Shown here piece by piece: positions 1-64,000 of a DNA stretch of 64,000 bases. How positions within the stretch are numbered: the first letter of the stretch is position 1; each line of letters begins with the position of its first letter. Below the pieces are notes generated by a model. It ran no database searches and was not told where the DNA came from. It saw only the letters and a program-made list of their open reading frames with translations. The translations under genes and the position numbers were made by a program. This DNA comes from Prochlorococcus marinus bv. HNLC2 (GTDB lineage: Bacteria; Cyanobacteriota; Cyanobacteriia; PCC-6307; Cyanobiaceae), in assembly GCA_000218745.1 (NCBI GenBank), contig GL947595.1:432556-496555 (forward strand), given 5' to 3'.

Positions 1-1859
1 TTTCTCTTAACAAAGAAATTATTTTAAAAGCGAAACAATTAGGGTTTTCTGATAAACAAATAGCAAATTTAACAAATAATGATTTTTTTGAAGTTAGAAA
101 CTATAGGATAAGTCTTAATGTTTTACCAATATATAAAACTGTCGATACTTGTTCTGCAGAGTTTGAATCTACTACACCATACCATTACTCCACCTATGAA
201 GACGCATTTAACAATGGTAATAAGGATCTTATAGATAATGAAGGATTTCGTGATGAAAGGGAAGATTTAAAGAAAGTAATGATTCTGGGAGGCGGTCCTA
301 ATAGAATTGGACAAGGTATTGAATTTGATTACTGTTGTTGTCACGCCTCATATCAATCCTCTGCTTCTGGTTTTCAAACTATTATGGTCAATAGTAATCC
401 CGAAACTGTTTCAACTGATTATGATACTAGTGATATTTTGTATTTTGAACCTGTTACTTTAGAAGACGTTTTAAACATTATTGAATCTGAGAAACCTTAT
501 GGAGTAATAGTCCAGTTTGGAGGTCAAACCCCTTTAAAACTTTCTCTCCCATTATTTAATTGGTTAAATTCTAAAAATGGTATTAGAACTGGTTGCAAGA
601 TACTTGGTACATCACCAATTTCAATCGATATTGCTGAGGACAGAGAGGAGTTTACGAAAATACTAAATGAATTAAATATTCGTCAACCTGTTAATGGAAT
701 TGCACGTAATGAAAAAGAAGCTTTAAAAGTTTCTGAGGATATTGGATTTCCTCTAGTTGTTCGTCCATCATATGTTCTAGGAGGTAGAGCTATGGAAATA
801 GTAAGAACTCTTCCTGAATTAAAAAGATATATTTCTGAGGCTGTAAAAGTTTCCCCTGATCATCCCATTTTACTAGATCAATATTTAAGTAATTCTATTG
901 AAATAGATGTAGATGCTTTGAGTGATAAAGATGGGAATGTTGTTATAGCAGGATTGATGGAACATGTTGAGCCAGCAGGTATTCACTCAGGCGATTCAGC
1001 ATGTTGCTTACCATCTATATCTTTATCCGAATTTACTTTAAACACAGTTAGACAATGGACAAAATTAATAGCTAAAAAACTAAATGTTGTTGGTCTAATA
1101 AATCTTCAATTTGCTGTTAAAAATATTAATAATGATGAATCTGAAGTTTATATTTTAGAAGCCAATCCTAGAGCTTCAAGAACTGTACCTTTTGTTTCAA
1201 AAGCAATTGGAAAACCCATAGCAAAATTTGCTACAGAGTTAATGCAAGGGAAAACTTTAGAAGATTTAAATTTTACTAAAGAATTAATTCCTAATTTTCA
1301 AGCTGTTAAAGAAGCTGTATTGCCATTTAAAAGATTTCCAGGTTCAGATACTTTACTTGGACCTGAAATGCGTTCCACAGGAGAAGTTATGGGCTTAGCC
1401 AAAGATTTTGGGATAGCTTATGCTAAATCTGAATTAGCAGCTGGTAATGGTGTACCGACAAAAGGTTTAGCATTTCTCTCAACTAATGATTTAGACAAAT
1501 CTTATCTTTTTGAAATTGCAAATGATCTCACTAATCTTGGTTTTAAATTAATAGCTACAGAGGGTACTTCTAATTACTTATCAAATTTAGGAATTACGGT
1601 CGAAAGTGTTTTTAAGGTCCATGAAGGCAGACCAAATATTGAGGATATGATTAGGTCTGGTCTTGTTCAATTAGTTATTAATACTCCTATAGGATCACAA
1701 GCTTTATATGATGATCAATACTTGAGAAGAGCATCTTTAGAATATAATGTACCTACATTTACTACTATTCCTGCAGCTAAAGCGGCAATAAGAGCGATTA
1801 AATCTTTAAGAGTTAATGATCTTGAGACAATCTCACTTCAGGAGATTCATGAGAAATAA
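1..1859 (+). CDS. carB: Carbamoyl-phosphate synthase large subunit (3' part)
   Basis: The frame is open from base 3, so the gene begins upstream of the window and only its C-terminal part is here. The large subunit combines ammonia from the small subunit, bicarbonate and two ATP into carbamoyl phosphate for arginine and pyrimidine synthesis. Visible are the start of the second ATP-grasp half (ILGGGPNRIGQGIEFDY, the usual repeat of the N-terminal PNRIGQG motif), the loops VNSNPETVSTDYD and VQFGGQTP, the metal-binding ILEANPRASRTVPF, and a C-terminal allosteric domain (near ATEGTSNYLSNLGI). It is intact to its TAA and converges on the small minus-strand gene 6 bp away. Confidence 0.97.
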   Translation, partial: SLNKEIILKAKQLGFSDKQIANLTNNDFFEVRNYRISLNVLPIYKTVDTCSAEFESTTPYHYSTYEDAFNNGNKDLIDNEGFRDEREDLKKVMILGGGPNRIGQGIEFDYCCCHASYQSSASGFQTIMVNSNPETVSTDYDTSDILYFEPVTLEDVLNIIESEKPYGVIVQFGGQTPLKLSLPLFNWLNSKNGIRTGCKILGTSPISIDIAEDREEFTKILNELNIRQPVNGIARNEKEALKVSEDIGFPLVVRPSYVLGGRAMEIVRTLPELKRYISEAVKVSPDHPILLDQYLSNSIEIDVDALSDKDGNVVIAGLMEHVEPAGIHSGDSACCLPSISLSEFTLNTVRQWTKLIAKKLNVVGLINLQFAVKNINNDESEVYILEANPRASRTVPFVSKAIGKPIAKFATELMQGKTLEDLNFTKELIPNFQAVKEAVLPFKRFPGSDTLLGPEMRSTGEVMGLAKDFGIAYAKSELAAGNGVPTKGLAFLSTNDLDKSYLFEIANDLTNLGFKLIATEGTSNYLSNLGITVESVFKVHEGRPNIEDMIRSGLVQLVINTPIGSQALYDDQYLRRASLEYNVPTFTTIPAAKAAIRAIKSLRVNDLETISLQEIHEK

Positions 1860-1865
1860 TAATTT

Positions 1866-2084
1866 TTAATTATTTTTTTCTAAATTTTTTCTTAAATCAT
1901 TAGCAAGAACATTTTTGCCAAGAGAAATAAGCTTTAAAGTATCTTCATGCATCTTTATTTGAGCATCAGCAATTTGTAATCTCCTTATAATCTCCTTTGC
2001 TTCATCTGATAATTCATCAATGAAATATTTTTTTCCATCAAAGGTTAATACTCCCTTTTTTTTATTTGATTCTTGTTCAGGCAT
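1866..2084 (-). CDS. Small conserved protein, DUF6447-like
   Basis: A 72-residue soluble protein of unknown function. It has a lysine-rich N-terminus, a segment LTFDGKKYFIDELSDEAKE, then a long predicted helix that may form a coiled coil. The pattern resembles small cyanobacterial and phage proteins grouped as DUF6447; this is from memory and not certain. It lies between the 3' end of carB (convergent) and the ABC exporter, with about 30 bp on each side, and probably has its own transcript or shares that of the upstream minus-strand neighbour. No catalytic motif is visible. Confidence 0.6.
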   Translation of the reverse strand: MPEQESNKKKGVLTFDGKKYFIDELSDEAKEIIRRLQIADAQIKMHEDTLKLISLGKNVLANDLRKNLEKNN

Positions 2085-2115
2085 GAAATTTTTAAACTCA
2101 ATAAATAAGATAATT

Positions 2116-3822
2116 TTAATTTTTGTTTATTAATTGTTTTTCACATAATTCTTTATAAATTCCTTCTTTCTTTAATAAATCAAGATGTTTTCCTACATCT
2201 ATAATTTTGCCTTTATCAAAAACTATAATCTTATCTGAATTTTGCGTAGTTGATAATCTATGAGCAATTATCACAACTGTTCTATTTTTCATTGCTTGAT
2301 TTAAACCTTTTTGTACTTCATTCTCAGAATCAGCATCAAGAGCGCTAGTTGCTTCGTCTAATAAAAGGATAGAAGGATTACCTAAAATAGCTCTTGCAAT
2401 AGCTAACCTCTGTATCTGTCCCCCTGAAAAATTACAATTTCTTTCTGTGATATAGGTATTATATTTTTCTGGTAATTTGTTAATGAATTCATCTGCATTT
2501 GCAATTTTTGCTGATTTCATAACGTCATCATCACTAAATTTTCTTCCCATTTTTATTGCTTCTTTTATTGTTCCTGAGAATAAAAATGGTTGTTGTTGAA
2601 CGATTGCTATATTCTTTCTTACACATTTAGAATTAATTGATTTAATATTTTTACCATCAATATAAATATCTCCACTACTTTGTTTTTGAAATTTTAAAAT
2701 AAGAGACATCATTGTACTTTTGCCAGCTCCTGAAGCACCTACAAAAGCAACTATCTCTCCTTTAGAAATTTCTAAATCTATATCTTTTAAAGCAAATGAA
2801 CCGTTCTTATATGAGAAATTAACTTTTTTAAATTCAATCTTTCCATTAATTTTATTTATATTCAATTCATTTTCTATCTCTTCTTCTGATGGGTTTAAAT
2901 TGATTTTTTGGAGTCTTTTAAGAGAGGCTTCTGCTTGTTTAAATTCGTTGAAATTTGTTGTTATGTGACTTATTGGATCAATTAACATAAGTATTGCAGC
3001 AAAGAAACTACTAAACTCTGAGTTACTAAGTAAACCTAAATTTATCCTAAATGCACCTAAAGCAAGTATTGCTAATATTCCGAATGCCTCTATAAAGCCA
3101 ACTATAGGATGTTGAAGAGCTAGTAATTTTAGTGTTTTAAATTTAGCTTTTTTATTCTTAATTAATTGCTCTTTAAATCTTTGTTGTATCCAATTCTCTG
3201 CAGCAAAAGCTCTAACTGTTGTTATTCCATTTATTGATTCACCCAAGAGTCCAGCTAAATCACTAGTTGATTCTTGACTTTTTTCAGAGGCTAAAAGTAC
3301 TTTTTCGCCAAATTTATTTACTGAGAGAATAATTAAAGGTGCAAGTATAAAAGTTGAAATTGTTAATGACCAATCTAAATAAAACATATAAATAATTACC
3401 GCTAACAATTGCAATAGACACGGTAATGTATCCTGGAATGTTTTATAAATAACTTCACTCAGGCGATCTGCATCTTCAGTAAGCCTATAGGTTATGTCTC
3501 CGGCTGATAATTTTTCTATAAAGTCTATTCTTGTTTTTTGTATTTTGGAAAATAAATTTTTTCTTATATCTTCGCTTATATCTAATGATGGTTTAGCAAT
3601 AAAAAGATCTTGGCCAAATTGTGCTAATTTTTGTATTAAAAACACTATCAATGACTTTACTATTATGTCGAATACATTTCTTAAATCTCCAGAACCAATC
3701 GCTGGTATTAAATTTCCAGCAAGAAAAGCTAATATAGGCCAACATGCTACATAAATAATCATGCAAGCAAAACCTTTATTTAATTTATTTAGATAAGGTT
3801 TGAGAGATGGAATGATATCCAA
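2116..3822 (-). CDS. ABC exporter, fused permease and ATPase (MsbA-like)
   Basis: A 568-residue half-transporter that probably works as a homodimer in the inner membrane, exporting a lipid or hydrophobic substrate that cannot be identified from sequence. Residues 1-310 are a hydrophobic domain with about six membrane segments; residues 330-568 are the nucleotide-binding domain. Walker A is GASGAGKST (near 360), the Q-loop region is VQQQPFLFSGT, the ABC signature is FSGGQIQRLAIARA (near 465), Walker B is ILLLDEATSALD (near 488), and the H-loop is IIAHRLST. Length and order match MsbA/LmrA-type exporters. All nucleotide-binding motifs are intact. Confidence 0.93.
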   Translation of the reverse strand: MDIIPSLKPYLNKLNKGFACMIIYVACWPILAFLAGNLIPAIGSGDLRNVFDIIVKSLIVFLIQKLAQFGQDLFIAKPSLDISEDIRKNLFSKIQKTRIDFIEKLSAGDITYRLTEDADRLSEVIYKTFQDTLPCLLQLLAVIIYMFYLDWSLTISTFILAPLIILSVNKFGEKVLLASEKSQESTSDLAGLLGESINGITTVRAFAAENWIQQRFKEQLIKNKKAKFKTLKLLALQHPIVGFIEAFGILAILALGAFRINLGLLSNSEFSSFFAAILMLIDPISHITTNFNEFKQAEASLKRLQKINLNPSEEEIENELNINKINGKIEFKKVNFSYKNGSFALKDIDLEISKGEIVAFVGASGAGKSTMMSLILKFQKQSSGDIYIDGKNIKSINSKCVRKNIAIVQQQPFLFSGTIKEAIKMGRKFSDDDVMKSAKIANADEFINKLPEKYNTYITERNCNFSGGQIQRLAIARAILGNPSILLLDEATSALDADSENEVQKGLNQAMKNRTVVIIAHRLSTTQNSDKIIVFDKGKIIDVGKHLDLLKKEGIYKELCEKQLINKN

Positions 3823-3877
3823 GAAAGCAATTACTTAATTAATCACACTTTATCAAGACATTAGAATTTAAAAAACT

Positions 3878-4054
3878 ATGAAATTAGATCAATTCTTAAA
3901 ATGGAATAATATTGTTTCAACAGGAGGAGAGGCAAAAATGTTAATTAAATCTGGGCAGGTGAGCGTTAATGGAGAAATTGAAAAAAGGAGAGGGAGGAAA
4001 CTTAATATAGGAGATGTAGTTAAGTTTTCAAATAATGAAATAATCTATAAATAA
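3878..4054 (+). CDS. Small S4-domain RNA-binding protein
   Basis: A 58-residue gene found by reading the gap upstream of tpiA: ATG at 3878, TAA at 4052. The protein is almost only an S4 fold: MKLDQFLKWNNIVSTGGEAK, then MLIKSGQVSVNGE, then RRGRKLNIGDVV. This helix-turn-strand pattern, with a GxVxVNG core and a K/R-rich loop, is typical of the stand-alone S4 proteins of the YbcJ/YaaA type, thought to bind structured RNA or the ribosome. It is divergent from the ABC exporter, with about 55 bp between their starts, and precedes tpiA by 54 bp. Confidence 0.85.
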   Translation: MKLDQFLKWNNIVSTGGEAKMLIKSGQVSVNGEIEKRRGRKLNIGDVVKFSNNEIIYK

Positions 4055-4108
4055 TTCTTCATTTAAGCCTCAAGTTATACTAGGATATTTTCTTGGTTAA
4101 TATATTTC

Positions 4109-4834
4109 GTGAGAAAAACAGTAATTGCCGGAAATTGGAAGATGCACATGAACTGTGCAGATACGGAAAAATTCCTTTTAAAATTTTTACCTTTAATAAA
4201 AGATATTGGTATAGAAAGAAATATTGTTATAGCACCCCCATTCACTGCTATCTCAACATTTTCTGCTAATACTAATTTTAAGAATTTAAATATTGCGAGT
4301 CAAAATATTCATTGGGAGGAATCAGGTGCTTTTACAGCTGAAATATCTCCAAGGATGCTAATAGAACATCAAGTCAAGTATGCAATAGTTGGTCATAGTG
4401 AACCGCGCAAATACTTTAGTGAAAGTGATGAACAAATTAATAAAAGAGCAATATCTGCTCAGTTAAATGGACTAACACCCATTGTTTGTGTGGGAGAATC
4501 TCTTGAACAAAGGGAAAGAGGAGAAGCTGAAAGAGTTATTACAAGGCAAGTTGAGCAAGGACTAGAGGGTACTAATCCAGCAAATTTAATAGTAGCTTAT
4601 GAACCTATATGGGCTATTGGAACAGGTAAAACTTGCGAAGCTGTAGAGGCTAATAAAATATGTAAATTAATTAGAAATTTAGTAGGTTATGAAGACATTA
4701 CAATTCAATATGGTGGTTCAGTTAAACCAGATAATATAGATGAAATTATGTCTATGGATGATATTGATGGTGTTTTAGTAGGAGGTGCCTCCTTAGACCC
4801 AGTAAGTTTTGCGAGGATAGCTAATTATAGATAA
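4109..4834 (+). CDS. tpiA: Triosephosphate isomerase
   Basis: Interconverts dihydroxyacetone phosphate and glyceraldehyde 3-phosphate in glycolysis and the Calvin cycle. The 241-residue protein has the substrate-binding lysine in GNWKMHMN (near residue 10), the catalytic histidine in [12 protein letters not shown], the catalytic glutamate in [13 protein letters not shown], and the phosphate loops YGGSVKP and GVLVGGASL. The start is GTG at 4109, fixed because the conserved N-terminus begins right after it. The end overlaps the probable start region of folP, so the two are likely cotranscribed. Confidence 0.97.
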
Positions 4835-4871
4835 CACATGGCCAAATGGTTGGGGTGAAAAAACCTCCATT

Positions 4872-5654
4872 ATGGGAATATTAAATATTACTCCAGATTC
4901 ATTTAGTGATGGCGGAGATTTTTTTAATATAGAAAATGCCTTATTACAAACACAAAAACTTGTTCAATCTGGTGTAGATATTCTAGATATTGGGGCTCAG
5001 AGCACCCGTCCTGGAGCAGATATTATTGGTGAAAAAGAAGAAATTAAAAGATTACTGCCTACTTTGATTGAAATTAGGAAAAATTTTCCTAATTTAATTA
5101 TCTCTATAGATACCTTTAATTCTGAAGTTGCTTATAAGGCTTTGAAAAATGGAGCTAACTGGATTAATGATGTTACCGGAGGGAAAAATGATAAATCTAT
5201 TTTGGATGTAGTAGCAGAATTTGATTGTCCATATGTAATAACTCACAGTAAAGGAAATAGTAAAACTATGAATAAACTATCTGTTTACAATAATTTAATG
5301 GAGGAAATTATTAATAGCTTAATAGAATTATCTGAATCAGCTATAGATAAAAATGTGAGGAAGGATAAAATTATTTGGGATCCTGGATTAGGTTTTGCAA
5401 AAAACAAGGATCATAATATTTTTATTCTAAAAAATTTAGATAGATTAAAAAGTTTTGATTTCCCTTTATTAATTGGAGCTTCTAGAAAAAGATTTATTGG
5501 AGAAATTTTGAATGAGGATAATCCCAAGAATAGGGATATAGGTTCACTTGCAGTTAGCTGCTTGTGTGCTCAAAAAAATATTGAGATAGTGAGAGTTCAC
5601 GATGTGAAATTAAATTATCAATTACTAAAAGTAGCTGATAATTTATACAGATAA
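4872..5654 (+). CDS. folP: Dihydropteroate synthase
   Basis: Condenses 6-hydroxymethyl-dihydropterin diphosphate with p-aminobenzoate in folate synthesis. Motifs include MGILNITPDSFSDGG, DIGAQSTRPGA, SIDTFNSEVAYKA, WINDVTGG, DPGLGFAKN and LIGASRKRFIG. The first ATG (4872) is the methionine inside the conserved first strand, so it gives an unusually short N-terminus. The same frame is open upstream to a TAG at 4818 and reads [14 protein letters not shown] just before this methionine, which looks like real folP sequence. The true start may be a non-standard codon such as ATT at 4824, overlapping the end of tpiA. It converges on chlH with a 12-bp gap. Confidence 0.92.
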   Translation: MGILNITPDSFSDGGDFFNIENALLQTQKLVQSGVDILDIGAQSTRPGADIIGEKEEIKRLLPTLIEIRKNFPNLIISIDTFNSEVAYKALKNGANWINDVTGGKNDKSILDVVAEFDCPYVITHSKGNSKTMNKLSVYNNLMEEIINSLIELSESAIDKNVRKDKIIWDPGLGFAKNKDHNIFILKNLDRLKSFDFPLLIGASRKRFIGEILNEDNPKNRDIGSLAVSCLCAQKNIEIVRVHDVKLNYQLLKVADNLYR

Positions 5655-5666
5655 AGTTTATATTAT

Positions 5667-8600
5667 TTATTCCTTAACTCCCTCAATTTTATCCTCAACT
5701 TCTTGATAAAGTTCTTTCAATTGTTCTATATTTTCTTCAGATGTTTCCCAATAACCTCTTCCATTAACTTCTAGTAAAGTACCAACTATTCTTCTAAAGC
5801 TATTTGGATTTAATTCCATTAACCTTTTTCTCATCTCTTCATCATTAATAAAAGTTTCATTTGTTTCTTCATAAACAAAATTATCTACTTGACCACTTGT
5901 AGCACTCCAACCAAGTGTGTAATTTAATCTGTTAGATAACTCTCTTACTCCTTCATATCCAGATTTAAGCATTCCCTCATACCATTTTGGATTAAGAAGT
6001 TTAGTTCTTGAATCAAGTCTAATGGTTTCACTAAGAGACCTAACTTGTGCATTTGATGTGGTTGTATCTGCAATAAAGCTGCTTGGTTCTTTCCCATCAT
6101 CTCTTAAGGTTTTAATTAATTTTGTTGGATCTGAATCAAAATAATGACTTACATCTGTTAATGAGATTTCTGATGAATCTAAATTTTGAAAAGTAACATC
6201 TGCAGTCTTCATTACTGACTCAAAAACATCTCTTTTCTGATTCATTTCTCCTGGATTGTCAGCATTAAAAGCATATGTTTTTCTTGATAAATACATTTCT
6301 TGTAATTCATTTTCTTCTTCCCAAGTAGAATTTTCAACGGCTAAATTAACATTAGAACTATAACTTCCACTCGCATTAGAAAAAACTCTTGCAGATGCAT
6401 CTCTTAATGATGTACCCTCCTTTTCAGCCTGTTCTAAAGAATGTTTTCTTACAAAATTCATATCTAGTGGTTCTTCTGCCTCTGCAGCTAGTTTTACCGC
6501 TTGATCTATTAAAGCCATTTGATTTATAAATAGGTCTCTGAAAACTCCAGAACAATTAACTACAACATCAATTCTTGGTCTTCCAAGCTCTTTTAATGGT
6601 ATTAGTTCCAATTTATTTATTCTTCCAACTGAATCAGGTTTAGGTTTTACTCCTACAAACCATAAAATTTGAGCTAACGATTCTCCATATGTTTTTATGT
6701 TGTCGGTACCCCATAGAACACATGCTATTGTTTCAGGCCATGAACCTTGTTCCTCTTTTTGCCTTTCAATTAGTTTGTCTACTACTGCTTTTGCAGCTGC
6801 AACAGCCGCTGTAGTAGGAATTGATTGTGGATCTAATGCATGAATATTTTTTCCGCTGGGTAAAACACCTGGATTACGTATTGGATCTCCACCAGGACCA
6901 GGTAATACATAGTTTCCATCAAGTGCTTTTATAAGACTTTCCATCTCTTTATCAGCACAAACTTGTTCTAAGCAGAATAATAAATAATCAAAAAGTTTAT
7001 TTAACTCCTTTTGATCTATCTTTTCGAAGCCTTTCAATCTACAGACTCGTAACCATGGTGTTGGGATAGTTATTCCAAAAACTGTAAGAAAATCAAATAA
7101 TTTTGATAATAACGATTTCTCTAGATAAACTCTTCCATTAACTATTTTAAGAGAATTTACCATTGAAAAAATGGCTTCTCTACATGTATTGATTATTTTT
7201 TCATTAAGTTCTACAAATTTAAGTTCGCCTTTATTATTACCTTTATAAATATCATCGATTTTGAGATTTATAGATTCTGCTAGTAAACCAGGAAGTGATC
7301 TAAGATTTTCTTGTTCTCTCTCAAGTGAAGCAATATTTACTAATGTAGCAACTGCTTCCTCTGCAGTTGGTGCTTCGCCAATTGTATGCAATCCACATGG
7401 TAGTAATCTACTTTCAATTTCCATTAATTGCTTATAAACATTTCCAACAAATAAATCTCTTTCATCTAAGCTTAAATCTGAAGCATCTTGAGTGGGTAAA
7501 TTAACGTCTTTATCTAAATTACACTGCTTTGATGTTTCAACTATGGAATTTACGATTTGGATTCCTCTACTATTCTCTCTAAGTTGTTGGTAGGAACCTA
7601 CAAGTTCACTTAAATCCTTTAAACCCTTATATAAACCAGCATTCTCAGCTGGAGGTGTTAAATAACTTATAGTGGAGGCATAACCTCTCCTTTTTGCAAT
7701 AGTTGCCTCCGATGGATTATTAGCAGCGTAATAGTAAAGGTTAGGAAGAGAACCTATTAAGGAATCTGGATAGCATGTTTCACTCATCCCCATTTGTTTC
7801 CCTGGCATAAATTCTAGGGAGCCATGTGTACCGAAATGTAGTACAGCGTCAGCTTGCCAGATCTTTTCCACATAAGTGTAATAAGCAGCAAAACCATGAT
7901 GAGGACTAGCACTTCTTGAATATAGAAGTCTCATTGGATCTCCCTCGTATCCAAATGTAGGTTGAACTCCTATAAAGACATTACCAAAATGTTTTCCATA
8001 TATAAGAAGGTTTTGCCCATCACTATTTAAGTTTCCTGGTGGTTTACCCCAGTTTTCTTCAAGTCTACTTGAATAAGGTGTGAATTCTTCATATTCTTTG
8101 ACCGACATCTTATGTGCAATATTTAACTCAGGAGATCCCTCCATAGCCTCTGCATTATTTATTACCTTCTCCATAAGTTCTTTAGAAGTTGAAGGTAGTC
8201 CATCTATCTTATAACCCTTATTTTTCATTTCTTTTAAAACTCTGAATATCGAGCCAAAAACATTTAAATATGCTGCTGTTCCTACATTACCTTTATCAGG
8301 TGGAAAGCTAAAGACCGTGATTGCTAACTTTTTATCTTCTCTTTTTTTAACTCGTAAAGTTGACCACTTTATTGCTCTTTCAGCAATTATATCTACCCTA
8401 TCTTGTAGAGTATGTGCTTTGCCAGTAGCATCATCTCTCCCAGAAAGAACTATTGGTTCTATGGCTCCATCTAATTCTGGTATTGCAATTTGCAACGCTA
8501 CTTGTACAGGGTGCAAACCTAGGTCACTTTCCTCCCATTCTTGAGTTGTTTGAAATACAAGTGGTAAAGCAACCATATATGGTCTATTTAATTTTTTAAG

Positions 8601-9677
8601 TGAGTCGATTGCTTTAGGATGATCCTGTCTTGCAGGACCGCCAACCAAGGCAAATCCTGTAAGTGATACTACTCCATCTACTATTGGAATATCTTTTTTA
8701 ATTGAATCATAGAAAAATTCATTAACTGGTTTAGAAAAATCAAGTCCACCACAAAAAATAGGTATTACCCTTGCCCCTCTATATTCCAGTTCTTGTATAA
8801 CGGCAACATAATGAGCATCATCTCCTGTAACTATATGACTTCTTTGAAGTACCAAGCCAATAGTTGGTGTTTTATCTGATTTAGCCTCGATATCTTTTCT
8901 ATTATTATCCCATGCTTGATAACTCTCTAAACTTTCAAACATATTGGGAGCCATTGGATGCCATATACCTAAATCAGGAAATGTCTCTGGATCTTGAATG
9001 TTAAATTCATCTAATTGCTGTTTAATTTCTTCTGAAACAACATATTTCTCAGAAAGCATTAATAATAGATTTTTTATATTTTCTGTAGTTCCACCTAACC
9101 AATATTGGAAACTTAAAATGAAAGTTCTAGCATCTTGAGCTTTTTCAACAGGCAAATACTTAAGAATAGAAGGTAAAGTATTTAAAAGTTTTAACATTGA
9201 ATCTTGAAAACTTGCTCCATCTGCTTCTTTTTTCTTTTTAATCAAGTCTCCAATAATACTCTTTGATTGTCCAAGTTGAGACATGCTGAATGAGCCTAAT
9301 TTATTTAGTCTCATAACTTCAGGCATTGAAGGAAAAATTACTGAAGCTTTTAAGTTGTCTTTATAGGGTGATACAGCATCTACTACCTTTTGAGCTAAAT
9401 CTTCAATAAAAATTAAAGAGGCAATAAAAATATCGGCTTTTGAAATATCTTCTACAAAATCATTGTAGTTATTATCATCTCTTAATTCCTCTATTAAGTA
9501 GCCATTTAATTCTATTCCAATAGGACCTTGGATTTGGTTAATTAATTTAGCAGCTTCTGTTAAAGAATTTTGGTATTGTGGCTCGAGAACAACATATACA
9601 GCTTTAATAATAACTTTATGTTTGTTATCCTCGGCAGGAGATACTCTGCGGTTTGCTGAGCGGACCTGCGTAAACAT
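5667..9677 (-). CDS. chlH: Magnesium chelatase subunit H
   Basis: The large porphyrin-binding subunit that, with ChlI and ChlD, inserts Mg into protoporphyrin IX, the first committed step of chlorophyll synthesis. At 1336 residues it has the usual cyanobacterial length. Recognisable segments include the conserved N-terminus ([15 protein letters not shown]), [17 protein letters not shown], the [17 protein letters not shown] region, [18 protein letters not shown], and the C-terminal [16 protein letters not shown] and [16 protein letters not shown]. It starts divergently from dapB across about 100 bp. CobN further along the window is its paralogue in the corrin pathway. Confidence 0.98.
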
Positions 9678-9778
9678 TTTTTTTCTTGAGTATTTCTACC
9701 AGCCTACGGTTGTTTTGACGTTATTGTGTGCAATATAAATACCGTGTAACATCATTTTTAACATAAATTTTATTTAAG
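9678..9778. promoter_or_regulatory. Divergent promoter region between chlH and dapB
   Basis: This 101-bp gap separates two genes transcribed away from each other, so it must hold both promoters unless one transcript starts inside a gene. On the plus strand there is a TTGACG at 9715-9720 and a TATAAA at 9734-9739, but the 13-bp spacing is short for a sigma-70-type promoter, so I do not assign boxes. No clear operator palindrome was seen. Confidence 0.5.
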
Positions 9779-10627
9779 ATGACTAAAAACTCCAACAAAT
9801 CCATACCAGTACTAGTTTCTGGAGCCCTAGGAAGAATGGGCCGTGAAGTTATAAATGCTGTAACAAATTCTGAAGATTGTGAATTAGTTGCGGCTATCGA
9901 TTTAAATGAAAATAAAAATGGAGAGAATATCTCAAATATATTGGATATTCCTGATAATGATATTTTTATATCAAATGATTTAGAAGGAAGTTTATGTACA
10001 GTAAGTCAAACTTTTAGAGATGGTGAATTAAAACCAGTTCTAGTTGATTTTACACATCCTGATTCGGTTTATGACAATACAAGAGCAGCAATAGCATATG
10101 GGGTTTGCCCTGTTATTGGAACTACAGGTTTAACTCCTTCGCAAATTGAAGAATTAACCTTATTTTCTCAAAAAGCATCTGTGGGTTGCGCCATAATACC
10201 TAATTTCTCAGTAGGTATGGTCTTATTGCAGCAAGCTGCATCTGTAGCAGCTAGGTTTTACGATAATATTGAGCTTATTGAAATGCATCATAATCAAAAA
10301 GCTGATTCCCCAAGCGGAACATGCATTAAAACAGCAGAAATGATCGAAGAATATCCTAAGACATTTAATGAAGCTATTGTTAATGAAACTGAGTCATTAA
10401 AAGCTGTAAGAGGAGGTATTAGAGATTCAGGTATAAATGTTCATTCAGTAAGATTACCAGGTCTATTGGCTCATCAAATTGTAATGATGGGATCACCTGG
10501 AGAATCGTATACCATAAGACACGATACAATTGATAGAAAGGCTTATATGCCAGGAGTATTAACAGCTATCAGAAAGATTAGAAATTATGAAACACTTATT
10601 TATGGACTGGAAAAACTAATTTTTTAA
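9779..10627 (+). CDS. dapB: 4-hydroxy-tetrahydrodipicolinate reductase
   Basis: Reduces hydroxytetrahydrodipicolinate with NAD(P)H in the diaminopimelate/lysine pathway. The 282-residue protein has an N-terminal Rossmann motif [24 protein letters not shown], the [13 protein letters not shown] loop, the [11 protein letters not shown] segment, the substrate-binding motif [17 protein letters not shown], and the domain-closing [13 protein letters not shown]. The ATG at 9779 gives the normal start. The next gene begins one base after the stop, so the two form an operon. dapF, later in the same pathway, is also in this window but damaged. Confidence 0.97.
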
Positions 10628-10628
10628 A

Positions 10629-11279
10629 ATGCTTATACCAATTAGTTTAAATCAAGTCTCAAAAATAGTTCCATCTGTTGCTACGGGTGGTCAATTTAAA
10701 TACGCTTTAGGTGATCCAAGGAAAATTTTACAAAGGCTCATAATATCTTCGATCGGAGGAGTTATAACTTTCTTAATAAGCGTTAGTCAAGATAGAAATC
10801 AAACATATTCTTTATGGTTATTATTATGTGTTTTATTTTTTTTATATATATTGTGGGGACCAATAGTAGAGGCTAGTAAAAAAAATTTAAAGTTTAGAAG
10901 TTTTAAGTTTTTTTCAATATTTGATGGTTTTGTGAGTGATATTTATCAACTTGAGAAAGTTGAAAGCTCCAGAGAGCAAACTAACAGATATGGAAGGTTA
11001 GAATTAATAGAAAAAAAAAGAACTTGGTTAGTTCTTGAATTAGAAGATGAAGAAGGTTACTTAGGCAAAATCAGTTTTCCTATGGAAAACAAACATAGTC
11101 TTTTAAAGAAAGGTGAAAATGTAAGATGTTTAGTTAGCTCTGATTCAAGAAACTTTAATAGTAAATTAGTTTTAACCGATGCTTGGTTACCGGATTTAAA
11201 TTTATGGGTTGGCGACTATCCTTACCTTCTTAGACCAGCATTTGAAGAAATATGTTTTATGTATAAAAATAATTTTTGA
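10629..11279 (+). CDS. Conserved cyanobacterial membrane protein of unknown function
   Basis: A 216-residue protein. After a short N-terminus (VPSVATGGQFKYALGDP) there are two hydrophobic segments near residues 38-52 and 62-80, then a soluble domain of mixed strands (residues 95-215) ending around DLNLWVGDYPYLLRPAFEE. This family is conserved across cyanobacteria next to dapB and, as I recall, is sometimes labelled a phosphate transporter permease. I see no transporter features supporting that label: it has too few membrane segments and no permease motif. It directly follows dapB, so it is probably cotranscribed with it. Confidence 0.75.
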   Translation: MLIPISLNQVSKIVPSVATGGQFKYALGDPRKILQRLIISSIGGVITFLISVSQDRNQTYSLWLLLCVLFFLYILWGPIVEASKKNLKFRSFKFFSIFDGFVSDIYQLEKVESSREQTNRYGRLELIEKKRTWLVLELEDEEGYLGKISFPMENKHSLLKKGENVRCLVSSDSRNFNSKLVLTDAWLPDLNLWVGDYPYLLRPAFEEICFMYKNNF

Positions 11280-11749
11280 ATGATAAATTTTGATGAATAG
11301 CGATTTTAAAATATAAATTATAGGCGAGGATATATCAAATGTATTTCTATTTTTTACTTCTAAAAAAGGGATTTAAAGTTTAGTTTTTTAATCAAATCAT
11401 ATCTATAAGAAAGAACTGAAAAATTATTTTTTATTTCTCATTCAACTAAATTATTAGATTTCAGATTAAAAGGTATAAATTTGTCTTTTATAGAAGTCAT
11501 TTTTATTTATAGTCAAATTAAGGATATAAGTATTAACAATAAAAAAACATTAGTTTATAAATGCTAGAATTTTAATATTTAAGTATTTAAAATTAATAAT
11601 ATCTACTATTTTTATAAAATATTCATCATTAAATAATCAATTTTTTATTTTAAAAAAAATTATTTTTTTTTATATAAAAAAGCTAGAATCTTATAGATAT
11701 TTATTTTGAAAGTTACTATTTTAAATTTTTAATTAATCAATTAAATTTT
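11280..11749. other. AT-rich intergenic stretch
   Basis: About 470 bp with long A and T runs. Only ORFs of under about 20 codons are visible, for example a 13-codon one near 11339. No tRNA, strong hairpin or recognised RNA was seen. The last ~100 bp probably carry the promoter of the DUF2949 gene. Confidence 0.5.
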
Positions 11750-11941
11750 ATGAATAAAGATACTTTTTATAAGCCAATTAAATTTTTATTGAAGGATATT
11801 GGTTTAAGTAAATCTGCTATTAATCTAGGAATTAGACTATCAAAGAAAAATAATGCATCTCTTCCCATAACTTTATGGAGCTACGGTTTAATTAGTATTG
11901 ATGAGCTTGATAGGATTTATAATTATTTATGGAATAATTAA
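11750..11941 (+). CDS. DUF2949 family protein
   Basis: A 63-residue protein with the pattern of the cyanobacterial DUF2949 family: a basic N-terminus, SKSAINLGIRLSKKNNASLP, then TLWSYGLISIDELDRIYNYL. The family has no known function; the C-terminal half looks like a small helical domain. The stop (11939-11941) is in the same frame as the next gene, which is open from base 11942, so only one stop separates the two reading frames. Confidence 0.85.
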   Translation: MNKDTFYKPIKFLLKDIGLSKSAINLGIRLSKKNNASLPITLWSYGLISIDELDRIYNYLWNN

Positions 11942-12085
11942 TTTATCTGTTATTATGATTTTGAATATTTATTAACAGCTATTTTCTTTAAAATTAACCA
12001 TAAATCTATATCTAGGGAGTCTATTGAAAGATTAGATTTACTACTGCTAATACTAGAAACAATTGATCTTAATGGATCAGAATCA

Positions 12086-12505
12086 ATGTACTCTCTTTCT
12101 AACAAACTTTCTTATCAGGAAATATTTCCAAATAAAGTTTCTATATGGAAATTAAGGTGTAATAATCCTCTCAGAAAAACATTTGTTAGCAATAATTTAA
12201 AATATCATGAATTTGATGCTTTATTAAAGATAACTTCGGAAATGACTAAATATTTATATCCATATATTAGATCTATACTTCTATCTTTAGATAATTATAA
12301 TTCTAGACCAGAACTCTGGAATGATTTTCATAATAGGTTAATAGATTTGATTAAACAAAGATTCAATACTGAAAGTATTCTAGTTAAGAAATTGATTAAC
12401 TTTGAAAATAGTAAAAATTTTTACAGTAAGATTTTACTGACTTTGGCTATGTGTCAATCAGAAGATGGTTATGATAGGTTAAAAATTTATTTATTGAATT
12501 TATAG
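12086..12505 (+). CDS. DUF3038 family protein, start unresolved
   Basis: A cyanobacterial protein of unknown function, usually encoded just before a DUF4335 gene, as here (1-bp gap). From the first ATG (12086) it has 139 residues, but the frame is open back to 11942, and the upstream codons encode SIERLDLLLLILETIDLNGS. That closely resembles the conserved N-terminus of this family, so the protein should begin earlier. No ATG, GTG or TTG lies in frame in that stretch; ATT at 11981 or 11993 is possible, or the start codon has mutated. Internal motifs such as SIWKLRCNNPLRK fit the family. Confidence 0.82.
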   Translation: MYSLSNKLSYQEIFPNKVSIWKLRCNNPLRKTFVSNNLKYHEFDALLKITSEMTKYLYPYIRSILLSLDNYNSRPELWNDFHNRLIDLIKQRFNTESILVKKLINFENSKNFYSKILLTLAMCQSEDGYDRLKIYLLNL

Positions 12506-12506
12506 G

Positions 12507-13097
12507 ATGCTTCAAAATAAATATACATTTACTCAATCATCTGCAGAATTAGAAATAGTTGGTTTGCCTGATTATTCAAAAAGCGATAGTGAAAAAAAAA
12601 TCTCAATAATATCAAAATGGAAACTTTCAATCATTGATCAGCCAGATATAGAGGGGGGCTTAGATCACTTAAAATTAATTTTGCAATCCTTTTATAAGTA
12701 TTCTTCTCTAATTATTTTAGGTAAAGAAGAGAAATTGGAATCTAAATTAATAGATATTAATCTTGATGAAGATGGTCTACATAATCTTTTATTAAAGAGT
12801 ACAAAACCTCAAGTAGAGCCATTAAAATTAAAATTAGGTAACGCTGAATTTACAGATGTTTTAAATTGTTTTGATCAATTAAAACAATCTGAAAATATAA
12901 GTTTTAATTTTCAAACTATTAGTCCTGTTTATAAAAAACAAGGTTTTAATCTTAGAAATAAAAATAAAATAAAAAATATACTATATCCTCCATTGTTAGC
13001 TTTTCTATCAATATCCTTAATAACATCATCCCTCCTTTATTTATATGAAAGTAATCAAAAAAGAAATGAAGATATTACATTTAAAAGTAAACTTTAA
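12507..13097 (+). CDS. DUF4335 family protein
   Basis: A 196-residue protein of the DUF4335 family, paired with DUF3038 across cyanobacteria. The N-terminal domain contains YTFTQSSAELEIVGLPDYS and the typical segment DIEGGLDHLKLILQSFYKYS. One transmembrane helix lies near the C-terminus (residues 157-178, LYPPLLAFLSISLITSSLLYL), so it is probably membrane-anchored with a soluble N-terminal domain. It starts 1 bp after the DUF3038 stop, pointing to translational coupling. Function unknown. Confidence 0.85.
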   Translation: MLQNKYTFTQSSAELEIVGLPDYSKSDSEKKISIISKWKLSIIDQPDIEGGLDHLKLILQSFYKYSSLIILGKEEKLESKLIDINLDEDGLHNLLLKSTKPQVEPLKLKLGNAEFTDVLNCFDQLKQSENISFNFQTISPVYKKQGFNLRNKNKIKNILYPPLLAFLSISLITSSLLYLYESNQKRNEDITFKSKL

Positions 13098-13178
13098 AAC
13101 TAGCAAATATTCCTTTCATGTGATAAGAATAAAGTAAATTTATTTTTGTAAATTTTTACATTATTTATTTAGTAATAC

Positions 13179-13460
13179 ATGTCAGAATTAAAAATACCAA
13201 ATTTAAATAATAGATCGAGACAATACTTATTTAAAAATAAATTAACCATAAAAAGAAAATCTAAGATAAAGCTATTAAGTGAGTCTTTATTAATGTTTAT
13301 ATCTTCTTTTATTTTAATATTTTTAAATTACTTAATACCTCAAAAGAAAATTTTATTTTATTCATTTATAGATAACATTTATCAAATATATATAAATTTT
13401 TTAAATTTTTTTAAATACTTTTATCAAATACTATTAGTATATTTATCATTTTTACATTAA
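13179..13460 (+). CDS. Small membrane protein, C-terminus possibly frame-shifted
   Basis: A 93-residue protein not assigned to a family. The N-terminus is basic (NRSRQYLFKNKLTIKRKSK) and is followed by two hydrophobic stretches. It ends inside what looks like a membrane helix (YLSFLH). Just past the stop, another frame encodes a helix-like segment and a basic tail (GALYRIYKILRRKTRKFKF) ending at 13542, a more natural end. A small indel near 13450-13475 may have truncated it. I am not sure of this. Confidence 0.55.
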   Translation: MSELKIPNLNNRSRQYLFKNKLTIKRKSKIKLLSESLLMFISSFILIFLNYLIPQKKILFYSFIDNIYQIYINFLNFFKYFYQILLVYLSFLH

Positions 13461-13538
13461 TAACATCAACAATACTTTTATTGGAGCTCTATATAGGATA
13501 TACAAGATTTTGAGAAGAAAAACAAGAAAGTTCAAATT

Positions 13539-13700
13539 TTAAATAGGTTGCATTAAACCACCACTTCCTGAATCTGAATCATCATCATCATTTTCAGCAT
13601 TAAAGCCAAGTAGAGCTACTGCACCAACAGCAACAGAAGAAATTAGAAGAATGTAAGCAAAAACTGGAGTTTGAATTCCAACGTCGATGTATTCACCCAT
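13539..13700 (-). CDS. Small single-pass membrane protein
   Basis: A 53-residue gene read on the minus strand: ATG at 13700, TAA at 13539. The N-terminus MGEYIDVGIQTPVFAY leads into one membrane helix (ILLISSVAVGAVALLGF), then an acidic/serine tail (ENDDDDSDSGSGG). The size and layout resemble small accessory subunits of photosynthetic or NDH complexes, but I cannot match it to a named subunit. It lies between a plus-strand membrane protein and mfd, about 70 bp from the end of mfd. Confidence 0.65.
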   Translation of the reverse strand: MGEYIDVGIQTPVFAYILLISSVAVGAVALLGFNAENDDDDSDSGSGGLMQPI

Positions 13701-13771
13701 ACTTAACAAAATTTGTATTAACCTAACTCATAAAAATCTAAATTGGGAGATTTATATAGTATTTTAATAAT

Positions 13772-16700
13772 TTAATTTTTTGATTCTTGAGTTTTTATTA
13801 ATTTACTGACTGATTTTGCCATAATCCCAAACCAATCAATAAGATTATCAACTTGATTTTGTGAATCTGTAACTCCGAGACCTCTTATAATTATTTTTGG
13901 CAAAACATTATCATTTTGATAAATTAATTTACTTTGTATATTTTGAGGTAAATCTGACTTTATATGTTTAAAAGCATTTGGCTCTAACTTTGTTTCAATA
14001 ATAATATTTGGCTTAATAAGTTTTATTTTCATAAATCCACAAAATTTTGCAAGTAACTTTAATTTCATCAATTTAATCAGTGTTTCAACAGGTTTAGGAA
14101 TAAGTCCATATCTACTTACCCAATTAGCTGCTAAATCTGTAAGTTCCTCTTCATTTGCGCAAGCTGTAACATTTTTATAAGCATCTAGTTTTTCTTCTCT
14201 ATTAGATATCCATGTGCCTGGAATAAATGCATTTATAGGTAAATCTATTTGTGTATCTTTAACTTCTGGTATTTCTTTGCCATTTAGATCAGATATTGCT
14301 TCATGGAGCATTTCCATATATAAATCATATCCAATATTATTTACTTGGCCACTTTGTGCTTCTCCAAGAATACTTCCTACACCTCTTATTTCCATATCTT
14401 TCATTGCTAATTGGTAGCCGCTTCCAAGTTCAGAAAAGTCTTTAATAGCCTTTAACCTTTGTCTTGAGGATTCATTTATCTTATTTATATTTGGATAAAA
14501 AAGCCATGCATGAGCTTGAACTCCACTTCTTCCTACTCTTCCTCTAAGTTGATAAAGTTGTGAAAGCCCAAATTTGTGAGCATCTTCAATGATAATTGTA
14601 TTTACCCTTGGAATATCTAAGCCACTCTCAATGATGGTTGTGCAGATCATTAAATCAACTTCACCATTATTAAAGCTAATCATTGCGTTTTCTAAATCAA
14701 TCTCATTCATTTGCCCATGAGCAATAATAAACTTTAGATTAGTAAACATATTTTTTAGTTTTTCAATTGCTTGTTCAATATCAGCTATTCTCGGAAGAAC
14801 ATAAAAAATTTGACCGCCTCTCTCTAGTTCTTGACTTATAGCGGTTCTAATTACATCTGTATCCATCTCATATAAATATGTTTTTATTGATCTTCTAGAG
14901 GGAGGTGGAGTCTCAATTAAGCTCATTTGTCTTATTCCAGATAAGCTCATGTATAAGGTCCTAGGGATTGGAGTTGCTGTCAAAGTTAAAACATCTATAT
15001 TTTTTTTTATTTTTTTTATTTTTTCTTTTTGTTTAACTCCAAATCTTTGTTCCTCATCAATTACTAATAATCCTAATTTGTTGAATTCTATATTTTTTCC
15101 AAGAATTTGATGTGTTGCTACAACCAGATCAATTTTGTTATCTTTAAGTTCCTCATATATTTTATTTTTTTCACTTTGTTTTATAAACCTATTTAATAAA
15201 GAAACTTTTATTGGGTATGGTGAGAACCTGTTACTAATTGTTTTCCAATGCTGCTGAGCAAGAATTGTTGTTGGTGCAAGTAATATTACTTGTTTCCCTG
15301 AAGTAATGGCTTTGAAAATTGCTCTCAAAGCTACTTCAGTCTTCCCATATCCAACATCTGCGCAAACTAATCTGTCCATGGGAATTGAACTTTCCATATC
15401 TTTTTTAATATCTTTTACAGCTTTTATTTGATCAGGAGTTGGCTGATGAGGAAATGAATCTTCAAGTTCTTCTTGCCAAGGACCATCAGGGGGATATGCG
15501 TAACCTTTTAATTTCTCTCGTTGTGCGTAAAGTTTAAGTAAGTCTAATGCAATTTTTTGAATAATCTTTTTATTCTTATCTTTAACTTTTTCCCATTCTG
15601 TACCACCTAATTTATTAATACGAGGCTTTATTTTTCCTGAGGATCTATATTTATTAATACTTGCTAATTGATCCGCAGCAACACTAACTTTTCCATCAAG
15701 ATATTGTATGACTAAATAATCTCTTGCTTCTCCAATAATATTGATTTTTTCTATTTTGATGAATTTTCCTATACCGTGATTTTTATGGACAATATAGTCT
15801 CCTGGATTAATTTTATTAATATTAATTTTTGAACTTATTCCCTGTTTTCTCTTCCTGATAAAAATATTACTAAATAAACTTTGTTGAGCATATAGTTCTC
15901 TATCAGTTATTAAAACTAAGTTCCATATAGGTAAATTAAAACCTTCTATCTCATAATTATTTTTATTTTTAATAATTAAAGGAGTAGTTTGAGTAGATTC
16001 TTCAGTAATCTTGTTAGAAAAATTGTTTGAATTTTCAATATATTTACAGAAGCAGTTATTTTCATTCAAAATTGTATTTGTTCTAAATGGTTGCGCAGAT
16101 AAAATCCATACCTTTTTTTTATTTTTAATATATTCATTTATTTCCTTAGAGATTTTTACTATATTTTTATTTGGAGATTTTATTGGCTTATCTGATATCA
16201 AGAATCTATTTTTTTTATTTTTTTTTGAATCAAATTCATAAAGATTAATTCTTTTAAAATCATTAAATTGTGAATAAATATCATCTATATTTTTAAATAA
16301 ATTTGGTTTAATTTCTCTATCTATACTGTTAGATTTTAAAATATTACTCAAAGAGATCTTGTTTTGATTAAAGTTATTTTCTGATTCTTTGAACCAATTT
16401 TCAGTGAAATTCATACATTGCTCTAATTCATCAAAAATAATATATGTATCACTATCTATAAAATTTTTAATGCTTGATGGCGATGCTTCTATTAAACCCA
16501 AAAATCTATCTAAATTAAAACTAATATTTTTTTCCTCTAAATAAAATTCATTGGTTTTCGATAGATTAATGAGTTCTTTTTTTATCTTATGTGAAGAAGC
16601 AGATTGAGAGATATTAATACTATTTATTGTTTCTAAGGTTCTCTGATTAGAGGGATCATATTCTCTAATTTTTTCTATAGTATTATCAAAAAATTCTATT

Positions 16701-17296
16701 CTTATTGGAACTTCATTATTTACTGGAAAAACATCAATTATTTCTCCTCTTTGACTCCATTGACCTTCATTCGTTGTAATTTCTTCTTTTTTATAACCTA
16801 GTTGAGTTAATTTTAATATTAATGTTTTTAATTCTATAACTTTCCCTTTATCTAGATATAGAATTGAATCTCTAAAATATTTTGTATTTATTAAATGTGG
16901 CTGCAGTGCTCTTTCAGTTGTAATAATTATTTTCCTATTAAACTTTTTATTGGTTTCTTTTGATATTAGCTGACTTATTATATTTAATTGAGCATATTCA
17001 ACTTCAATTGATTTTGTTCTATCTTCATATGGTAAGTTTTCATTTGGTGGATAATATAAAACTTTTTCATTCTCGATACTTTGAAAATATCCATACCATT
17101 TATAAGCTATCTCAGTTGATGGGGATATTAAGAGAATATTTTTTTTTTCAGAAGATGCTATTCCATTAATAATCAGAGCTTTAGCATATCTACTCGAACC
17201 AATAACATTTAAATCGTTATTATTATTTATTCTTTGAATAAGCTCTTTAGTTATTTGTGTATTTGAAATAAAGCTAGTCAAAGATTTAAGACTCAT
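13772..17296 (-). CDS. mfd: Transcription-repair coupling factor
   Basis: Removes RNA polymerase stalled at DNA damage and recruits UvrA. The 1174-residue protein has the UvrB-like N-terminal domains, the RNA-polymerase-interaction region (NPGDYIVHKNHGIGKFI, near 500), and a RecG-like superfamily 2 translocase: Walker A ADVGYGKTEVALRA (near 645), Walker B VIDEEQRFGVKQ, motif III TLTATPIPRTLY, motif VI QLRGRVGRSG. The C-terminal D7 domain follows. The N-terminal half is very lysine- and asparagine-rich, as expected for this base composition. The next gene, TerC-type, is divergent 71 bp away. Confidence 0.97.
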   Translation of the reverse strand: MSLKSLTSFISNTQITKELIQRINNNNDLNVIGSSRYAKALIINGIASSEKKNILLISPSTEIAYKWYGYFQSIENEKVLYYPPNENLPYEDRTKSIEVEYAQLNIISQLISKETNKKFNRKIIITTERALQPHLINTKYFRDSILYLDKGKVIELKTLILKLTQLGYKKEEITTNEGQWSQRGEIIDVFPVNNEVPIRIEFFDNTIEKIREYDPSNQRTLETINSINISQSASSHKIKKELINLSKTNEFYLEEKNISFNLDRFLGLIEASPSSIKNFIDSDTYIIFDELEQCMNFTENWFKESENNFNQNKISLSNILKSNSIDREIKPNLFKNIDDIYSQFNDFKRINLYEFDSKKNKKNRFLISDKPIKSPNKNIVKISKEINEYIKNKKKVWILSAQPFRTNTILNENNCFCKYIENSNNFSNKITEESTQTTPLIIKNKNNYEIEGFNLPIWNLVLITDRELYAQQSLFSNIFIRKRKQGISSKININKINPGDYIVHKNHGIGKFIKIEKINIIGEARDYLVIQYLDGKVSVAADQLASINKYRSSGKIKPRINKLGGTEWEKVKDKNKKIIQKIALDLLKLYAQREKLKGYAYPPDGPWQEELEDSFPHQPTPDQIKAVKDIKKDMESSIPMDRLVCADVGYGKTEVALRAIFKAITSGKQVILLAPTTILAQQHWKTISNRFSPYPIKVSLLNRFIKQSEKNKIYEELKDNKIDLVVATHQILGKNIEFNKLGLLVIDEEQRFGVKQKEKIKKIKKNIDVLTLTATPIPRTLYMSLSGIRQMSLIETPPPSRRSIKTYLYEMDTDVIRTAISQELERGGQIFYVLPRIADIEQAIEKLKNMFTNLKFIIAHGQMNEIDLENAMISFNNGEVDLMICTTIIESGLDIPRVNTIIIEDAHKFGLSQLYQLRGRVGRSGVQAHAWLFYPNINKINESSRQRLKAIKDFSELGSGYQLAMKDMEIRGVGSILGEAQSGQVNNIGYDLYMEMLHEAISDLNGKEIPEVKDTQIDLPINAFIPGTWISNREEKLDAYKNVTACANEEELTDLAANWVSRYGLIPKPVETLIKLMKLKLLAKFCGFMKIKLIKPNIIIETKLEPNAFKHIKSDLPQNIQSKLIYQNDNVLPKIIIRGLGVTDSQNQVDNLIDWFGIMAKSVSKLIKTQESKN

Positions 17297-17367
17297 TAGA
17301 CTTTCTAGCTTGATTAGGAAATAATTTTACATTATATTAGATCCTATAAGATAGTGAAAATATTTTT

Positions 17368-18084
17368 ATGGATGCCTTATCAGTTAATTCATTTATACCT
17401 ACATTAGATCAAATAGATAGCTGGTCAGAAATATTAACACTTTTACCTATTTTAATAATATTAGAGATATTACTTTCAGCAGATAATGCGATTGCTTTGG
17501 CTTCATTAACAAAATCTCTTAAAAATTCAGAGGATAGGACAAGAGCTTTAAATATAGGTATAACTATATCTTTGATATTAAGAATTTTTCTTATTTTATT
17601 ATCAGCTTTCTTATTGAAATATTTAATAATAAGAATTCTAGCAGGATTATATTTGATTTATTTATTTTTTTCTAACGTTATTTTAAAAGGTAAAAATTAT
17701 TCAGATGAAGAGATTAAAAAAGATTATTCTAATTTTAATAAAATAAATTTTATTAAAGTTGTAGCTTTATTATCAGTAACTGATTTAGCATTTTCTATTG
17801 ATAGTATTACAACAGCGGTTGCAATAAGTGATCAATACATACTTGTAGTAACTGGAGCAGTTATTGGGGTCATTGCATTAAGGTTTACATCAGAAATATT
17901 TTTAAGATTAATAGAATACTTTACTAGATTAGAAATGGCAGGTTACATAGCCATCTTAATTATAGGAAGTAAACTTATATTAAATACAATTTTTGTTGAG
18001 TCTTTTTTACCTGATTTTTACTTTTATATTTTGATTTTAATATCTTTTGTTTGGGGGTTTTCTGAAAAAAAAGTTAAATCTTAA
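17368..18084 (+). CDS. TerC-family integral membrane protein
   Basis: A 238-residue multi-pass protein with about seven hydrophobic segments. It has the two acidic TerC signatures: LEILLSADNAIALASL (near residue 32) and VTDLAFSIDSITTAVAIS (near 140). TerC proteins are linked to metal-ion (often Mn) export or membrane-protein assembly; in plants and cyanobacteria they help thylakoid biogenesis. The exact role here cannot be told from sequence. It ends with a 4-bp overlap with the convergent fmt gene. Confidence 0.9.
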   Translation: MDALSVNSFIPTLDQIDSWSEILTLLPILIILEILLSADNAIALASLTKSLKNSEDRTRALNIGITISLILRIFLILLSAFLLKYLIIRILAGLYLIYLFFSNVILKGKNYSDEEIKKDYSNFNKINFIKVVALLSVTDLAFSIDSITTAVAISDQYILVVTGAVIGVIALRFTSEIFLRLIEYFTRLEMAGYIAILIIGSKLILNTIFVESFLPDFYFYILILISFVWGFSEKKVKS

Positions 18085-19049
18085 GATAAAGTATCACCAA
18101 TTTTTATATTAAGTTGTTGAATAAGATTATTTTTATTTGTAATATTTTTACCTTCTAATTTACCTTCGATTAATAAAATAGGAAAAGTTTTTGTTGAAAT
18201 AATTATCCCTTCATTTTTAATAATACCTATTATTTCTTTTGTTTTTTGAGTTTTATTATATTTAATATTTAAAATATTTTCTGAGAGTATTTTTATTTTT
18301 AAAATTTTTAGATTTTTATTATTAAATAAAATATATGCACCTGGAAAAAGTCCATTTACTTTTTTATGTATATTTTCAGCTGTATCATCTAGATTTAAAA
18401 AATATTCAGATTTAGTGATCATGTTTGCATATTTTATTTCTCTGTTTAAACTTAATTGATTTAATAGATTTAACTCAGAAATATTATTTTTAGTATTTAA
18501 TAAATCAATGGATTTAATTATCAATTTTGAAGATAACTCACTTAGCTTATCCTTCAAGGTTTGAAGATTTTCATTATTTTCAATTATAATTTTCTCCTCA
18601 ATTAAAATATCTCCGGTATCAAGTCCTTCATCCATTTTCATAATACCTACTCCTGTATATTTATCTCCTGATAAAAGAGCTCTTTGAATAGGTGCAGCTC
18701 CTCTCCACCTTGGTAAAAGTGAAGCGTGCGCATTCCAACATCCATATTTTGGTATATTTAAAATTTCTTTACTTAATATTTTCCCATAAGCTATAACTAT
18801 AAAGATATCAGGCATTAGTTCCTTTAATTGATTTGAGAAATCTTCATTGTTTTTTATTTGATTAGGTGATATTACAAGGATATTATTTTTAATCGCATAT
18901 TGTTTTACGGGAGATGGAATTAATTTATTACCTCTTGACCTTTTTTTATCTGGTTGTGTTACGACTCCAACTAATTCATGATTTGAATTATTGATAACTT
19001 CAAGACTCCTTAAAGAGTATTCAGGAGTTCCCCAAAAAACAATTTTCAC
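18081..19049 (-). CDS. fmt: Methionyl-tRNA formyltransferase
   Basis: Formylates initiator Met-tRNA using 10-formyl-tetrahydrofolate. The 322-residue protein has the N-terminal fold (KIVFWGTPEYSLRSLEVI), the loop VTQPDKKRSRGNK, the catalytic block NAHASLLPRWRGAAPIQRAL (Asn, His) and GVGIMKMDEGLDTGDIL, then a C-terminal OB-like domain. It overlaps the stop of tldE by one base, so it is the last gene of the acsF-tldD-tldE-fmt strand run. Confidence 0.96.
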   Translation of the reverse strand: MKIVFWGTPEYSLRSLEVINNSNHELVGVVTQPDKKRSRGNKLIPSPVKQYAIKNNILVISPNQIKNNEDFSNQLKELMPDIFIVIAYGKILSKEILNIPKYGCWNAHASLLPRWRGAAPIQRALLSGDKYTGVGIMKMDEGLDTGDILIEEKIIIENNENLQTLKDKLSELSSKLIIKSIDLLNTKNNISELNLLNQLSLNREIKYANMITKSEYFLNLDDTAENIHKKVNGLFPGAYILFNNKNLKILKIKILSENILNIKYNKTQKTKEIIGIIKNEGIIISTKTFPILLIEGKLEGKNITNKNNLIQQLNIKIGDTLS

Positions 19050-20398
19050 TAATCACCTGTAATTGATAATTCCTTAATCCAAATATGTGGAGATATTCCA
19101 CTAGTTGTTGTAATTTGATCAGATTCTATATTAACAATATTTTTTAAGAGAGTTTTAAAATCTCCTGCAACTGTTGCTGACTCTATTGATATTTTTTCAC
19201 CATTATCAACAAGCCATCCATCAAAAGGTAATGAAAAAGAACCTTGACTAGCTTTAACTCCTGCATGAATGGCATTAAGTTCTTCAATATATATATATTT
19301 TTCTAGATATTTTTTATGATTTAAATTTTCTGCTAATGAAGAAGAATTATTTGATTTTTCTACTACTAGCCAATCAGGTGAAACTGAAACTTTCGAACCA
19401 AGTCCTGCGTGCCCTGTAGGTTTTGTTTTAAAAACTTTAGCTGTTGATTCAGAGTGAATAAAGTTTGTTAGTTTTCCTTCATTAATAATACATAATTTCT
19501 TAGTAGGTGTTCCTTCTCCATCAAAAGGAACTGAAGATATATTCTTTTCATGTAGTCCATCATCATAGAGATTTAAAGAAGGATTTGATACTATTTCTCC
19601 AATAGAATCTTTTGAGGAAATACTAACTCCATCAAGGATACTTCTAGCATTAAACATTGAACTAAATGCATTAAGCAAAGTTAAAAATGCCTCAGGAGAT
19701 AGGCATATTTTATATTTACCTGTATCTATAGGAGAATAATTTAAATGTGATATAGTTTTTTCCGCTGCTTCCTTAATACATGTATCTACGTCTATATCCT
19801 CTAATGAATATCCTATTTTAACTGCTCCAGAACTTCTGGGCTTTTTATCTTTTTCCTCGGCTCTTGCATATAAATAAAGAGCTGCCTGACTGTTTTCAAA
19901 ACTTCTGCAAGCACCATCACTGTTAGCATAGACTCTTTTAAAAAAACTTTCAGAAAGGCCGTTATAAGGTATTGACTTTATAGCCTCATGTTTCTTTAGT
20001 AACTTTGTTTCAGCAATTCTTAAAACCGTAAGAAGTTTTTTTATACCTGATGGATTAATCTTTTTTGTATTTAATGATTTTATTGGATCTTTTGATAAGG
20101 GGGAAAAATCTGTTTTTTCATTTTTATTCCCATACTCTGAAGCAAGATTTGCCTGAAAAAGTGCCTTTTTAAGGCCACTTTCACTTAAATCGCTGGTTGT
20201 TGTAATTCCTACAAGATCATTATCATTCCACACTCTTAAAGTTAAAACTTGTTTCTGTGATGCTTTTAATTGTTTAGCAACACCCTTATCAATTTGTACT
20301 GAAAAATCATTTGAAAAGCTCGCTCCAAAATCCCATTTATAAATATTTAAAGTTTTAGCCCCTTCTTTTATGAAGTCAGCAATTTTAGTAACATCCAT
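19049..20398 (-). CDS. tldE: TldE/PmbA-type metalloprotease partner
   Basis: The non-catalytic partner of TldD; the pair forms a protease that degrades or matures small peptides. The 449-residue protein shows the family pattern (YKWDFGASFSNDFSVQ, VPFDGEGTPTKKL, PTGHAGLGSKVSVSPDW, GSFSLPFDGWLVDNGE) but has no HExxxH zinc motif, as expected for this subunit. It follows tldD by 3 bp and overlaps fmt by one base. E. coli calls it pmbA; the specific substrate in cyanobacteria is not known. Confidence 0.9.
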   Translation of the reverse strand: MDVTKIADFIKEGAKTLNIYKWDFGASFSNDFSVQIDKGVAKQLKASQKQVLTLRVWNDNDLVGITTTSDLSESGLKKALFQANLASEYGNKNEKTDFSPLSKDPIKSLNTKKINPSGIKKLLTVLRIAETKLLKKHEAIKSIPYNGLSESFFKRVYANSDGACRSFENSQAALYLYARAEEKDKKPRSSGAVKIGYSLEDIDVDTCIKEAAEKTISHLNYSPIDTGKYKICLSPEAFLTLLNAFSSMFNARSILDGVSISSKDSIGEIVSNPSLNLYDDGLHEKNISSVPFDGEGTPTKKLCIINEGKLTNFIHSESTAKVFKTKPTGHAGLGSKVSVSPDWLVVEKSNNSSSLAENLNHKKYLEKYIYIEELNAIHAGVKASQGSFSLPFDGWLVDNGEKISIESATVAGDFKTLLKNIVNIESDQITTTSGISPHIWIKELSITGD

Positions 20399-20401
20399 AA
20401 T

Positions 20402-21826
20402 TCATCTGCCGCCTATAGTAATTGAATCAACTTTTATATGAGGTTGACCAACGGTTACGTTAACACTGCCACTTACAGATCCACAAAATCCAGGTGCTAA
20501 CTCAAGATCATTTCCGCACATCGAAATTTTTGGCATAACTTCTTTAGCTTCACCTATTAAAGTTGCACCTTTAACAGGCTTAGTTAATTTTCCATTCTTA
20601 ATTAAATAGCCTTCTTCTACTGCAAAATTAAATTGGCCAGTAGCTCCAACACTCCCTCCGCCCATAGATTTGCAATATAAGCCATCACTGATACTATTTA
20701 TCAATTCTTCTTTTGTATAATCTCCTTTTGCAATAAAGGTATTTCTCATTCTAGAGGCAGCAGCATAAGCATAGTTTTGTCTTCTACCACTACCAGTTCT
20801 CTTATGTCCAGTTCTAAGTTCACCAGCTCTATCAGAAATAAATTTTTTAAGAATTCCATCTTTAATTAATATTGATCTTTCTGGTTCCATTCCTTCATCA
20901 TCTACAGATAGAGATCCAAATGAATTATCAGAAAGACCTTCATCTACTGCAGTTACTGCCTCATGAGCAATCTTCTTATTTAATTTATTTGCGAAAGGTG
21001 TAGTACCTCTTTCAATCTGAGTGGTTTCAAGTAAATGACCACAAGCCTCATGAAAAATAACTCCACCAAATTTATTAGCTAGAACAACTGGTTTTTGACA
21101 TGCTTCAACATAATCTGCATAGAGCATATTCATTGAACTCTCTAAAACTTCATTAGAGGCATTTTCATAATCCCAATTTCTAAGATCATTTGGATTATCT
21201 GAGGAACCAAAACGCCTACTACCAGATGAACGATATTGTCTATCAGTAGCAATTAAATTTAAACCGACTGTTTGGTGGAGTCTAATATCTTTTGCAAAGG
21301 TTCCGTCACTTGAAGCTATTAGAACTTGCTGCCAATTTCTTGCATAACTACTTTTCCTAATATTAACTTTTGGATCTTTTTTAAGAGAAGCTGTACTTAG
21401 TAAAAGTTTTTCACCAATTTCATCAACTGATGGTACCTTTTTTAACCAATCATTTTTTCTTTTACTATAGTTTCTTAAATCTTCTAAACCTTGAAATTTG
21501 TTATGAGAGGATGTTTCCGTTATGTCAAGCATTTGAACTGCTTGTGAAATAGACTTAATTAAACCATCTTTAGATAAATCGTTAGTACTTACAAAACCAT
21601 CTCTTTTATCCTTAAAAATTCTTATGCCAGCACCTTTACCAAAGGATGGACTGACACTTGTAATAAAATCTTCTTCTACTAATACAGAAATATTATCTGT
21701 ATTTTCAAGGAAAATTTCTACAAAATCCGCACCTAAATTTAAGCCATAATTAATAATATCTTCTAATAATTTTTTATTTGAATCATCAAAATTTATTTCT
21801 TTAGCTAAATACTCAGTAGACACCAT
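20402..21826 (-). CDS. tldD: TldD metalloprotease
   Basis: The catalytic subunit of the TldD/TldE protease, 474 residues. The zinc motif HEACGH is in FGGVIFHEACGHLLETTQ (near residue 258), and a downstream region typical of the family reads RAGELRTGHKRTGSGRRQNY. Other family blocks are GSVGATGQFNFAVEEGY and CGNDLELAPGFCGSVSG. It lies directly downstream of acsF (31 bp gap) and is followed by tldE, so the pair is coexpressed. Confidence 0.95.
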   Translation of the reverse strand: MVSTEYLAKEINFDDSNKKLLEDIINYGLNLGADFVEIFLENTDNISVLVEEDFITSVSPSFGKGAGIRIFKDKRDGFVSTNDLSKDGLIKSISQAVQMLDITETSSHNKFQGLEDLRNYSKRKNDWLKKVPSVDEIGEKLLLSTASLKKDPKVNIRKSSYARNWQQVLIASSDGTFAKDIRLHQTVGLNLIATDRQYRSSGSRRFGSSDNPNDLRNWDYENASNEVLESSMNMLYADYVEACQKPVVLANKFGGVIFHEACGHLLETTQIERGTTPFANKLNKKIAHEAVTAVDEGLSDNSFGSLSVDDEGMEPERSILIKDGILKKFISDRAGELRTGHKRTGSGRRQNYAYAAASRMRNTFIAKGDYTKEELINSISDGLYCKSMGGGSVGATGQFNFAVEEGYLIKNGKLTKPVKGATLIGEAKEVMPKISMCGNDLELAPGFCGSVSGSVNVTVGQPHIKVDSITIGGR

Positions 21827-21857
21827 TTTTTTATTAATTTTTCTTAAATATTAATAA

Positions 21858-22931
21858 CTACCTGATTGCAGGCTGAAATTCATCACTATTTAAGGGTTTC
21901 AATAAGTATAGTCTTAATAATTGATAACCGTTTGAAATAAAATAAGGTAACTTTTTAGTTAATTTACTAAAAGTATTTCCTTTTTCTTTATCTATCTTCG
22001 AAAGGTTCTTATTATTTTCAATAATAAATTCAAGGCGTTTATAGAACGAGGGATGATTAACGTCAAGAACCACTGGAAATACTCTGGCTGCAGTTTCGTT
22101 AGTTTTTTCTATAACATAAACATCATATTCTCTTGCATTTAATCCAAGGGCTTCATAAAACTCTTTCCTTCCGACATCTCTTATATACATAGTACCAAAG
22201 ACTGCTAAGAGGAAGAATCTGCACCATAATTTAGCTTGAAAACCTCTCACTGTTGAAGGCTGTGCCTTCATTAAGGCATCAAAAAAGTCTCCATGCCTAT
22301 TTTCATCTTGACACCAGTTTTCAAAGAAATTGAAGATAGGAAAAATTTTATTATTTGGATTTTTTTCAAAGTGCCTATAAATGGCAATATATCTCCAATA
22401 ACCAATTTTTTCTGATAGGTATGTGGCATAAAAAATAAACTTAGGTTTAAAAAATGTATAGTCTTTATTTGCAGTTAAAAAACCTAGATCTAATTGTAAA
22501 TTAAAATCACTCATGGATTTATTTAAAAAACCAGCGTGCCTTGCTTCATCTCTCGCCATATGAGCAAAACATTCAGCTAATAATGGATTTCTATCTTTGA
22601 TTCTTCTACTTAATTCTTTATATAGTAAAAAACCTGAAAATTCAGATGTACAACTTTGTTCTAAAAATTCTATAAATACTTCTCTAGTTTGAGGATCTAA
22701 CTTATCAGCAGCCCCTTCAAATTCTTTATTCCTTACAAAATGATGCCTATTATAATCTTTTCTAAACTCCTCACAAATAGCTTCTAACTCTTCTTCATTA
22801 ATGGATAAATCCATCTTAGCCATTTCATCAAAATCGGTAGTATAGAATCTAGGGGTAAGGATAGTTTCTTTAGCAGGATCTTTACCTCTATTGACATTGG
22901 TTTTATTTTTTGTATCTGGAGTTTGAACCAT
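21858..22931 (-). CDS. acsF: Mg-protoporphyrin IX monomethyl ester oxidative cyclase
   Basis: The aerobic di-iron cyclase that forms ring E of chlorophyll. The 357-residue protein has the carboxylate-bridged di-iron motifs, with helix ligands in [19 protein letters not shown] and the second ExxH in [17 protein letters not shown]. Family segments include [17 protein letters not shown] at the N-terminus and [16 protein letters not shown]. It heads a minus-strand run with tldD, tldE and fmt, and lies 81 bp downstream of the damaged DUF2996 gene. The reaction acts two steps after ChlH. Confidence 0.97.
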
Positions 22932-23012
22932 TTTTATATAATCATTACTACTATTATTTACTATTGTTTGATTTTTTGAGGAAAAAGTTAACTAGGTGTC
23001 ATTTTTGTAATT

Positions 23013-24092
23013 TTAGTTTGCACCAATTAATTTCTGACCATTAAGTCTTTGAAGAATCCTAGAAATTATAAGTTTTAGGGTAATTTTCTTTTCATCAATT
23101 AAAAAAGACTCGATAATACTTGGCTTTTCATAGTTTTTACATAACGAAAAACTCTTAAGAGATGTAATATCTTCTTTTTCAAAGGACAACCAGAAATTAC
23201 ATGTCTCTTGGACCTCACAATAAATAACCCAACAGATATCTTCTGAAATTGGTCTATTGGTCTTCTTAATATTGATAACATCTATAACCTTACCTCTAAT
23301 CTTAAACTCATTAATAATTTCAGGAATTAAATGATCATTAATAAATTCATTAAAAGGCTTTTTTTCGATAGGAATTTCTTTTTTAGGTTTTACTTTAGGT
23401 TTTACATCTAAACGATCCTTAATAATTTGATTAGATTTTTCAATGAGAATTTTATTCGTATCTGAATTAGTTTTTATTAATTTATTTTTCAGAATTTTTC
23501 TTATCTAATTCCTCCTTAATTTCTGCTTTAGGAACTTCTTTATTCTCAATTTCAGCATTATTATTCTCTTCTGTGTTTTTAATTCCTCCTTACTTTCTGC
23601 TTTAGGAACTTCTTTATTCTCAATTTCAGCATTATTATTGTCTTCTGTAGTTTTTAATTCCTCCTTACTTTCTGCTTTAGGAACTTCTTTATTCTCAATT
23701 TCACCTTTATTATTGTCTTCTGTAGTTTTTAATTCCTCCTTACTTTCTGCTTTAGGAACTTCTTTATTCTCAATTTCAGCTTTATTATTGTCTTCTGTTG
23801 TTTTTAATTCCTCCTTACTTTCTGCTTTAGGAACTTCTTTATTCTCAATTTCAGCTTTAGTATTGTCTTCTGTTGTTTTTAATTCCTCCTTACTTTCTGC
23901 TTTAGGAACTTCTTTATTCTCAATTTCAGCATTATTATTCACTTCTGTCTCTTTTTTAGAAATAAATAAAGTTTCTTGTCTTTTATTTGTAGAATTTGGT
24001 TCATCTTTACCAAGATCATCTTTTGCTAAATAATCTAAATTTTCTTCAGATAAATCTGTACCTTTGATATATTTTTCATTTTTTTCTTCCAT
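23013..24092 (-). pseudogene. DUF2996 protein with repetitive N-terminal region, split by two frameshifts
   Basis: Reading from ATG 24092, the protein starts with an acidic leader, then repeats a 25-residue unit (NKEVPKAESKEELKTTEDNN). It leaves the repeat pattern in the sixth copy and stops at TAG 23505-23507. That copy is 74 bp rather than 75, with one base missing near 23574. The corrected frame continues KEELDKKNSE; a second shift near 23485-23499 then returns to the first frame, which is open to TAA 23013. This part encodes a clear DUF2996 domain: KKPFNEFINDHLIPE, NFWLSFEKEDITSL, KPSIIESFLIDEKKIT, RILQRLNGQKLIGAN. Two compensating one-base changes have probably broken one gene. As it stands, the DUF2996 part has no ATG start. 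Confidence 0.75.
23507..23955 (-). repeat. Six tandem 75-bp coding repeats
   Basis: Copies begin (plus-strand coordinates) at 23507, 23581, 23656, 23731, 23806 and 23881. Spacing is exactly 75 bp except for the first, which is 74 bp. Each encodes a 25-residue unit rich in Glu, Lys, Asn and Thr. The copies differ by only a few bases, showing recent expansion or homogenisation. They lie inside the N-terminal part of the DUF2996 gene. Confidence 0.95.
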
Positions 24093-24148
24093 AATTCTCT
24101 TAATTTGTATTTATAAGTTTTTATTATATCTAGATTTTTATTTAAATA

Positions 24149-24622
24149 TTACCAATTAGATTCAATTTCTTCCCAATCATCATAATTTTTATATTTATTA
24201 TCCATATATCCTTCATCAATATCATTAACTTCCGTATTATTTTGCTTTATAACACGATAATTTACTGAAATAGTTGGTTGTGAATCTCTAATATCCCTTT
24301 CTGGTGGCCTATCGTTAATAGACTCATTTATTTCAGTATTCTTTTCTGTGGAATTTCCTTGTAAGGTTTCTGAATTTATATCTCTTCTTTCATCATTAAA
24401 CATTTTATTTTCATTTTTTGAGCTTGTTAGATATGAAAAGGTAAATGTAGTAGTAAATCCAGCTAGAAAGGATAACGTAATAAAACTACCTAAAGTTAAT
24501 TTTTCAGTTTTGAAGTTTAAGAAATAAAGATATGTTTTTGATGTATTTTTTAAATTTATGATTGATAAGGTTATCGTTGTAAGTAAAAAAATTAAAATTA
24601 TAAGGTTTTTCTTTAATTTCAT
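24149..24622 (-). CDS. Two-helix membrane protein, LapA (DUF1049)-like
   Basis: A 157-residue protein. Two hydrophobic helices (residues 5-24 and 43-65) are joined by a short segment (NLKNTSKTYLYFLNFKTEKL), a layout like the LapA/DUF1049 family. A polar, acidic cytoplasmic tail carries a conserved-looking stretch (RPPERDIRDSQPTISVNYRV) and ends in an acidic/aromatic run. The family label is by layout only. It is in a same-strand run between the RNB protein and the DUF2996 gene, with 34-56 bp gaps. Confidence 0.55.
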   Translation of the reverse strand: MKLKKNLIILIFLLTTITLSIINLKNTSKTYLYFLNFKTEKLTLGSFITLSFLAGFTTTFTFSYLTSSKNENKMFNDERRDINSETLQGNSTEKNTEINESINDRPPERDIRDSQPTISVNYRVIKQNNTEVNDIDEGYMDNKYKNYDDWEEIESNW

Positions 24623-24656
24623 TCTTATAAATAATTTTTAGGGTTTAAATTAAAGA

Positions 24657-26873
24657 TTAAGTAATTTCTAAATCAATTTGATATTTTAAGATATCCACTT
24701 TAACAATTTTTATTTCTATCAAATCTCCAACTTTGAAGGTATTTTTTGATTTTCTTCCAACTAAGAGATTTTGTCTGGAACGATATTCATACCAATCATC
24801 ATTAAGCGTACTTACATGAACTAATCCCTCAATATATAAGTCTGGCAATTCAACAAAAAATCCATAACTTTGGACTGTAATAATCAAACCATTAAATTTT
24901 TTCCCAATTAATTTTTCTGCTTCTCTAATACGTTTGATAGTTATATAATTGGATCTAAATAATTCATATTTAGTTTTATAAGAATTATATTTATCTATTA
25001 AAACGTCATTAAAGAAAATATTTAAGAGCTTTATATTACTCGCATTAAATAAATTCCAAGTAACAAGGTTCCAGGAATCCTTTTTGAAAATATTGATTTC
25101 TTTTGTACCCTTTTTAGATCGTTTAGCATTTTTAAACATATTAAATAAACTATATTGATTAATTAAATTAACAAAATCTAAAGAGGGCAATGTCCAAGGT
25201 GATATTGAAGATTTAAAATTGTTTTCTTCAGAAAAGGAACAATTAATATTAGCTTTGTTTTTATATAAATTATTCATTAAATATTTATTTATAATTCTTT
25301 TTTTATTATCCTCGTCGCACAAACTCAGCAACTTATCAAGACTTAAATTACCATTACTGTCTAATTCTAAATCAGATTCTAGTAACTGAGTATTTTTAAT
25401 GATCTCATTAACATTAACCTTACTTGAACCAATAGAGAGATAATTTGCATTAAATATTTTTAGGTTTGAAGAATGTTCGAACCATATTGAATCTGCTTCA
25501 AATAAAATAGGTGATATATAAGTTTGAATATCATTAATATTTAGTGGCTCAAAAAAATCATTATCATATGAACAAGGTTTATGAAAATAAAATTCGTCAA
25601 GTAAATCTAGAGTATTAGGCTCTTTGGCAATTTCACATATACCTCTTGAAATTTGCTTTTCTCTAAACTTTTGTGAAATTTCTAAAATATAATTTATTTC
25701 ATCTAAATAATCTTTTATTGGTTTTAATATTCTTGATGTAATTCTTGATTTTTTATTGTTTTTGTTAATAGCATCCAAAAGTTTATTATCTATTATTGCA
25801 ACACAATTAACTTCTGTTAAGTGAAAAGACCAATCTACTATTTCAAATTCATTTGATAATACTAAACATAAACTAATACTTTTATTAATTTTTCCTATTT
25901 CAAATTTTGATAAATTTAATAATTCCTTGTTAAGGAAACTTTTCCATCTATCTGCTAGTAGAAATGATCCAAAATTGCAATTAAAAAATTCAACTAAATT
26001 TTTATCATTGAAATTTATCCTTTCTGCAATTGAATTTGTATGTATCCAAAGTTTTGAATAACCTTGATTATTTTTTTCATATTGAAACAAAGGTAGTAAG
26101 GGACAATCAGCTTTTTTCCAACTTTTAAACATGAAGGAGTTTTTAGTCGATAAGTCAATTCTTTCTTTAATTTCTGGATCTTGAAGTTTTAAAGTTAAAT
26201 TCTGATTATTTAGATAGATATTATTTTTGGATAATACAAATTCTTCGTCTAATTTTTCATTTTCACTTAAATTTAATTCTTTAATAACATGCCCAGTCCC
26301 CTCAATCTGAGCAATTGGAAACATATCAATCTCTATATTTACTATATTTTTTCTCTCTGGAAAGTATAAATATTTTTTATCGCTTGATGGTAATTTGATT
26401 TTTGATAAGATTCTGTCATCGATAGGAATCCCATAAACCTTATCATCAATTATTTGTACTCGTGCTAATAGATTTTTATGTTCTCTTTCTAAAATACAAT
26501 CAACAATTCCCTCTGGAGATCTTCTTCTAACACCTTCCTTAATAATTCTTACTAGCACTTTATCTCCATTCCATGCATAATTTAATAAATTTTCCTTTAT
26601 GTAAATATCATCTGAAGAATTATCTCTTACAGCAAAGCAGTAGCCCTTGCTGCTACATCTTATCTTTGCTGTTATATGAGTCTTATCTTTGATATTTAGA
26701 TATTCATTTTTATCATTTTTACTTATTATTTCAAGTCTTTCTAATGCTTCCAGAGCGATATTTAATTTTGCTTTATCATCCTTTTTGGAAAACTTAAGTA
26801 ACTTACAAAGCTTTTTATAATCTGTTGTTTCATCTTTTTTTAAATTATCAATTATTAACGATGTACTCAACAT
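24657..26873 (-). CDS. RNB-type exoribonuclease homologue, apparently catalytically inactive
   Basis: A 738-residue protein with the layout of RNase II/R: N-terminal winged-helix and cold-shock-like domains (ITAKIRCSSKGYCFAVR, DDIYIKENLLNYAWNGDKVLV), a central RNB-like region, and a C-terminal S1 domain (residues 655-738: KKFNGLIITVQSYGFFVELP). The catalytic motif IDxxxxxDIDDA is missing; the matching place reads KKADCPLLPLFQYEK just before LWIHTNSIAERINF. The TSPxRRYxDL motif has become SISPWTLPSLDFVNLINQ. It may act as an RNA-binding protein without nuclease activity. The intact RNB gene at 39760-40947 shows what is missing. Confidence 0.8.
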   Translation of the reverse strand: MLSTSLIIDNLKKDETTDYKKLCKLLKFSKKDDKAKLNIALEALERLEIISKNDKNEYLNIKDKTHITAKIRCSSKGYCFAVRDNSSDDIYIKENLLNYAWNGDKVLVRIIKEGVRRRSPEGIVDCILEREHKNLLARVQIIDDKVYGIPIDDRILSKIKLPSSDKKYLYFPERKNIVNIEIDMFPIAQIEGTGHVIKELNLSENEKLDEEFVLSKNNIYLNNQNLTLKLQDPEIKERIDLSTKNSFMFKSWKKADCPLLPLFQYEKNNQGYSKLWIHTNSIAERINFNDKNLVEFFNCNFGSFLLADRWKSFLNKELLNLSKFEIGKINKSISLCLVLSNEFEIVDWSFHLTEVNCVAIIDNKLLDAINKNNKKSRITSRILKPIKDYLDEINYILEISQKFREKQISRGICEIAKEPNTLDLLDEFYFHKPCSYDNDFFEPLNINDIQTYISPILFEADSIWFEHSSNLKIFNANYLSIGSSKVNVNEIIKNTQLLESDLELDSNGNLSLDKLLSLCDEDNKKRIINKYLMNNLYKNKANINCSFSEENNFKSSISPWTLPSLDFVNLINQYSLFNMFKNAKRSKKGTKEINIFKKDSWNLVTWNLFNASNIKLLNIFFNDVLIDKYNSYKTKYELFRSNYITIKRIREAEKLIGKKFNGLIITVQSYGFFVELPDLYIEGLVHVSTLNDDWYEYRSRQNLLVGRKSKNTFKVGDLIEIKIVKVDILKYQIDLEIT

Positions 26874-26950
26874 AATATCTAAATTATTTTGAAAGTTTAC
26901 TTATCTTATATAAATACAATATTACATCAATTCAAAAACAAATAACATTA

Positions 26951-27247
26951 TTATTTGATTTTATTTTTATCTAAATTAAATGAATCATAAATTAGTCTAG
27001 ATCCAATTATTAGAAATGTTATGGATGCTATCAGCTTAAGATAAATTTCAGGAATAAAAGTTGAGATTGATCCACCAGCTAAAACACCTAATAAAGTAGC
27101 TAGAATAAGTGCAGAAGCAGAACCTAAAAAAACTGCCCAAGGTTTTGTAGAGTTTCCACTAAGTGTTAAGGTTGCTATTTGAGTTTTATCACCTAACTCT
27201 GCGATAAAAATAGTTATGAAGGATGATATCAGTAAATTAATAATCAT
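26951..27247 (-). CDS. GDT1/TMEM165 family half-transporter, second gene
   Basis: A small membrane protein (98 residues from the ATG at 27247) with one copy of the UPF0016 signature, ELGDKTQIATLTLS, and three hydrophobic segments. GDT1-type transporters move Mn2+ or Ca2+ and usually carry two such motifs in one chain. Here two adjacent genes carry one each, so they probably form a heterodimer. A longer reading from 27295 is possible but would overlap the neighbour; the ATG at 27247 is 11 bp after its stop and is preferred. Confidence 0.85.
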   Translation of the reverse strand: MIINLLISSFITIFIAELGDKTQIATLTLSGNSTKPWAVFLGSASALILATLLGVLAGGSISTFIPEIYLKLIASITFLIIGSRLIYDSFNLDKNKIK

Positions 27248-27258
27248 TTGATAACCAT

Positions 27259-27573
27259 TTAATAGTAGATAGTGTAAATAGTATATCCAATCCAAATACT
27301 AATCATAGTCATTAGTAAGCCTGTAAAGAAAGAAAGTCGTTCTTTAGAGATCATACTAGAAAGCCATTTTCCTATCAGCACTCCTGCGATACTAGAGCAT
27401 AGTAGAGCAAATGAACTACCAATAAAAACAATTAGTGGCCTTCCAGATTCAGCTGAAAGCATAAGCGTTGCCAACTGAGTTTTATCTCCTAGCTCTGCTA
27501 TAAATATTGTTGTAAAACTTGTTATGAATATTGATAAGAAGTTTTTTTCTAAGTCATCTTTTTCTTTTGACAT
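27259..27573 (-). CDS. GDT1/TMEM165 family half-transporter, first gene
   Basis: A 104-residue membrane protein with the UPF0016 signature AELGDKTQLATLMLSA and three hydrophobic segments. Together with the following gene it makes up the two halves of a GDT1 cation transporter; the cyanobacterial relative (Mnx type) exports Mn2+ from the cytosol into the thylakoid lumen. Substrate here is inferred from the family. It is 1 bp from the stop of the cysteine-cluster gene, so the three probably form an operon. Confidence 0.87.
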   Translation of the reverse strand: MSKEKDDLEKNFLSIFITSFTTIFIAELGDKTQLATLMLSAESGRPLIVFIGSSFALLCSSIAGVLIGKWLSSMISKERLSFFTGLLMTMISIWIGYTIYTIYY

Positions 27574-27574
27574 C

Positions 27575-27919
27575 TTATTTCATAATTTCATTTTTAAATT
27601 TATTCATTTGCATACTTTTTTTTCCATAAATTTCACTGATATGTTGTTTGCAACATTTAATAAGAAATTCATCTCCAGTTTTATAGTACTCTTTAAATTT
27701 TTTTGAAAATTTATTTACCATGCAAAAGTGAGGTCTTTCACTGTAAATAGTACATTTCATATCTTTTTTATCTAAATATTTGCACCACCCATCTTTTCCT
27801 GTCATCTCTTTGATTAGTTTAATATCCTTTTTACTTAGTATTTTATATATATTCTCTCTATTATTTAAATCAAACTTACAACATGCTCCGCATTTTTCTA
27901 TACATGTCCATGATTTCAT
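27575..27919 (-). CDS. YkgJ-like cysteine-cluster protein
   Basis: A 114-residue protein with the cysteine pattern of the putative zinc- or iron-chelating YkgJ family: CIEKCGACCKF at the N-terminus, then WCKYLD, CTIYSERPHFCMVN and CCKQH. These cysteines probably bind a metal ion or cluster. Its link with the GDT1 pair, one base away, suggests a role in metal handling, but this is inferred from position only. Confidence 0.85.
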   Translation of the reverse strand: MKSWTCIEKCGACCKFDLNNRENIYKILSKKDIKLIKEMTGKDGWCKYLDKKDMKCTIYSERPHFCMVNKFSKKFKEYYKTGDEFLIKCCKQHISEIYGKKSMQMNKFKNEIMK

Positions 27920-27999
27920 GATTTAATTCAATCTTGTTACGTATGGGTACAGTTGATTAGATTATTTGTAAAAATAGTATCACATTATATTTTACTATC

Positions 28000-28077
28000 A
28001 TGGCAACACTAATACCACTAGCTGTAGTAGCTATCGCTGGACCAGCGATTATTGCACTTGTTTTTTATCGTAGATAA
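28000..28077 (+). CDS. psb30: Photosystem II reaction centre protein Psb30 (Ycf12)
   Basis: A 25-residue protein: ATG at 28000, TAA at 28075. It is a single membrane helix with the AGPAIIALVFYR ending typical of Psb30/Ycf12, a small PSII subunit at the periphery of the core. Prochlorococcus versions are short like this one. The short length limits certainty; another small helix protein is possible. It precedes the HAD gene by 17 bp and is divergent from the cysteine-cluster gene. Confidence 0.7.
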   Translation: MATLIPLAVVAIAGPAIIALVFYRR

Positions 28078-28094
28078 TTTTTATTTATTCCTAA

Positions 28095-28844
28095 ATGCCT
28101 TATTTACAAGCAGTTTATTGGGACTTAGATGGTACAATCGCGAATACGGAGTTAGAGGCTCATCTACCTGCTTTTAATAATTCCTTTAAAGATCTTAGTT
28201 TAGATTGGCATTGGGATAAAAAAACTTATTTAGATTTACTAAAAATCAATGGAGGAAGAAATAGAATTTCTTTTTTTGCTAAACAAAAGAGTGTAGATAT
28301 CAGCGAAGATTTTGTGATTCAAATACATAAAAAAAAACAAGAACACTACCTTAATTTGGTTAATAGTGGAGTGGTTTCATTAAAAACTGGAGTTAATAGG
28401 TTAATTAAGGAATTATCTTTTAAAAAGGTTAGACAATTTATAGTTACATCAAGTTCTAGGAATCAGGTTGAACTATTAGTAAGTAAACTTTTCAATGATA
28501 AAAATCTATTTGAATTTTTTATTACAAGTGATGATGTTAAGTCTTTAAAACCTCATCCAATGCCATTTTTAAAAGCAATTAAATTAAGCGGAATTAAGAT
28601 AACTAATTCCATCGTTTTTGAAGATTCTAATCCTGGATTAAAATCCGCTTGCTCTGCAAATTTACCAACTATATGCGTAAAATCAAATCTACCCATTATT
28701 TACGATAAAGATATTCCCCTAAAATGTATAGTTGATACTATTGGTGATGTTAAACACTCTACTAACATTATTAAAGGTCCTCAATTATATCGAGACTATA
28801 TTGATTATGAATACCTTAATGATTTTATAAATAACTATCAATAA
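28095..28844 (+). CDS. HAD-superfamily phosphatase (CbbY-like)
   Basis: A 249-residue hydrolase with HAD motif I DLDGTIANTE (nucleophile Asp near residue 10), motif II VTSSSRN (near 119), the lysine in KPHPMPFLKAI, and the acidic motif IVFEDSNPGLKSA. A helical cap follows motif I. CbbY-like members dephosphorylate sugar phosphates such as xylulose 1,5-bisphosphate, an inhibitor of Rubisco; this substrate is a family guess. Its stop overlaps the start of ycf20 (TAATG), so they are coupled. Confidence 0.88.
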   Translation: MPYLQAVYWDLDGTIANTELEAHLPAFNNSFKDLSLDWHWDKKTYLDLLKINGGRNRISFFAKQKSVDISEDFVIQIHKKKQEHYLNLVNSGVVSLKTGVNRLIKELSFKKVRQFIVTSSSRNQVELLVSKLFNDKNLFEFFITSDDVKSLKPHPMPFLKAIKLSGIKITNSIVFEDSNPGLKSACSANLPTICVKSNLPIIYDKDIPLKCIVDTIGDVKHSTNIIKGPQLYRDYIDYEYLNDFINNYQ

Positions 28845-29170
28845 TGCAGAAAACTAGATTTTCAATATTGTCAGAAAAATTTGCAGATATTCTTTTTGGC
28901 TTTTTGAATTTATCCTGGAAAGATAAATCAATTAATTTAATTTCATTTTTAATAGGTTATTTTTTATTTGCTAATTTTATTACTAAATTTATTACTGAAG
29001 GAAAAAATGAATTAGTAATGGTTCCTATCATTATAGTAATAATTGAATTAATCATTAGATCAAAACCTAAGACAAATTCATCAATTTATTATCTTTGGTC
29101 AGTTATTGATAAATTAAGAATAGGTGCTACTTATGCCTTAGTTCTTGAAGCTTTTAAGCTTGGATCTTGA
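28844..29170 (+). CDS. ycf20: Ycf20-family protein (DUF565)
   Basis: A 108-residue protein of the Ycf20/DUF565 family found in cyanobacteria and plastids. It has two hydrophobic segments (LISFLIGYFLFANFI and MVPIIIVIIELII) and the characteristic C-terminus GATYALVLEAFKLGS. Ycf20 homologues have been linked to non-photochemical quenching in algae; the biochemical role is unknown. Overlaps the HAD gene by one base and converges on rpmF 10 bp away. Confidence 0.88.
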   Translation: MQKTRFSILSEKFADILFGFLNLSWKDKSINLISFLIGYFLFANFITKFITEGKNELVMVPIIIVIIELIIRSKPKTNSSIYYLWSVIDKLRIGATYALVLEAFKLGS

Positions 29171-29180
29171 TGTATGCTAA

Positions 29181-29354
29181 TTATTCTTCAGACTCTTCCT
29201 CATCAATAGGGTATACAAAACCTTGAGCTTTCCCTGTAAGTACTGACTTACCTAATGAAAGAGCCTTACTTGCCGCATTTGATGCTTTAGCTTTCCAAAC
29301 AGCATGTCTTTGATTTCTTTTGCTTTTTGATTTTTTCTTCTTAGGAACTGCCAT
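29181..29354 (-). CDS. rpmF: 50S ribosomal protein L32
   Basis: A 57-residue protein read on the minus strand (ATG at 29354, TAA at 29181). The start [20 protein letters not shown] is the usual cyanobacterial L32 N-terminus, followed by [15 protein letters not shown] and an acidic tail (DEEESEE). It lacks the C-terminal zinc cysteines, as in cyanobacterial L32. It is convergent with ycf20. Confidence 0.95.
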
Positions 29355-29489
29355 CGTAAATTTTATATCCGATATTTAAGTATAACCCCTTGATGCTAAT
29401 CTCCAAAATATATGCAATTGGATTATATAACTAACAATTTTATTAAAGAGGTTATAAGCTTAGTAATAAGAATATATTCTTAAGAGTTA

Positions 29490-31247
29490 GTGCTTTTTAA
29501 AAAAAATTTTACTTATGATAATTCAGGTTCTAGTTATTCTGATATTCTACTAGAATTAGATGCAGGTAAAGTTCAATCTTTATATTTTTATCCTAGAAGA
29601 AGAGAAATAGATGTAATTTTTAAAAATGGAGATAAAGAAAAAATACCAATTTTGTATAATGATCAATTGATTTTAGAAAAAGCTTCGGAGAATAAAGTTG
29701 AACTAACAATTAATAACAGTAAAAAGGATTCTTCCTCAGCAAATTCAGCAGCATCTTTAATTATTTTATTTATTTTTATTTTTAGTTTTATATTAATATT
29801 CAGAACCACATCAAAACTAGCTAATAAAGCTTTTGGATTCGGTAAAAGTCGTTCAAAATTTGTAATGATAGATGATGTTGATAAAAGATTCGATGACATA
29901 GCAGGAATACCAGAAGCGACGGAAGAACTTCAAGAGATTATTACTTTTTTAAAAAATCCACAAAAATTAATTGATTTAGGAGCAATAGTACCTAAAGGTG
30001 TTCTTATGGTTGGACCACCTGGTACTGGGAAAACTCTCTTAGCAAAAGCCATTGCTGGAGAATCAGGTGTTCCATTCCTTTCCATTTCAGCCTCTGAGTT
30101 TGTAGAACTTTTTGTAGGTGTAGGAGCTAGTAGAGTTAGAGATCTTTTTGAAAAGGCGAAAGAGAAATCCCCATGTATTGTTTTTATTGATGAAATTGAT
30201 TCTATTGGAAGACAACGAGGTTCAGGAATAGGAGGAGGAAATGATGAAAGAGAACAAACCCTAAATCAACTTCTTACTCAACTAGATGGTTTTTCAGATA
30301 ATTCTGGGGTAATTGTACTTGCAGCTACAAATAGACCAGATATATTAGATCCTGCATTACTAAGACCTGGTCGTTTTGATAGAAAAATAGAAGTTCTTTT
30401 ACCTGATATTGAAGGTAGAAATAAGATTCTTTGTATTCATTCATTAAACAAACCTCTGTCGAAAGATGTTGACTTAAAATATTGGGCTTCCAGAACTATT
30501 GGATTCTCAGGTGCTGATCTAGAAAATCTTATGAATGAGAGTGCAATACATTGTGCAAGAAATTTATCCAAACAAATCAAAAATGAACATATAGAAGATG
30601 CCTTAGAAAAAATTACTCTGGGATTAAGTAATACTAAAGTCTCAGGTGAAAAGACAAAGAAGTTCCGTGCATATAATGAGGCAGGCAGAGCAATTGTATC
30701 AGCATTTAACAATGGTATAAACTCTATCGATAAAATAACGATATTACAAAGAGAAGGAAGTTTAGGCGGATACACACAAATTTCTCCTGATGAAGACGTA
30801 TTAACAAGTGGGTTAATTTCTAAAAAATTATTATTAAATAAAATTGAAATTGCCCTAGCAGGAAGGGCTGCAGAAACACTAGTTTTTGGTAAAAATGAAA
30901 TTACACAACTTGCCTCTCGAGATATTGCTTACTCAACTGAGATAGCTAAAGAGATGATTACTAAATATGGATTCTCTTCAATTGGTCCAGTTAATATTTC
31001 TCAAGATAATGAAGATATATTTTTAGGAAACAGTTTACTAAGAAATAAATCAACTATTGCTGATAAAACATCATTACAAATAGATAATGAAATTATGAAA
31101 ATAGCAAAAAGTTCATTAAATAAATCTTTTAAGATTTTAGAAAGAAATAGAATACTCTTAGATAAACTAGTTGAATTATTAATTCATGAAGAAACTGTAA
31201 ATAAGGAGAAATTTATTGAGTTAGCTTCCAAATTATTAAAAGTATGA
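29490..31247 (+). CDS. FtsH-family AAA protein lacking the zinc protease site (FtsHi-like)
   Basis: A 585-residue membrane AAA protein from a GTG start. It has one clear helix near residues 90-107, then an intact ATPase: Walker [15 protein letters not shown] (near 175), pore loop [15 protein letters not shown], Walker [16 protein letters not shown], and the sensor and arginine-finger region [23 protein letters not shown]. The metalloprotease motif HEAGH is replaced by NEAGR (residues 396-400: AAT GAG GCA GGC AGA), losing both zinc-binding histidines. The downstream Asp is kept ([14 protein letters not shown]). It probably unfolds proteins or joins a hetero-hexamer with an active FtsH, like plant FtsHi proteins. 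Confidence 0.92.
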
Positions 31248-31275
31248 TTAAATAAAATATTCGCACTCCTATTTT

Positions 31276-32034
31276 ATAAATACAAAATTTACCAAGATAA
31301 TTTTTTATTTAATAATTGTCCCACTTTTTCCAATAATACAGGGGCAATGGTTAAATATTTCCTCACTTATTGATAACCAGTCTTCAATTTATAATACACT
31401 TTATTATTTAAGTGGATACTTATTTCCTTCAATTTTAGTTTTTTACTCAATAAATAATTTTACTGATTACCAATTTAATAATAATTATGGAAAAGATATA
31501 AAGAATAATTTCCGATATACATCTACTATCGTATTTCCAATACTATTAATCTTTTCCATATTAATAACTAAGTACTATATTTACTTGTTTTCAAAAATTA
31601 ATAATGCTTCATTTAATTTCTTAGAGTTTAATCATTTACAATTTATTTTTATATTAATAATTTCATTTTTATTATTGATAAAGAAGATAAAAAATAAAGT
31701 TAAAAATTTATATTTAATATATTATCTAATCAACTTTTCAATTTATTGGACAATTAATACATATTCATTAAATATTTCTAATACATTTATTAAAGATAAT
31801 TATATTAACAACTTTATATCAAGCAATTTAAATTTTAATTATATAAATATAATATTTTTATTTTTATTAGAGATACTTTTTTTTCTTTGGTCTTTCATCG
31901 CGGATAAAAATAACTTAAGTGATTGGTGTATTCCAATACCAAAAAAAAGTAATCTTTACCCAATTGTAAATATTTTTCTTTTCTATTTTGGTTTAATTGT
32001 TTATTTTTATATGTTTAAAAATATATTTTTATAG
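31276..32034 (+). CDS. Multi-pass membrane protein without a standard start codon
   Basis: The frame is open from 31252 (after TAA at 31249) to 32034. It encodes a continuous membrane protein with about six hydrophobic segments, starting near [12 protein letters not shown] and passing through [26 protein letters not shown] and [13 protein letters not shown]. The first standard start is TTG at 31585, in the middle of a helix, which would cut off the first 103 codons. ATA at 31276, followed by [10 protein letters not shown], has the look of a former ATG. I do not recognise the family. It follows ftsH by a few bases and overlaps the convergent peroxiredoxin gene by 6 bp. Confidence 0.55.
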
Positions 32035-32625
32035 TGCAGAGAAATACTCTTTACTTCCTTTTGGATCTTCTAACATTGTTTTATCACCAGGAGTCCAATT
32101 AGCTGGGCAAACCTCATCAGGGTTTTTTGCAACATATTGATATCCCTGCAATATTCTAAGAGATTCATCTACATTTCTACCTACTGGAGCTTTATTAACA
32201 GTCGTATGCATAACAATTCCCTCTGGATTAATTAAAAACAAGCCTCTATCTGCTTCCCCGTCTTCATTTAGAACATTATACGCTTGAGAAATTTCTCTCT
32301 TGAGATCAGATACTAAGGGATAATTAATATCACCTATACCTCCTTCGTTTCGCGGTGTTTGGATCCAGGCTAAATGACAATGTTTGCTATCTACTGATAC
32401 ACCTAATATCTCTGTATTTAATGATGAGAAATCTGAATACCGATCACTAAAAGCCGTAATTTCAGTAGGACAAACAAAAGTAAAATCTAGAGGGTAGAAA
32501 AATAGTACAACCCATTTACCTCTAAAATCGGATAATTTGATATCTTTAAATTCCTGATCAATTACTGCACTTGCAGAGAAATCGGGAGCTTCTTGACCCA
32601 CTCTTAAACTTCCACTAGATGTCAT
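32029..32625 (-). CDS. 2-Cys peroxiredoxin
   Basis: A thiol peroxidase that reduces H2O2 and organic peroxides. The 198-residue protein has the peroxidatic Cys in [20 protein letters not shown] (near residue 52), the [13 protein letters not shown] segment, and the resolving Cys in [13 protein letters not shown] near the C-terminus. This layout is that of typical 2-Cys (AhpC/Prx1) enzymes, reduced by thioredoxin. A C-terminal YF-like tail (EYFSAL) suggests sensitivity to over-oxidation. Start ATG at 32625. Confidence 0.96.
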
Positions 32626-32733
32626 AGGTTTTATGTCCTAAAATTTATATATGATAAGGTCATATTAGACCACAAGTAGTATTATAATTTTAATATTATT
32701 GAATTTGCAAGTAATTTATTCAAATTTTTCTAT

Positions 32734-32862
32734 ATGAAATGGGATCAATCATTTACTAAAAGGTTTACGATAATGAACCACAGTAAATTATTAAAGAATT
32801 TGAGGAGAGAGCTAGTCAAATATCCTATATCGAGAGATAAAAGTAAAAAGAATCAATCATAG
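32734..32862 (+). CDS. Small basic protein
   Basis: A 42-residue ORF (ATG 32734, TAG 32860). The product is basic, with a core HSKLLKNLRRELVKYPISR and no membrane segment. It looks like a real small protein because of its even codon use and the isolated position in a ~340-bp gap between the peroxiredoxin and the next minus-strand gene. Family unknown. Confidence 0.45.
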   Translation: MKWDQSFTKRFTIMNHSKLLKNLRRELVKYPISRDKSKKNQS

Positions 32863-32969
32863 CTCTCTAATCCTAAATTTAAATTTTAAAGAATTAATAT
32901 CTAAGTGAACTTATAATTATAATAAATTTTCATTAAATAAATCTTATATTTGAGTTTAATGATTCGTAA

Positions 32970-33200
32970 TTAATTAATTTTTTTTCTTATTGATCTACAA
33001 AAATTTTCAAATCTCTCCATTTTTGTTAAATCAGGTAAAGTCCATATTGTTTCCCCACCTTGAAATGAGTCATTAATCCATTCTTCAAATTCTTTTTCTA
33101 TAGCATTTTTATATTTAATCGAGGTAGAAGTTCTACCTTGATAGTATTTTTTTATTTCTCTTAAACTATTTTCTAACTCCGGTCTCATTATCGAATGCAT
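32970..33200 (-). CDS. Small conserved hypothetical protein
   Basis: A 76-residue soluble protein with several predicted helices: MRPELENSLREIKKYYQGR, KNAIEKEFEEWINDSFQGG, and a C-terminal TKMERFENFCRSIRKK. It looks like a real gene but I do not recognise a family and no catalytic motif stands out. A second in-frame ATG at residue 5 is also possible. It lies just before a small membrane protein gene on the same strand. Confidence 0.6.
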   Translation of the reverse strand: MHSIMRPELENSLREIKKYYQGRTSTSIKYKNAIEKEFEEWINDSFQGGETIWTLPDLTKMERFENFCRSIRKKIN

Positions 33201-33238
33201 ATTTATAAATCTAACATTCTATGGTTATATTCTAAAAT

Positions 33239-33409
33239 CTAAGTATTTTGAACTACATGAAATAAACCGAATGAATAACCTCCTATAAGGATCCAACCAA
33301 GAATACTTGAAATGATAGTAGATCTCCTATTGTGACGACGAAGTGCTTTTTCAATCATTTCTTGCGCCTCTAGTTTTGAAACTAAGTCTGTATTATTTTC
33401 TTTTGTCAT
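33239..33409 (-). CDS. Small single-pass membrane protein
   Basis: A 56-residue gene (ATG 33409, TAG 33239). A polar N-terminal half (TDLVSKLEAQEMIEKALRRH) leads to one C-terminal membrane helix (TIISSILGWILIGGYSFGLF). The charge pattern suggests the N-terminus stays in the cytoplasm. Family unknown. The next gene on the same strand starts about 40 bp downstream. Confidence 0.6.
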   Translation of the reverse strand: MTKENNTDLVSKLEAQEMIEKALRRHNRRSTIISSILGWILIGGYSFGLFHVVQNT

Positions 33410-33671
33410 TTTAATTATTGTTTTATTTAATATAAAAGATTAAAAAAAAAAACGAGATTATAATAAATAAAAATTTTTTCAGATGATTTATTTTGAATTA
33501 TTACAAAGTTTTGATTACATATAATATTTTTTAAATTAAAATTTTTTATTTAAACTAATCTTTATTTAATTGTGAGGAACATTTAAATACGGAAAATTAA
33601 TATTTCTATAAAATAAAAAAACTAATAAAAATAATTTTTAAAATAATATCAATAAGTTAATTACATATTTA
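33410..33671. other. AT-rich intergenic stretch
   Basis: About 260 bp with almost no G or C and many short homopolymers. No ORF above about 20 codons and no stable hairpin was seen. It sits at the left of a small-gene cluster that reaches to tRNA-Met. Confidence 0.4.
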
Positions 33672-33839
33672 ATGGATATAAACAATAATATAATAATTCT
33701 AAATTCAATTTTTGCTAATAAAAGATTTTCAATTAAAGATAGACTCCTAATATTAGAAATAGCTAAAGTATCCAAAGACTCAAAAGAATTAATTGAAAAT
33801 ATAAAATGGGAATTGAATTTAAATCTTAAATATTTATAA
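33672..33839 (+). CDS. Small hypothetical protein
   Basis: A 55-residue ORF (ATG 33672, TAA 33837). The predicted product is mainly helical (SIKDRLLILEIAKVSKDSKEL) with a hydrophobic, charged repeating pattern and no membrane helix. Unknown family. One of three short plus-strand ORFs in a sparse region; it may be real but random AT-rich ORFs of this size are possible. Confidence 0.4.
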   Translation: MDINNNIIILNSIFANKRFSIKDRLLILEIAKVSKDSKELIENIKWELNLNLKYL

Positions 33840-33890
33840 ATATTTTATTTGATCATATCAAATTTAATATGATTAATATAAAAGAAATTT

Positions 33891-34046
33891 ATGAATAAAA
33901 TACGTAATCAATCTACTCAAAAAGTCTTTATAAGCAATTCAAAAAAAGTTGATTGCAACGTAAGCATTGCAAGTAATGAAATAATGCTAAATAGAATTTT
34001 TAATGGAAATAGATTTGAATTTCCATTTTCAAATTATTTAAATTAA
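33891..34046 (+). CDS. Small hypothetical protein
   Basis: A 51-residue ORF (ATG 33891, TAA 34044), 51 bp after the previous one. The product is asparagine-rich with no recognised motif (VDCNVSIASNEIMLNRIFNG). An AG-rich stretch (aaagaaattt) lies just before the ATG. Existence is uncertain. Confidence 0.35.
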   Translation: MNKIRNQSTQKVFISNSKKVDCNVSIASNEIMLNRIFNGNRFEFPFSNYLN

Positions 34047-34202
34047 AAAGTTCATAGTATTAAAAGTAGATGAGTGTTAAATAAATTTAATGTAATTTTG
34101 AATTCACTTACTAAGTTTTTTTAAGCAATCCTAAAAAAATAATAAAAATATCAATAAAAATTAGTTTAATTATTCATAATAATCAAAGTTTTATAAATTC
34201 AT

Positions 34203-34373
34203 ATGAGTGGTGATAATCTACATGGAAAACAACCTATTAAATTTTATTCTGAGAGTATGACACTTACTAAACTTATTCTAATAGAGCGCCATTTTAACTT
34301 CAAATATCAAATAGATGATAAATCAAAGCCTGATCAAAAATATATTGAATTAAAAAATTTACTTATTTCATAA
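34203..34373 (+). CDS. Small hypothetical protein
   Basis: A 56-residue ORF (ATG 34203, TAA 34371). The product has a central amphipathic stretch (SMTLTKLILIERHFNFKY) and a charged C-terminus. No family recognised. It is convergent with the small ORF on the other strand 30 bp downstream. Confidence 0.4.
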   Translation: MSGDNLHGKQPIKFYSESMTLTKLILIERHFNFKYQIDDKSKPDQKYIELKNLLIS

Positions 34374-34403
34374 ATTTATATTTTTCTATTATCATTAGAA
34401 TAA

Positions 34404-34556
34404 TTAATTGTTTTCATTAAAGATATCTTTAATTTTTAATCTTTTTAATACGTTTTCGTTTTCCCATAGAAGACCTATTTCATCATTCCTCAAGGGCTTG
34501 GTGTCATAAAATTTATACAGGGTGATCAAAATCAAAGAAAAGGTTATAAATTCCAT
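34404..34556 (-). CDS. Small hypothetical protein with N-terminal hydrophobic segment
   Basis: A 50-residue ORF on the minus strand (ATG 34556, TAA 34404). It starts with a hydrophobic stretch (MEFITFSLILITLYKFY) and continues as a charged tail (RNDEIGLLWENENVLKRL). Could be a small membrane-anchored protein. It is divergent from the ribbon-helix-helix-like gene, with the palindromes lying between the two starts. Confidence 0.45.
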   Translation of the reverse strand: MEFITFSLILITLYKFYDTKPLRNDEIGLLWENENVLKRLKIKDIFNENN

Positions 34557-34591
34557 AATTATTTTTAATTGACATATTTTTAATATAGTGC

Positions 34592-34602
34592 AACACTGTG
34601 TT
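34592..34602. promoter_or_regulatory. Palindrome upstream of the ribbon-helix-helix-like gene
   Basis: AACACTGTGTT is a perfect dyad (5-bp arms, one central base). It lies 29 bp before the ATG at 34631, next to AAGTGTCACA at 34608-34617. The position suits an operator for self-regulation by the neighbouring DNA-binding-like protein. This is inferred from location only. Confidence 0.4.
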
Positions 34603-34607
34603 TATGC

Positions 34608-34617
34608 AAGTGTCACA
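34608..34617. repeat. Left copy of a 10-bp inverted repeat flanking the ribbon-helix-helix-like gene
   Basis: AAGTGTCACA here is the exact reverse complement of TGTGACACTT at 35014-35023. The two copies enclose the 117-codon gene. A related half-site (TGACACTTA) occurs at about 34258. They may be operator sites or remains of an element boundary. Confidence 0.45.
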
Positions 34618-34630
34618 TTAAATCATAGCA

Positions 34631-34984
34631 ATGCCAACCTCAAGAAAAAGAATTGGCTTTCTCCCTACTGAGGAGGTTAAAGATATAATTGACAAAATAT
34701 GCTTAAGAAATAATCTAAGTCAGTCTAAAGTAACAGGTATATTAGTAGAGGAAGCGTTAAAGGTAAGAAATCTTTATAAATCAAAAAATAATGAAGGGAA
34801 CGGAGAAATAGCTTTAAATAATGAATTGGATAAATCTAAAATTTCAAATAAAATTAACAACTTAACTTTTAAAAACAATGATATAGATAAAGATAAGGAA
34901 GATGAGGAATATAAGTTAATTAAAGAATATCTTAATTATAAAAATTTTAAAAAGATATTATCAATAGTTCAATCTGAAAGTTGA
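34631..34984 (+). CDS. Ribbon-helix-helix-like protein
   Basis: A 117-residue protein. The N-terminal 45 residues fit a short RHH DNA-binding fold: a strand-like start (SRKRIGFLPTEE), helix A (VKDIIDKICLRNNLS), then helix B (QSKVTGILVEEALKVR). The rest is a polar, charged, probably disordered linker and a C-terminal helix. RHH proteins bind DNA as dimers and often control their own operon or a toxin, but I see no clear toxin partner. The gene is flanked by inverted TGTGACACTT copies. Confidence 0.6.
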   Translation: MPTSRKRIGFLPTEEVKDIIDKICLRNNLSQSKVTGILVEEALKVRNLYKSKNNEGNGEIALNNELDKSKISNKINNLTFKNNDIDKDKEDEEYKLIKEYLNYKNFKKILSIVQSES

Positions 34985-35013
34985 GGGTTATATTAAAAGT
35001 TCCTTTTTGATAG

Positions 35014-35023
35014 TGTGACACTT
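35014..35023. repeat. Right copy of the 10-bp inverted repeat
   Basis: TGTGACACTT, reverse complement of the left copy at 34608-34617, located 30 bp after the stop of the ribbon-helix-helix-like gene. Confidence 0.45.
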
Positions 35024-35225
35024 ATTGGGTGAATTACTCTAAAAAGTGTAGATTAAATATGATAAATACTATTAACAAATATAATTTTTATGATTTATTC
35101 GAAAATAAATCATTTAAATTTTTTACAAATAAAAGTTAAATATATACAAAATAAATAAATTAAGTAATAAATACAATGGCAATTAATAAAAACTGTATTT
35201 ATATAAAGAAAGATATAGTTCTCTT

Positions 35226-35345
35226 ATGAAAATTGCATTAGACAACTTCTTATGTTGGTTATTACTGAGATCAGTTGAAACTTACTATGGAGACTCTTTA
35301 AAAGAAGCCGTAATTTCAGATCAACCTAGTAAGAGAATAAACTGA
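35226..35345 (+). CDS. Small hypothetical protein
   Basis: A 39-residue ORF (ATG 35226, TGA 35343) just before tRNA-Met (opposite strand). The product has a hydrophobic N-terminal helix (DNFLCWLLLRSVETYYG) and a basic C-terminus (DQPSKRIN). The composition is more protein-like than the neighbouring short ORFs. Unknown family. Confidence 0.5.
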   Translation: MKIALDNFLCWLLLRSVETYYGDSLKEAVISDQPSKRIN

Positions 35346-35383
35346 TTCTACGATTTATATAAAAGCTTTAATATTAGTTAAAG

Positions 35384-35457
<74 letters not shown>

Positions 35458-35485
35458 ATAGTTTTATAATAAATCATTATTTGAT

Positions 35486-35968
35486 CTATTTAGGTTTTAT
35501 TTCATATATTTGTTTGTGAGCTTCGTAAAGAGCTATTCCGCATGCAACTGATAAATTAAGACTTCTAACCCCATCATTTCCTTTTTTTTCCGTTGCTTTA
35601 TTTGGCATGTATATTGAAATTAATTCATCACAATCATTGATAATTTCTTGTGGTAATCCATTATCCTCTCTCCCAAAAACCATTATGTCGTTTATTTTAA
35701 ATTTAAAGTTTCTGAGGTAAACTCCATTTTTCTTACTAAATGATATTAATCTACCTTTTTTTTTAGATTTCTTGAATTCATAAAAATTTTTATATTGATT
35801 AATTCTCATTAAATGCCAATAATCTAATCCAGCTCTTTTTAAATGTTTATCTTCAATCTTAAAGCCAAAAGGTTCTATTAGATTAAGTGGAACATCATAA
35901 GCTGCACATGTTCTTGCAATACTTCCAGTGTTTTGAGGGATTCTTGGTTCAAAAAGTGATACTTCCAA
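35486..35968 (-). CDS. trmL: tRNA (cytidine(34)-2'-O)-methyltransferase TrmL
   Basis: A 160-residue SPOUT methyltransferase that 2'-O-methylates the wobble base of certain leucine tRNAs. Motifs: N-terminal EPRIPQNTGSIARTCAA, LNLIEPFGFKIEDKHLKRA, the cofactor-knot residues MVFGREDNGLPQEI, and the C-terminal RSLNLSVACGIALYEA. Size and motifs match the YibK/TrmL family. It follows cobU by 7 bp. Confidence 0.93.
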   Translation of the reverse strand: MEVSLFEPRIPQNTGSIARTCAAYDVPLNLIEPFGFKIEDKHLKRAGLDYWHLMRINQYKNFYEFKKSKKKGRLISFSKKNGVYLRNFKFKINDIMVFGREDNGLPQEIINDCDELISIYMPNKATEKKGNDGVRSLNLSVACGIALYEAHKQIYEIKPK

Positions 35969-35975
35969 TATTTAT

Positions 35976-36494
35976 TTAAATATCACAATATATATCATCT
36001 AATTTGATCGCTTTTCCATTAATTGTCAACCAATTATTACTAGAAATGAGAGTTATATCTTTTAAAACCTCTCCAATACGTTCTGTGAAAATATTTCCAA
36101 TTTTATATTCAGAAACCAATCCCCAACCAACCTGTTCTCCTACTATTATTATGTCACTTTTATATTCTATTAAGCATTTATTAAGTAGAAGAAGATTTCT
36201 TTTCCATTCATTATCATCTTCGTTGATATTTTTAACAACAAAGCCACCAATAGAGTCAATTAATAATGGTCCAGATACATTTTTAAAAACGTACAACAGA
36301 TCATCATTTTCAAATACATCCCAATTTGAAGGTCTTCTAGATTTATGAATTTTTATTTTTTCTTGCCAAACTAAATCATCGGGTCGTGAATCAGACAAGG
36401 CAATATAGGTAAGTTTTTTATAAACAGTGGCTATTTTTTCAGCAAATTCACTCTTTCCACTTTTGATGGCTCCTGTTATTAGAGTAATAGCCAT
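35976..36494 (-). CDS. cobU: Adenosylcobinamide kinase / guanylyltransferase
   Basis: A 172-residue bifunctional enzyme that phosphorylates adenosylcobinamide and then adds GMP, late in cobamide (B12) synthesis. P-loop ITGAIKSGKSEFAEK at the N-terminus, the RRPSNWDVFEN region with the family's conserved RP, LLIDSIGGFVV and the IIVGEQVGWGLV segment. Other B12-related genes in this window are cobN and metH. Start ATG at 36494. Confidence 0.93.
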   Translation of the reverse strand: MAITLITGAIKSGKSEFAEKIATVYKKLTYIALSDSRPDDLVWQEKIKIHKSRRPSNWDVFENDDLLYVFKNVSGPLLIDSIGGFVVKNINEDDNEWKRNLLLLNKCLIEYKSDIIIVGEQVGWGLVSEYKIGNIFTERIGEVLKDITLISSNNWLTINGKAIKLDDIYCDI

Positions 36495-36516
36495 TATTTA
36501 ATTTGTATACTAAAGT

Positions 36517-36834
36517 CTATTGGCTTGCTCTTGATTTAGAAAAAAACCATGATGCTAAAGGTACTATTGCAGCTAAGACTAATAAAGCAACTACAAAATA
36601 AGTTGCTGAAGATGAATTCATATCAGAACTTCTCATTACGTTGAAATTAGGATCAACAACTGGATTATCAATAGCGGAAGGTTGACTTTTTTCATAATTT
36701 ATTACATTCTGCTGGGCTAAAATTACCGTTTGGTTAATATTGGTTAAATTATTAGCCATACTTTCAAGAGGAAATGTTGCAAGGGTAATAACTAGTAAGC
36801 AAATCGAGAAAAATTTATTGAAGAACTTTTTCAT
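36517..36834 (-). CDS. Small exported or membrane-anchored protein
   Basis: A 105-residue protein with a signal peptide (MKKFFNKFFSICLLVITLA, probable cleavage after SMA) and a C-terminal membrane helix (YFVVALLVLAAIVPLASWFF). The middle is polar and proline-containing. It could be a small periplasmic protein anchored by its tail. Family unknown. Confidence 0.6.
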   Translation of the reverse strand: MKKFFNKFFSICLLVITLATFPLESMANNLTNINQTVILAQQNVINYEKSQPSAIDNPVVDPNFNVMRSSDMNSSSATYFVVALLVLAAIVPLASWFFSKSRASQ

Positions 36835-36913
36835 ATTTTGAATTATATCTAGTTTATAATAAAACCTTTAATATTAGTTTTGTGGCAATTAAGTAAAATA
36901 TAATTTAATTTAC

Positions 36914-37564
36914 TTGATGAATATCAAATTATATTTCATGGGATTTAATGGCAAAACAGTAATAATTCTAGGTATAGTCTTCTTTATATTCCAATTAATT
37001 AATTTTATATCTATTAATGAAATTAATCCTGAAATAGAAAGAGCACAAGTTTTGGCTGCTTTAAGTTCTATTTCTATAATTTTAATAGGATTACTATTTG
37101 AAAGAATAGATCCAAAATCAGGAGAGAAGGTTTTATTAAAAGGTGATAATAAATTTATATATGAAAAAGAGATTCCAAAAGAGTTATTGGATGAATTAGC
37201 CTGGGGGTCGCAAACTATCTTGACATCTACAGCGGCGGCATCAATTTTGATAAACTATAAAGGAAAAAACATCTTAAAAAGAGGTATTATTTCACCAAAT
37301 GATTTTAGTCTTGGCGAAATTTGTAAAAGAAGTATTAAAGATATGAAAATGATCTCCTTAGTAAACACTAAATTTTATCCAGGCAAGGAAGAATTTGATG
37401 ATTTTTGTCCTAATTTACCTTCTATTCTTATTTATCCAGTAAAAAAAGATTTAATTATATTAATAGGAGGTTGGTCAACAAGATGTTTTACTAAATCAGA
37501 TGAAAAATGGATTATGAATTGGATTAAAAAACTTCCAACAATTTTTGAAAATTGCAAGTATTAA
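36914..37564 (+). CDS. Cofactor assembly of complex C subunit B (CCB family)
   Basis: A 216-residue membrane protein of the CCB2/CCB4-related family that helps attach the single covalent haem c' to cytochrome b6. Two N-terminal hydrophobic helices (VIILGIVFFIFQLINF and LAALSSISIILIGLLF) are followed by a soluble domain with the conserved AWGSQTILTSTAAASILI, SLVNTKFYPGKEEFDDF and LIILIGGWSTRCFTKSDEKW. Start may be either of two Met codons (36914, 36917). It overlaps lptC convergently by 4 bp. Confidence 0.82.
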   Translation: MMNIKLYFMGFNGKTVIILGIVFFIFQLINFISINEINPEIERAQVLAALSSISIILIGLLFERIDPKSGEKVLLKGDNKFIYEKEIPKELLDELAWGSQTILTSTAAASILINYKGKNILKRGIISPNDFSLGEICKRSIKDMKMISLVNTKFYPGKEEFDDFCPNLPSILIYPVKKDLIILIGGWSTRCFTKSDEKWIMNWIKKLPTIFENCKY

Positions 37565-38178
37565 AAATTTATTTTAGATTTAATTCGTTCATTTTTAGAT
37601 TCAAAAAACAAAGTTTTCTTATTTAAATCATAATATGCATTATCAGCTTTAACTTTATAATTTAAGGTCGAGGAATTATTTAAATATCTATATTTAACAG
37701 GTTTAAAAAATTTTATAATATTTTCCTTTTTATTTAAAACAGCTTTACTAGATTCTATATTAATAGAATTATTATTTAATATAACATCACCAATTAGAGT
37801 AAACTCATATTTATCAATATTCCAAAAAGCTTTATTAGCATTAATTGTATTTGCCTTATTATTTTGATCATATAATCTAACATTCCCTTCTAATTCAATA
37901 TTCTTATTATTTAATAGACTTGATTTTAATGAGTTAATAATATAACTTACCTTATTCTCTTCATAAAAAAGTATTTCAGTTTTATCAAGTTTATATATTT
38001 GAATATCTTTAATAAACAATGATTTAGGACTAGATATTGCATATGATTTATCTCCATTAATTTCAAATTGTGTCATGGAGAAATCATCAATTGCAAGATT
38101 TGAATCAATTTTTTTTATAGATGTGGTGCAAGAAGATAGTAAAAGATAAATAGAAAAAATTAAAAAACTTTTAATCAT
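37561..38178 (-). CDS. lptC: LptC-like lipopolysaccharide transport protein
   Basis: A 205-residue periplasmic lipoprotein. The signal has a lipobox (LLSSC, Cys near residue 17) and the mature part is beta-rich, with repeats such as SLLNNKNIELEGNVRLYDQNN and TLIGDVILNNNSINIESSKA, like the LptC/LptA/OstA fold that carries lipopolysaccharide to the outer membrane. The lipid anchor is unusual compared with the transmembrane anchor of E. coli LptC but is common in cyanobacteria. Start overlaps the stop of metG by 8 bp. Confidence 0.75.
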   Translation of the reverse strand: MIKSFLIFSIYLLLSSCTTSIKKIDSNLAIDDFSMTQFEINGDKSYAISSPKSLFIKDIQIYKLDKTEILFYEENKVSYIINSLKSSLLNNKNIELEGNVRLYDQNNKANTINANKAFWNIDKYEFTLIGDVILNNNSINIESSKAVLNKKENIIKFFKPVKYRYLNNSSTLNYKVKADNAYYDLNKKTLFFESKNERIKSKINF

Positions 38179-39703
38179 AATCTAATTTATTAATTATTGG
38201 TTTAGGTTCAGGAAGTTCATAATCTAATGGTAATAAACCCCAATTTAATTTTTCTTTCCAAGATTTATTATCATTATTTAATTGTCCCAATTGTATAAGA
38301 ATATTACATGAAAGATTTGGTAAAATTGGTTGCAATAGTAATCCAATAATCCTACAGGATTCAAGTACATTATAAATTATAAATTTTACATCCTCAATAT
38401 TTTTATCATCTTTTATTAATGTCCATGGTTGCTTATCATTTAGATATAAATTTATAAAAATAGCAAATTTAAGTATCTCATTAGAAGCAAGATCAATTTT
38501 ATATTTTTCAAAAAAGGATATATATTTATCTATGGTTTTATTTGCATAATCTTTAATCTTAGAATCATTTTTATCTTCTAGATTTGGTGTTTTATTGTTA
38601 AACCATTTTCTAGACATAGATGAACTTCTATTTAATAAATTACCTATTGTATTTGCTAAATCGTTATTAATAATATCTACGAATCTTTTATTTTGAAAAT
38701 CACCATCATTACCAAGAGCAATATCCTTTAATAAATACCATCTAACAGCTTCATTTCCATATTTAGTAAGTAATATTTCCGGATCTAGAATATTACCAAG
38801 ACTTTTTCCCATTTTTTGCCCTTCTCTAGTTAAAAAACCATGACCGAAAACTTTTTTTGGAGGACTTATTCCAGCAGATAAAAGCATGGCAGGCCAATAA
38901 ATAGCATGAAATCGTAAAATATCCTTACCTATAATGTGAATGTTTGCTGGCCATCCCATAACAATTGAATCTTCTAATGTATTTTTAGATTCCTCCATAG
39001 ATATTGCGCTTATATAGCCTAAAAGAGCATCAAACCAAACATAAAAGGTATGAGAATTGTGATCTGGAACTTTTATACCCCAATCTAAATTAGTTCTTGA
39101 GATAGAAAAATCCTTAAGTCCTTTGGAAACAAAATTTATAATTTCATTTTTTCTCTCTTTTGGTTCAATAAAATCTTCTTTATTAATTAATTCCTCAATT
39201 TGATTCTGATATTTTGATAATCTAAAAAATAAGTTTTCTTCATCTCTCCATTCAAGATTTTTCTTATGAATAGGGCATTGAGCTAATGGTGAATTATCTG
39301 GATTGTCTTTAAATTCCTCACATCCAACACAATACCAACCTTTCTGAATACCCATATAAATATCATCTGATTTTATTACTTTCTGATAAAATTCATTTAC
39401 TATATTTGCATGATGTTCCGAACTTGTTCGGATAAATTTATCAAAACTTATTTCCCACTTTTTCCAGTTTTCAATAAAAGAATCTGATATCTCATCACAG
39501 TGAGATTGAGGACTAACTTTTTTTTCAGATGCTGTTCTTTGAATTTTTAATCCATGTTCGTCAACGCCTGTAATAAAAATAACTTTTTCACCTAATAGTC
39601 TTTTATATCTAGCTATTGAATCACAAATAATTGTTGTATAGACACTTCCCAAATGTGGTTTATCATTAACATAATAAAGAGGAGTTGTAATGGTAAATGT
39701 CAT
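38171..39703 (-). CDS. metG: Methionyl-tRNA synthetase
   Basis: A 510-residue class I aminoacyl-tRNA synthetase. N-terminal ITTPLYYVNDKPHLGSVYTT contains the HIGH-equivalent (PHLG), with zinc-binding cysteines in CVGCEEF and CPIHK, the FYVWFDALLGYISA block, and the KMSKS-equivalent GQKMGKSLGN. A C-terminal anticodon-binding helical domain follows. No tRNA-binding C-terminal extension is seen, as in the short form. It is followed by lptC with an 8-bp overlap. Confidence 0.96.
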   Translation of the reverse strand: MTFTITTPLYYVNDKPHLGSVYTTIICDSIARYKRLLGEKVIFITGVDEHGLKIQRTASEKKVSPQSHCDEISDSFIENWKKWEISFDKFIRTSSEHHANIVNEFYQKVIKSDDIYMGIQKGWYCVGCEEFKDNPDNSPLAQCPIHKKNLEWRDEENLFFRLSKYQNQIEELINKEDFIEPKERKNEIINFVSKGLKDFSISRTNLDWGIKVPDHNSHTFYVWFDALLGYISAISMEESKNTLEDSIVMGWPANIHIIGKDILRFHAIYWPAMLLSAGISPPKKVFGHGFLTREGQKMGKSLGNILDPEILLTKYGNEAVRWYLLKDIALGNDGDFQNKRFVDIINNDLANTIGNLLNRSSSMSRKWFNNKTPNLEDKNDSKIKDYANKTIDKYISFFEKYKIDLASNEILKFAIFINLYLNDKQPWTLIKDDKNIEDVKFIIYNVLESCRIIGLLLQPILPNLSCNILIQLGQLNNDNKSWKEKLNWGLLPLDYELPEPKPIINKLDYD

Positions 39704-39759
39704 CGATATTTCCCTAATATTAAATAACTATTATTTCATATTGAGTTAAAAATTTTAAA

Positions 39760-40947
39760 TTAATTTATAAATTCTAAAAGATTGGATTCATCGTTATTAC
39801 TATATTTAATTTTATAGATTTTATTAGTATAAGTATCAATAGAAATATAAAGTTTAATGAGTATTTCTAGGTAATATTCAGGAAAGTATACCAATGCAAT
39901 ATTTTTTTTTGGATTTATCCATCTTATAAAAATTATTTTAAAAAACTCTTCATTATTTTTTTTAAAAAATTTTCTTAAGTATTTAAATTTATTTTGTTTG
40001 ATAATATCATTAACATCCTTTAATTTTGATTTATATTCATTAATTAAATCATCAATCTCAGCTTCACTTATTAATGGATAATTATTAAAGTAAAAATATA
40101 TCTGTTTTTGAATAATTAAATCTATGTATCTTCGTAAAGGAGAAGTAACTTGAGTATATGATTCTAGACCTAATGTCTCGTGATTATTTGGTTTTCTTGA
40201 AATAAAACTTTTACCTATATATTGTTTTAATATGGAAAATTTTATTAAACTTGAACTATTTCTTTTAAGGATTTCATTGGCATCACAATTAATTTTTTGA
40301 GATCTGAATGGGGCTGGTATTTTATTTTTTATTAAAAAATCACTAATAACAAATCCCATTAAGATCATTGATTCAGATACAAGTGTATGTGCAGGGGTAG
40401 ATTCATATTTTTCAAAACAAATTTCATCATCAATTAAACATAGCTTAGAAAAAGGTGCATTAAAAGTGATAGCTCCACATTCTTTCCTGTAATTAAAACT
40501 ATTTTCTAAAATTTTTTTTATATTAATTAATTCATATTCTTCTTTAGGTTCTAGATCTAAAATTTCATTAGTATCTTCATATGTCAATTCATAATCTGGC
40601 TTAATTATTGTTTCGAGTATCTTATAAGATTTTATTGAACCATTTTTATTGAATTCTATACAGGCACTTAATGTTTCAGACACCTTATTCATTTTTAAAT
40701 TAGCAATATTGATAATATGCTCTGGAAGCATTGGTCTATAGTCATCAACAAGATAAAGACTTGAAACTTTCTTTCTACACTCAAGATCAATATTTGAATT
40801 ATGTTTGAATAATTTTGCAGGATAAGAAATATGTACCCATAAATACTTGGGTTTATCTTCTATAAATTCCAATGAAATTGCATCATCAATCTCATGTGGA
40901 TTTTTAGAATCAATAATAAACGTTTTAAGACTTGTTAAATCTTTCAA
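39760..40947 (-). CDS. RNB-domain exoribonuclease (RNase II-like)
   Basis: A 395-residue 3'-5' exoribonuclease made mainly of the RNB catalytic domain. The active site is intact: FIIDSKNPHEIDDAIS (near residue 17), the VHISYPAKLFKH block, PAPFRSQKI, and TSPLRRYIDLIIQKQ near residue 265. It lacks a clear N-terminal cold-shock domain and has only a weak C-terminal part, so it is shorter than RNase II or R. Lies next to rpsR and rpmG on the same strand. Compare the inactive RNB homologue at 24657-26873. Confidence 0.9.
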   Translation of the reverse strand: MKDLTSLKTFIIDSKNPHEIDDAISLEFIEDKPKYLWVHISYPAKLFKHNSNIDLECRKKVSSLYLVDDYRPMLPEHIINIANLKMNKVSETLSACIEFNKNGSIKSYKILETIIKPDYELTYEDTNEILDLEPKEEYELINIKKILENSFNYRKECGAITFNAPFSKLCLIDDEICFEKYESTPAHTLVSESMILMGFVISDFLIKNKIPAPFRSQKINCDANEILKRNSSSLIKFSILKQYIGKSFISRKPNNHETLGLESYTQVTSPLRRYIDLIIQKQIYFYFNNYPLISEAEIDDLINEYKSKLKDVNDIIKQNKFKYLRKFFKKNNEEFFKIIFIRWINPKKNIALVYFPEYYLEILIKLYISIDTYTNKIYKIKYSNNDESNLLEFIN

Positions 40948-40960
40948 AAACTCAATTTAA

Positions 40961-41182
40961 TTAACCTTCAGGGTTAACAAAGGGTAGTAAAGCTACTATT
41001 CTTGCTCTCTTTACAGCTAATGTAAGATCTCTTTGCTGCTTAGCTGTTAAACCTGTCATTCTTCTTGGTAAAATCTTTCCTCTTTCAGTAATGAATTTCT
41101 TTAATAATTCAACATCCTTATAATCAATGGGATCTCCTGGTTTTATGGGAGAAAGTTGTTTTTTAAAAATTGAGTTTGTCAT
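40961..41182 (-). CDS. rpsR: 30S ribosomal protein S18
   Basis: A 73-residue ribosomal protein with the S18 pattern: [39 protein letters not shown], and the C-terminal [12 protein letters not shown]. It follows rpmG by 9 bp and precedes the RNB exonuclease by 13 bp, giving a small same-strand operon rpmG-rpsR-rnb. Confidence 0.97.
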
Positions 41183-41191
41183 AATAAAAAA

Positions 41192-41389
41192 TTACTTAAT
41201 TTCTTTGTGAATGGTCATTTTATTTAATTGTGGACAGAACTTTTTAAGTTCAAGTCTTTCAGTTGTATTTCTGCGATTTTTTTCAGTTGTGTATCTAGAA
41301 ACACCAGGCGAGCGTTTCTCTGACGCAGGTGCTGTTCGACATTCTGTGCATTCTAGAGTTACAACTATTCTTGTACCTTTTTTCGCCAT
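41192..41389 (-). CDS. rpmG: 50S ribosomal protein L33
   Basis: A 65-residue L33. The correct start is the ATG at 41389, giving [17 protein letters not shown]; an upstream ATG at 41437 adds 16 residues (MFNLYNRK...) that are not part of this family. The two cysteines CTEC are kept, but the second pair is not (KKFCPQLNK has one), as often seen in cyanobacteria. [19 protein letters not shown] is typical. Confidence 0.95.
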
Positions 41390-41487
41390 TTTAATTAGGA
41401 CTTTATTGTATAATTTTCTATTGTACAGGTTAAACAAACTATTTTGAAAGTACTTGTTTAATTTTTTAGAACTTACTTAAAAAATTT

Positions 41488-43953
41488 ATGAAAGTCTCCC
41501 AAAATTGGTTAAAAGAATTAGTTGATATAAATTCTACTCCTGAAGTACTTGCTGAAAAACTTTCTATTGGAGGCTTTGAAGTTGAGTCTCTTAAAGATAC
41601 TTCTCTTCAAGTCAAAGGCGTTTTACTAGGAAATGTTTTATCAGTAGAGAAACATCCAAATTCTACTAAATTATCTGTTTGCCAAGTTGATATTGGAAAT
41701 AAAAATATTCTTCAAATAGTTTGTGGGGCAAGAAACATTAAATCAGATATTCATGTATACGTTGCTACTGTTGGTTCTTATTTATCATCAATTGGTTTAT
41801 CTATTAAAAAAAGCGAAATAAGGGGTGTATCTAGTGAAGGCATGATCTGTTCTTTAGAAGAATTAGGCTTAGATTCTAATAGCGATGGTATAGAAATCAT
41901 AGATCCCTTGACGATAAAAGATCATAAATTAGGTACTGAAGCATCAAAAATACTAGGATTGAATGATCATATATTTGATCTTGCTATTACAGCTAATAGG
42001 CCTGATGGTATGTCTGTAATTGGTATTGCGAGAGAAATTTCAGCATTACTTCAAACAAAGTTAACACTTCCTCCAGAACATGAAATTATTAACTTGAATG
42101 CTTTTAAATAAGACAAATTGTGTCAGGAAACGATAAATAAAGAATGTATTTATACACTTTCTTATATTGATAATGTCAATGGTAAACAAACATCTCCAAA
42201 GTGGATAAAAGAAAGATTAGAAAAATCAGATATAAAATCTAAAAATCTTATTGTTGATATTACTAACTATATCCTTCTTGAACAAGGACAGCCACTTCAT
42301 GCATTCGACTTAGAAAAATTATCTCAATTAATAGGAAGAGAAGTTTTACCTGAAGATTTTGGAGTTAGAAAAGCAAAAAATGGAGAATTTTTAACGGCTT
42401 TAGATGGAATTAAATATGAACTTAATGAAAATATAAGTATAGTAGTTTGCAGTGATAAGCCTGTTGCAATAGCTGGCGTAATAGGAGGACTTGAAACGGC
42501 AGTAACGGAACAAACAAGCTCAATAATTTTAGAGGGAGCAGTTTTTAATCCATCAATAATTAGAAAGTCAAGTAGAGAAGTAGGAATAAGAACCGAATCA
42601 AGTAGCAGATTTGAAAAAGGAATTTCATTTAGAAATACTTTAAATTCGCTCTCAAGAGCTTTCTATTTACTAAACCAATATTTTAAAGAATCAAAACCTA
42701 CTATTTATTCATCAAAGATTATAAACAAAGAGAAAAAATCAATCAAACTAAGAAGAGAAAGGATTTTTAAAATTTTAGGACCTATTGTTTATAACTCAAA
42801 AGATGAATTGGGAAAGATACAAGTTATAAAAAGAAATTTAAATGATAGAGAAATTACAGATAAATTGAAATTAATAGGATGTGAACTTCATAACCAAAGC
42901 TATGGATGGGATGTTGAGGTTATTTCAAATAGATCAAGTGATCTCATAAGAGAAATAGATCTAATAGAAGAGATTGCTAGATTGATTGGTTATGATCAGT
43001 TTGATCAAAATTTACCTGCACCAATTAAACCAGGGAAATTAAATAGTTATCAATTAGCCAAAAGAAAACTAAAAAATGGTTTTGTTATTAGTGGTTTTAA
43101 CGAAGTTTTAACTTATTCATTGGTTTCAGATGAAGATAAAACTAGAATAAAAATTTCTAACCCACTTTTACAAGAGACAAGTTGTTTAAGAAATAATATT
43201 TGGCAAGAGCATATAAGAATATGTAATCAAAATATTAAAGCTGGAAGAGAATCATGCTGGATATTTGAAACTGGAAATATATTTGTGAATGCATCAACTA
43301 ATAATCAAATAGAAATATTAAGTGGAGCAATATCTGGAAATAATTATGATGAAAAATGGGAATTTTCAGGTAAATCATCTGAATTAAATTACTACCAAGC
43401 CAGAGGTAAACTTAGGCAAGTATTTTCACATTTAAATGTTTCTGTAATTGATAAACCAACTGATAAATATAAATATTTACACCCTGGAAGAACTTCATTA
43501 TTAATTATAGAAGGAAAGGAAGCAGGTTACTTTGGTCAAATTAATCCAAAATATATTGCGGAAAAGAAATCTCTTAAAAATCTATTTTTATTTAGTATTG
43601 ATATTGATAAATTATTAATGGCAGCTATTCGTACAAATAAATGGACACCAATATTTAAGGATTATCCAATAGTTCCTAAAATAGAAAGGGATATTAATTT
43701 TATATTTAACAAGGATTATTTAGTTAGCGATATTATAGGAAATATTAAAAAATCAGGTAAACCTATCCTAGAGGAGGTTAAATTAATAGATATTTATAAT
43801 GATGATAATTTGGATGATAAATTTGTTAGTTACACATTCAGACTTTCTTATAGAGATAAGGAGAAAACTTTAGTAGAAAATGATGTTGTAGAAATTAATG
43901 AATTAATAATAAAAAATATAGAAAAGAAATTCTCAGCCAAACAAAAAATCTGA
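41488..43953 (+). pseudogene. pheT: Phenylalanyl-tRNA synthetase beta subunit, interrupted by an in-frame stop
   Basis: PheRS beta carries the tRNA-binding and editing domains of the alpha2beta2 enzyme. Codons from ATG 41488 read through the N-terminal tRNA-binding domain (KGVLLGNVLSVEKHPNSTKL), B1/B5-type regions (LAITANRPDGMSVIGIAREI), then hit TAA at 42109-42111. The same frame continues at once (DKLCQETINKECIYTLSYI) through the B3/4 editing region (LIVDITNYILLEQGQPLHAFDLEK) and the FDX-ACB domain (FKDYPIVPKIERDINFIF) to 43953. Total length about 820 codons is normal, so one substitution (for example CAA to TAA) is the whole disruption. A restart at TTG 42118 is possible but would split the protein. 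Confidence 0.85.
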
Positions 43954-43978
43954 AATTAAGTCTTATAAGTTTCATAAT

Positions 43979-43996
43979 AGTCTTATAAATAGTCTA
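43979..43996. repeat. Left copy of an 18-bp inverted repeat
   Basis: AGTCTTATAAATAGTCTA. Reverse complement of the sequence at 44480-44497 with one mismatch. The two copies are about 480 bp apart inside the intergenic region after pheT. Confidence 0.6.
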
Positions 43997-44060
43997 ATAA
44001 CAGGTCTCATGCAAGACAGGCAATACTTTACTTTTAAAAATCCTACGCCTATGAATATAA

Positions 44061-44081
44061 TATATATATATATATATATAT
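44061..44081. repeat. TA dinucleotide run
   Basis: About ten TA units in a row. Such tracts are prone to length change by slippage. No function seen. Confidence 0.9.
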
Positions 44082-44297
44082 GCAAATCATCGCGATTTAT
44101 TTCATGTACTTTATTTCCAGAAATAAAACTCATTGAATTTGAGAATTAAATGGTAAGGATTAAATATAGATGCTAAAAATTAAATCAGATAATAACTAAT
44201 CAAAGATATATTTTCCTTAACTGAATCTAAGGAGCTACACAAATTAATGTATAAATAATAGGATTTAATTAAACATCTGCATAGATTTATTGCCGAA

Positions 44298-44312
44298 CTG
44301 TCTTTAAGACAG
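44298..44312. other. Short dyad CTGTCTTTAAGACAG
   Basis: Seven-base arms around a single central base. Could be a protein-binding palindrome; the short loop makes it a poor hairpin in RNA. No gene start nearby. Confidence 0.4.
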
Positions 44313-44479
44313 CACTACCAATGTAAAAAATCAGTTATATCAGTGTTTCTATTCTAATATTATATTTTGGACACCAATAGGACTTGTTTTAGGCTTTTTT
44401 AATATGCTCAATGTCAGTATTCGTTTGTGATGATATAAAACATAGGTTATTATCATTATTCTTATATGAGATTATATAA

Positions 44480-44497
44480 TAGACTATTTATAAGTCT
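44480..44497. repeat. Right copy of the 18-bp inverted repeat
   Basis: TAGACTATTTATAAGTCT, pairing with 43979-43996 at 17 of 18 positions. The surrounding sequence repeats the words CTTATATGAG and CTCATATAAG, which are also inverted relative to each other. Confidence 0.6.
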
Positions 44498-44989
44498 CAT
44501 ATAAGATAGTTAATAAAATAGTTTTTTCTTATCTATTTTCCCGTTATACACTTATATTGATTTCAGATATTTATTAAATTGATTAATGTATTTTTAATTA
44601 GCAAGATTAAATAAAATAAATTAATACTTTTCTAAATTATATTTTTCGGACTTTCTCGGGCAATAAGTTGTTCAATTGAATTGGGCAGAAAATTATTAGT
44701 CTTATTTGTATTGTATAAGAATAGATGTAAGACCTATTCTAAGTCTTATATGAGATTAATAATATTTATTCTTTAACAAATTTTCTAAAAAAATTTTTTT
44801 GATGATATAAATCTAATTAAAATATTTTATATTATGTAGTTAATTATTTCTTATAAAATAAGTTCTAAAAATTATTTAATTATTTTCATTTTTATAATTA
44901 TTAATTTTTTATATTTAGAAATTGGATGATCTATTTTTCGCGTTTTTATAATAAATTTTTTTAATATATTAATACTAATTATATTTAAA

Positions 44990-45160
44990 GTGTTATTTTT
45001 TTGTACCCCAAAATCAAGTAAAGAATCTAAAAAATTTTTTCAAATAAAAAAACTAGAGATGCTTCAAAATATAAAAGATTCTTTGGAGAGAAAAACTGCT
45101 TCAGTAAATGCATCTATTGAAGTATTAGAAAAGCAGATTGACAGAGATAAAGAAAATTAA
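44990..45160 (+). CDS. Small coiled-coil-like protein
   Basis: A 56-residue gene from GTG 44990 to TAA 45158. The sequence SKESKKFFQIKKLEMLQNI followed by DSLERKTASVNASIEVLEKQ looks like one continuous charged helix and is coding in style, although the usual ATG is absent until residue 24 (33-residue form from 45059). I think the longer form is right because SKESKKFFQIKKLEML forms one unit with the rest. It is convergent with the Ap4A phosphorylase gene, whose stop is at 45161. Function unknown. Confidence 0.5.
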   Translation: MLFFCTPKSSKESKKFFQIKKLEMLQNIKDSLERKTASVNASIEVLEKQIDRDKEN

Positions 45161-45987
45161 TTAAAGAAAATTCTCCAACAACTTTTCAGGTCCATTAATT
45201 TTCAAATATCTTGTATCAGATTTTTCTGTTACTAATAAATATCCTGCAAATCCTAGACCATTAACACTAAAACCATAAAGTTTATCATTAGATCTTTTTA
45301 TTAATGCTATCCAATTATTAGTAATCAATAAATTATATGGTTTCTTAGGTTTATTATCTATGAGAGGATCTCCTATTCCAATGTTCCTGGATAAATCCAT
45401 ATAATTCTCATATATAATATTTATGTCACAAGAAAAATCAAATGATTTAACGATAATATTTTTAAAAAGCTTTTTGTTAACCTCACCTTTTTTGAAATTT
45501 AAAAACCACTTTTCTCTTGGACATATATTTTCATTATGACTTCTTCTCAATAATTGTATATGTCGGTGAGGTTGGCTTGCTCCGGCTAAAGGACTACTAT
45601 TGAAAAACCAAAGTCCAGATGTATCTTTATTTACTGCCTTAATTGCTTTCCAATCATTAAGATCTAACCATCCATTTTGAGGCATCCATTTATTTGTAAT
45701 TAATAAAATATGTCCTAATTGAACAGGATATTTATTTAGTATTAATTGATGAAATTGACCTATCTTTCCAATTTCTAATATTTTTTCCCATGGATTAAAT
45801 GGATTAATTTTTGGACCAATATTTACATCCCTTTTAAATTTACTAGTATCTAATCTTCTTATTAAAAAGTCATTTTTATCATAAAACTCTTTAGTTATAT
45901 CGATGTACTTAGTGGAAATAGATGACCTTTATCAATAGAAATTTTGGTTTTTTCAAGGGCTTTTTCCCAATATATTTCTCTTCGCAT
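45161..45987 (-). pseudogene. ATP adenylyltransferase (Ap4A phosphorylase), frameshifted near its start
   Basis: The downstream part (ORF from 45685) holds the conserved core: FNSSPLAGASQPHRHIQLLRR, with the HxHxQ-type catalytic histidines, and GLWFF. Upstream the same frame continues to TKEFYDKNDFLIRRL and GQFHQLILNKYPVQLGH, but has no start. The true N-terminus (MRREIYWEKALEKTKISIDK) is in another frame from ATG 45987 and stops at TAA 45895. A single indel near 45900-45925 therefore separates the first ~28 residues from the rest. The enzyme splits diadenosine tetraphosphate by phosphorolysis. With the correction the protein would be about 274 residues, normal for the family. Confidence 0.8.
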
Positions 45988-46039
45988 TAGAAATTAATTA
46001 GGTTATAAATATTAATCTAAGAAAAATTTTTATTTTTTA

Positions 46040-46435
46040 TTACTGATTTTTAATATATTGATATTTTTTTAATTCATCGAGTGAAATATCTTTTAAGACA
46101 TTGATATTTGTTGATTCAAGTATTACTAATGGTGCAAGACCGTCTTCCATGGCTTGTTTCCATCTGTTGAGGCAAATACACCATTTATCTCCTTCTTTAA
46201 GCCCAGGGAAAGAATATTGAGGCATTGAAGTTATTAGATCGTTTCCTTGGGATTTACTGTAATTCAAGAAATTATTATCCATAATGCAACACATTGTATG
46301 ATTACCATGATCGTTTTTGTCAAAATGACAAAACCCGTCTCTAAACCAACCCGTTAAAGGGTTGCAACTGCAAGTTTGTAGCGGAGTACCCAAGACATTC
46401 AATTCTTTTGAAGATAATTGTAAATTGCTTTTCAT
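46040..46435 (-). CDS. DUF2237 family protein
   Basis: A 131-residue protein of the DUF2237 family, common in cyanobacteria. Typical segments: NVLGTPLQTCSCNPLTGWFRDGFC, MCCIMDNNFLNYSKSQGNDL, and GDKWCICLNRWKQAMEDGLAP. The many conserved cysteines suggest metal or redox binding, but no function is known. Start ATG at 46435. Confidence 0.88.
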   Translation of the reverse strand: MKSNLQLSSKELNVLGTPLQTCSCNPLTGWFRDGFCHFDKNDHGNHTMCCIMDNNFLNYSKSQGNDLITSMPQYSFPGLKEGDKWCICLNRWKQAMEDGLAPLVILESTNINVLKDISLDELKKYQYIKNQ

Positions 46436-46546
46436 AATTATAAAAAAAGGTAAAAAAATAATAAATACTACGACATTCTTGTGAAATAAGGTTGACGAAT
46501 GTGGGGGGTAAAGAGGTAAAAAGTTCTATAAGGGTTTTTTATCTTT

Positions 46547-46765
46547 ATGGATTGGGAATTCACTGAAGACTCAGCTTTTAAAGCTTTATATGATGCATTT
46601 AAAGAAAGTGATGAAACTTCTGCTATAGAATTTTTAGCAAGTGATGGAGCTTCATATTATTTGGAGCTTATGCAGAATGCAGCTGGAGAAGGCATAGACC
46701 TAAGTGAAGCAGAAACAATGGATGAATTTCAAGAAGGAATCATAGATTACTTAGAAAATAAATAG
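46547..46765 (+). CDS. Small acidic hypothetical protein
   Basis: A 72-residue acidic helical protein (MDWEFTEDSAFKALYDAF, then SAIEFLASDGASYYLEL and EAETMDEFQEGIIDYLE). No cysteine or membrane segment. Looks real but family not recognised. It lies between the DUF2237 gene (divergent) and metH (convergent). Confidence 0.6.
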   Translation: MDWEFTEDSAFKALYDAFKESDETSAIEFLASDGASYYLELMQNAAGEGIDLSEAETMDEFQEGIIDYLENK

Positions 46766-46789
46766 AGCTAACCTAATTATAAAAAATAA

Positions 46790-49700
46790 TTAGGCACTAA
46801 AGTACTTTGCTTTTGAATGGAGAGATACAATTGCAGTAGTACTTTGTTCGGGATGGAGTTGTTCAGAGTCATCCATTGAAAGATTTATTCTTTTAGCTTC
46901 AAGCAATTCTAATTGAATTTTAGAATCCAAAACCTTGGGGCAAGCAGGATAGCCAAAGGAGAATCTTGAACCTCTATATTTTTGAGCCAAAATCTCTTTT
47001 GTGTGTAAAGGTTCAAATTCTTGAAATCCACACTCAATCCTTATTTTTGAATGTACATATTCAGCAAGAGCTTCAGCTAATTGGACTGCTAATCCGTGAA
47101 AAATCAAATAATCACTATATCTATCATCTTTAAAAAGTTTTTGCGAATATTCACTTGCAATATCTCCCATAGTTACCGCCTGCATAGGAAAATAATCAAT
47201 TGGCTTGCCATCTTTTAAATCACAATAGAAATCAGCTATGCAAAGATTAGATCCTGATTTTTGTCTGGGGAAGTTAAAGACAGCAATTTTTTTACTACCA
47301 TCTTCATCAAATAGTATGATATCGTTTTTTTCTCTTCCACATCTGAAATACCCATAAACAGCTTGAGGATTTACTAAATTATTATCTTTAATAATATTTA
47401 TCCATTTTTCTAGCAAAGGTTCAGCGTATGATTTTAAATAATCCGCATATTCATCAGAATTCTGACTTTTGCTTTTTTTTATCTGCCATTGACCACTAAA
47501 TAATGCTTTTTTGTCTAAGTAAAATAATAGATCTTCTATTTCTAAATCATTATTTTGAATTAATTTGCTTCCAACAAATGGAACCTTAATAGGATTTTCT
47601 TCAACTGCGTAATCTGATCTTTCTGTTACTTGATTTATATCTATATTTTTCTTTTTGATATGGGAATTAATTTTTATATCTTCTTTTTTCGATAATTTAG
47701 CATTAGCTAATTTGATATAAACATTTTCTTTATCTATAAAACCTTCTGTATCAGACCAATTACCTTTTTTCTTATTTTCCATATATTCATTCATGAATCT
47801 TAAGTCTGTAAAAGCATCTTTTCCATATAAAATTTTTCCATTGTAAATACTACTACAATCCTCATTAACAAATTTTGGAGTCAAAGCAGCTCCACCTAAA
47901 ATTACTGGAACTTTTATATCAGCTTCATTAAATGATTTAAGGTTATCTTTCATAAAAGCTGTTGATTTTACTAACAAACCACTCATTGCTATACAATCAG
48001 CTTTATGAAATTTTTGAGCTTCTATTATAGAACTAACATCTTGTTTTATACCTAAATTTATAACATCATATCCATTATTAGATAAGATAATATCTACTAA
48101 GTTTTTTCCAATATCATGTACATCTCCTTTTACTGTGGCTATTAAGAACTTTCCTTTAGAAACATTTTCTTCAACTGTCTCCATAAATGGTTCCAATAAA
48201 GAAACGGCAAATTTCATTGTTTCAGCTGATTGAAGAACAAATGGTAATTGCATTTGACCGGATCCAAATAAATCTCCGACAACTTTCATACCATCTAACA
48301 AAAACGTATTTATTATTTCAAGAGGTTTATAACTCTTCAATGCTTTATTTAATAATTCCTCTAAACCAATTTTCTCACCATCAATAATATGATTTTTTAG
48401 ACGTTCCTCCAGTGTTAGTTTTTCTAAGCTTTTATTTACTTTCTTTAAATCCTTTATTGATAAGTCCTGAAATTCTTTAGTTAATTCAACTAAGGGATCA
48501 TATGTACAAATTTCATTTGTAAATATTCTTTTATCATAAATTAAATCTAAGCATAGCTTTTTTGTTTTCTCGTTGATTTTTGAAAGTGGGAGAATTTTAT
48601 TAGGGGCTATAATGGCTGAATCCAAGCCAGCTTTTATACATTCATCAAGAAAAATTGAATTTAAATTTATCCTTGCTGCAGGGGAAAGTCCAAAACTTAT
48701 ATTAGAAATACCCAAAATAATATGACATTTATTTAAATTATCTCTTATTTTTTTTATAGCTTTTATTGTCTCTGCAGCATTTTTTCTATCTTCTTCTATA
48801 CCTGTCGATATTGGCAATGCTAAGAGGATCAAAGAATATCTCATAATCTTCTATTCCTTGATTTCTAGTGTCATTGATCGCTCTTTTAGCAATAATAAAT
48901 TTCTTTTCTGAATCCCTAGCCATACCATCTTCATCAATTGTTCCAATTACAAGACCAGAACCATAATTGACAGCTAAATTTAATACTGAATTAAATCTTT
49001 CATCACCATCTTCATAGTTTGTTGAGTTAAGAATACATTTTCCTCCTACAGCTTTTAAACCGCTTTCCATTTTGTCAGCATCTGTAGAGTCGATCATTAA
49101 AGGAAGGTTTATATTTGTGACTAATCTTGAGGTGATTTCTTTCATATCTGAGACCCCATTTCGACCAACAAAATCAACATTTACATCTAAAACATGTGCA
49201 TTCTCCTTTTGCTGCTGTTTAGCAATTGCTACGAGTCCATCCCAATCTTCAATATTTAATAATTCCCTAACCTTTTTAGAACCGCTTGCATTTAATCTTT
49301 CTCCAACTATTAATATTGAATTATCTTGTTCATAGGGAACTGAATTATAAATTGAAGAGGAAGAAGGTATAAAATTTCTAGAAATACTATTTGTTTTTTT
49401 TATTTCATCTTTTTTTATATCTGAGACCATAGAAGATAAATACTTGATATGTTCTGGTGTAGTTCCACAACACCCGCCAATAAGTTGAACATCATAATCA
49501 TAAATAAAGTTCATTAATTGCATCTTTAATTCAATTGGAGTTAATTTATAATGAGCTACACCACCAACATTTTCTGGTAAACCTGCATTAGGTATACAAC
49601 TAATTGCGAATGGTGAGTTTTCTGAAAAGTATTTAATATGTTCCTTCATTTCAACAGGACCAGTTGCGCAATTAAGGCCTAAAATATCTATATTAAAAGG

Positions 49701-50348
49701 CTCTAATATAGTTAGAGCTGAAGCTATATCAGATCCGACTAACATGGTTCCTGTGGTCTCCATTGTTATAGAAACCATTATGGGAATATCAACATTTTTT
49801 TTAATTAATATTTCCTTCGCTGCGAGAAGTGCTGATTTAATTTGTAATACATCTTGGCATGTCTCAATGAGTAAGAGATCACATCCTCCATCAATTAATC
49901 CAGAAATTTGATCTTTATAAGAATTCTTTAAATCATCAAAGCTTATATGTCCTAATGTTGGTAATTTAGTAGTTGGGCCAATAGAACCAGCGACAAATTT
50001 GGGATTATCAGTGGAACTATATTTATTAGCGCATCGTTTCGCAATTATTGAGGCTTTGTAATTTATTTCGTAGGCTTTATCTGAAATATTATATTCATCT
50101 AAGACTATAGATGAAGCACCAAAAGTATTAGTTTCTATAATATCGCAACCAGCCTCGAGAAATGTATTATGAACCTCTTCTACAGAGGCTGGAGATGATA
50201 ATACTAAATTTTCATTACAACCCTCTAAATCTTCACCTCCAAAATCTGATGAAGTTAAATTCATATTTTGAAAAGAGGTCCCTGTACCTCCATCAAAAAT
50301 GATAATTGGTTTATCGTCTCTTTTTAAATGTTCTCTAAAGAGTGACAT
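46790..50348 (-). pseudogene. metH: B12-dependent methionine synthase, frameshifted near the middle
   Basis: MetH makes methionine from homocysteine using methyl-tetrahydrofolate and cobalamin. The first part (50348 to 48786) has the zinc homocysteine domain (LIGGCCGTTPEHIKY) and the folate domain (IVGERLNASGSKK), then runs out of frame after DYEIFFDPL and stops. The second frame (from 48844) continues with LALPISTGIEEDRKNAAET, then the cobalamin domain (GDVHDIGKNLVDIIL with the DxHxxG motif) and the C-terminal activation domain. One extra base at about 48821 (CTT A GCA) explains both. Corrected length about 1180 residues is normal. It follows ilvE by 11 bp. Confidence 0.88.
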
Positions 50349-50359
50349 AAACAGCCTAA

Positions 50360-51274
50360 TTAATTTAAGTTAATTCTTGTAATCCAATTATCATAGTCTT
50401 TTGAACGTCCTTCTGTTATTTCTGTAAGCATAGATTTTAATTTATTCATTACAGGTCTATCTGAGGCTAATGTAGTCGATTCTATTTTCTTTATTGGAGT
50501 TATTTTTGCTGCTGTTCCAGTTAAAAAAACTTCATCGGCAATAAATAATTCTGTTTTATCAACAGCCCTTTCAATAACTTTAATACCCATTGATTGAGCC
50601 AACTCAATAACACTTGCTCTAGTGATCCCTTCAAGAATATCTTGATCTACGCTTGGTGTAATTAATTCATTATTTCTAACTATAAATAGATTCATTCCAC
50701 TAGCTTCACTAACTTTACCATTAGAATTTAAAAGCAAGGCTTCATCAAATCCAGATAAACTTGCCTCTGTTTTAGCCAAGGAACTTGTAATGTAAGCTCC
50801 GCTAATTTTCCCCCTTAAAGGCAAGGATCTATCTTCTTGCCTAGTCCAACTACTCATTCTACAAGTCACTCCATCAGGTGATAAATAATCTCCAAGCTCT
50901 ATACAATAAATGAAAAAATCGGTTTCAATATTATGCAATCTTGGAGCTATACCTAAATCACTTGTATATACGAATGGTCTTATATAAATAGGATTAGTGG
51001 GTTTATTTTTTTTAATAGTTTTTTCTAAGGCACTATATATATATTCCTCACTAATTTCAGTTAATAAGAACCTAGCACTTTGTACTAAACGTTTAATATG
51101 TTTTTCTGTTCTAAATAATAAAAACTGATTTTCATTAGAAGGACAAGGTATGGCTCTCATACCACCAAATGCAGCTGTTCCATAATGTAAAGCGTGCGTA
51201 GCTATTGAAATTTTTGCTTCGGCAAATGGAATACATTGTCCATTAAACCATGCATATGGAAGAAATTTATGCAT
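50360..51274 (-). CDS. ilvE: Branched-chain amino acid aminotransferase
   Basis: A 304-residue class IV aminotransferase for valine, leucine and isoleucine. The PLP lysine is in LPLRGKISGAYITSSLAKTEA (near residue 160), with EALLLNSNGKVSEASGMNLF, LEGITRASVIELAQ and EVFLTGTAAKITPI. The N-terminus AWFNGQCIPFAEAKISIATH is typical. It heads a short same-strand unit with metH and is divergent from cobN across 71 bp. Confidence 0.95.
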   Translation of the reverse strand: MHKFLPYAWFNGQCIPFAEAKISIATHALHYGTAAFGGMRAIPCPSNENQFLLFRTEKHIKRLVQSARFLLTEISEEYIYSALEKTIKKNKPTNPIYIRPFVYTSDLGIAPRLHNIETDFFIYCIELGDYLSPDGVTCRMSSWTRQEDRSLPLRGKISGAYITSSLAKTEASLSGFDEALLLNSNGKVSEASGMNLFIVRNNELITPSVDQDILEGITRASVIELAQSMGIKVIERAVDKTELFIADEVFLTGTAAKITPIKKIESTTLASDRPVMNKLKSMLTEITEGRSKDYDNWITRINLN

Positions 51275-51345
51275 ATTTACTTTTAATAATGAGTTAAAAT
51301 TGTTTTAACTTACTTAACTATTGTAAACCTAATTCATATATATAA
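51275..51345. promoter_or_regulatory. Divergent promoter region between ilvE and cobN
   Basis: A 71-bp gap between two divergent starts. It is too short for a B12 riboswitch and none is seen. AT-rich, with no clear promoter boxes I can call. Confidence 0.35.
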
Positions 51346-54300
51346 ATGCACAGGATATTAAATATTGCGTCAAATGAAGAAAATAATTTTGATTTAATAG
51401 AACAACCAAAAGCAGATATTATTTTTTTAACTTCAGTTAAGGCAGATATTAAATTACTATATGACTTAATAGAAAATGATATTGGAAGTGTTAAAAATAA
51501 TATGAGAGCATTACATTTATCTTTCTTAAAGCATCCATCTCAGATTGATCACTATATTTTAAAAACCATATCAAAAGCAAAAGTTGTAGTAGTAAGAATT
51601 TTTGGAGATAAAGGAGTATGGAGTTATGGACTTGAGCAATTATCTATTTGGTCTAAAACTAACCTTAATAATAAACTTATTGTTCTTTCAGGAACTGAAG
51701 AACAAGATATGGAACTTAATGAATTAAGTAATATTGATTTAAAGTTATCTCATAAATTATCTTTACTTTTAAGAGAAGGCGGAAAAGTAAATTATCTTAA
51801 ATTTTTAAAATCATTAAATTTTATATTAAATAATGATTTTAATATTCCTAATAATTACTTAATAGGTAAAAAATATAATGATCCAATATTATTTGATTGG
51901 AAAAAAGAGGAAGGTAGAAGTGTAGCAATAATTTCATATAAATCTCTTTTTTTAGCTAATGAAATTGAACTTTCAGAAAATTTAAATAAATATTTGAGAT
52001 CAAAAGGATTTAAACCTAGAACAGTTTTTATTTCTACATTAAAAGATTTTGAAATACAAAATAAATTAATTAATTTATTCAAAAAGGAAAATATCGAAAT
52101 AATATTAACTACAACTTCTTTTGATTCATCATTAGCTAAACATAAAAATACTGGAAAAGAATTAAGTTTTTTAGAAATTTTAAATGTTCCTGTACTTCAA
52201 TTACTTACATCAAGTATTTCAAGAAAAGATTGGCACGCATCATCAATTGGTATGAATTCAATAGATTTATTAATGCAGATAATAATACCAGAGTTTGATA
52301 GTAGGATAATAACTGTGCCATGTAGTTTTAAGGAGATTAAAACTCTTGATAATAATTTATGTAGTGAAATTACAACCTATAAATACGATAAAAATGGCAT
52401 TATCTGGATAACAAAATTAATATCAAATTATTTAAAATTATCAAATTTAAAAAATATACAAAAAAAAATATGTTTAGTGATTTCAAATTATCCAGTAAAG
52501 AATGGAAGACTTGCAAATGGAGTAGGTTTAAATACACCGCAAACATTAATAAACATACTTAACTGGCTAAAAAAAGAGGGATATAATACCGGTAAATATG
52601 ATGAAAAAATGACATCAAAACAATTGATGTCCATGATCATCAAGAGAAGGACTAATGATCCAGCATCATCACATAATAAACCTTTAGATTATCTCAAATT
52701 AGAAGAATATCAGTTTTTCTGGGATGATTTACCAAATATCTCTAAAGAAAAAATTATTGAAAGATGGAATCTGCCAAAAGATTCAATTGATCTTGAAAAT
52801 GAGGGTTTTTCTATTAATGGAATCAATTTTGGGAATGTTTGCATCTTAATTCAACCTTCAAGAGAATATGATAGTAATAGCTTGAAGGATATTCATTCGC
52901 CTGATTTGCCTCCACCTCATAGATATTTAGCTCAATATTATTGGATAGAAAATAAATTTAAAACGAATGCTATTTGTCATGTAGGAAAACATGGAACATT
53001 AGAGTGGCTTCCAGGCAAATCTGTAGGACTAAGTATGGAATGCTTTCCAAGAATTATTAATCCACCGGTTCCTATAATATATCCTTTTATTGTAAATGAT
53101 CCAGGAGAGGGGGCTCAAGCTAAAAGAAGAATACATGCAACAATAATCGATCATTTAACACCACCTTTAGATAGATCTGGCTTATACGGCTATTTATATG
53201 AACTTGAATTGCTAATAGATGAATATTATGAATCTAAATTATTAGATAATAAAAGATCATTCTTAATAAAAAAACAAATCGAACAAATTACATTAAAAGA
53301 TTTAAAAAATATATTTGATATAAATAAATCAGATTTAGTTGAGGAATTAGATTCATATTTATGTGAATTAAAGGAAAATCAAATTAGAGTTGGACTACAT
53401 ACTTTTGGCTCAAAACCTGAAACAATAAATGAGCTTAACTTAATTTCTTGTATAGCAAGAGTTCCCACATCAAGAAGAAATGGTTTAAGTCAATATTTAG
53501 CTAATTCATTAAATTTAGAATTAGATCCATGGACTAATGATTACAATAAAAAACTATCAATAAATGATCAAAATAGTATTTATAAATTAAGCAAAAAGAA
53601 AATTTTTACTCTTAGAAAAGCAATTGAATTTCTAGAGAAATTAGGAGAATTTCTTTTAGTGAGTTACTTTTTTAATAATGATTATTCACTAATTAATTTA
53701 GATAATAATGAGACATTTACTATTTTTAACGACTTTTTAGAGAATCCAATTCATAAGAAATATTTCCATCAATTAGGTTATGAAATTATTAACCCTTTAA
53801 GAGAATCTCCAAAGATTGAAAAAAAATCATTTATAAGATCTCTTGAAAGTAAATATATAAAAAGTGGTCCTTCAGGAGCACCAACAAGAGGAAAACTTGA
53901 GGTTTTACCTACAGGTAAAAATTTTTATTCTATTGATACAAGAGGAATACCAACAGAAACAGCTTGGATGGTTGGGGATAAATCAGCCCAACAAATTTTA
54001 GAATTGTATAAACAAGAAAATGGAATAGATTTAAAGAGAATGGCAATTACACTATGGGCAACCTCAACAATGCGTAATGGAGGAGAAGACATCTGTCAAA
54101 TCTTATCGCTGATGGGAGTAAAACCTGTTTGGGATGGACCAACAAGAAAAATTACTGATTTAGAGATTATTCCTTTAACTGTCTTATCTAGACCAAGAGT
54201 AGATGTAACATTAAGAATATCTGGCATGTTTAGAGATTCATTTCCTCAATTGATATATTTAATTGCAAAAGCAGTAGATTTGGTTTCAAATTTAAATGAA

Positions 54301-55077
54301 AAAAAAGAAGATAATCCATTAGTTAAATCAAATAAAGAATCAAATTCAGTTAATAGGATTTTTGGTTCTGCGCCAGGATCATATGGTGCTGGCCTACAAG
54401 AATATATATCTAATTCCAATTGGAATGATAATGATGATTTAGGGGAGGCATATTTAAATTGGAGTTGCTGGAAATATGATAAAAATGCTGAAGCAGAATA
54501 TAGCAAAGAAGAATTTGAAAGTATTCTAAAAAATATTCAATTAGTTATGCATAATCAAGATAATAGAGAGCATGACATTTTAGATTCCGATGACTATTAT
54601 CAATTTCAGGGAGGTATTACATCTGCAATTAAAAAATTAACAGGTTCCTATCCAGAGGTATATCACGGAGATTTATCAAAATTTAATAATTCTAAAGTTA
54701 CAAAGTTAAGTAAAGAGATTCAAAAAGTTGTCCTTTCTAGAGTTCTTAATCCAAAGTGGATAAATGGAATGAAAAAAAATGGATATAAAGGATGCTTTGA
54801 ATTCTCAGCAACTATTGATTATCTATATGCATATGATGCGACTACAAATCTTGTTTCTAATTGGTGTTATGAAAAGATTTATAATTCGTGGCTAGAGGAT
54901 AAAGAATTAATGAAATTCTTTGAAATTTATAATCCATGGGCTTTAAAGGATATTGCTGAAAGATTTTTGGAAATTATAAATAGGAAAATGTGGTTAAATG
55001 CAAGTGATGAAAAAATAAATAATCTTAAATTAATAATTAATAATACAGAATCTCTTATAGAAAAAAATAAATTTTAA
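51346..55077 (+). CDS. cobN: Cobaltochelatase subunit CobN
   Basis: The large subunit of the ATP-dependent cobalt chelatase of the aerobic-type corrin pathway, 1243 residues, homologous to ChlH. Conserved blocks: HVGKHGTLEWLPGKSVGLSM (residues ~545), IYPFIVNDPGEGAQAKRR, SGPSGAPTRGKLEVLPTG, and AMTLWATS-like AITLWATSTMRNGGED. The C-terminus has the family patterns KNGYKGCFEFSATIDYLYAY. It is intact. Cyanobacteria commonly pair CobN with ChlI/ChlD as partner subunits, which would link it to chlorophyll chelation; this is family knowledge. Confidence 0.95.
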   Translation: MHRILNIASNEENNFDLIEQPKADIIFLTSVKADIKLLYDLIENDIGSVKNNMRALHLSFLKHPSQIDHYILKTISKAKVVVVRIFGDKGVWSYGLEQLSIWSKTNLNNKLIVLSGTEEQDMELNELSNIDLKLSHKLSLLLREGGKVNYLKFLKSLNFILNNDFNIPNNYLIGKKYNDPILFDWKKEEGRSVAIISYKSLFLANEIELSENLNKYLRSKGFKPRTVFISTLKDFEIQNKLINLFKKENIEIILTTTSFDSSLAKHKNTGKELSFLEILNVPVLQLLTSSISRKDWHASSIGMNSIDLLMQIIIPEFDSRIITVPCSFKEIKTLDNNLCSEITTYKYDKNGIIWITKLISNYLKLSNLKNIQKKICLVISNYPVKNGRLANGVGLNTPQTLINILNWLKKEGYNTGKYDEKMTSKQLMSMIIKRRTNDPASSHNKPLDYLKLEEYQFFWDDLPNISKEKIIERWNLPKDSIDLENEGFSINGINFGNVCILIQPSREYDSNSLKDIHSPDLPPPHRYLAQYYWIENKFKTNAICHVGKHGTLEWLPGKSVGLSMECFPRIINPPVPIIYPFIVNDPGEGAQAKRRIHATIIDHLTPPLDRSGLYGYLYELELLIDEYYESKLLDNKRSFLIKKQIEQITLKDLKNIFDINKSDLVEELDSYLCELKENQIRVGLHTFGSKPETINELNLISCIARVPTSRRNGLSQYLANSLNLELDPWTNDYNKKLSINDQNSIYKLSKKKIFTLRKAIEFLEKLGEFLLVSYFFNNDYSLINLDNNETFTIFNDFLENPIHKKYFHQLGYEIINPLRESPKIEKKSFIRSLESKYIKSGPSGAPTRGKLEVLPTGKNFYSIDTRGIPTETAWMVGDKSAQQILELYKQENGIDLKRMAITLWATSTMRNGGEDICQILSLMGVKPVWDGPTRKITDLEIIPLTVLSRPRVDVTLRISGMFRDSFPQLIYLIAKAVDLVSNLNEKKEDNPLVKSNKESNSVNRIFGSAPGSYGAGLQEYISNSNWNDNDDLGEAYLNWSCWKYDKNAEAEYSKEEFESILKNIQLVMHNQDNREHDILDSDDYYQFQGGITSAIKKLTGSYPEVYHGDLSKFNNSKVTKLSKEIQKVVLSRVLNPKWINGMKKNGYKGCFEFSATIDYLYAYDATTNLVSNWCYEKIYNSWLEDKELMKFFEIYNPWALKDIAERFLEIINRKMWLNASDEKINNLKLIINNTESLIEKNKF

Positions 55078-55078
55078 T

Positions 55079-55726
55079 TTACCTTCCTACCAATGTGTAA
55101 CCATGACTATCTGTACCACAACTTTTAAGCATTCCAAATTTATCAGTAATTTTTTCAACTTCTTCACAAATAAAATCACTAGGATTCCATGTCTTACCTA
55201 AAGAGTAATCATACCAAACCTCAACACCATCAAAATTATTATTAAAAGCCTCTTGAATTAAAATATCAAAGGGGATCCTATACCTACATGGATGAGCAAG
55301 GAATGAAAGTCCTCCAGACTTATTTATCGCAGTTGAAACAGAATTTGCTTGTAAATCATTTCCAATAGGAGACTCTCCATTAATGTAAGGATTAAGAAAC
55401 TTACTATTTATATCAATTCCATAACCTAAAACATGAACAAGGCATCCTTTCAAAAGACAATTTATTTCAATACCAGAAATTAAATTTATTGCATTTGAGG
55501 GATATTTTTTCAATAAATCCTTCTCTTTTATATATCTATGAGCGCCAACAGTATGATGATCTGTAATTGATATATATTTTAAATTTTTTTTAAAGGCCTC
55601 ATCTAGTAATTCTTCAGGATTCAAACTGCCATCACTAAAAATAGTATGACTATGGAAATTCATTAAATCAGGGCAACTTTTTTTATCAATATTTTTAAAA
55701 ATATTTATTAATTCTTCCTTTGTCAT
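55079..55726 (-). CDS. PHP-domain metal-dependent phosphoesterase
   Basis: A 215-residue PHP-fold protein. Metal ligands: NFHSHTIFSDGSLNPEELLDE, YISITDHHTVGAH, GIEINCLLKGCLVHVLGYG and FLAHPCRYR, and CGTDSHGY near the end. The family hydrolyses phosphate esters (nucleotides, histidinol phosphate relatives); the exact substrate is unknown. It follows hemG by 7 bp and is convergent with cobN, whose stop is 2 bp away. Confidence 0.87.
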   Translation of the reverse strand: MTKEELINIFKNIDKKSCPDLMNFHSHTIFSDGSLNPEELLDEAFKKNLKYISITDHHTVGAHRYIKEKDLLKKYPSNAINLISGIEINCLLKGCLVHVLGYGIDINSKFLNPYINGESPIGNDLQANSVSTAINKSGGLSFLAHPCRYRIPFDILIQEAFNNNFDGVEVWYDYSLGKTWNPSDFICEEVEKITDKFGMLKSCGTDSHGYTLVGR

Positions 55727-55733
55727 TATTTTT

Positions 55734-56282
55734 TTAAAGTTTATTTATTAAAGCATCAACTCTCTTCCAATCAGTTAATTCATAAGTTTTACTTGTATCT
55801 TTAGGTCCATTAGTAATTATCATTATAAAAAGTATTGCCAACTTATTCAGAAAATCAAGTTTAGGGTAATCCAAACGGCCAGCAAAAACATCTTTTATTG
55901 TTGGCTCCCAATTAACTTTTTTTAAAAATTTAAAAACATAAGGATTTGTCTCAGGAGTATTTTTCTCTTCTTTCCTTGCTGTTAAGTTTAGTGAAAAAAA
56001 TGTAGTCTTTTTTTGTTCTAATATTTCTTTGTTAGTTTCTATTAAACTATATACATTTTTTCTATGGTAACCGTATCTGACACTTGCTCCAATAATAATT
56101 TCATCATATTTATTTAGATCAAACTTTTTAGATTCTTCTATTGAACTAATTTGTATCTTTTTTTTATTATTTAATTTTTTGGATATATATTCACATATAT
56201 GCTTTGTATGTCCATCAACCGTTGAATAAAGAATTATCAATTTTGATTTTTTCCAGAACACTTTTTTATTACTAATTAACAA
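55734..56282 (-). CDS. hemG: Protoporphyrinogen IX oxidase, HemG type
   Basis: A 182-residue flavodoxin-like protein that resembles E. coli HemG more than ordinary flavodoxin. The FMN loop is YSTVDGHTKHICEYIS, followed by IIIGASVRYGYHRKN, the HemG-specific long-loop region LNLTARKEEKNTPETNPYV, FAGRLDYPKLDF, and the C-terminal KTYELTDWKRVDAL. HemG oxidises protoporphyrinogen to protoporphyrin using quinone at the membrane, the step before the haem/chlorophyll branch. Most cyanobacteria use HemJ, so HemG here is unusual. The first ~10 residues are not typical, so the start may be slightly later. Confidence 0.85.
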   Translation of the reverse strand: MLISNKKVFWKKSKLIILYSTVDGHTKHICEYISKKLNNKKKIQISSIEESKKFDLNKYDEIIIGASVRYGYHRKNVYSLIETNKEILEQKKTTFFSLNLTARKEEKNTPETNPYVFKFLKKVNWEPTIKDVFAGRLDYPKLDFLNKLAILFIMIITNGPKDTSKTYELTDWKRVDALINKL

Positions 56283-56358
56283 TATATTAATTGTAAAATA
56301 TATAAAAATTCAAATTATTATTAACTATAAATAATGAATGATTTCAATCGAAGATATT

Positions 56359-58284
56359 TTATATCTCATGAAAATATTTAAATATTTCTTCTGCCATATT
56401 TTTTCCTAATCCTTTTACTAATAAAAGATCTTCAATACTTGCAATTCTGATTGCTTCTATGGATTTAAAATGCTCTAATAAATCTCTTATTCTTGAAGCC
56501 CCAATACCAGGGATTTCATTAAGTTGAGATCTTTTCATTCTGCTTGATCTTTTGTTTCTATGAAAAGAAACAGCAAATCTGTGAGCCTCATCTCTAACTC
56601 TTCTTAACAAGAGAAGACCTTTCTGATTAATTTCTGTATCCAAAGGTTTTGAAATACCTGGTACGAATATCTCTTCGTTTCTTTTAGCAAGAGAACAAAT
56701 ATTTACTTCTTCAATTAAATCAAGCTTTTCAAGAGCATTTATTGCTGATTTTAATTGGCCTTTACCTCCATCAATCATAACTAAATCGGGCCAATCTGAT
56801 AATAAAGAATTATCTAAAGCACTTATTTTATTATTAAAAATTTCTGAAAAATCTCCGCCATCTTTTTTAAATCTAGACCATTTTCTAAATCTTCTATAAA
56901 TAACTTCTTGAATAGATGCGTAATCATTACTATGTCCAAGAAATACATCATTATCCTTAATCAGATACTTTCTATAGTTTTGTTTAGATGGTAATCCATC
57001 AATAAAAACAACCTGCGAAGCAACTGGATCACTACCTTGAATATGACTAATATCATATCCTTCAATTCTTTTTGGTGAGACTCCTAAGTCTAATATTTTT
57101 GTCAAATCATCTAAAGCTAATTGATTCTCTTCAACACCATTCAAAATTCTATCTAATTCTAATTTCGCATTTTTAATAACTAATTCTATGGTTTTAAATT
57201 TTTTGTTCCTTTTAGGGGTTAATAACTTAACTTTACTTTTTTTAATATCACTCAACCACTCTTCAAGTATTTTTTTATTAGTAAATTCAAATTGTACTAA
57301 TATTTCTTTTGGTATTTCAACATTATCAACATTAATGTAGTGCTCTTCAAGTACTTTTTGCAAAATTTCTTCTTCAGTAAAATCTTTAATTTCTTGGTTA
57401 TAACCTATTCTCCCAACAAGTTTTCCCGCTCTCATTTGAAAAATTTGTATACTAGATATATTGTTTTTTGAAATGATCCCAAATATATCTCTATTTATTG
57501 AGGAATCAGGAATTGATATTTTCTGAGACTCAGTTAGCAATTTTAATCCGTCAATTTGATCCCTAATCTTTGCAGCTTTTTCAAATTGAAGTTCATCTGA
57601 AAAGAATTGCATTTTTTTTTGTAAAAGTTTTACCAAATCTTCATTTCTTCCTTGAAATATCATAGATGCTTGTTTAATTATTTTTTTATAATCCTCAGAA
57701 GAAATTTTATCGAGATCAACGCCTGTAATTTCTCTATAAAATGATTTAGATAACTTACTTTGTCTCAAGGGAAATATCTTTTTAATGAGAAATAAAGTAC
57801 TTCTTAACAAACCAACATCTACATAAGGTCCATAATATCTATCTTGATTATTTCTATTTCTTCTTCTTCTTGTTATAAATATCCTTGGAAATTTTTCGCT
57901 CCAAGTAATACATACATATGGATATTTTTTATCATCAGTTAATAAAATATTGAAATAGGGTTTATTTGTCTTAATTAAGTTAGATTCTAAATTAAGTGCT
58001 TCAAATTCACTATCGGTTAAAATAATCTCAATTTCAGTAATTTGCCTCACCATTAGACTTAGTCGAGGACTTAGTTCCTTGTAATTATTAAAATAACTAC
58101 TTACTCTATTTTTAAGACTTTTAGATTTACCTATATATAAAAGTGTTCCATCATTATCTTTAAAAAGATAACAACCTGATGATCTAGGTATCTCAGAAAG
58201 TCTTTTTTTGAGAATTGATTTATTATTAATTAATTTATTTTCAAAAATTATATTATTTTCATCTTTTAATATCTCCTCAGTCAT
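56359..58284 (-). CDS. uvrC: Excinuclease ABC subunit C
   Basis: A 641-residue nuclease subunit of nucleotide-excision repair, making both incisions. N-terminal GIY-YIG domain (GCYLFKDNDGTLLYIGKSKS, near 38), UVR helical motif (LQFEKAAKIRDQIDGLK, near 235), the RNase H-like domain (RIEGYDISHIQGSDPVAS and MIDGGKGQLKSA), and a C-terminal helix-hairpin-helix (LNEIPGIGASRIRDLLEHF). Start ATG at 58284, 8 bp after the flavin reductase stop. Confidence 0.96.
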   Translation of the reverse strand: MTEEILKDENNIIFENKLINNKSILKKRLSEIPRSSGCYLFKDNDGTLLYIGKSKSLKNRVSSYFNNYKELSPRLSLMVRQITEIEIILTDSEFEALNLESNLIKTNKPYFNILLTDDKKYPYVCITWSEKFPRIFITRRRRNRNNQDRYYGPYVDVGLLRSTLFLIKKIFPLRQSKLSKSFYREITGVDLDKISSEDYKKIIKQASMIFQGRNEDLVKLLQKKMQFFSDELQFEKAAKIRDQIDGLKLLTESQKISIPDSSINRDIFGIISKNNISSIQIFQMRAGKLVGRIGYNQEIKDFTEEEILQKVLEEHYINVDNVEIPKEILVQFEFTNKKILEEWLSDIKKSKVKLLTPKRNKKFKTIELVIKNAKLELDRILNGVEENQLALDDLTKILDLGVSPKRIEGYDISHIQGSDPVASQVVFIDGLPSKQNYRKYLIKDNDVFLGHSNDYASIQEVIYRRFRKWSRFKKDGGDFSEIFNNKISALDNSLLSDWPDLVMIDGGKGQLKSAINALEKLDLIEEVNICSLAKRNEEIFVPGISKPLDTEINQKGLLLLRRVRDEAHRFAVSFHRNKRSSRMKRSQLNEIPGIGASRIRDLLEHFKSIEAIRIASIEDLLLVKGLGKNMAEEIFKYFHEI

Positions 58285-58292
58285 AAATAATT

Positions 58293-58781
58293 TTATCCTC
58301 CATAATTCCAGCCTGTAGAACTCAAATTTAAAGCCTCAACATCATTATTTAGAAAAGCACTTAATACTTCACCAACAAAAACAGTATGATCACCATGCAT
58401 AAGGTCTCCTACTACCTCACATTCAACTCCGCCTACGCTATCAGTTAATATTGGTAATCCAAATTCTCCAGTTTTAAATTCAACAGTCTCAAATCTTCCT
58501 CCCAAGGCTTTTTGAGGCTTAAAGAATATAGCCGCTAAGTCTTTTTGATCACTTTTTAAAACATTTACTGAAAACTTTTTAGTTTTTTTTATAATTTCAT
58601 GACTTGATCCTTCAGCTCTTACGGCAATTACAACTAAGGGTGGATTAAACGATCCTTGGGTGACCCAACTTGCGGTAAAACCATTTACTTCATTACTTTC
58701 CTCATCTCTAACACCACAAATAAATAAGCCATGAGGTATTTTTCTTAATAAGATTTTTTTTGCTTCAAGATTTAATGCCAT
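58293..58781 (-). CDS. Flavin reductase family protein
   Basis: A 162-residue FMN-binding split-barrel protein of the flavin reductase-like family. Recognisable: PHGLFICGVRDEESNEVNGFTASWV, SFNPPLVVIAVR, and GDLMHGDHTVFVGEVL with the conserved GDH. In cyanobacteria this domain also forms the C-terminal part of flavodiiron proteins; here it stands alone, so its electron partner is unknown. It precedes uvrC and is divergent from coaD. Confidence 0.9.
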   Translation of the reverse strand: MALNLEAKKILLRKIPHGLFICGVRDEESNEVNGFTASWVTQGSFNPPLVVIAVRAEGSSHEIIKKTKKFSVNVLKSDQKDLAAIFFKPQKALGGRFETVEFKTGEFGLPILTDSVGGVECEVVGDLMHGDHTVFVGEVLSAFLNNDVEALNLSSTGWNYGG

Positions 58782-58837
58782 AATTAAAAAACTAACACTA
58801 TTATTTTAACGAATTTTCTTATTATTAAATTATTTAT

Positions 58838-59317
58838 ATGAAAATACTTTACCCAGGAACATTTGATCCTTTAACTAATGGCCATCTAGATCTAATAGAA
58901 AGGTCTCAAAAAATATTCGGTAATGTAATTGTTGCGGTATTAGAGAATACTAATAAAACTCCTACATTTAAATTAGAACAAAGAATAAAACAAATAAAGG
59001 ATTCTACAAATCATTTAAAAAATACTAATGTTATTTCTTACAATGGACTAACAGTTGATTGTGCTAATGAATTAAATGCGGATTTAATATTAAGAGGATT
59101 GAGAGCTATGAGTGATTTCGAATATGAATTACAAATTTCTCATACAAATAAATCATTAAACAAACAAATAGAAACAATTTTTTTATCAACAGATACCAAT
59201 TTTAGTTTTTTGAGTAGTTCTTTAGTAAAGGAGGTTGCAAAATTCAATGGAGAAATAAAACATATGGTGCCACCTCCAGTGGAGAAGGATTTAAGGGAAT
59301 ATTTCTCTGGAATCTAG
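58838..59317 (+). CDS. coaD: Phosphopantetheine adenylyltransferase
   Basis: A 159-residue enzyme of coenzyme A synthesis that adenylylates phosphopantetheine. Nucleotidyl-transferase signature [20 protein letters not shown] at the N-terminus, [15 protein letters not shown], and the C-terminal [16 protein letters not shown] with the ISSS-like signature. Start ATG at 58838; it overlaps the convergent dacB gene by 4 bp. Confidence 0.96.
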
Positions 59318-60528
59318 AGGCAATTATCTAATTTATATATATCTTTAATTAATTTAAATGTTTTATTAACATCAATATTATTTGAATTTTGAATAATGCT
59401 TATTATGTAAGTTTTATTTTTTTTGTATAAATAACCTGAAAGAGAAAATACATTAGATAGAGTTCCTGTTTTCCCAAAAAACTTTCCACTTAAATTACTT
59501 TTTTTTAATTTATTTGAAAGAGTTCCTCTTACTCCAAGAATTGATAAAGATGAGTTATAGGATTTAAATTTTTTATTAAATCTCATTTTATAAAGAAATG
59601 TCGAAATTAATTTTGTAGTAATTTTATTACTTCTAGATAAACCGCTAGCATCACTGATTGATATGCCTTCAGTAGGCAATCCTCTATAGTAAAGCCAATT
59701 CTTTAATTTCTTATAGTCATTAGATTGCCAACTATTAGAGGCATTTTTAAATAATGACTCTGAAGTAAAATTATGACTTTCTGCATTAGCCAAGGTAACT
59801 AAAGACAAAATTGTATTTGACTTTAAATTTTTGAATAATTTTAATTTATTTTTTAAAGAATTGTCATAGTTTAAAAAATTAATACTAATATTAGAATTCG
59901 GGTTTTTTACTTTAAGAATTCTATAAATATAATTCTTTAAATAATATTTATCTAGATAGATATCTTGATTACTATTAATTGCTAAGGAAGTAATAGGAGC
60001 GCCATAATTGAATAATTTATCATTATATGTCCAGCCATCAGGCCATTTTGAACTATCTTTTACTTCTATGATATATAAATTTATATCTTTATTTGAATCT
60101 TTTATATTAATTAAATCATCAAGATCTTTTAATGATAAATCAGGATCTCCAGTACCAAATAAATAATAATTTTCTTTGTTATCTATTAATAAAGATGTAT
60201 TTAAAGAATCATAGGGATTATATTTATCAATAACATAACCTGTTGATAAAAGTTTTAAATTTGATGCTGGTATTCTTAATTTGTTTGAATTATATTCTGA
60301 AATTATAAAACCATTATCATCCAAAATAGATACACTAAAACTATCATCAAGTGATTTATTGATTAAGTTATCATATGCTATACATTTCTTTTTTCTAAGA
60401 AATATAAAAGGCATATTGAAGTATATATTATTTACAAACTTATTATTTTCACTAAGAAATAAAATCAGAAGAAATGCTGGAGATAATATTAAACAAAAAA
60501 TAAAAAATATAAAAAATTTCTTAATCAT
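59314..60528 (-). CDS. dacB: D-alanyl-D-alanine carboxypeptidase (PBP4/DacB family)
   Basis: A 404-residue S13-family serine peptidase acting on peptidoglycan cross-bridges. An N-terminal membrane/signal segment ([21 protein letters not shown]) precedes the catalytic motifs: SxxK in [14 protein letters not shown] (near residue 88), SxN in [15 protein letters not shown] (near 296), and KTG in [16 protein letters not shown] (near 354). It is periplasmic, anchored by its N-terminus. It follows the DUF1995 gene by a few bp. Confidence 0.92.
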
Positions 60529-60533
60529 ATAAT

Positions 60534-61160
60534 TTACAAATTAATAAATATAGTTTCGTTATCTGGCTTAGTTTCAAAGTCTTTTACAAAAAAATATTTA
60601 TTATCTTTTTCTTTAAATAACATCCAATTATTAGGATAAATACGCATTAGAGCTCCTCCATTTAATGGTTGTAAAAAATAAGAATTTATCCAAGTTTTAA
60701 CAAAGCTTTTTCTTCTTTCTCTTATAACGCTTCCAATTCCAATATTAGCATCTTCAAATTTTGGATTTATAGAAAAATGTTTACCTTTATAATTTTCGCA
60801 CATAGGTTCAAATGAATCAAAGTCATAAGGCTGAGGAAGCATAGAAATCAAAATAGAGTCGATATTACTAATATTTGAAGAATCATTGAATGATTTAAAA
60901 GTATAAATTTTATCTTTAATTTCTTTATAATCTCTTTGAGCTAAAGCGACGGCTCCAGGATCAGAATAAGTTAAAAAAGTATTATTATGATTTGATAAAA
61001 AATCATATAATCTAAATCCTATTTTATTAAATTTAAGTCCCTCAAATCTAAAATCAATAGTAAATCTGTAATCTTGAGAATTTAAATTTGATAAACAAGA
61101 CTTTTCCATATCTAAAAGTGCGTTATTTAAATCCTTTGGCAATAAAAGCATAAAAATCAA
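60534..61160 (-). CDS. DUF1995 family protein
   Basis: A 208-residue protein of the DUF1995 family found in cyanobacteria and plastids. Features include FTIDFRFEGLKFN, LTYSDPGAVALAQRDY, ILISMLPQPYDFDSFEP, and LQPLNGGALMRIYPNNW. No known function; some plastid members have been linked to chloroplast proteins. The ATG (61160) overlaps the TGA of the cysteine desulfurase gene (ATGA). A start three codons later is also possible. Confidence 0.87.
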   Translation of the reverse strand: MIFMLLLPKDLNNALLDMEKSCLSNLNSQDYRFTIDFRFEGLKFNKIGFRLYDFLSNHNNTFLTYSDPGAVALAQRDYKEIKDKIYTFKSFNDSSNISNIDSILISMLPQPYDFDSFEPMCENYKGKHFSINPKFEDANIGIGSVIRERRKSFVKTWINSYFLQPLNGGALMRIYPNNWMLFKEKDNKYFFVKDFETKPDNETIFINL

Positions 61161-62329
61161 AAAATATTAATACAATCTAAAATCAAACAATAAAACTTGT
61201 CTAATTCCTCATATGTATTATCTTCATTAAAGCTTAGTCTTATATTTGAAAAAAGTTTTAATTTGTCAAATCCAATACTTTCCAATGTTTTGCTTGGTTT
61301 ATTTGAAGCACTTGAACATGCACTTCCACTACTAATAGAAATATTATGATCTGACATATAATTTATTACTTTATATGCTTTTATTGGAATTAAATTCTTA
61401 TTTAACAAAATAAAAGAAATATGATTTGGCAATCGATACTCTATACTTCCTGTAATTTCAAAGTATTTATTATTTTCAATTTTTTTTAAAAAATAATTTC
61501 TCAAATAAATAGTTTTATTTTCTTTAAAAGTCACTTTATAATTCTCAAAATATATTCTACTTGATATATTTTCTAAGGCTTTATGTAAACCACTTATTAA
61601 AGATAAAGGTTGAGTTCCTTGCCTAATGGAATATTCTTGCGTTAAAGAAATATCTTGATTCAACAAAATCTTTCTAGATTTTTTATTTGTAAATAATATT
61701 CCGACACCTTTTGGACCGCCGAATTTATGTGCCGATAAACTCAAAAGATCGCAATTTAAATTATTCCAATTAAAAATTCCATTACTTATTACTTGTGTTC
61801 CATCTATATGAAATAAAATATTATCATTTGAGCATTTTTCTCCAATATATTGAATTGGCTGCAAACTTCCAATTTCACTTTGACCCCATATTATGGAAAC
61901 AAGTTTTATATTTCTATTAACATACTCATTAATTAAATTTGTTTTTAAAATACCTTGATTATCAACAGGCCATTTTTTTATATTCCAACCTCTTTTCTTT
62001 AATTTATTAGAAACAATATTTGTAGCTTGATGTTCAATGGATGATATAGTTATTGAAGCAGGAGTAAAACTATCAGAAATTGCATTAAAAACAATTGATA
62101 TGGACTCAGAAGAGCCTGAAGTAAAAATAATATCCTCAGGTTCTGAATTAAAAAGAATTGAAATTTTTTTTCTAATATTTTCTAACTCGGTGGAACAATC
62201 AATACCAAATTTATAAGTAGAGGAAACGTTACCCCAATAATTTTTAAATGAATAATTAATTGTATCTAGAACATCCTTTGATAATGGTGAAGTAGAAGCA
62301 TGATCAAAATAAATAAATTTTTTATTCAT
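61157..62329 (-). CDS. Cysteine desulfurase
   Basis: A 390-residue PLP enzyme that removes sulfur from cysteine for iron-sulfur clusters and thio-modified tRNA. N-terminus YFDHASTSPLSKDVL, SSIEHQATNIVSNKL, the PLP lysine in LSLSAHKFGGPKGVGILF (near residue 200), and the active Cys loop SSGSACSSASNKPSKTL (near 340), fitting IscS/NifS group I. It lies between dapF (3 bp) and DUF1995 (4-bp overlap), suggesting an operon. Confidence 0.92.
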   Translation of the reverse strand: MNKKFIYFDHASTSPLSKDVLDTINYSFKNYWGNVSSTYKFGIDCSTELENIRKKISILFNSEPEDIIFTSGSSESISIVFNAISDSFTPASITISSIEHQATNIVSNKLKKRGWNIKKWPVDNQGILKTNLINEYVNRNIKLVSIIWGQSEIGSLQPIQYIGEKCSNDNILFHIDGTQVISNGIFNWNNLNCDLLSLSAHKFGGPKGVGILFTNKKSRKILLNQDISLTQEYSIRQGTQPLSLISGLHKALENISSRIYFENYKVTFKENKTIYLRNYFLKKIENNKYFEITGSIEYRLPNHISFILLNKNLIPIKAYKVINYMSDHNISISSGSACSSASNKPSKTLESIGFDKLKLFSNIRLSFNEDNTYEELDKFYCLILDCINIF

Positions 62330-62332
62330 TTT

Positions 62333-63191
62333 TTAATAACTATATTCTCCAGAAAATACTTTTTTAGCATCACCAGTCATATAAACTTCATCATTTTTAT
62401 CACCCCATTCAATATCTAATGTTCCACCAGGAAGTTTAATTGTTGATTTATTACCGCAGTAACCCAATCTAAAAGCAACTGAATGGATTGCACACGCACC
62501 TGTACCACAAGCTAAAGTTGCTCCAGCACCCCTCTCCCATACCAAAACTTCGATATTTTCACTATTTATAATTTTACAGAAATGAACATTTGTCTTTTGA
62601 GGAAAAAATTTATTTTTTTCAAGTAAAGGTCCTAATTCATATAAATTTATATTCTTTAGATTATCTACAAAAAAAATTAAATGAGGGTTGCCCATACTGC
62701 ATGAATAACCTCTGTTATTAAATTTATCTATTTCAAAAACCTTTGTTGGTATATCTTTTATCTTTTCAGAAATGATTGTTGGTATGAGATGACTTTCAAA
62801 AATTGGTTTACCCATATTAACTGTTATCTTACCTTTTTGATAAGTTGAGACTTTTAAGCCAGCTTTAGTTTCTATTCGAAATTCACATTTTGAATAATTA
62901 TCCAAAGTCCTATCTTTTAGAAATTTAATTAAACAACGTATCCCATTCCCACACATTTCAGCTTCTGAATTATCGGAATTATAAATAACCATTCTTACAT
63001 CATTATCATTATCAACTGCTTTTAATATAAAAATGATACCATCAGCTCCAATTCCAAAGTTTCTATTACATAAATTATTGAGAATTAATATTATTAAGCA
63101 AAAGATCTTTGTTAAAATCATATTTTCTAGAATCGATAATAATAAAATCATTACCATTTCCTTGATATTTTTCAAAGACAATTCTTGGCAT
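62333..63191 (-). pseudogene. dapF: Diaminopimelate epimerase, frameshifted near its start
   Basis: Converts LL- to meso-diaminopimelate. The real N-terminus is in the frame starting at ATG 63191 (MPRIVFEKYQGNGNDFIIID) but reaches TAA at 63075-63077. From about 63079 the remainder is in another frame: CNRNFGIGADGI, MVIYNSDNSEAEMCGNGIRC (first catalytic Cys), NPHLIFFVDN, and CGTGACAIHSVA (second Cys). An open ORF from 63181 uses the wrong N-terminus (MSLKNIKEMVM), a shadow. One inserted base near 63079-63090 explains it. Catalytic residues are otherwise intact. Confidence 0.85.
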
Positions 63192-63295
63192 AGTAAAAGT
63201 TACTTATTATAAATTTTAATAAATAAATAAAGGTATTCACATTTTATTCAATTTTGTAAAATGATTATTAAAATAGATTTTTAATTCAAGTAAAA

Positions 63296-64000
63296 GTGAG
63301 TAATACATCTTCTAATAATAATTATTCTAATAAAGTATATAATCCTCTCCAAATTGAAAAAAAGTGGCAAGAAAAATGGGAAGTAAATAATTTATATAAA
63401 ACTAATGAAAATAGTAATAAAGAAAAGTTTTATGCATTATCAATGTTTCCATATCCTTCAGGAAATTTACACATGGGACATGTTAGAAACTATGTAATTA
63501 CTGATTTAGTTGCTCGTTATCAAAAATTAAATGGTAAAAATGTTCTTCACCCAATGGGTTGGGATGCATTTGGTTTGCCAGCTGAAAATGCTGCTATTGA
63601 GAGAGGAATAGATCCAAATAAATGGACTAAAGACAACATAAAGCATATGAAAAATCAACTTAAATTACTTGGTTTATCTGTTGACTGGGAAAAAGAATTT
63701 GCTACCTGTGATAAGAGTTATTATATTTGGACACAAAAATTATTTCTTGATTTATTTAATTCAGGCTTGGTTTACCAAAAAAAATCAGAAGTAAACTGGG
63801 ATCCCATAGATAATACTGTCTTGGCAAACGAGCAAGTAGATTCAGAGGGAAAGTCATGGAGATCTGGAGCATTAGTTGAAAAGAAAAAATTAAAACAATG
63901 GTATTTAAAAATTACAGATTACGCAGAAGAACTTATCAATGATTTAAAAATTCTAGAAAGTTGGCCAGAGAGAGTAAAAATCATGCAAGAAAATTGGGTT
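63296..64000 (+). CDS. leuS: Leucyl-tRNA synthetase (5' part)
   Basis: Starts at GTG 63296 ([20 protein letters not shown]) and runs off the window. The HIGH-type motif is in [18 protein letters not shown], followed by [20 protein letters not shown] and [20 protein letters not shown], all typical of bacterial LeuRS. The visible part is intact. It is divergent from dapF, with a 104-bp gap. Confidence 0.96.

Follow-up and report, generated by a model that had tools for sequence, protein, structure and literature searches.

In PMC12038448, NdhV is placed in the DUF2996 group. How this subunit meets ferredoxin has been described in two ways. According to one source, Arg122 and Lys123 of NdhV widen the ferredoxin interface (PMC7021789). 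The contrary is stated in another, where NdhV has no direct contact with ferredoxin and supports the NdhI hairpin that makes it (PMC6992706). A limited look at partial texts on DUF2996, on NdhV in Prochlorococcus and on disordered repeats in Prochlorococcus brought up no description of an NdhV tail built from repeats.

The locus studied here comes from Prochlorococcus HNLC2, which a table in PMC4421930 lists under clade HLIII as a 'Metagenomic assembly' of 1,484,494 bp (GL947595); a second metagenomic assembly, HNLC1, stands in the same table, and the HLIII single-cell genomes W3, W5, W7, W8 and W9 are also named in that paper. We analysed a 64-kb stretch of HNLC2, referred to below as the window. 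The HNLC2 genome is a single contig of 1,484,494 bp, and Rusch et al. 2010 is reportedly its source paper.

The ndhV locus and its 75-bp array

The locus comprises the following features, given in window coordinates.

23013..24092, minus strand: ndhV (DUF2996) gene, frame-broken as assembled; ATG at 24092, stop at 23015-23013
23505..24092, minus strand: 195-aa open frame, consisting of the N-terminal tail with five units and about 23 out-of-frame codons up to the stop
23506..23948, minus strand: tandem array of a 75-bp unit, 5.9 copies, TRF score 802
23557..23630, minus strand: fifth unit, 74 bp, site of the frame loss
23482..23589, minus strand: shifted-frame open stretch that carries the repeat peptide on through unit 6; second event near its 3′ end (23482-23507)
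23025..23369, minus strand: DUF2996/NdhV domain, intact (PF11210, E 1.6e-33; 6khi_V, E 6e-13)

TRF run on the 64-kb window found the array at 23506-23948 with a period of 75 and 96% matches; the next-best array scored 63 versus 802. On the minus strand the units start at 23930, 23855, 23780, 23705, 23630 and 23556, and the sixth matches the unit for about 50 bp before it diverges. The first-pass annotation had described coding repeats upstream of a DUF2996 domain, six 75-bp units making an acidic, Lys-rich tail, and both the TRF array and the PF11210 match bear this out. It had also held that the last copy lacks a base. A 74-bp unit is indeed present, but it is the fifth of the six (23630-23557).

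The first 170 residues of the tail contain 31% Asp and Glu, 18% Lys and Arg and 2% aromatic residues or Cys, with a net charge of -21. Aromatic residues or Cys make up 1–2% in four NdhV tails. We rejected the presence of a second array copy elsewhere in the HNLC2 genome, where the only other matches were 35 bp at 89% identity, in a Lys/Glu-rich low-complexity stretch, and 103 bp at 71% identity.

Read in frame 0, that is from the ATG at 24092, the gene meets a stop at 23507-23505, ahead of the DUF2996 domain. A different frame, open from 23589, carries the repeat peptide on through unit 6 and reaches its stop at 23484-23482; the domain is back in frame 0, the same as the tail start. Since unit 5 is one base short and the domain has returned to frame 0, an opposite second change lies between about 23482 and 23507. 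This agrees with the earlier claim that a second event restores the frame. It is worth stressing that the sequence as written would need two opposite shifts to give tail and domain in one chain.

Such a chain could in principle come from programmed frameshifting, in which the ribosome makes a -1 slip within the fifth unit and a +1 slip ahead of the domain to give full-length NdhV, and both shift intervals do lie in or near A-rich runs. The requirement for two opposite shifts speaks against it, as does the observation that no relative outside the HNLC assemblies needs a shift among the matches listed. Moreover, no slippery heptamer of the form X XXY YYZ was found in any frame of 23485-23589, and 23490-23580 showed no stimulatory RNA structure (z 0.33; the fold of 119 of 200 shuffled sequences was equally good or better). 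With neither heptamer nor structure in these intervals we rejected programmed frameshifting, the probability of which we consider negligible.

Alternatively, the DUF2996 domain might be made from an internal start of its own, with the tail as a separate 195-aa peptide. The downstream frame is open from 23504, as this would demand, but no ATG, GTG or TTG occurs between 23504 and the domain. The first listed start is a TTG at 23189, inside the domain, and relatives have one continuous protein. All this makes an internal start very improbable.

Two neighbours of the gene may be mentioned separately. Adjoining ndhV, 24149-24622 of the window (minus strand) holds a 157-aa Asn-rich hypothetical ORF with hydrophobic stretches, whose sole Pfam match, LapA_dom, is below threshold. 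The 738-aa protein at 24657-26873 is presumably of the RNase II/R type, judging by its appearance.

Identity of the protein

As far as its sequence tells, the locus is ndhV, which encodes a subunit of photosynthetic NDH-1 located at the end where ferredoxin binds. The product scores 116.2 bits against a PF11210 cut-off of 27 and matches 6khi_V (Tlr0472 in the NDH-1L structure) with an E value of 6e-13. In the 6khi_V alignment, a Lys-Lys of the window protein falls on Arg122/Lys123, the basic pair on the ferredoxin side of NdhV. Across nine aligned rows, the first Lys of the pair is invariant and the second position is Lys or Arg.

We also modelled the relative AH-287-E15 (L034) with AlphaFold2 from a nine-row alignment. 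The mean pLDDT was 49, with residues 1-271 below 50 and the domain more confident; the low values in the tail fit disorder, but are expected from so thin an alignment too. Compared with the PDB, the model gave no match at E 0.001 or better, and its best match was 6l7o_V (probability 1.00, TM 0.61 by target, E only 4.8e-3). The sequence match to 6khi_V and 6l7o_V as the best fold match of AH-287-E15 led us to reject a protein other than NdhV.

Tails and arrays in related genomes

Of 266 Prochlorococcus genomes, 192 had PF11210 above its cut-off, and all rows among the matches listed were stop-free. From these we fetched eight in which the frame was short or odd. Four turned out to be cut by contig ends and four were open genes with their own start, so that no broken tail was found in this check of eight. 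In the matches listed for the same 266 genomes, which give second matches for part of the genomes, the 75-bp array is absent outside HNLC2. All those from other genomes start on the domain side, at query position 686 or beyond. Thus, no intact copy of the HNLC2 array was seen in the other listed genomes.

For a survey of tails, 142 loci minus the window's own two copies gave 80 distinct tails, 74 of them with an N-terminus (one parsed to length 0), and every period from 27 to 160 was tried in each. The sample was not random, being composed of 30 top-scoring profile loci, 20 stretches partly picked for long frames, 24 named loci, 30 loci from the array search and large stretches; it therefore shows that different arrays exist, not how frequent they are. 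Six tails carried strong tandem arrays.

MIT9215 (L010): 72 bp, 8.4 copies, 99% identity
AH-287-E15: 99 bp, 5.1 copies
MIT9515 (L065): 51 bp, 9.9 copies
AH-321-C14: 108 bp, 4.8 copies
G092: 72 bp, 4.7 copies, cut by a contig end
AG-321-E21: 102 bp, 3.7 copies

All six periods, as well as the 75 bp of the window, are multiples of three, and outside the two HNLC assemblies the arrays are open frames. In G057 and G050, two further tails, the second copy (72 bp) is degenerate. Inspected by eye, the unit peptides show no relation between lineages, except for a NSAPKVDLKKEN-like segment common to MIT9215, G092, G057 and G050, which occurs as a single copy in some other strains. The arrays of MIT9215 and G092 have a motif in common and lie next to each other in the tree, which means that their two 72-bp periods are not independent.

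A comparison of repeat number among related strains had been suggested earlier; it reveals that both copy number and unit differ and that other lineages carry unrelated arrays. The proposal of an evolving spacer that grows by tandem duplication also gains from it, as relatives have 1, about 2, about 5 and 8 copies of one 72-bp segment (counted by eye). A separate observation concerns MIT9215, an isolate in one contig. Its roughly eight ndhV units of 72 bp are nearly identical (99%), which means either very recent expansion or strong homogenisation.

When repeats, whether strong or weak, are placed on a tree of 86 rows made from the domain and downstream DNA, their presence requires seven changes; the tree was built by a quick method that left 36 of 83 inner branches open, and HNLC1 was called repeat-bearing by eye. 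A clade of six, starred in the tree, contains the window, AH-287-E15, HNLC1 and three more rows, namely two long tails with no clear repeats and one contig that starts inside the tail. Relatives of the window in HLIII/IV have some of the longest NdhV tails. These results support, from sequence comparison, the conclusion that NdhV tails gained tandem arrays of largely unrelated units (51-108 bp) independently in several Prochlorococcus lineages. The repeats are probably real biology.

Frame breaks across the HNLC2 assembly

To judge the paired frame changes in ndhV, we turned to other genes of the assembly. As a control for frame breaks, the ORFs of MED4, MIT9515, MIT9215 and G050 (80 kb each) were compared by tblastn with the window and with each other. 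The 12 comparisons among the four control stretches, covering about 20,400-21,800 aa apiece, yielded 2 frame changes, and in both cases a single reference out of three showed the change. The HNLC2 window gave 4, 3, 3 and 3 frame changes against the four references in about 16,000-16,700 aa. Three of its breaks were seen by all four references:

46790..50348, minus strand: metH, one frame change near 48816-48844, used as a control for assembly errors
62342-63191, minus strand: dapF homologue, frame change near the 5′ end
45164-45987, minus strand: conserved 276-aa gene, frame change near the 5′ end

Set against the two single-reference control breaks, these three alone give p 0.004. The metH gene is split at one point, its two pieces covering positions 2-513 and 511-1181 of the profile. 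No other methionine synthase was found in the HNLC2 assembly, and a search for metE was negative.

When MED4 served as the sole reference for 224 kb of HNLC2 (the window and another 160 kb), 13 breaks were counted in 12 of 170 genes over 49,378 aa. Compared with 2 breaks in about 87,000 aa of controls, this is an 11-fold excess (p 9e-5), although 8 of the 13 have a piece below 60% identity and the other five by themselves give 4.4-fold with p 0.06. These five, with both pieces at 60% or more, are in gnd, metH, htpG, secD and a 177-aa gene. The broken genes in the sample also include ispE and dapF (the names gnd, dapF, htpG, ispE and secD are taken from the MED4 counterparts). A free-living autotroph cannot do without dapF, ispE, secD and a methionine synthase. 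The average density in HNLC2 is about one break per 11 kb of coding sequence. With a median identity to the references of 66–68% versus 75–93% among the references, HNLC2 is more diverged than the controls, which are therefore not fully matched; yet divergence alone moves no reading frame.

One more possible frame change in the window, at 26976-27535 (plus strand), affects a 201-aa gene and was seen only when MIT9515 was the reference. The counterpart of this gene in MIT9515 is also the query of the sole control break in MED4.

In the second metagenomic assembly, HNLC1, ndhV (L038, 5340-6420) also has a frame change and stops in a long tail, before the domain, and 12 kb of HNLC1 compared with the four references gave 2, 1, 1 and 1 frame changes in about 2,700-3,100 aa.

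One has to ask whether the -1/+1 pair could be real in some or all cells, with ndhV a pseudogene or a polymorphic allele there. The bases do stand so in the assembly, and a null allele could persist, given that Synechocystis tolerates NdhV deletion at low light, as stated in PMC4916593. On the other hand, the downstream domain is conserved, the shifted frame still yields repeat peptide in the sixth unit, the arrays of relatives outside the two HNLC assemblies are open, and similar breaks occur in conserved genes of the HNLC2 assembly. We consider a real pair unlikely. The first-pass annotation had presented it as a genetic event of the organism, a view that is hard to keep for a metagenomic assembly in which single frame changes break other conserved genes as well.

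Discussion

Our preferred reading, to which we assign a probability of roughly 0.87, is that the locus is an ndhV gene with a six-unit tail built by duplication, that the -1/+1 pair consists of consensus errors in HNLC2, and that cells probably encode one open protein. The tail would be long and probably disordered, with six 25-residue units, and would evolve by duplication and loss of in-frame tandem units, as in related Prochlorococcus. The array would be of recent duplication and normally in frame. Both one-base differences would then be errors in a consensus drawn from many cells. The repeats and short A/T runs would have contributed, as reads should be difficult to assign where the number of copies varies and A/T runs occur.

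That the pair itself is an error is most likely, judging by the other breaks in the HNLC2 assembly. Against this, a pair of breaks inside about 100 bp is denser than the assembly average, though one other gene also has two. Contigs that end at or inside the ndhV tail (L014, L037, L053, L068, L077, L147, L148, L149 and L151) may reflect assembly trouble there. The idea of an evolving spacer is supported, whereas no support was obtained for a frame event in living cells. Such events in HNLC1 and HNLC2 call for confirmation by reads before they are taken as biology.

Close to the site of ferredoxin, the tail may serve as a flexible spacer or tether, while neutral growth is equally possible. A further idea concerns high-light Prochlorococcus, where selection would act on the length and negative charge of the NdhV tail and not on its sequence. 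Arrays would keep arising and being replaced, and tail length would tune the docking of NdhV and ferredoxin on NDH-1 and hence cyclic electron flow. We offer this as a rather doubtful suggestion. In any case, NdhV appears to be a protein whose tail was repeatedly rebuilt from unrelated tandem units while the domain was conserved, and its tails constitute natural length variants for probing what the tail does.

Comparison with known NdhV proteins

The closest counterparts of the window gene differ in what they share with it. Like the window, the isolates MIT9215 and MIT9515 have in-frame tandem arrays in the NdhV tail (72 bp by about 8 and 51 bp by about 10, respectively), but their frames are open and their unit sequences look unrelated to the 75-bp unit. 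The HNLC1 gene resembles it in its long tail, where one segment is partly duplicated (by eye) and where the frame changes and stops occur, but the repeat segment and the break points are different.

The NdhV proteins of Thermosynechococcus (Tlr0472) and Synechocystis (Sll0272) have in common with the window protein the DUF2996 domain and the C-terminal DE-[RK]-[KR] motif with the basic pair on the ferredoxin side. Tlr0472 has about 41 residues before the KPF motif, as counted on the alignment, whereas the sampled Prochlorococcus tails have 58-286. Unlike both of these proteins, Prochlorococcus NdhV has tails that, in several lineages, are built of tandem repeats.
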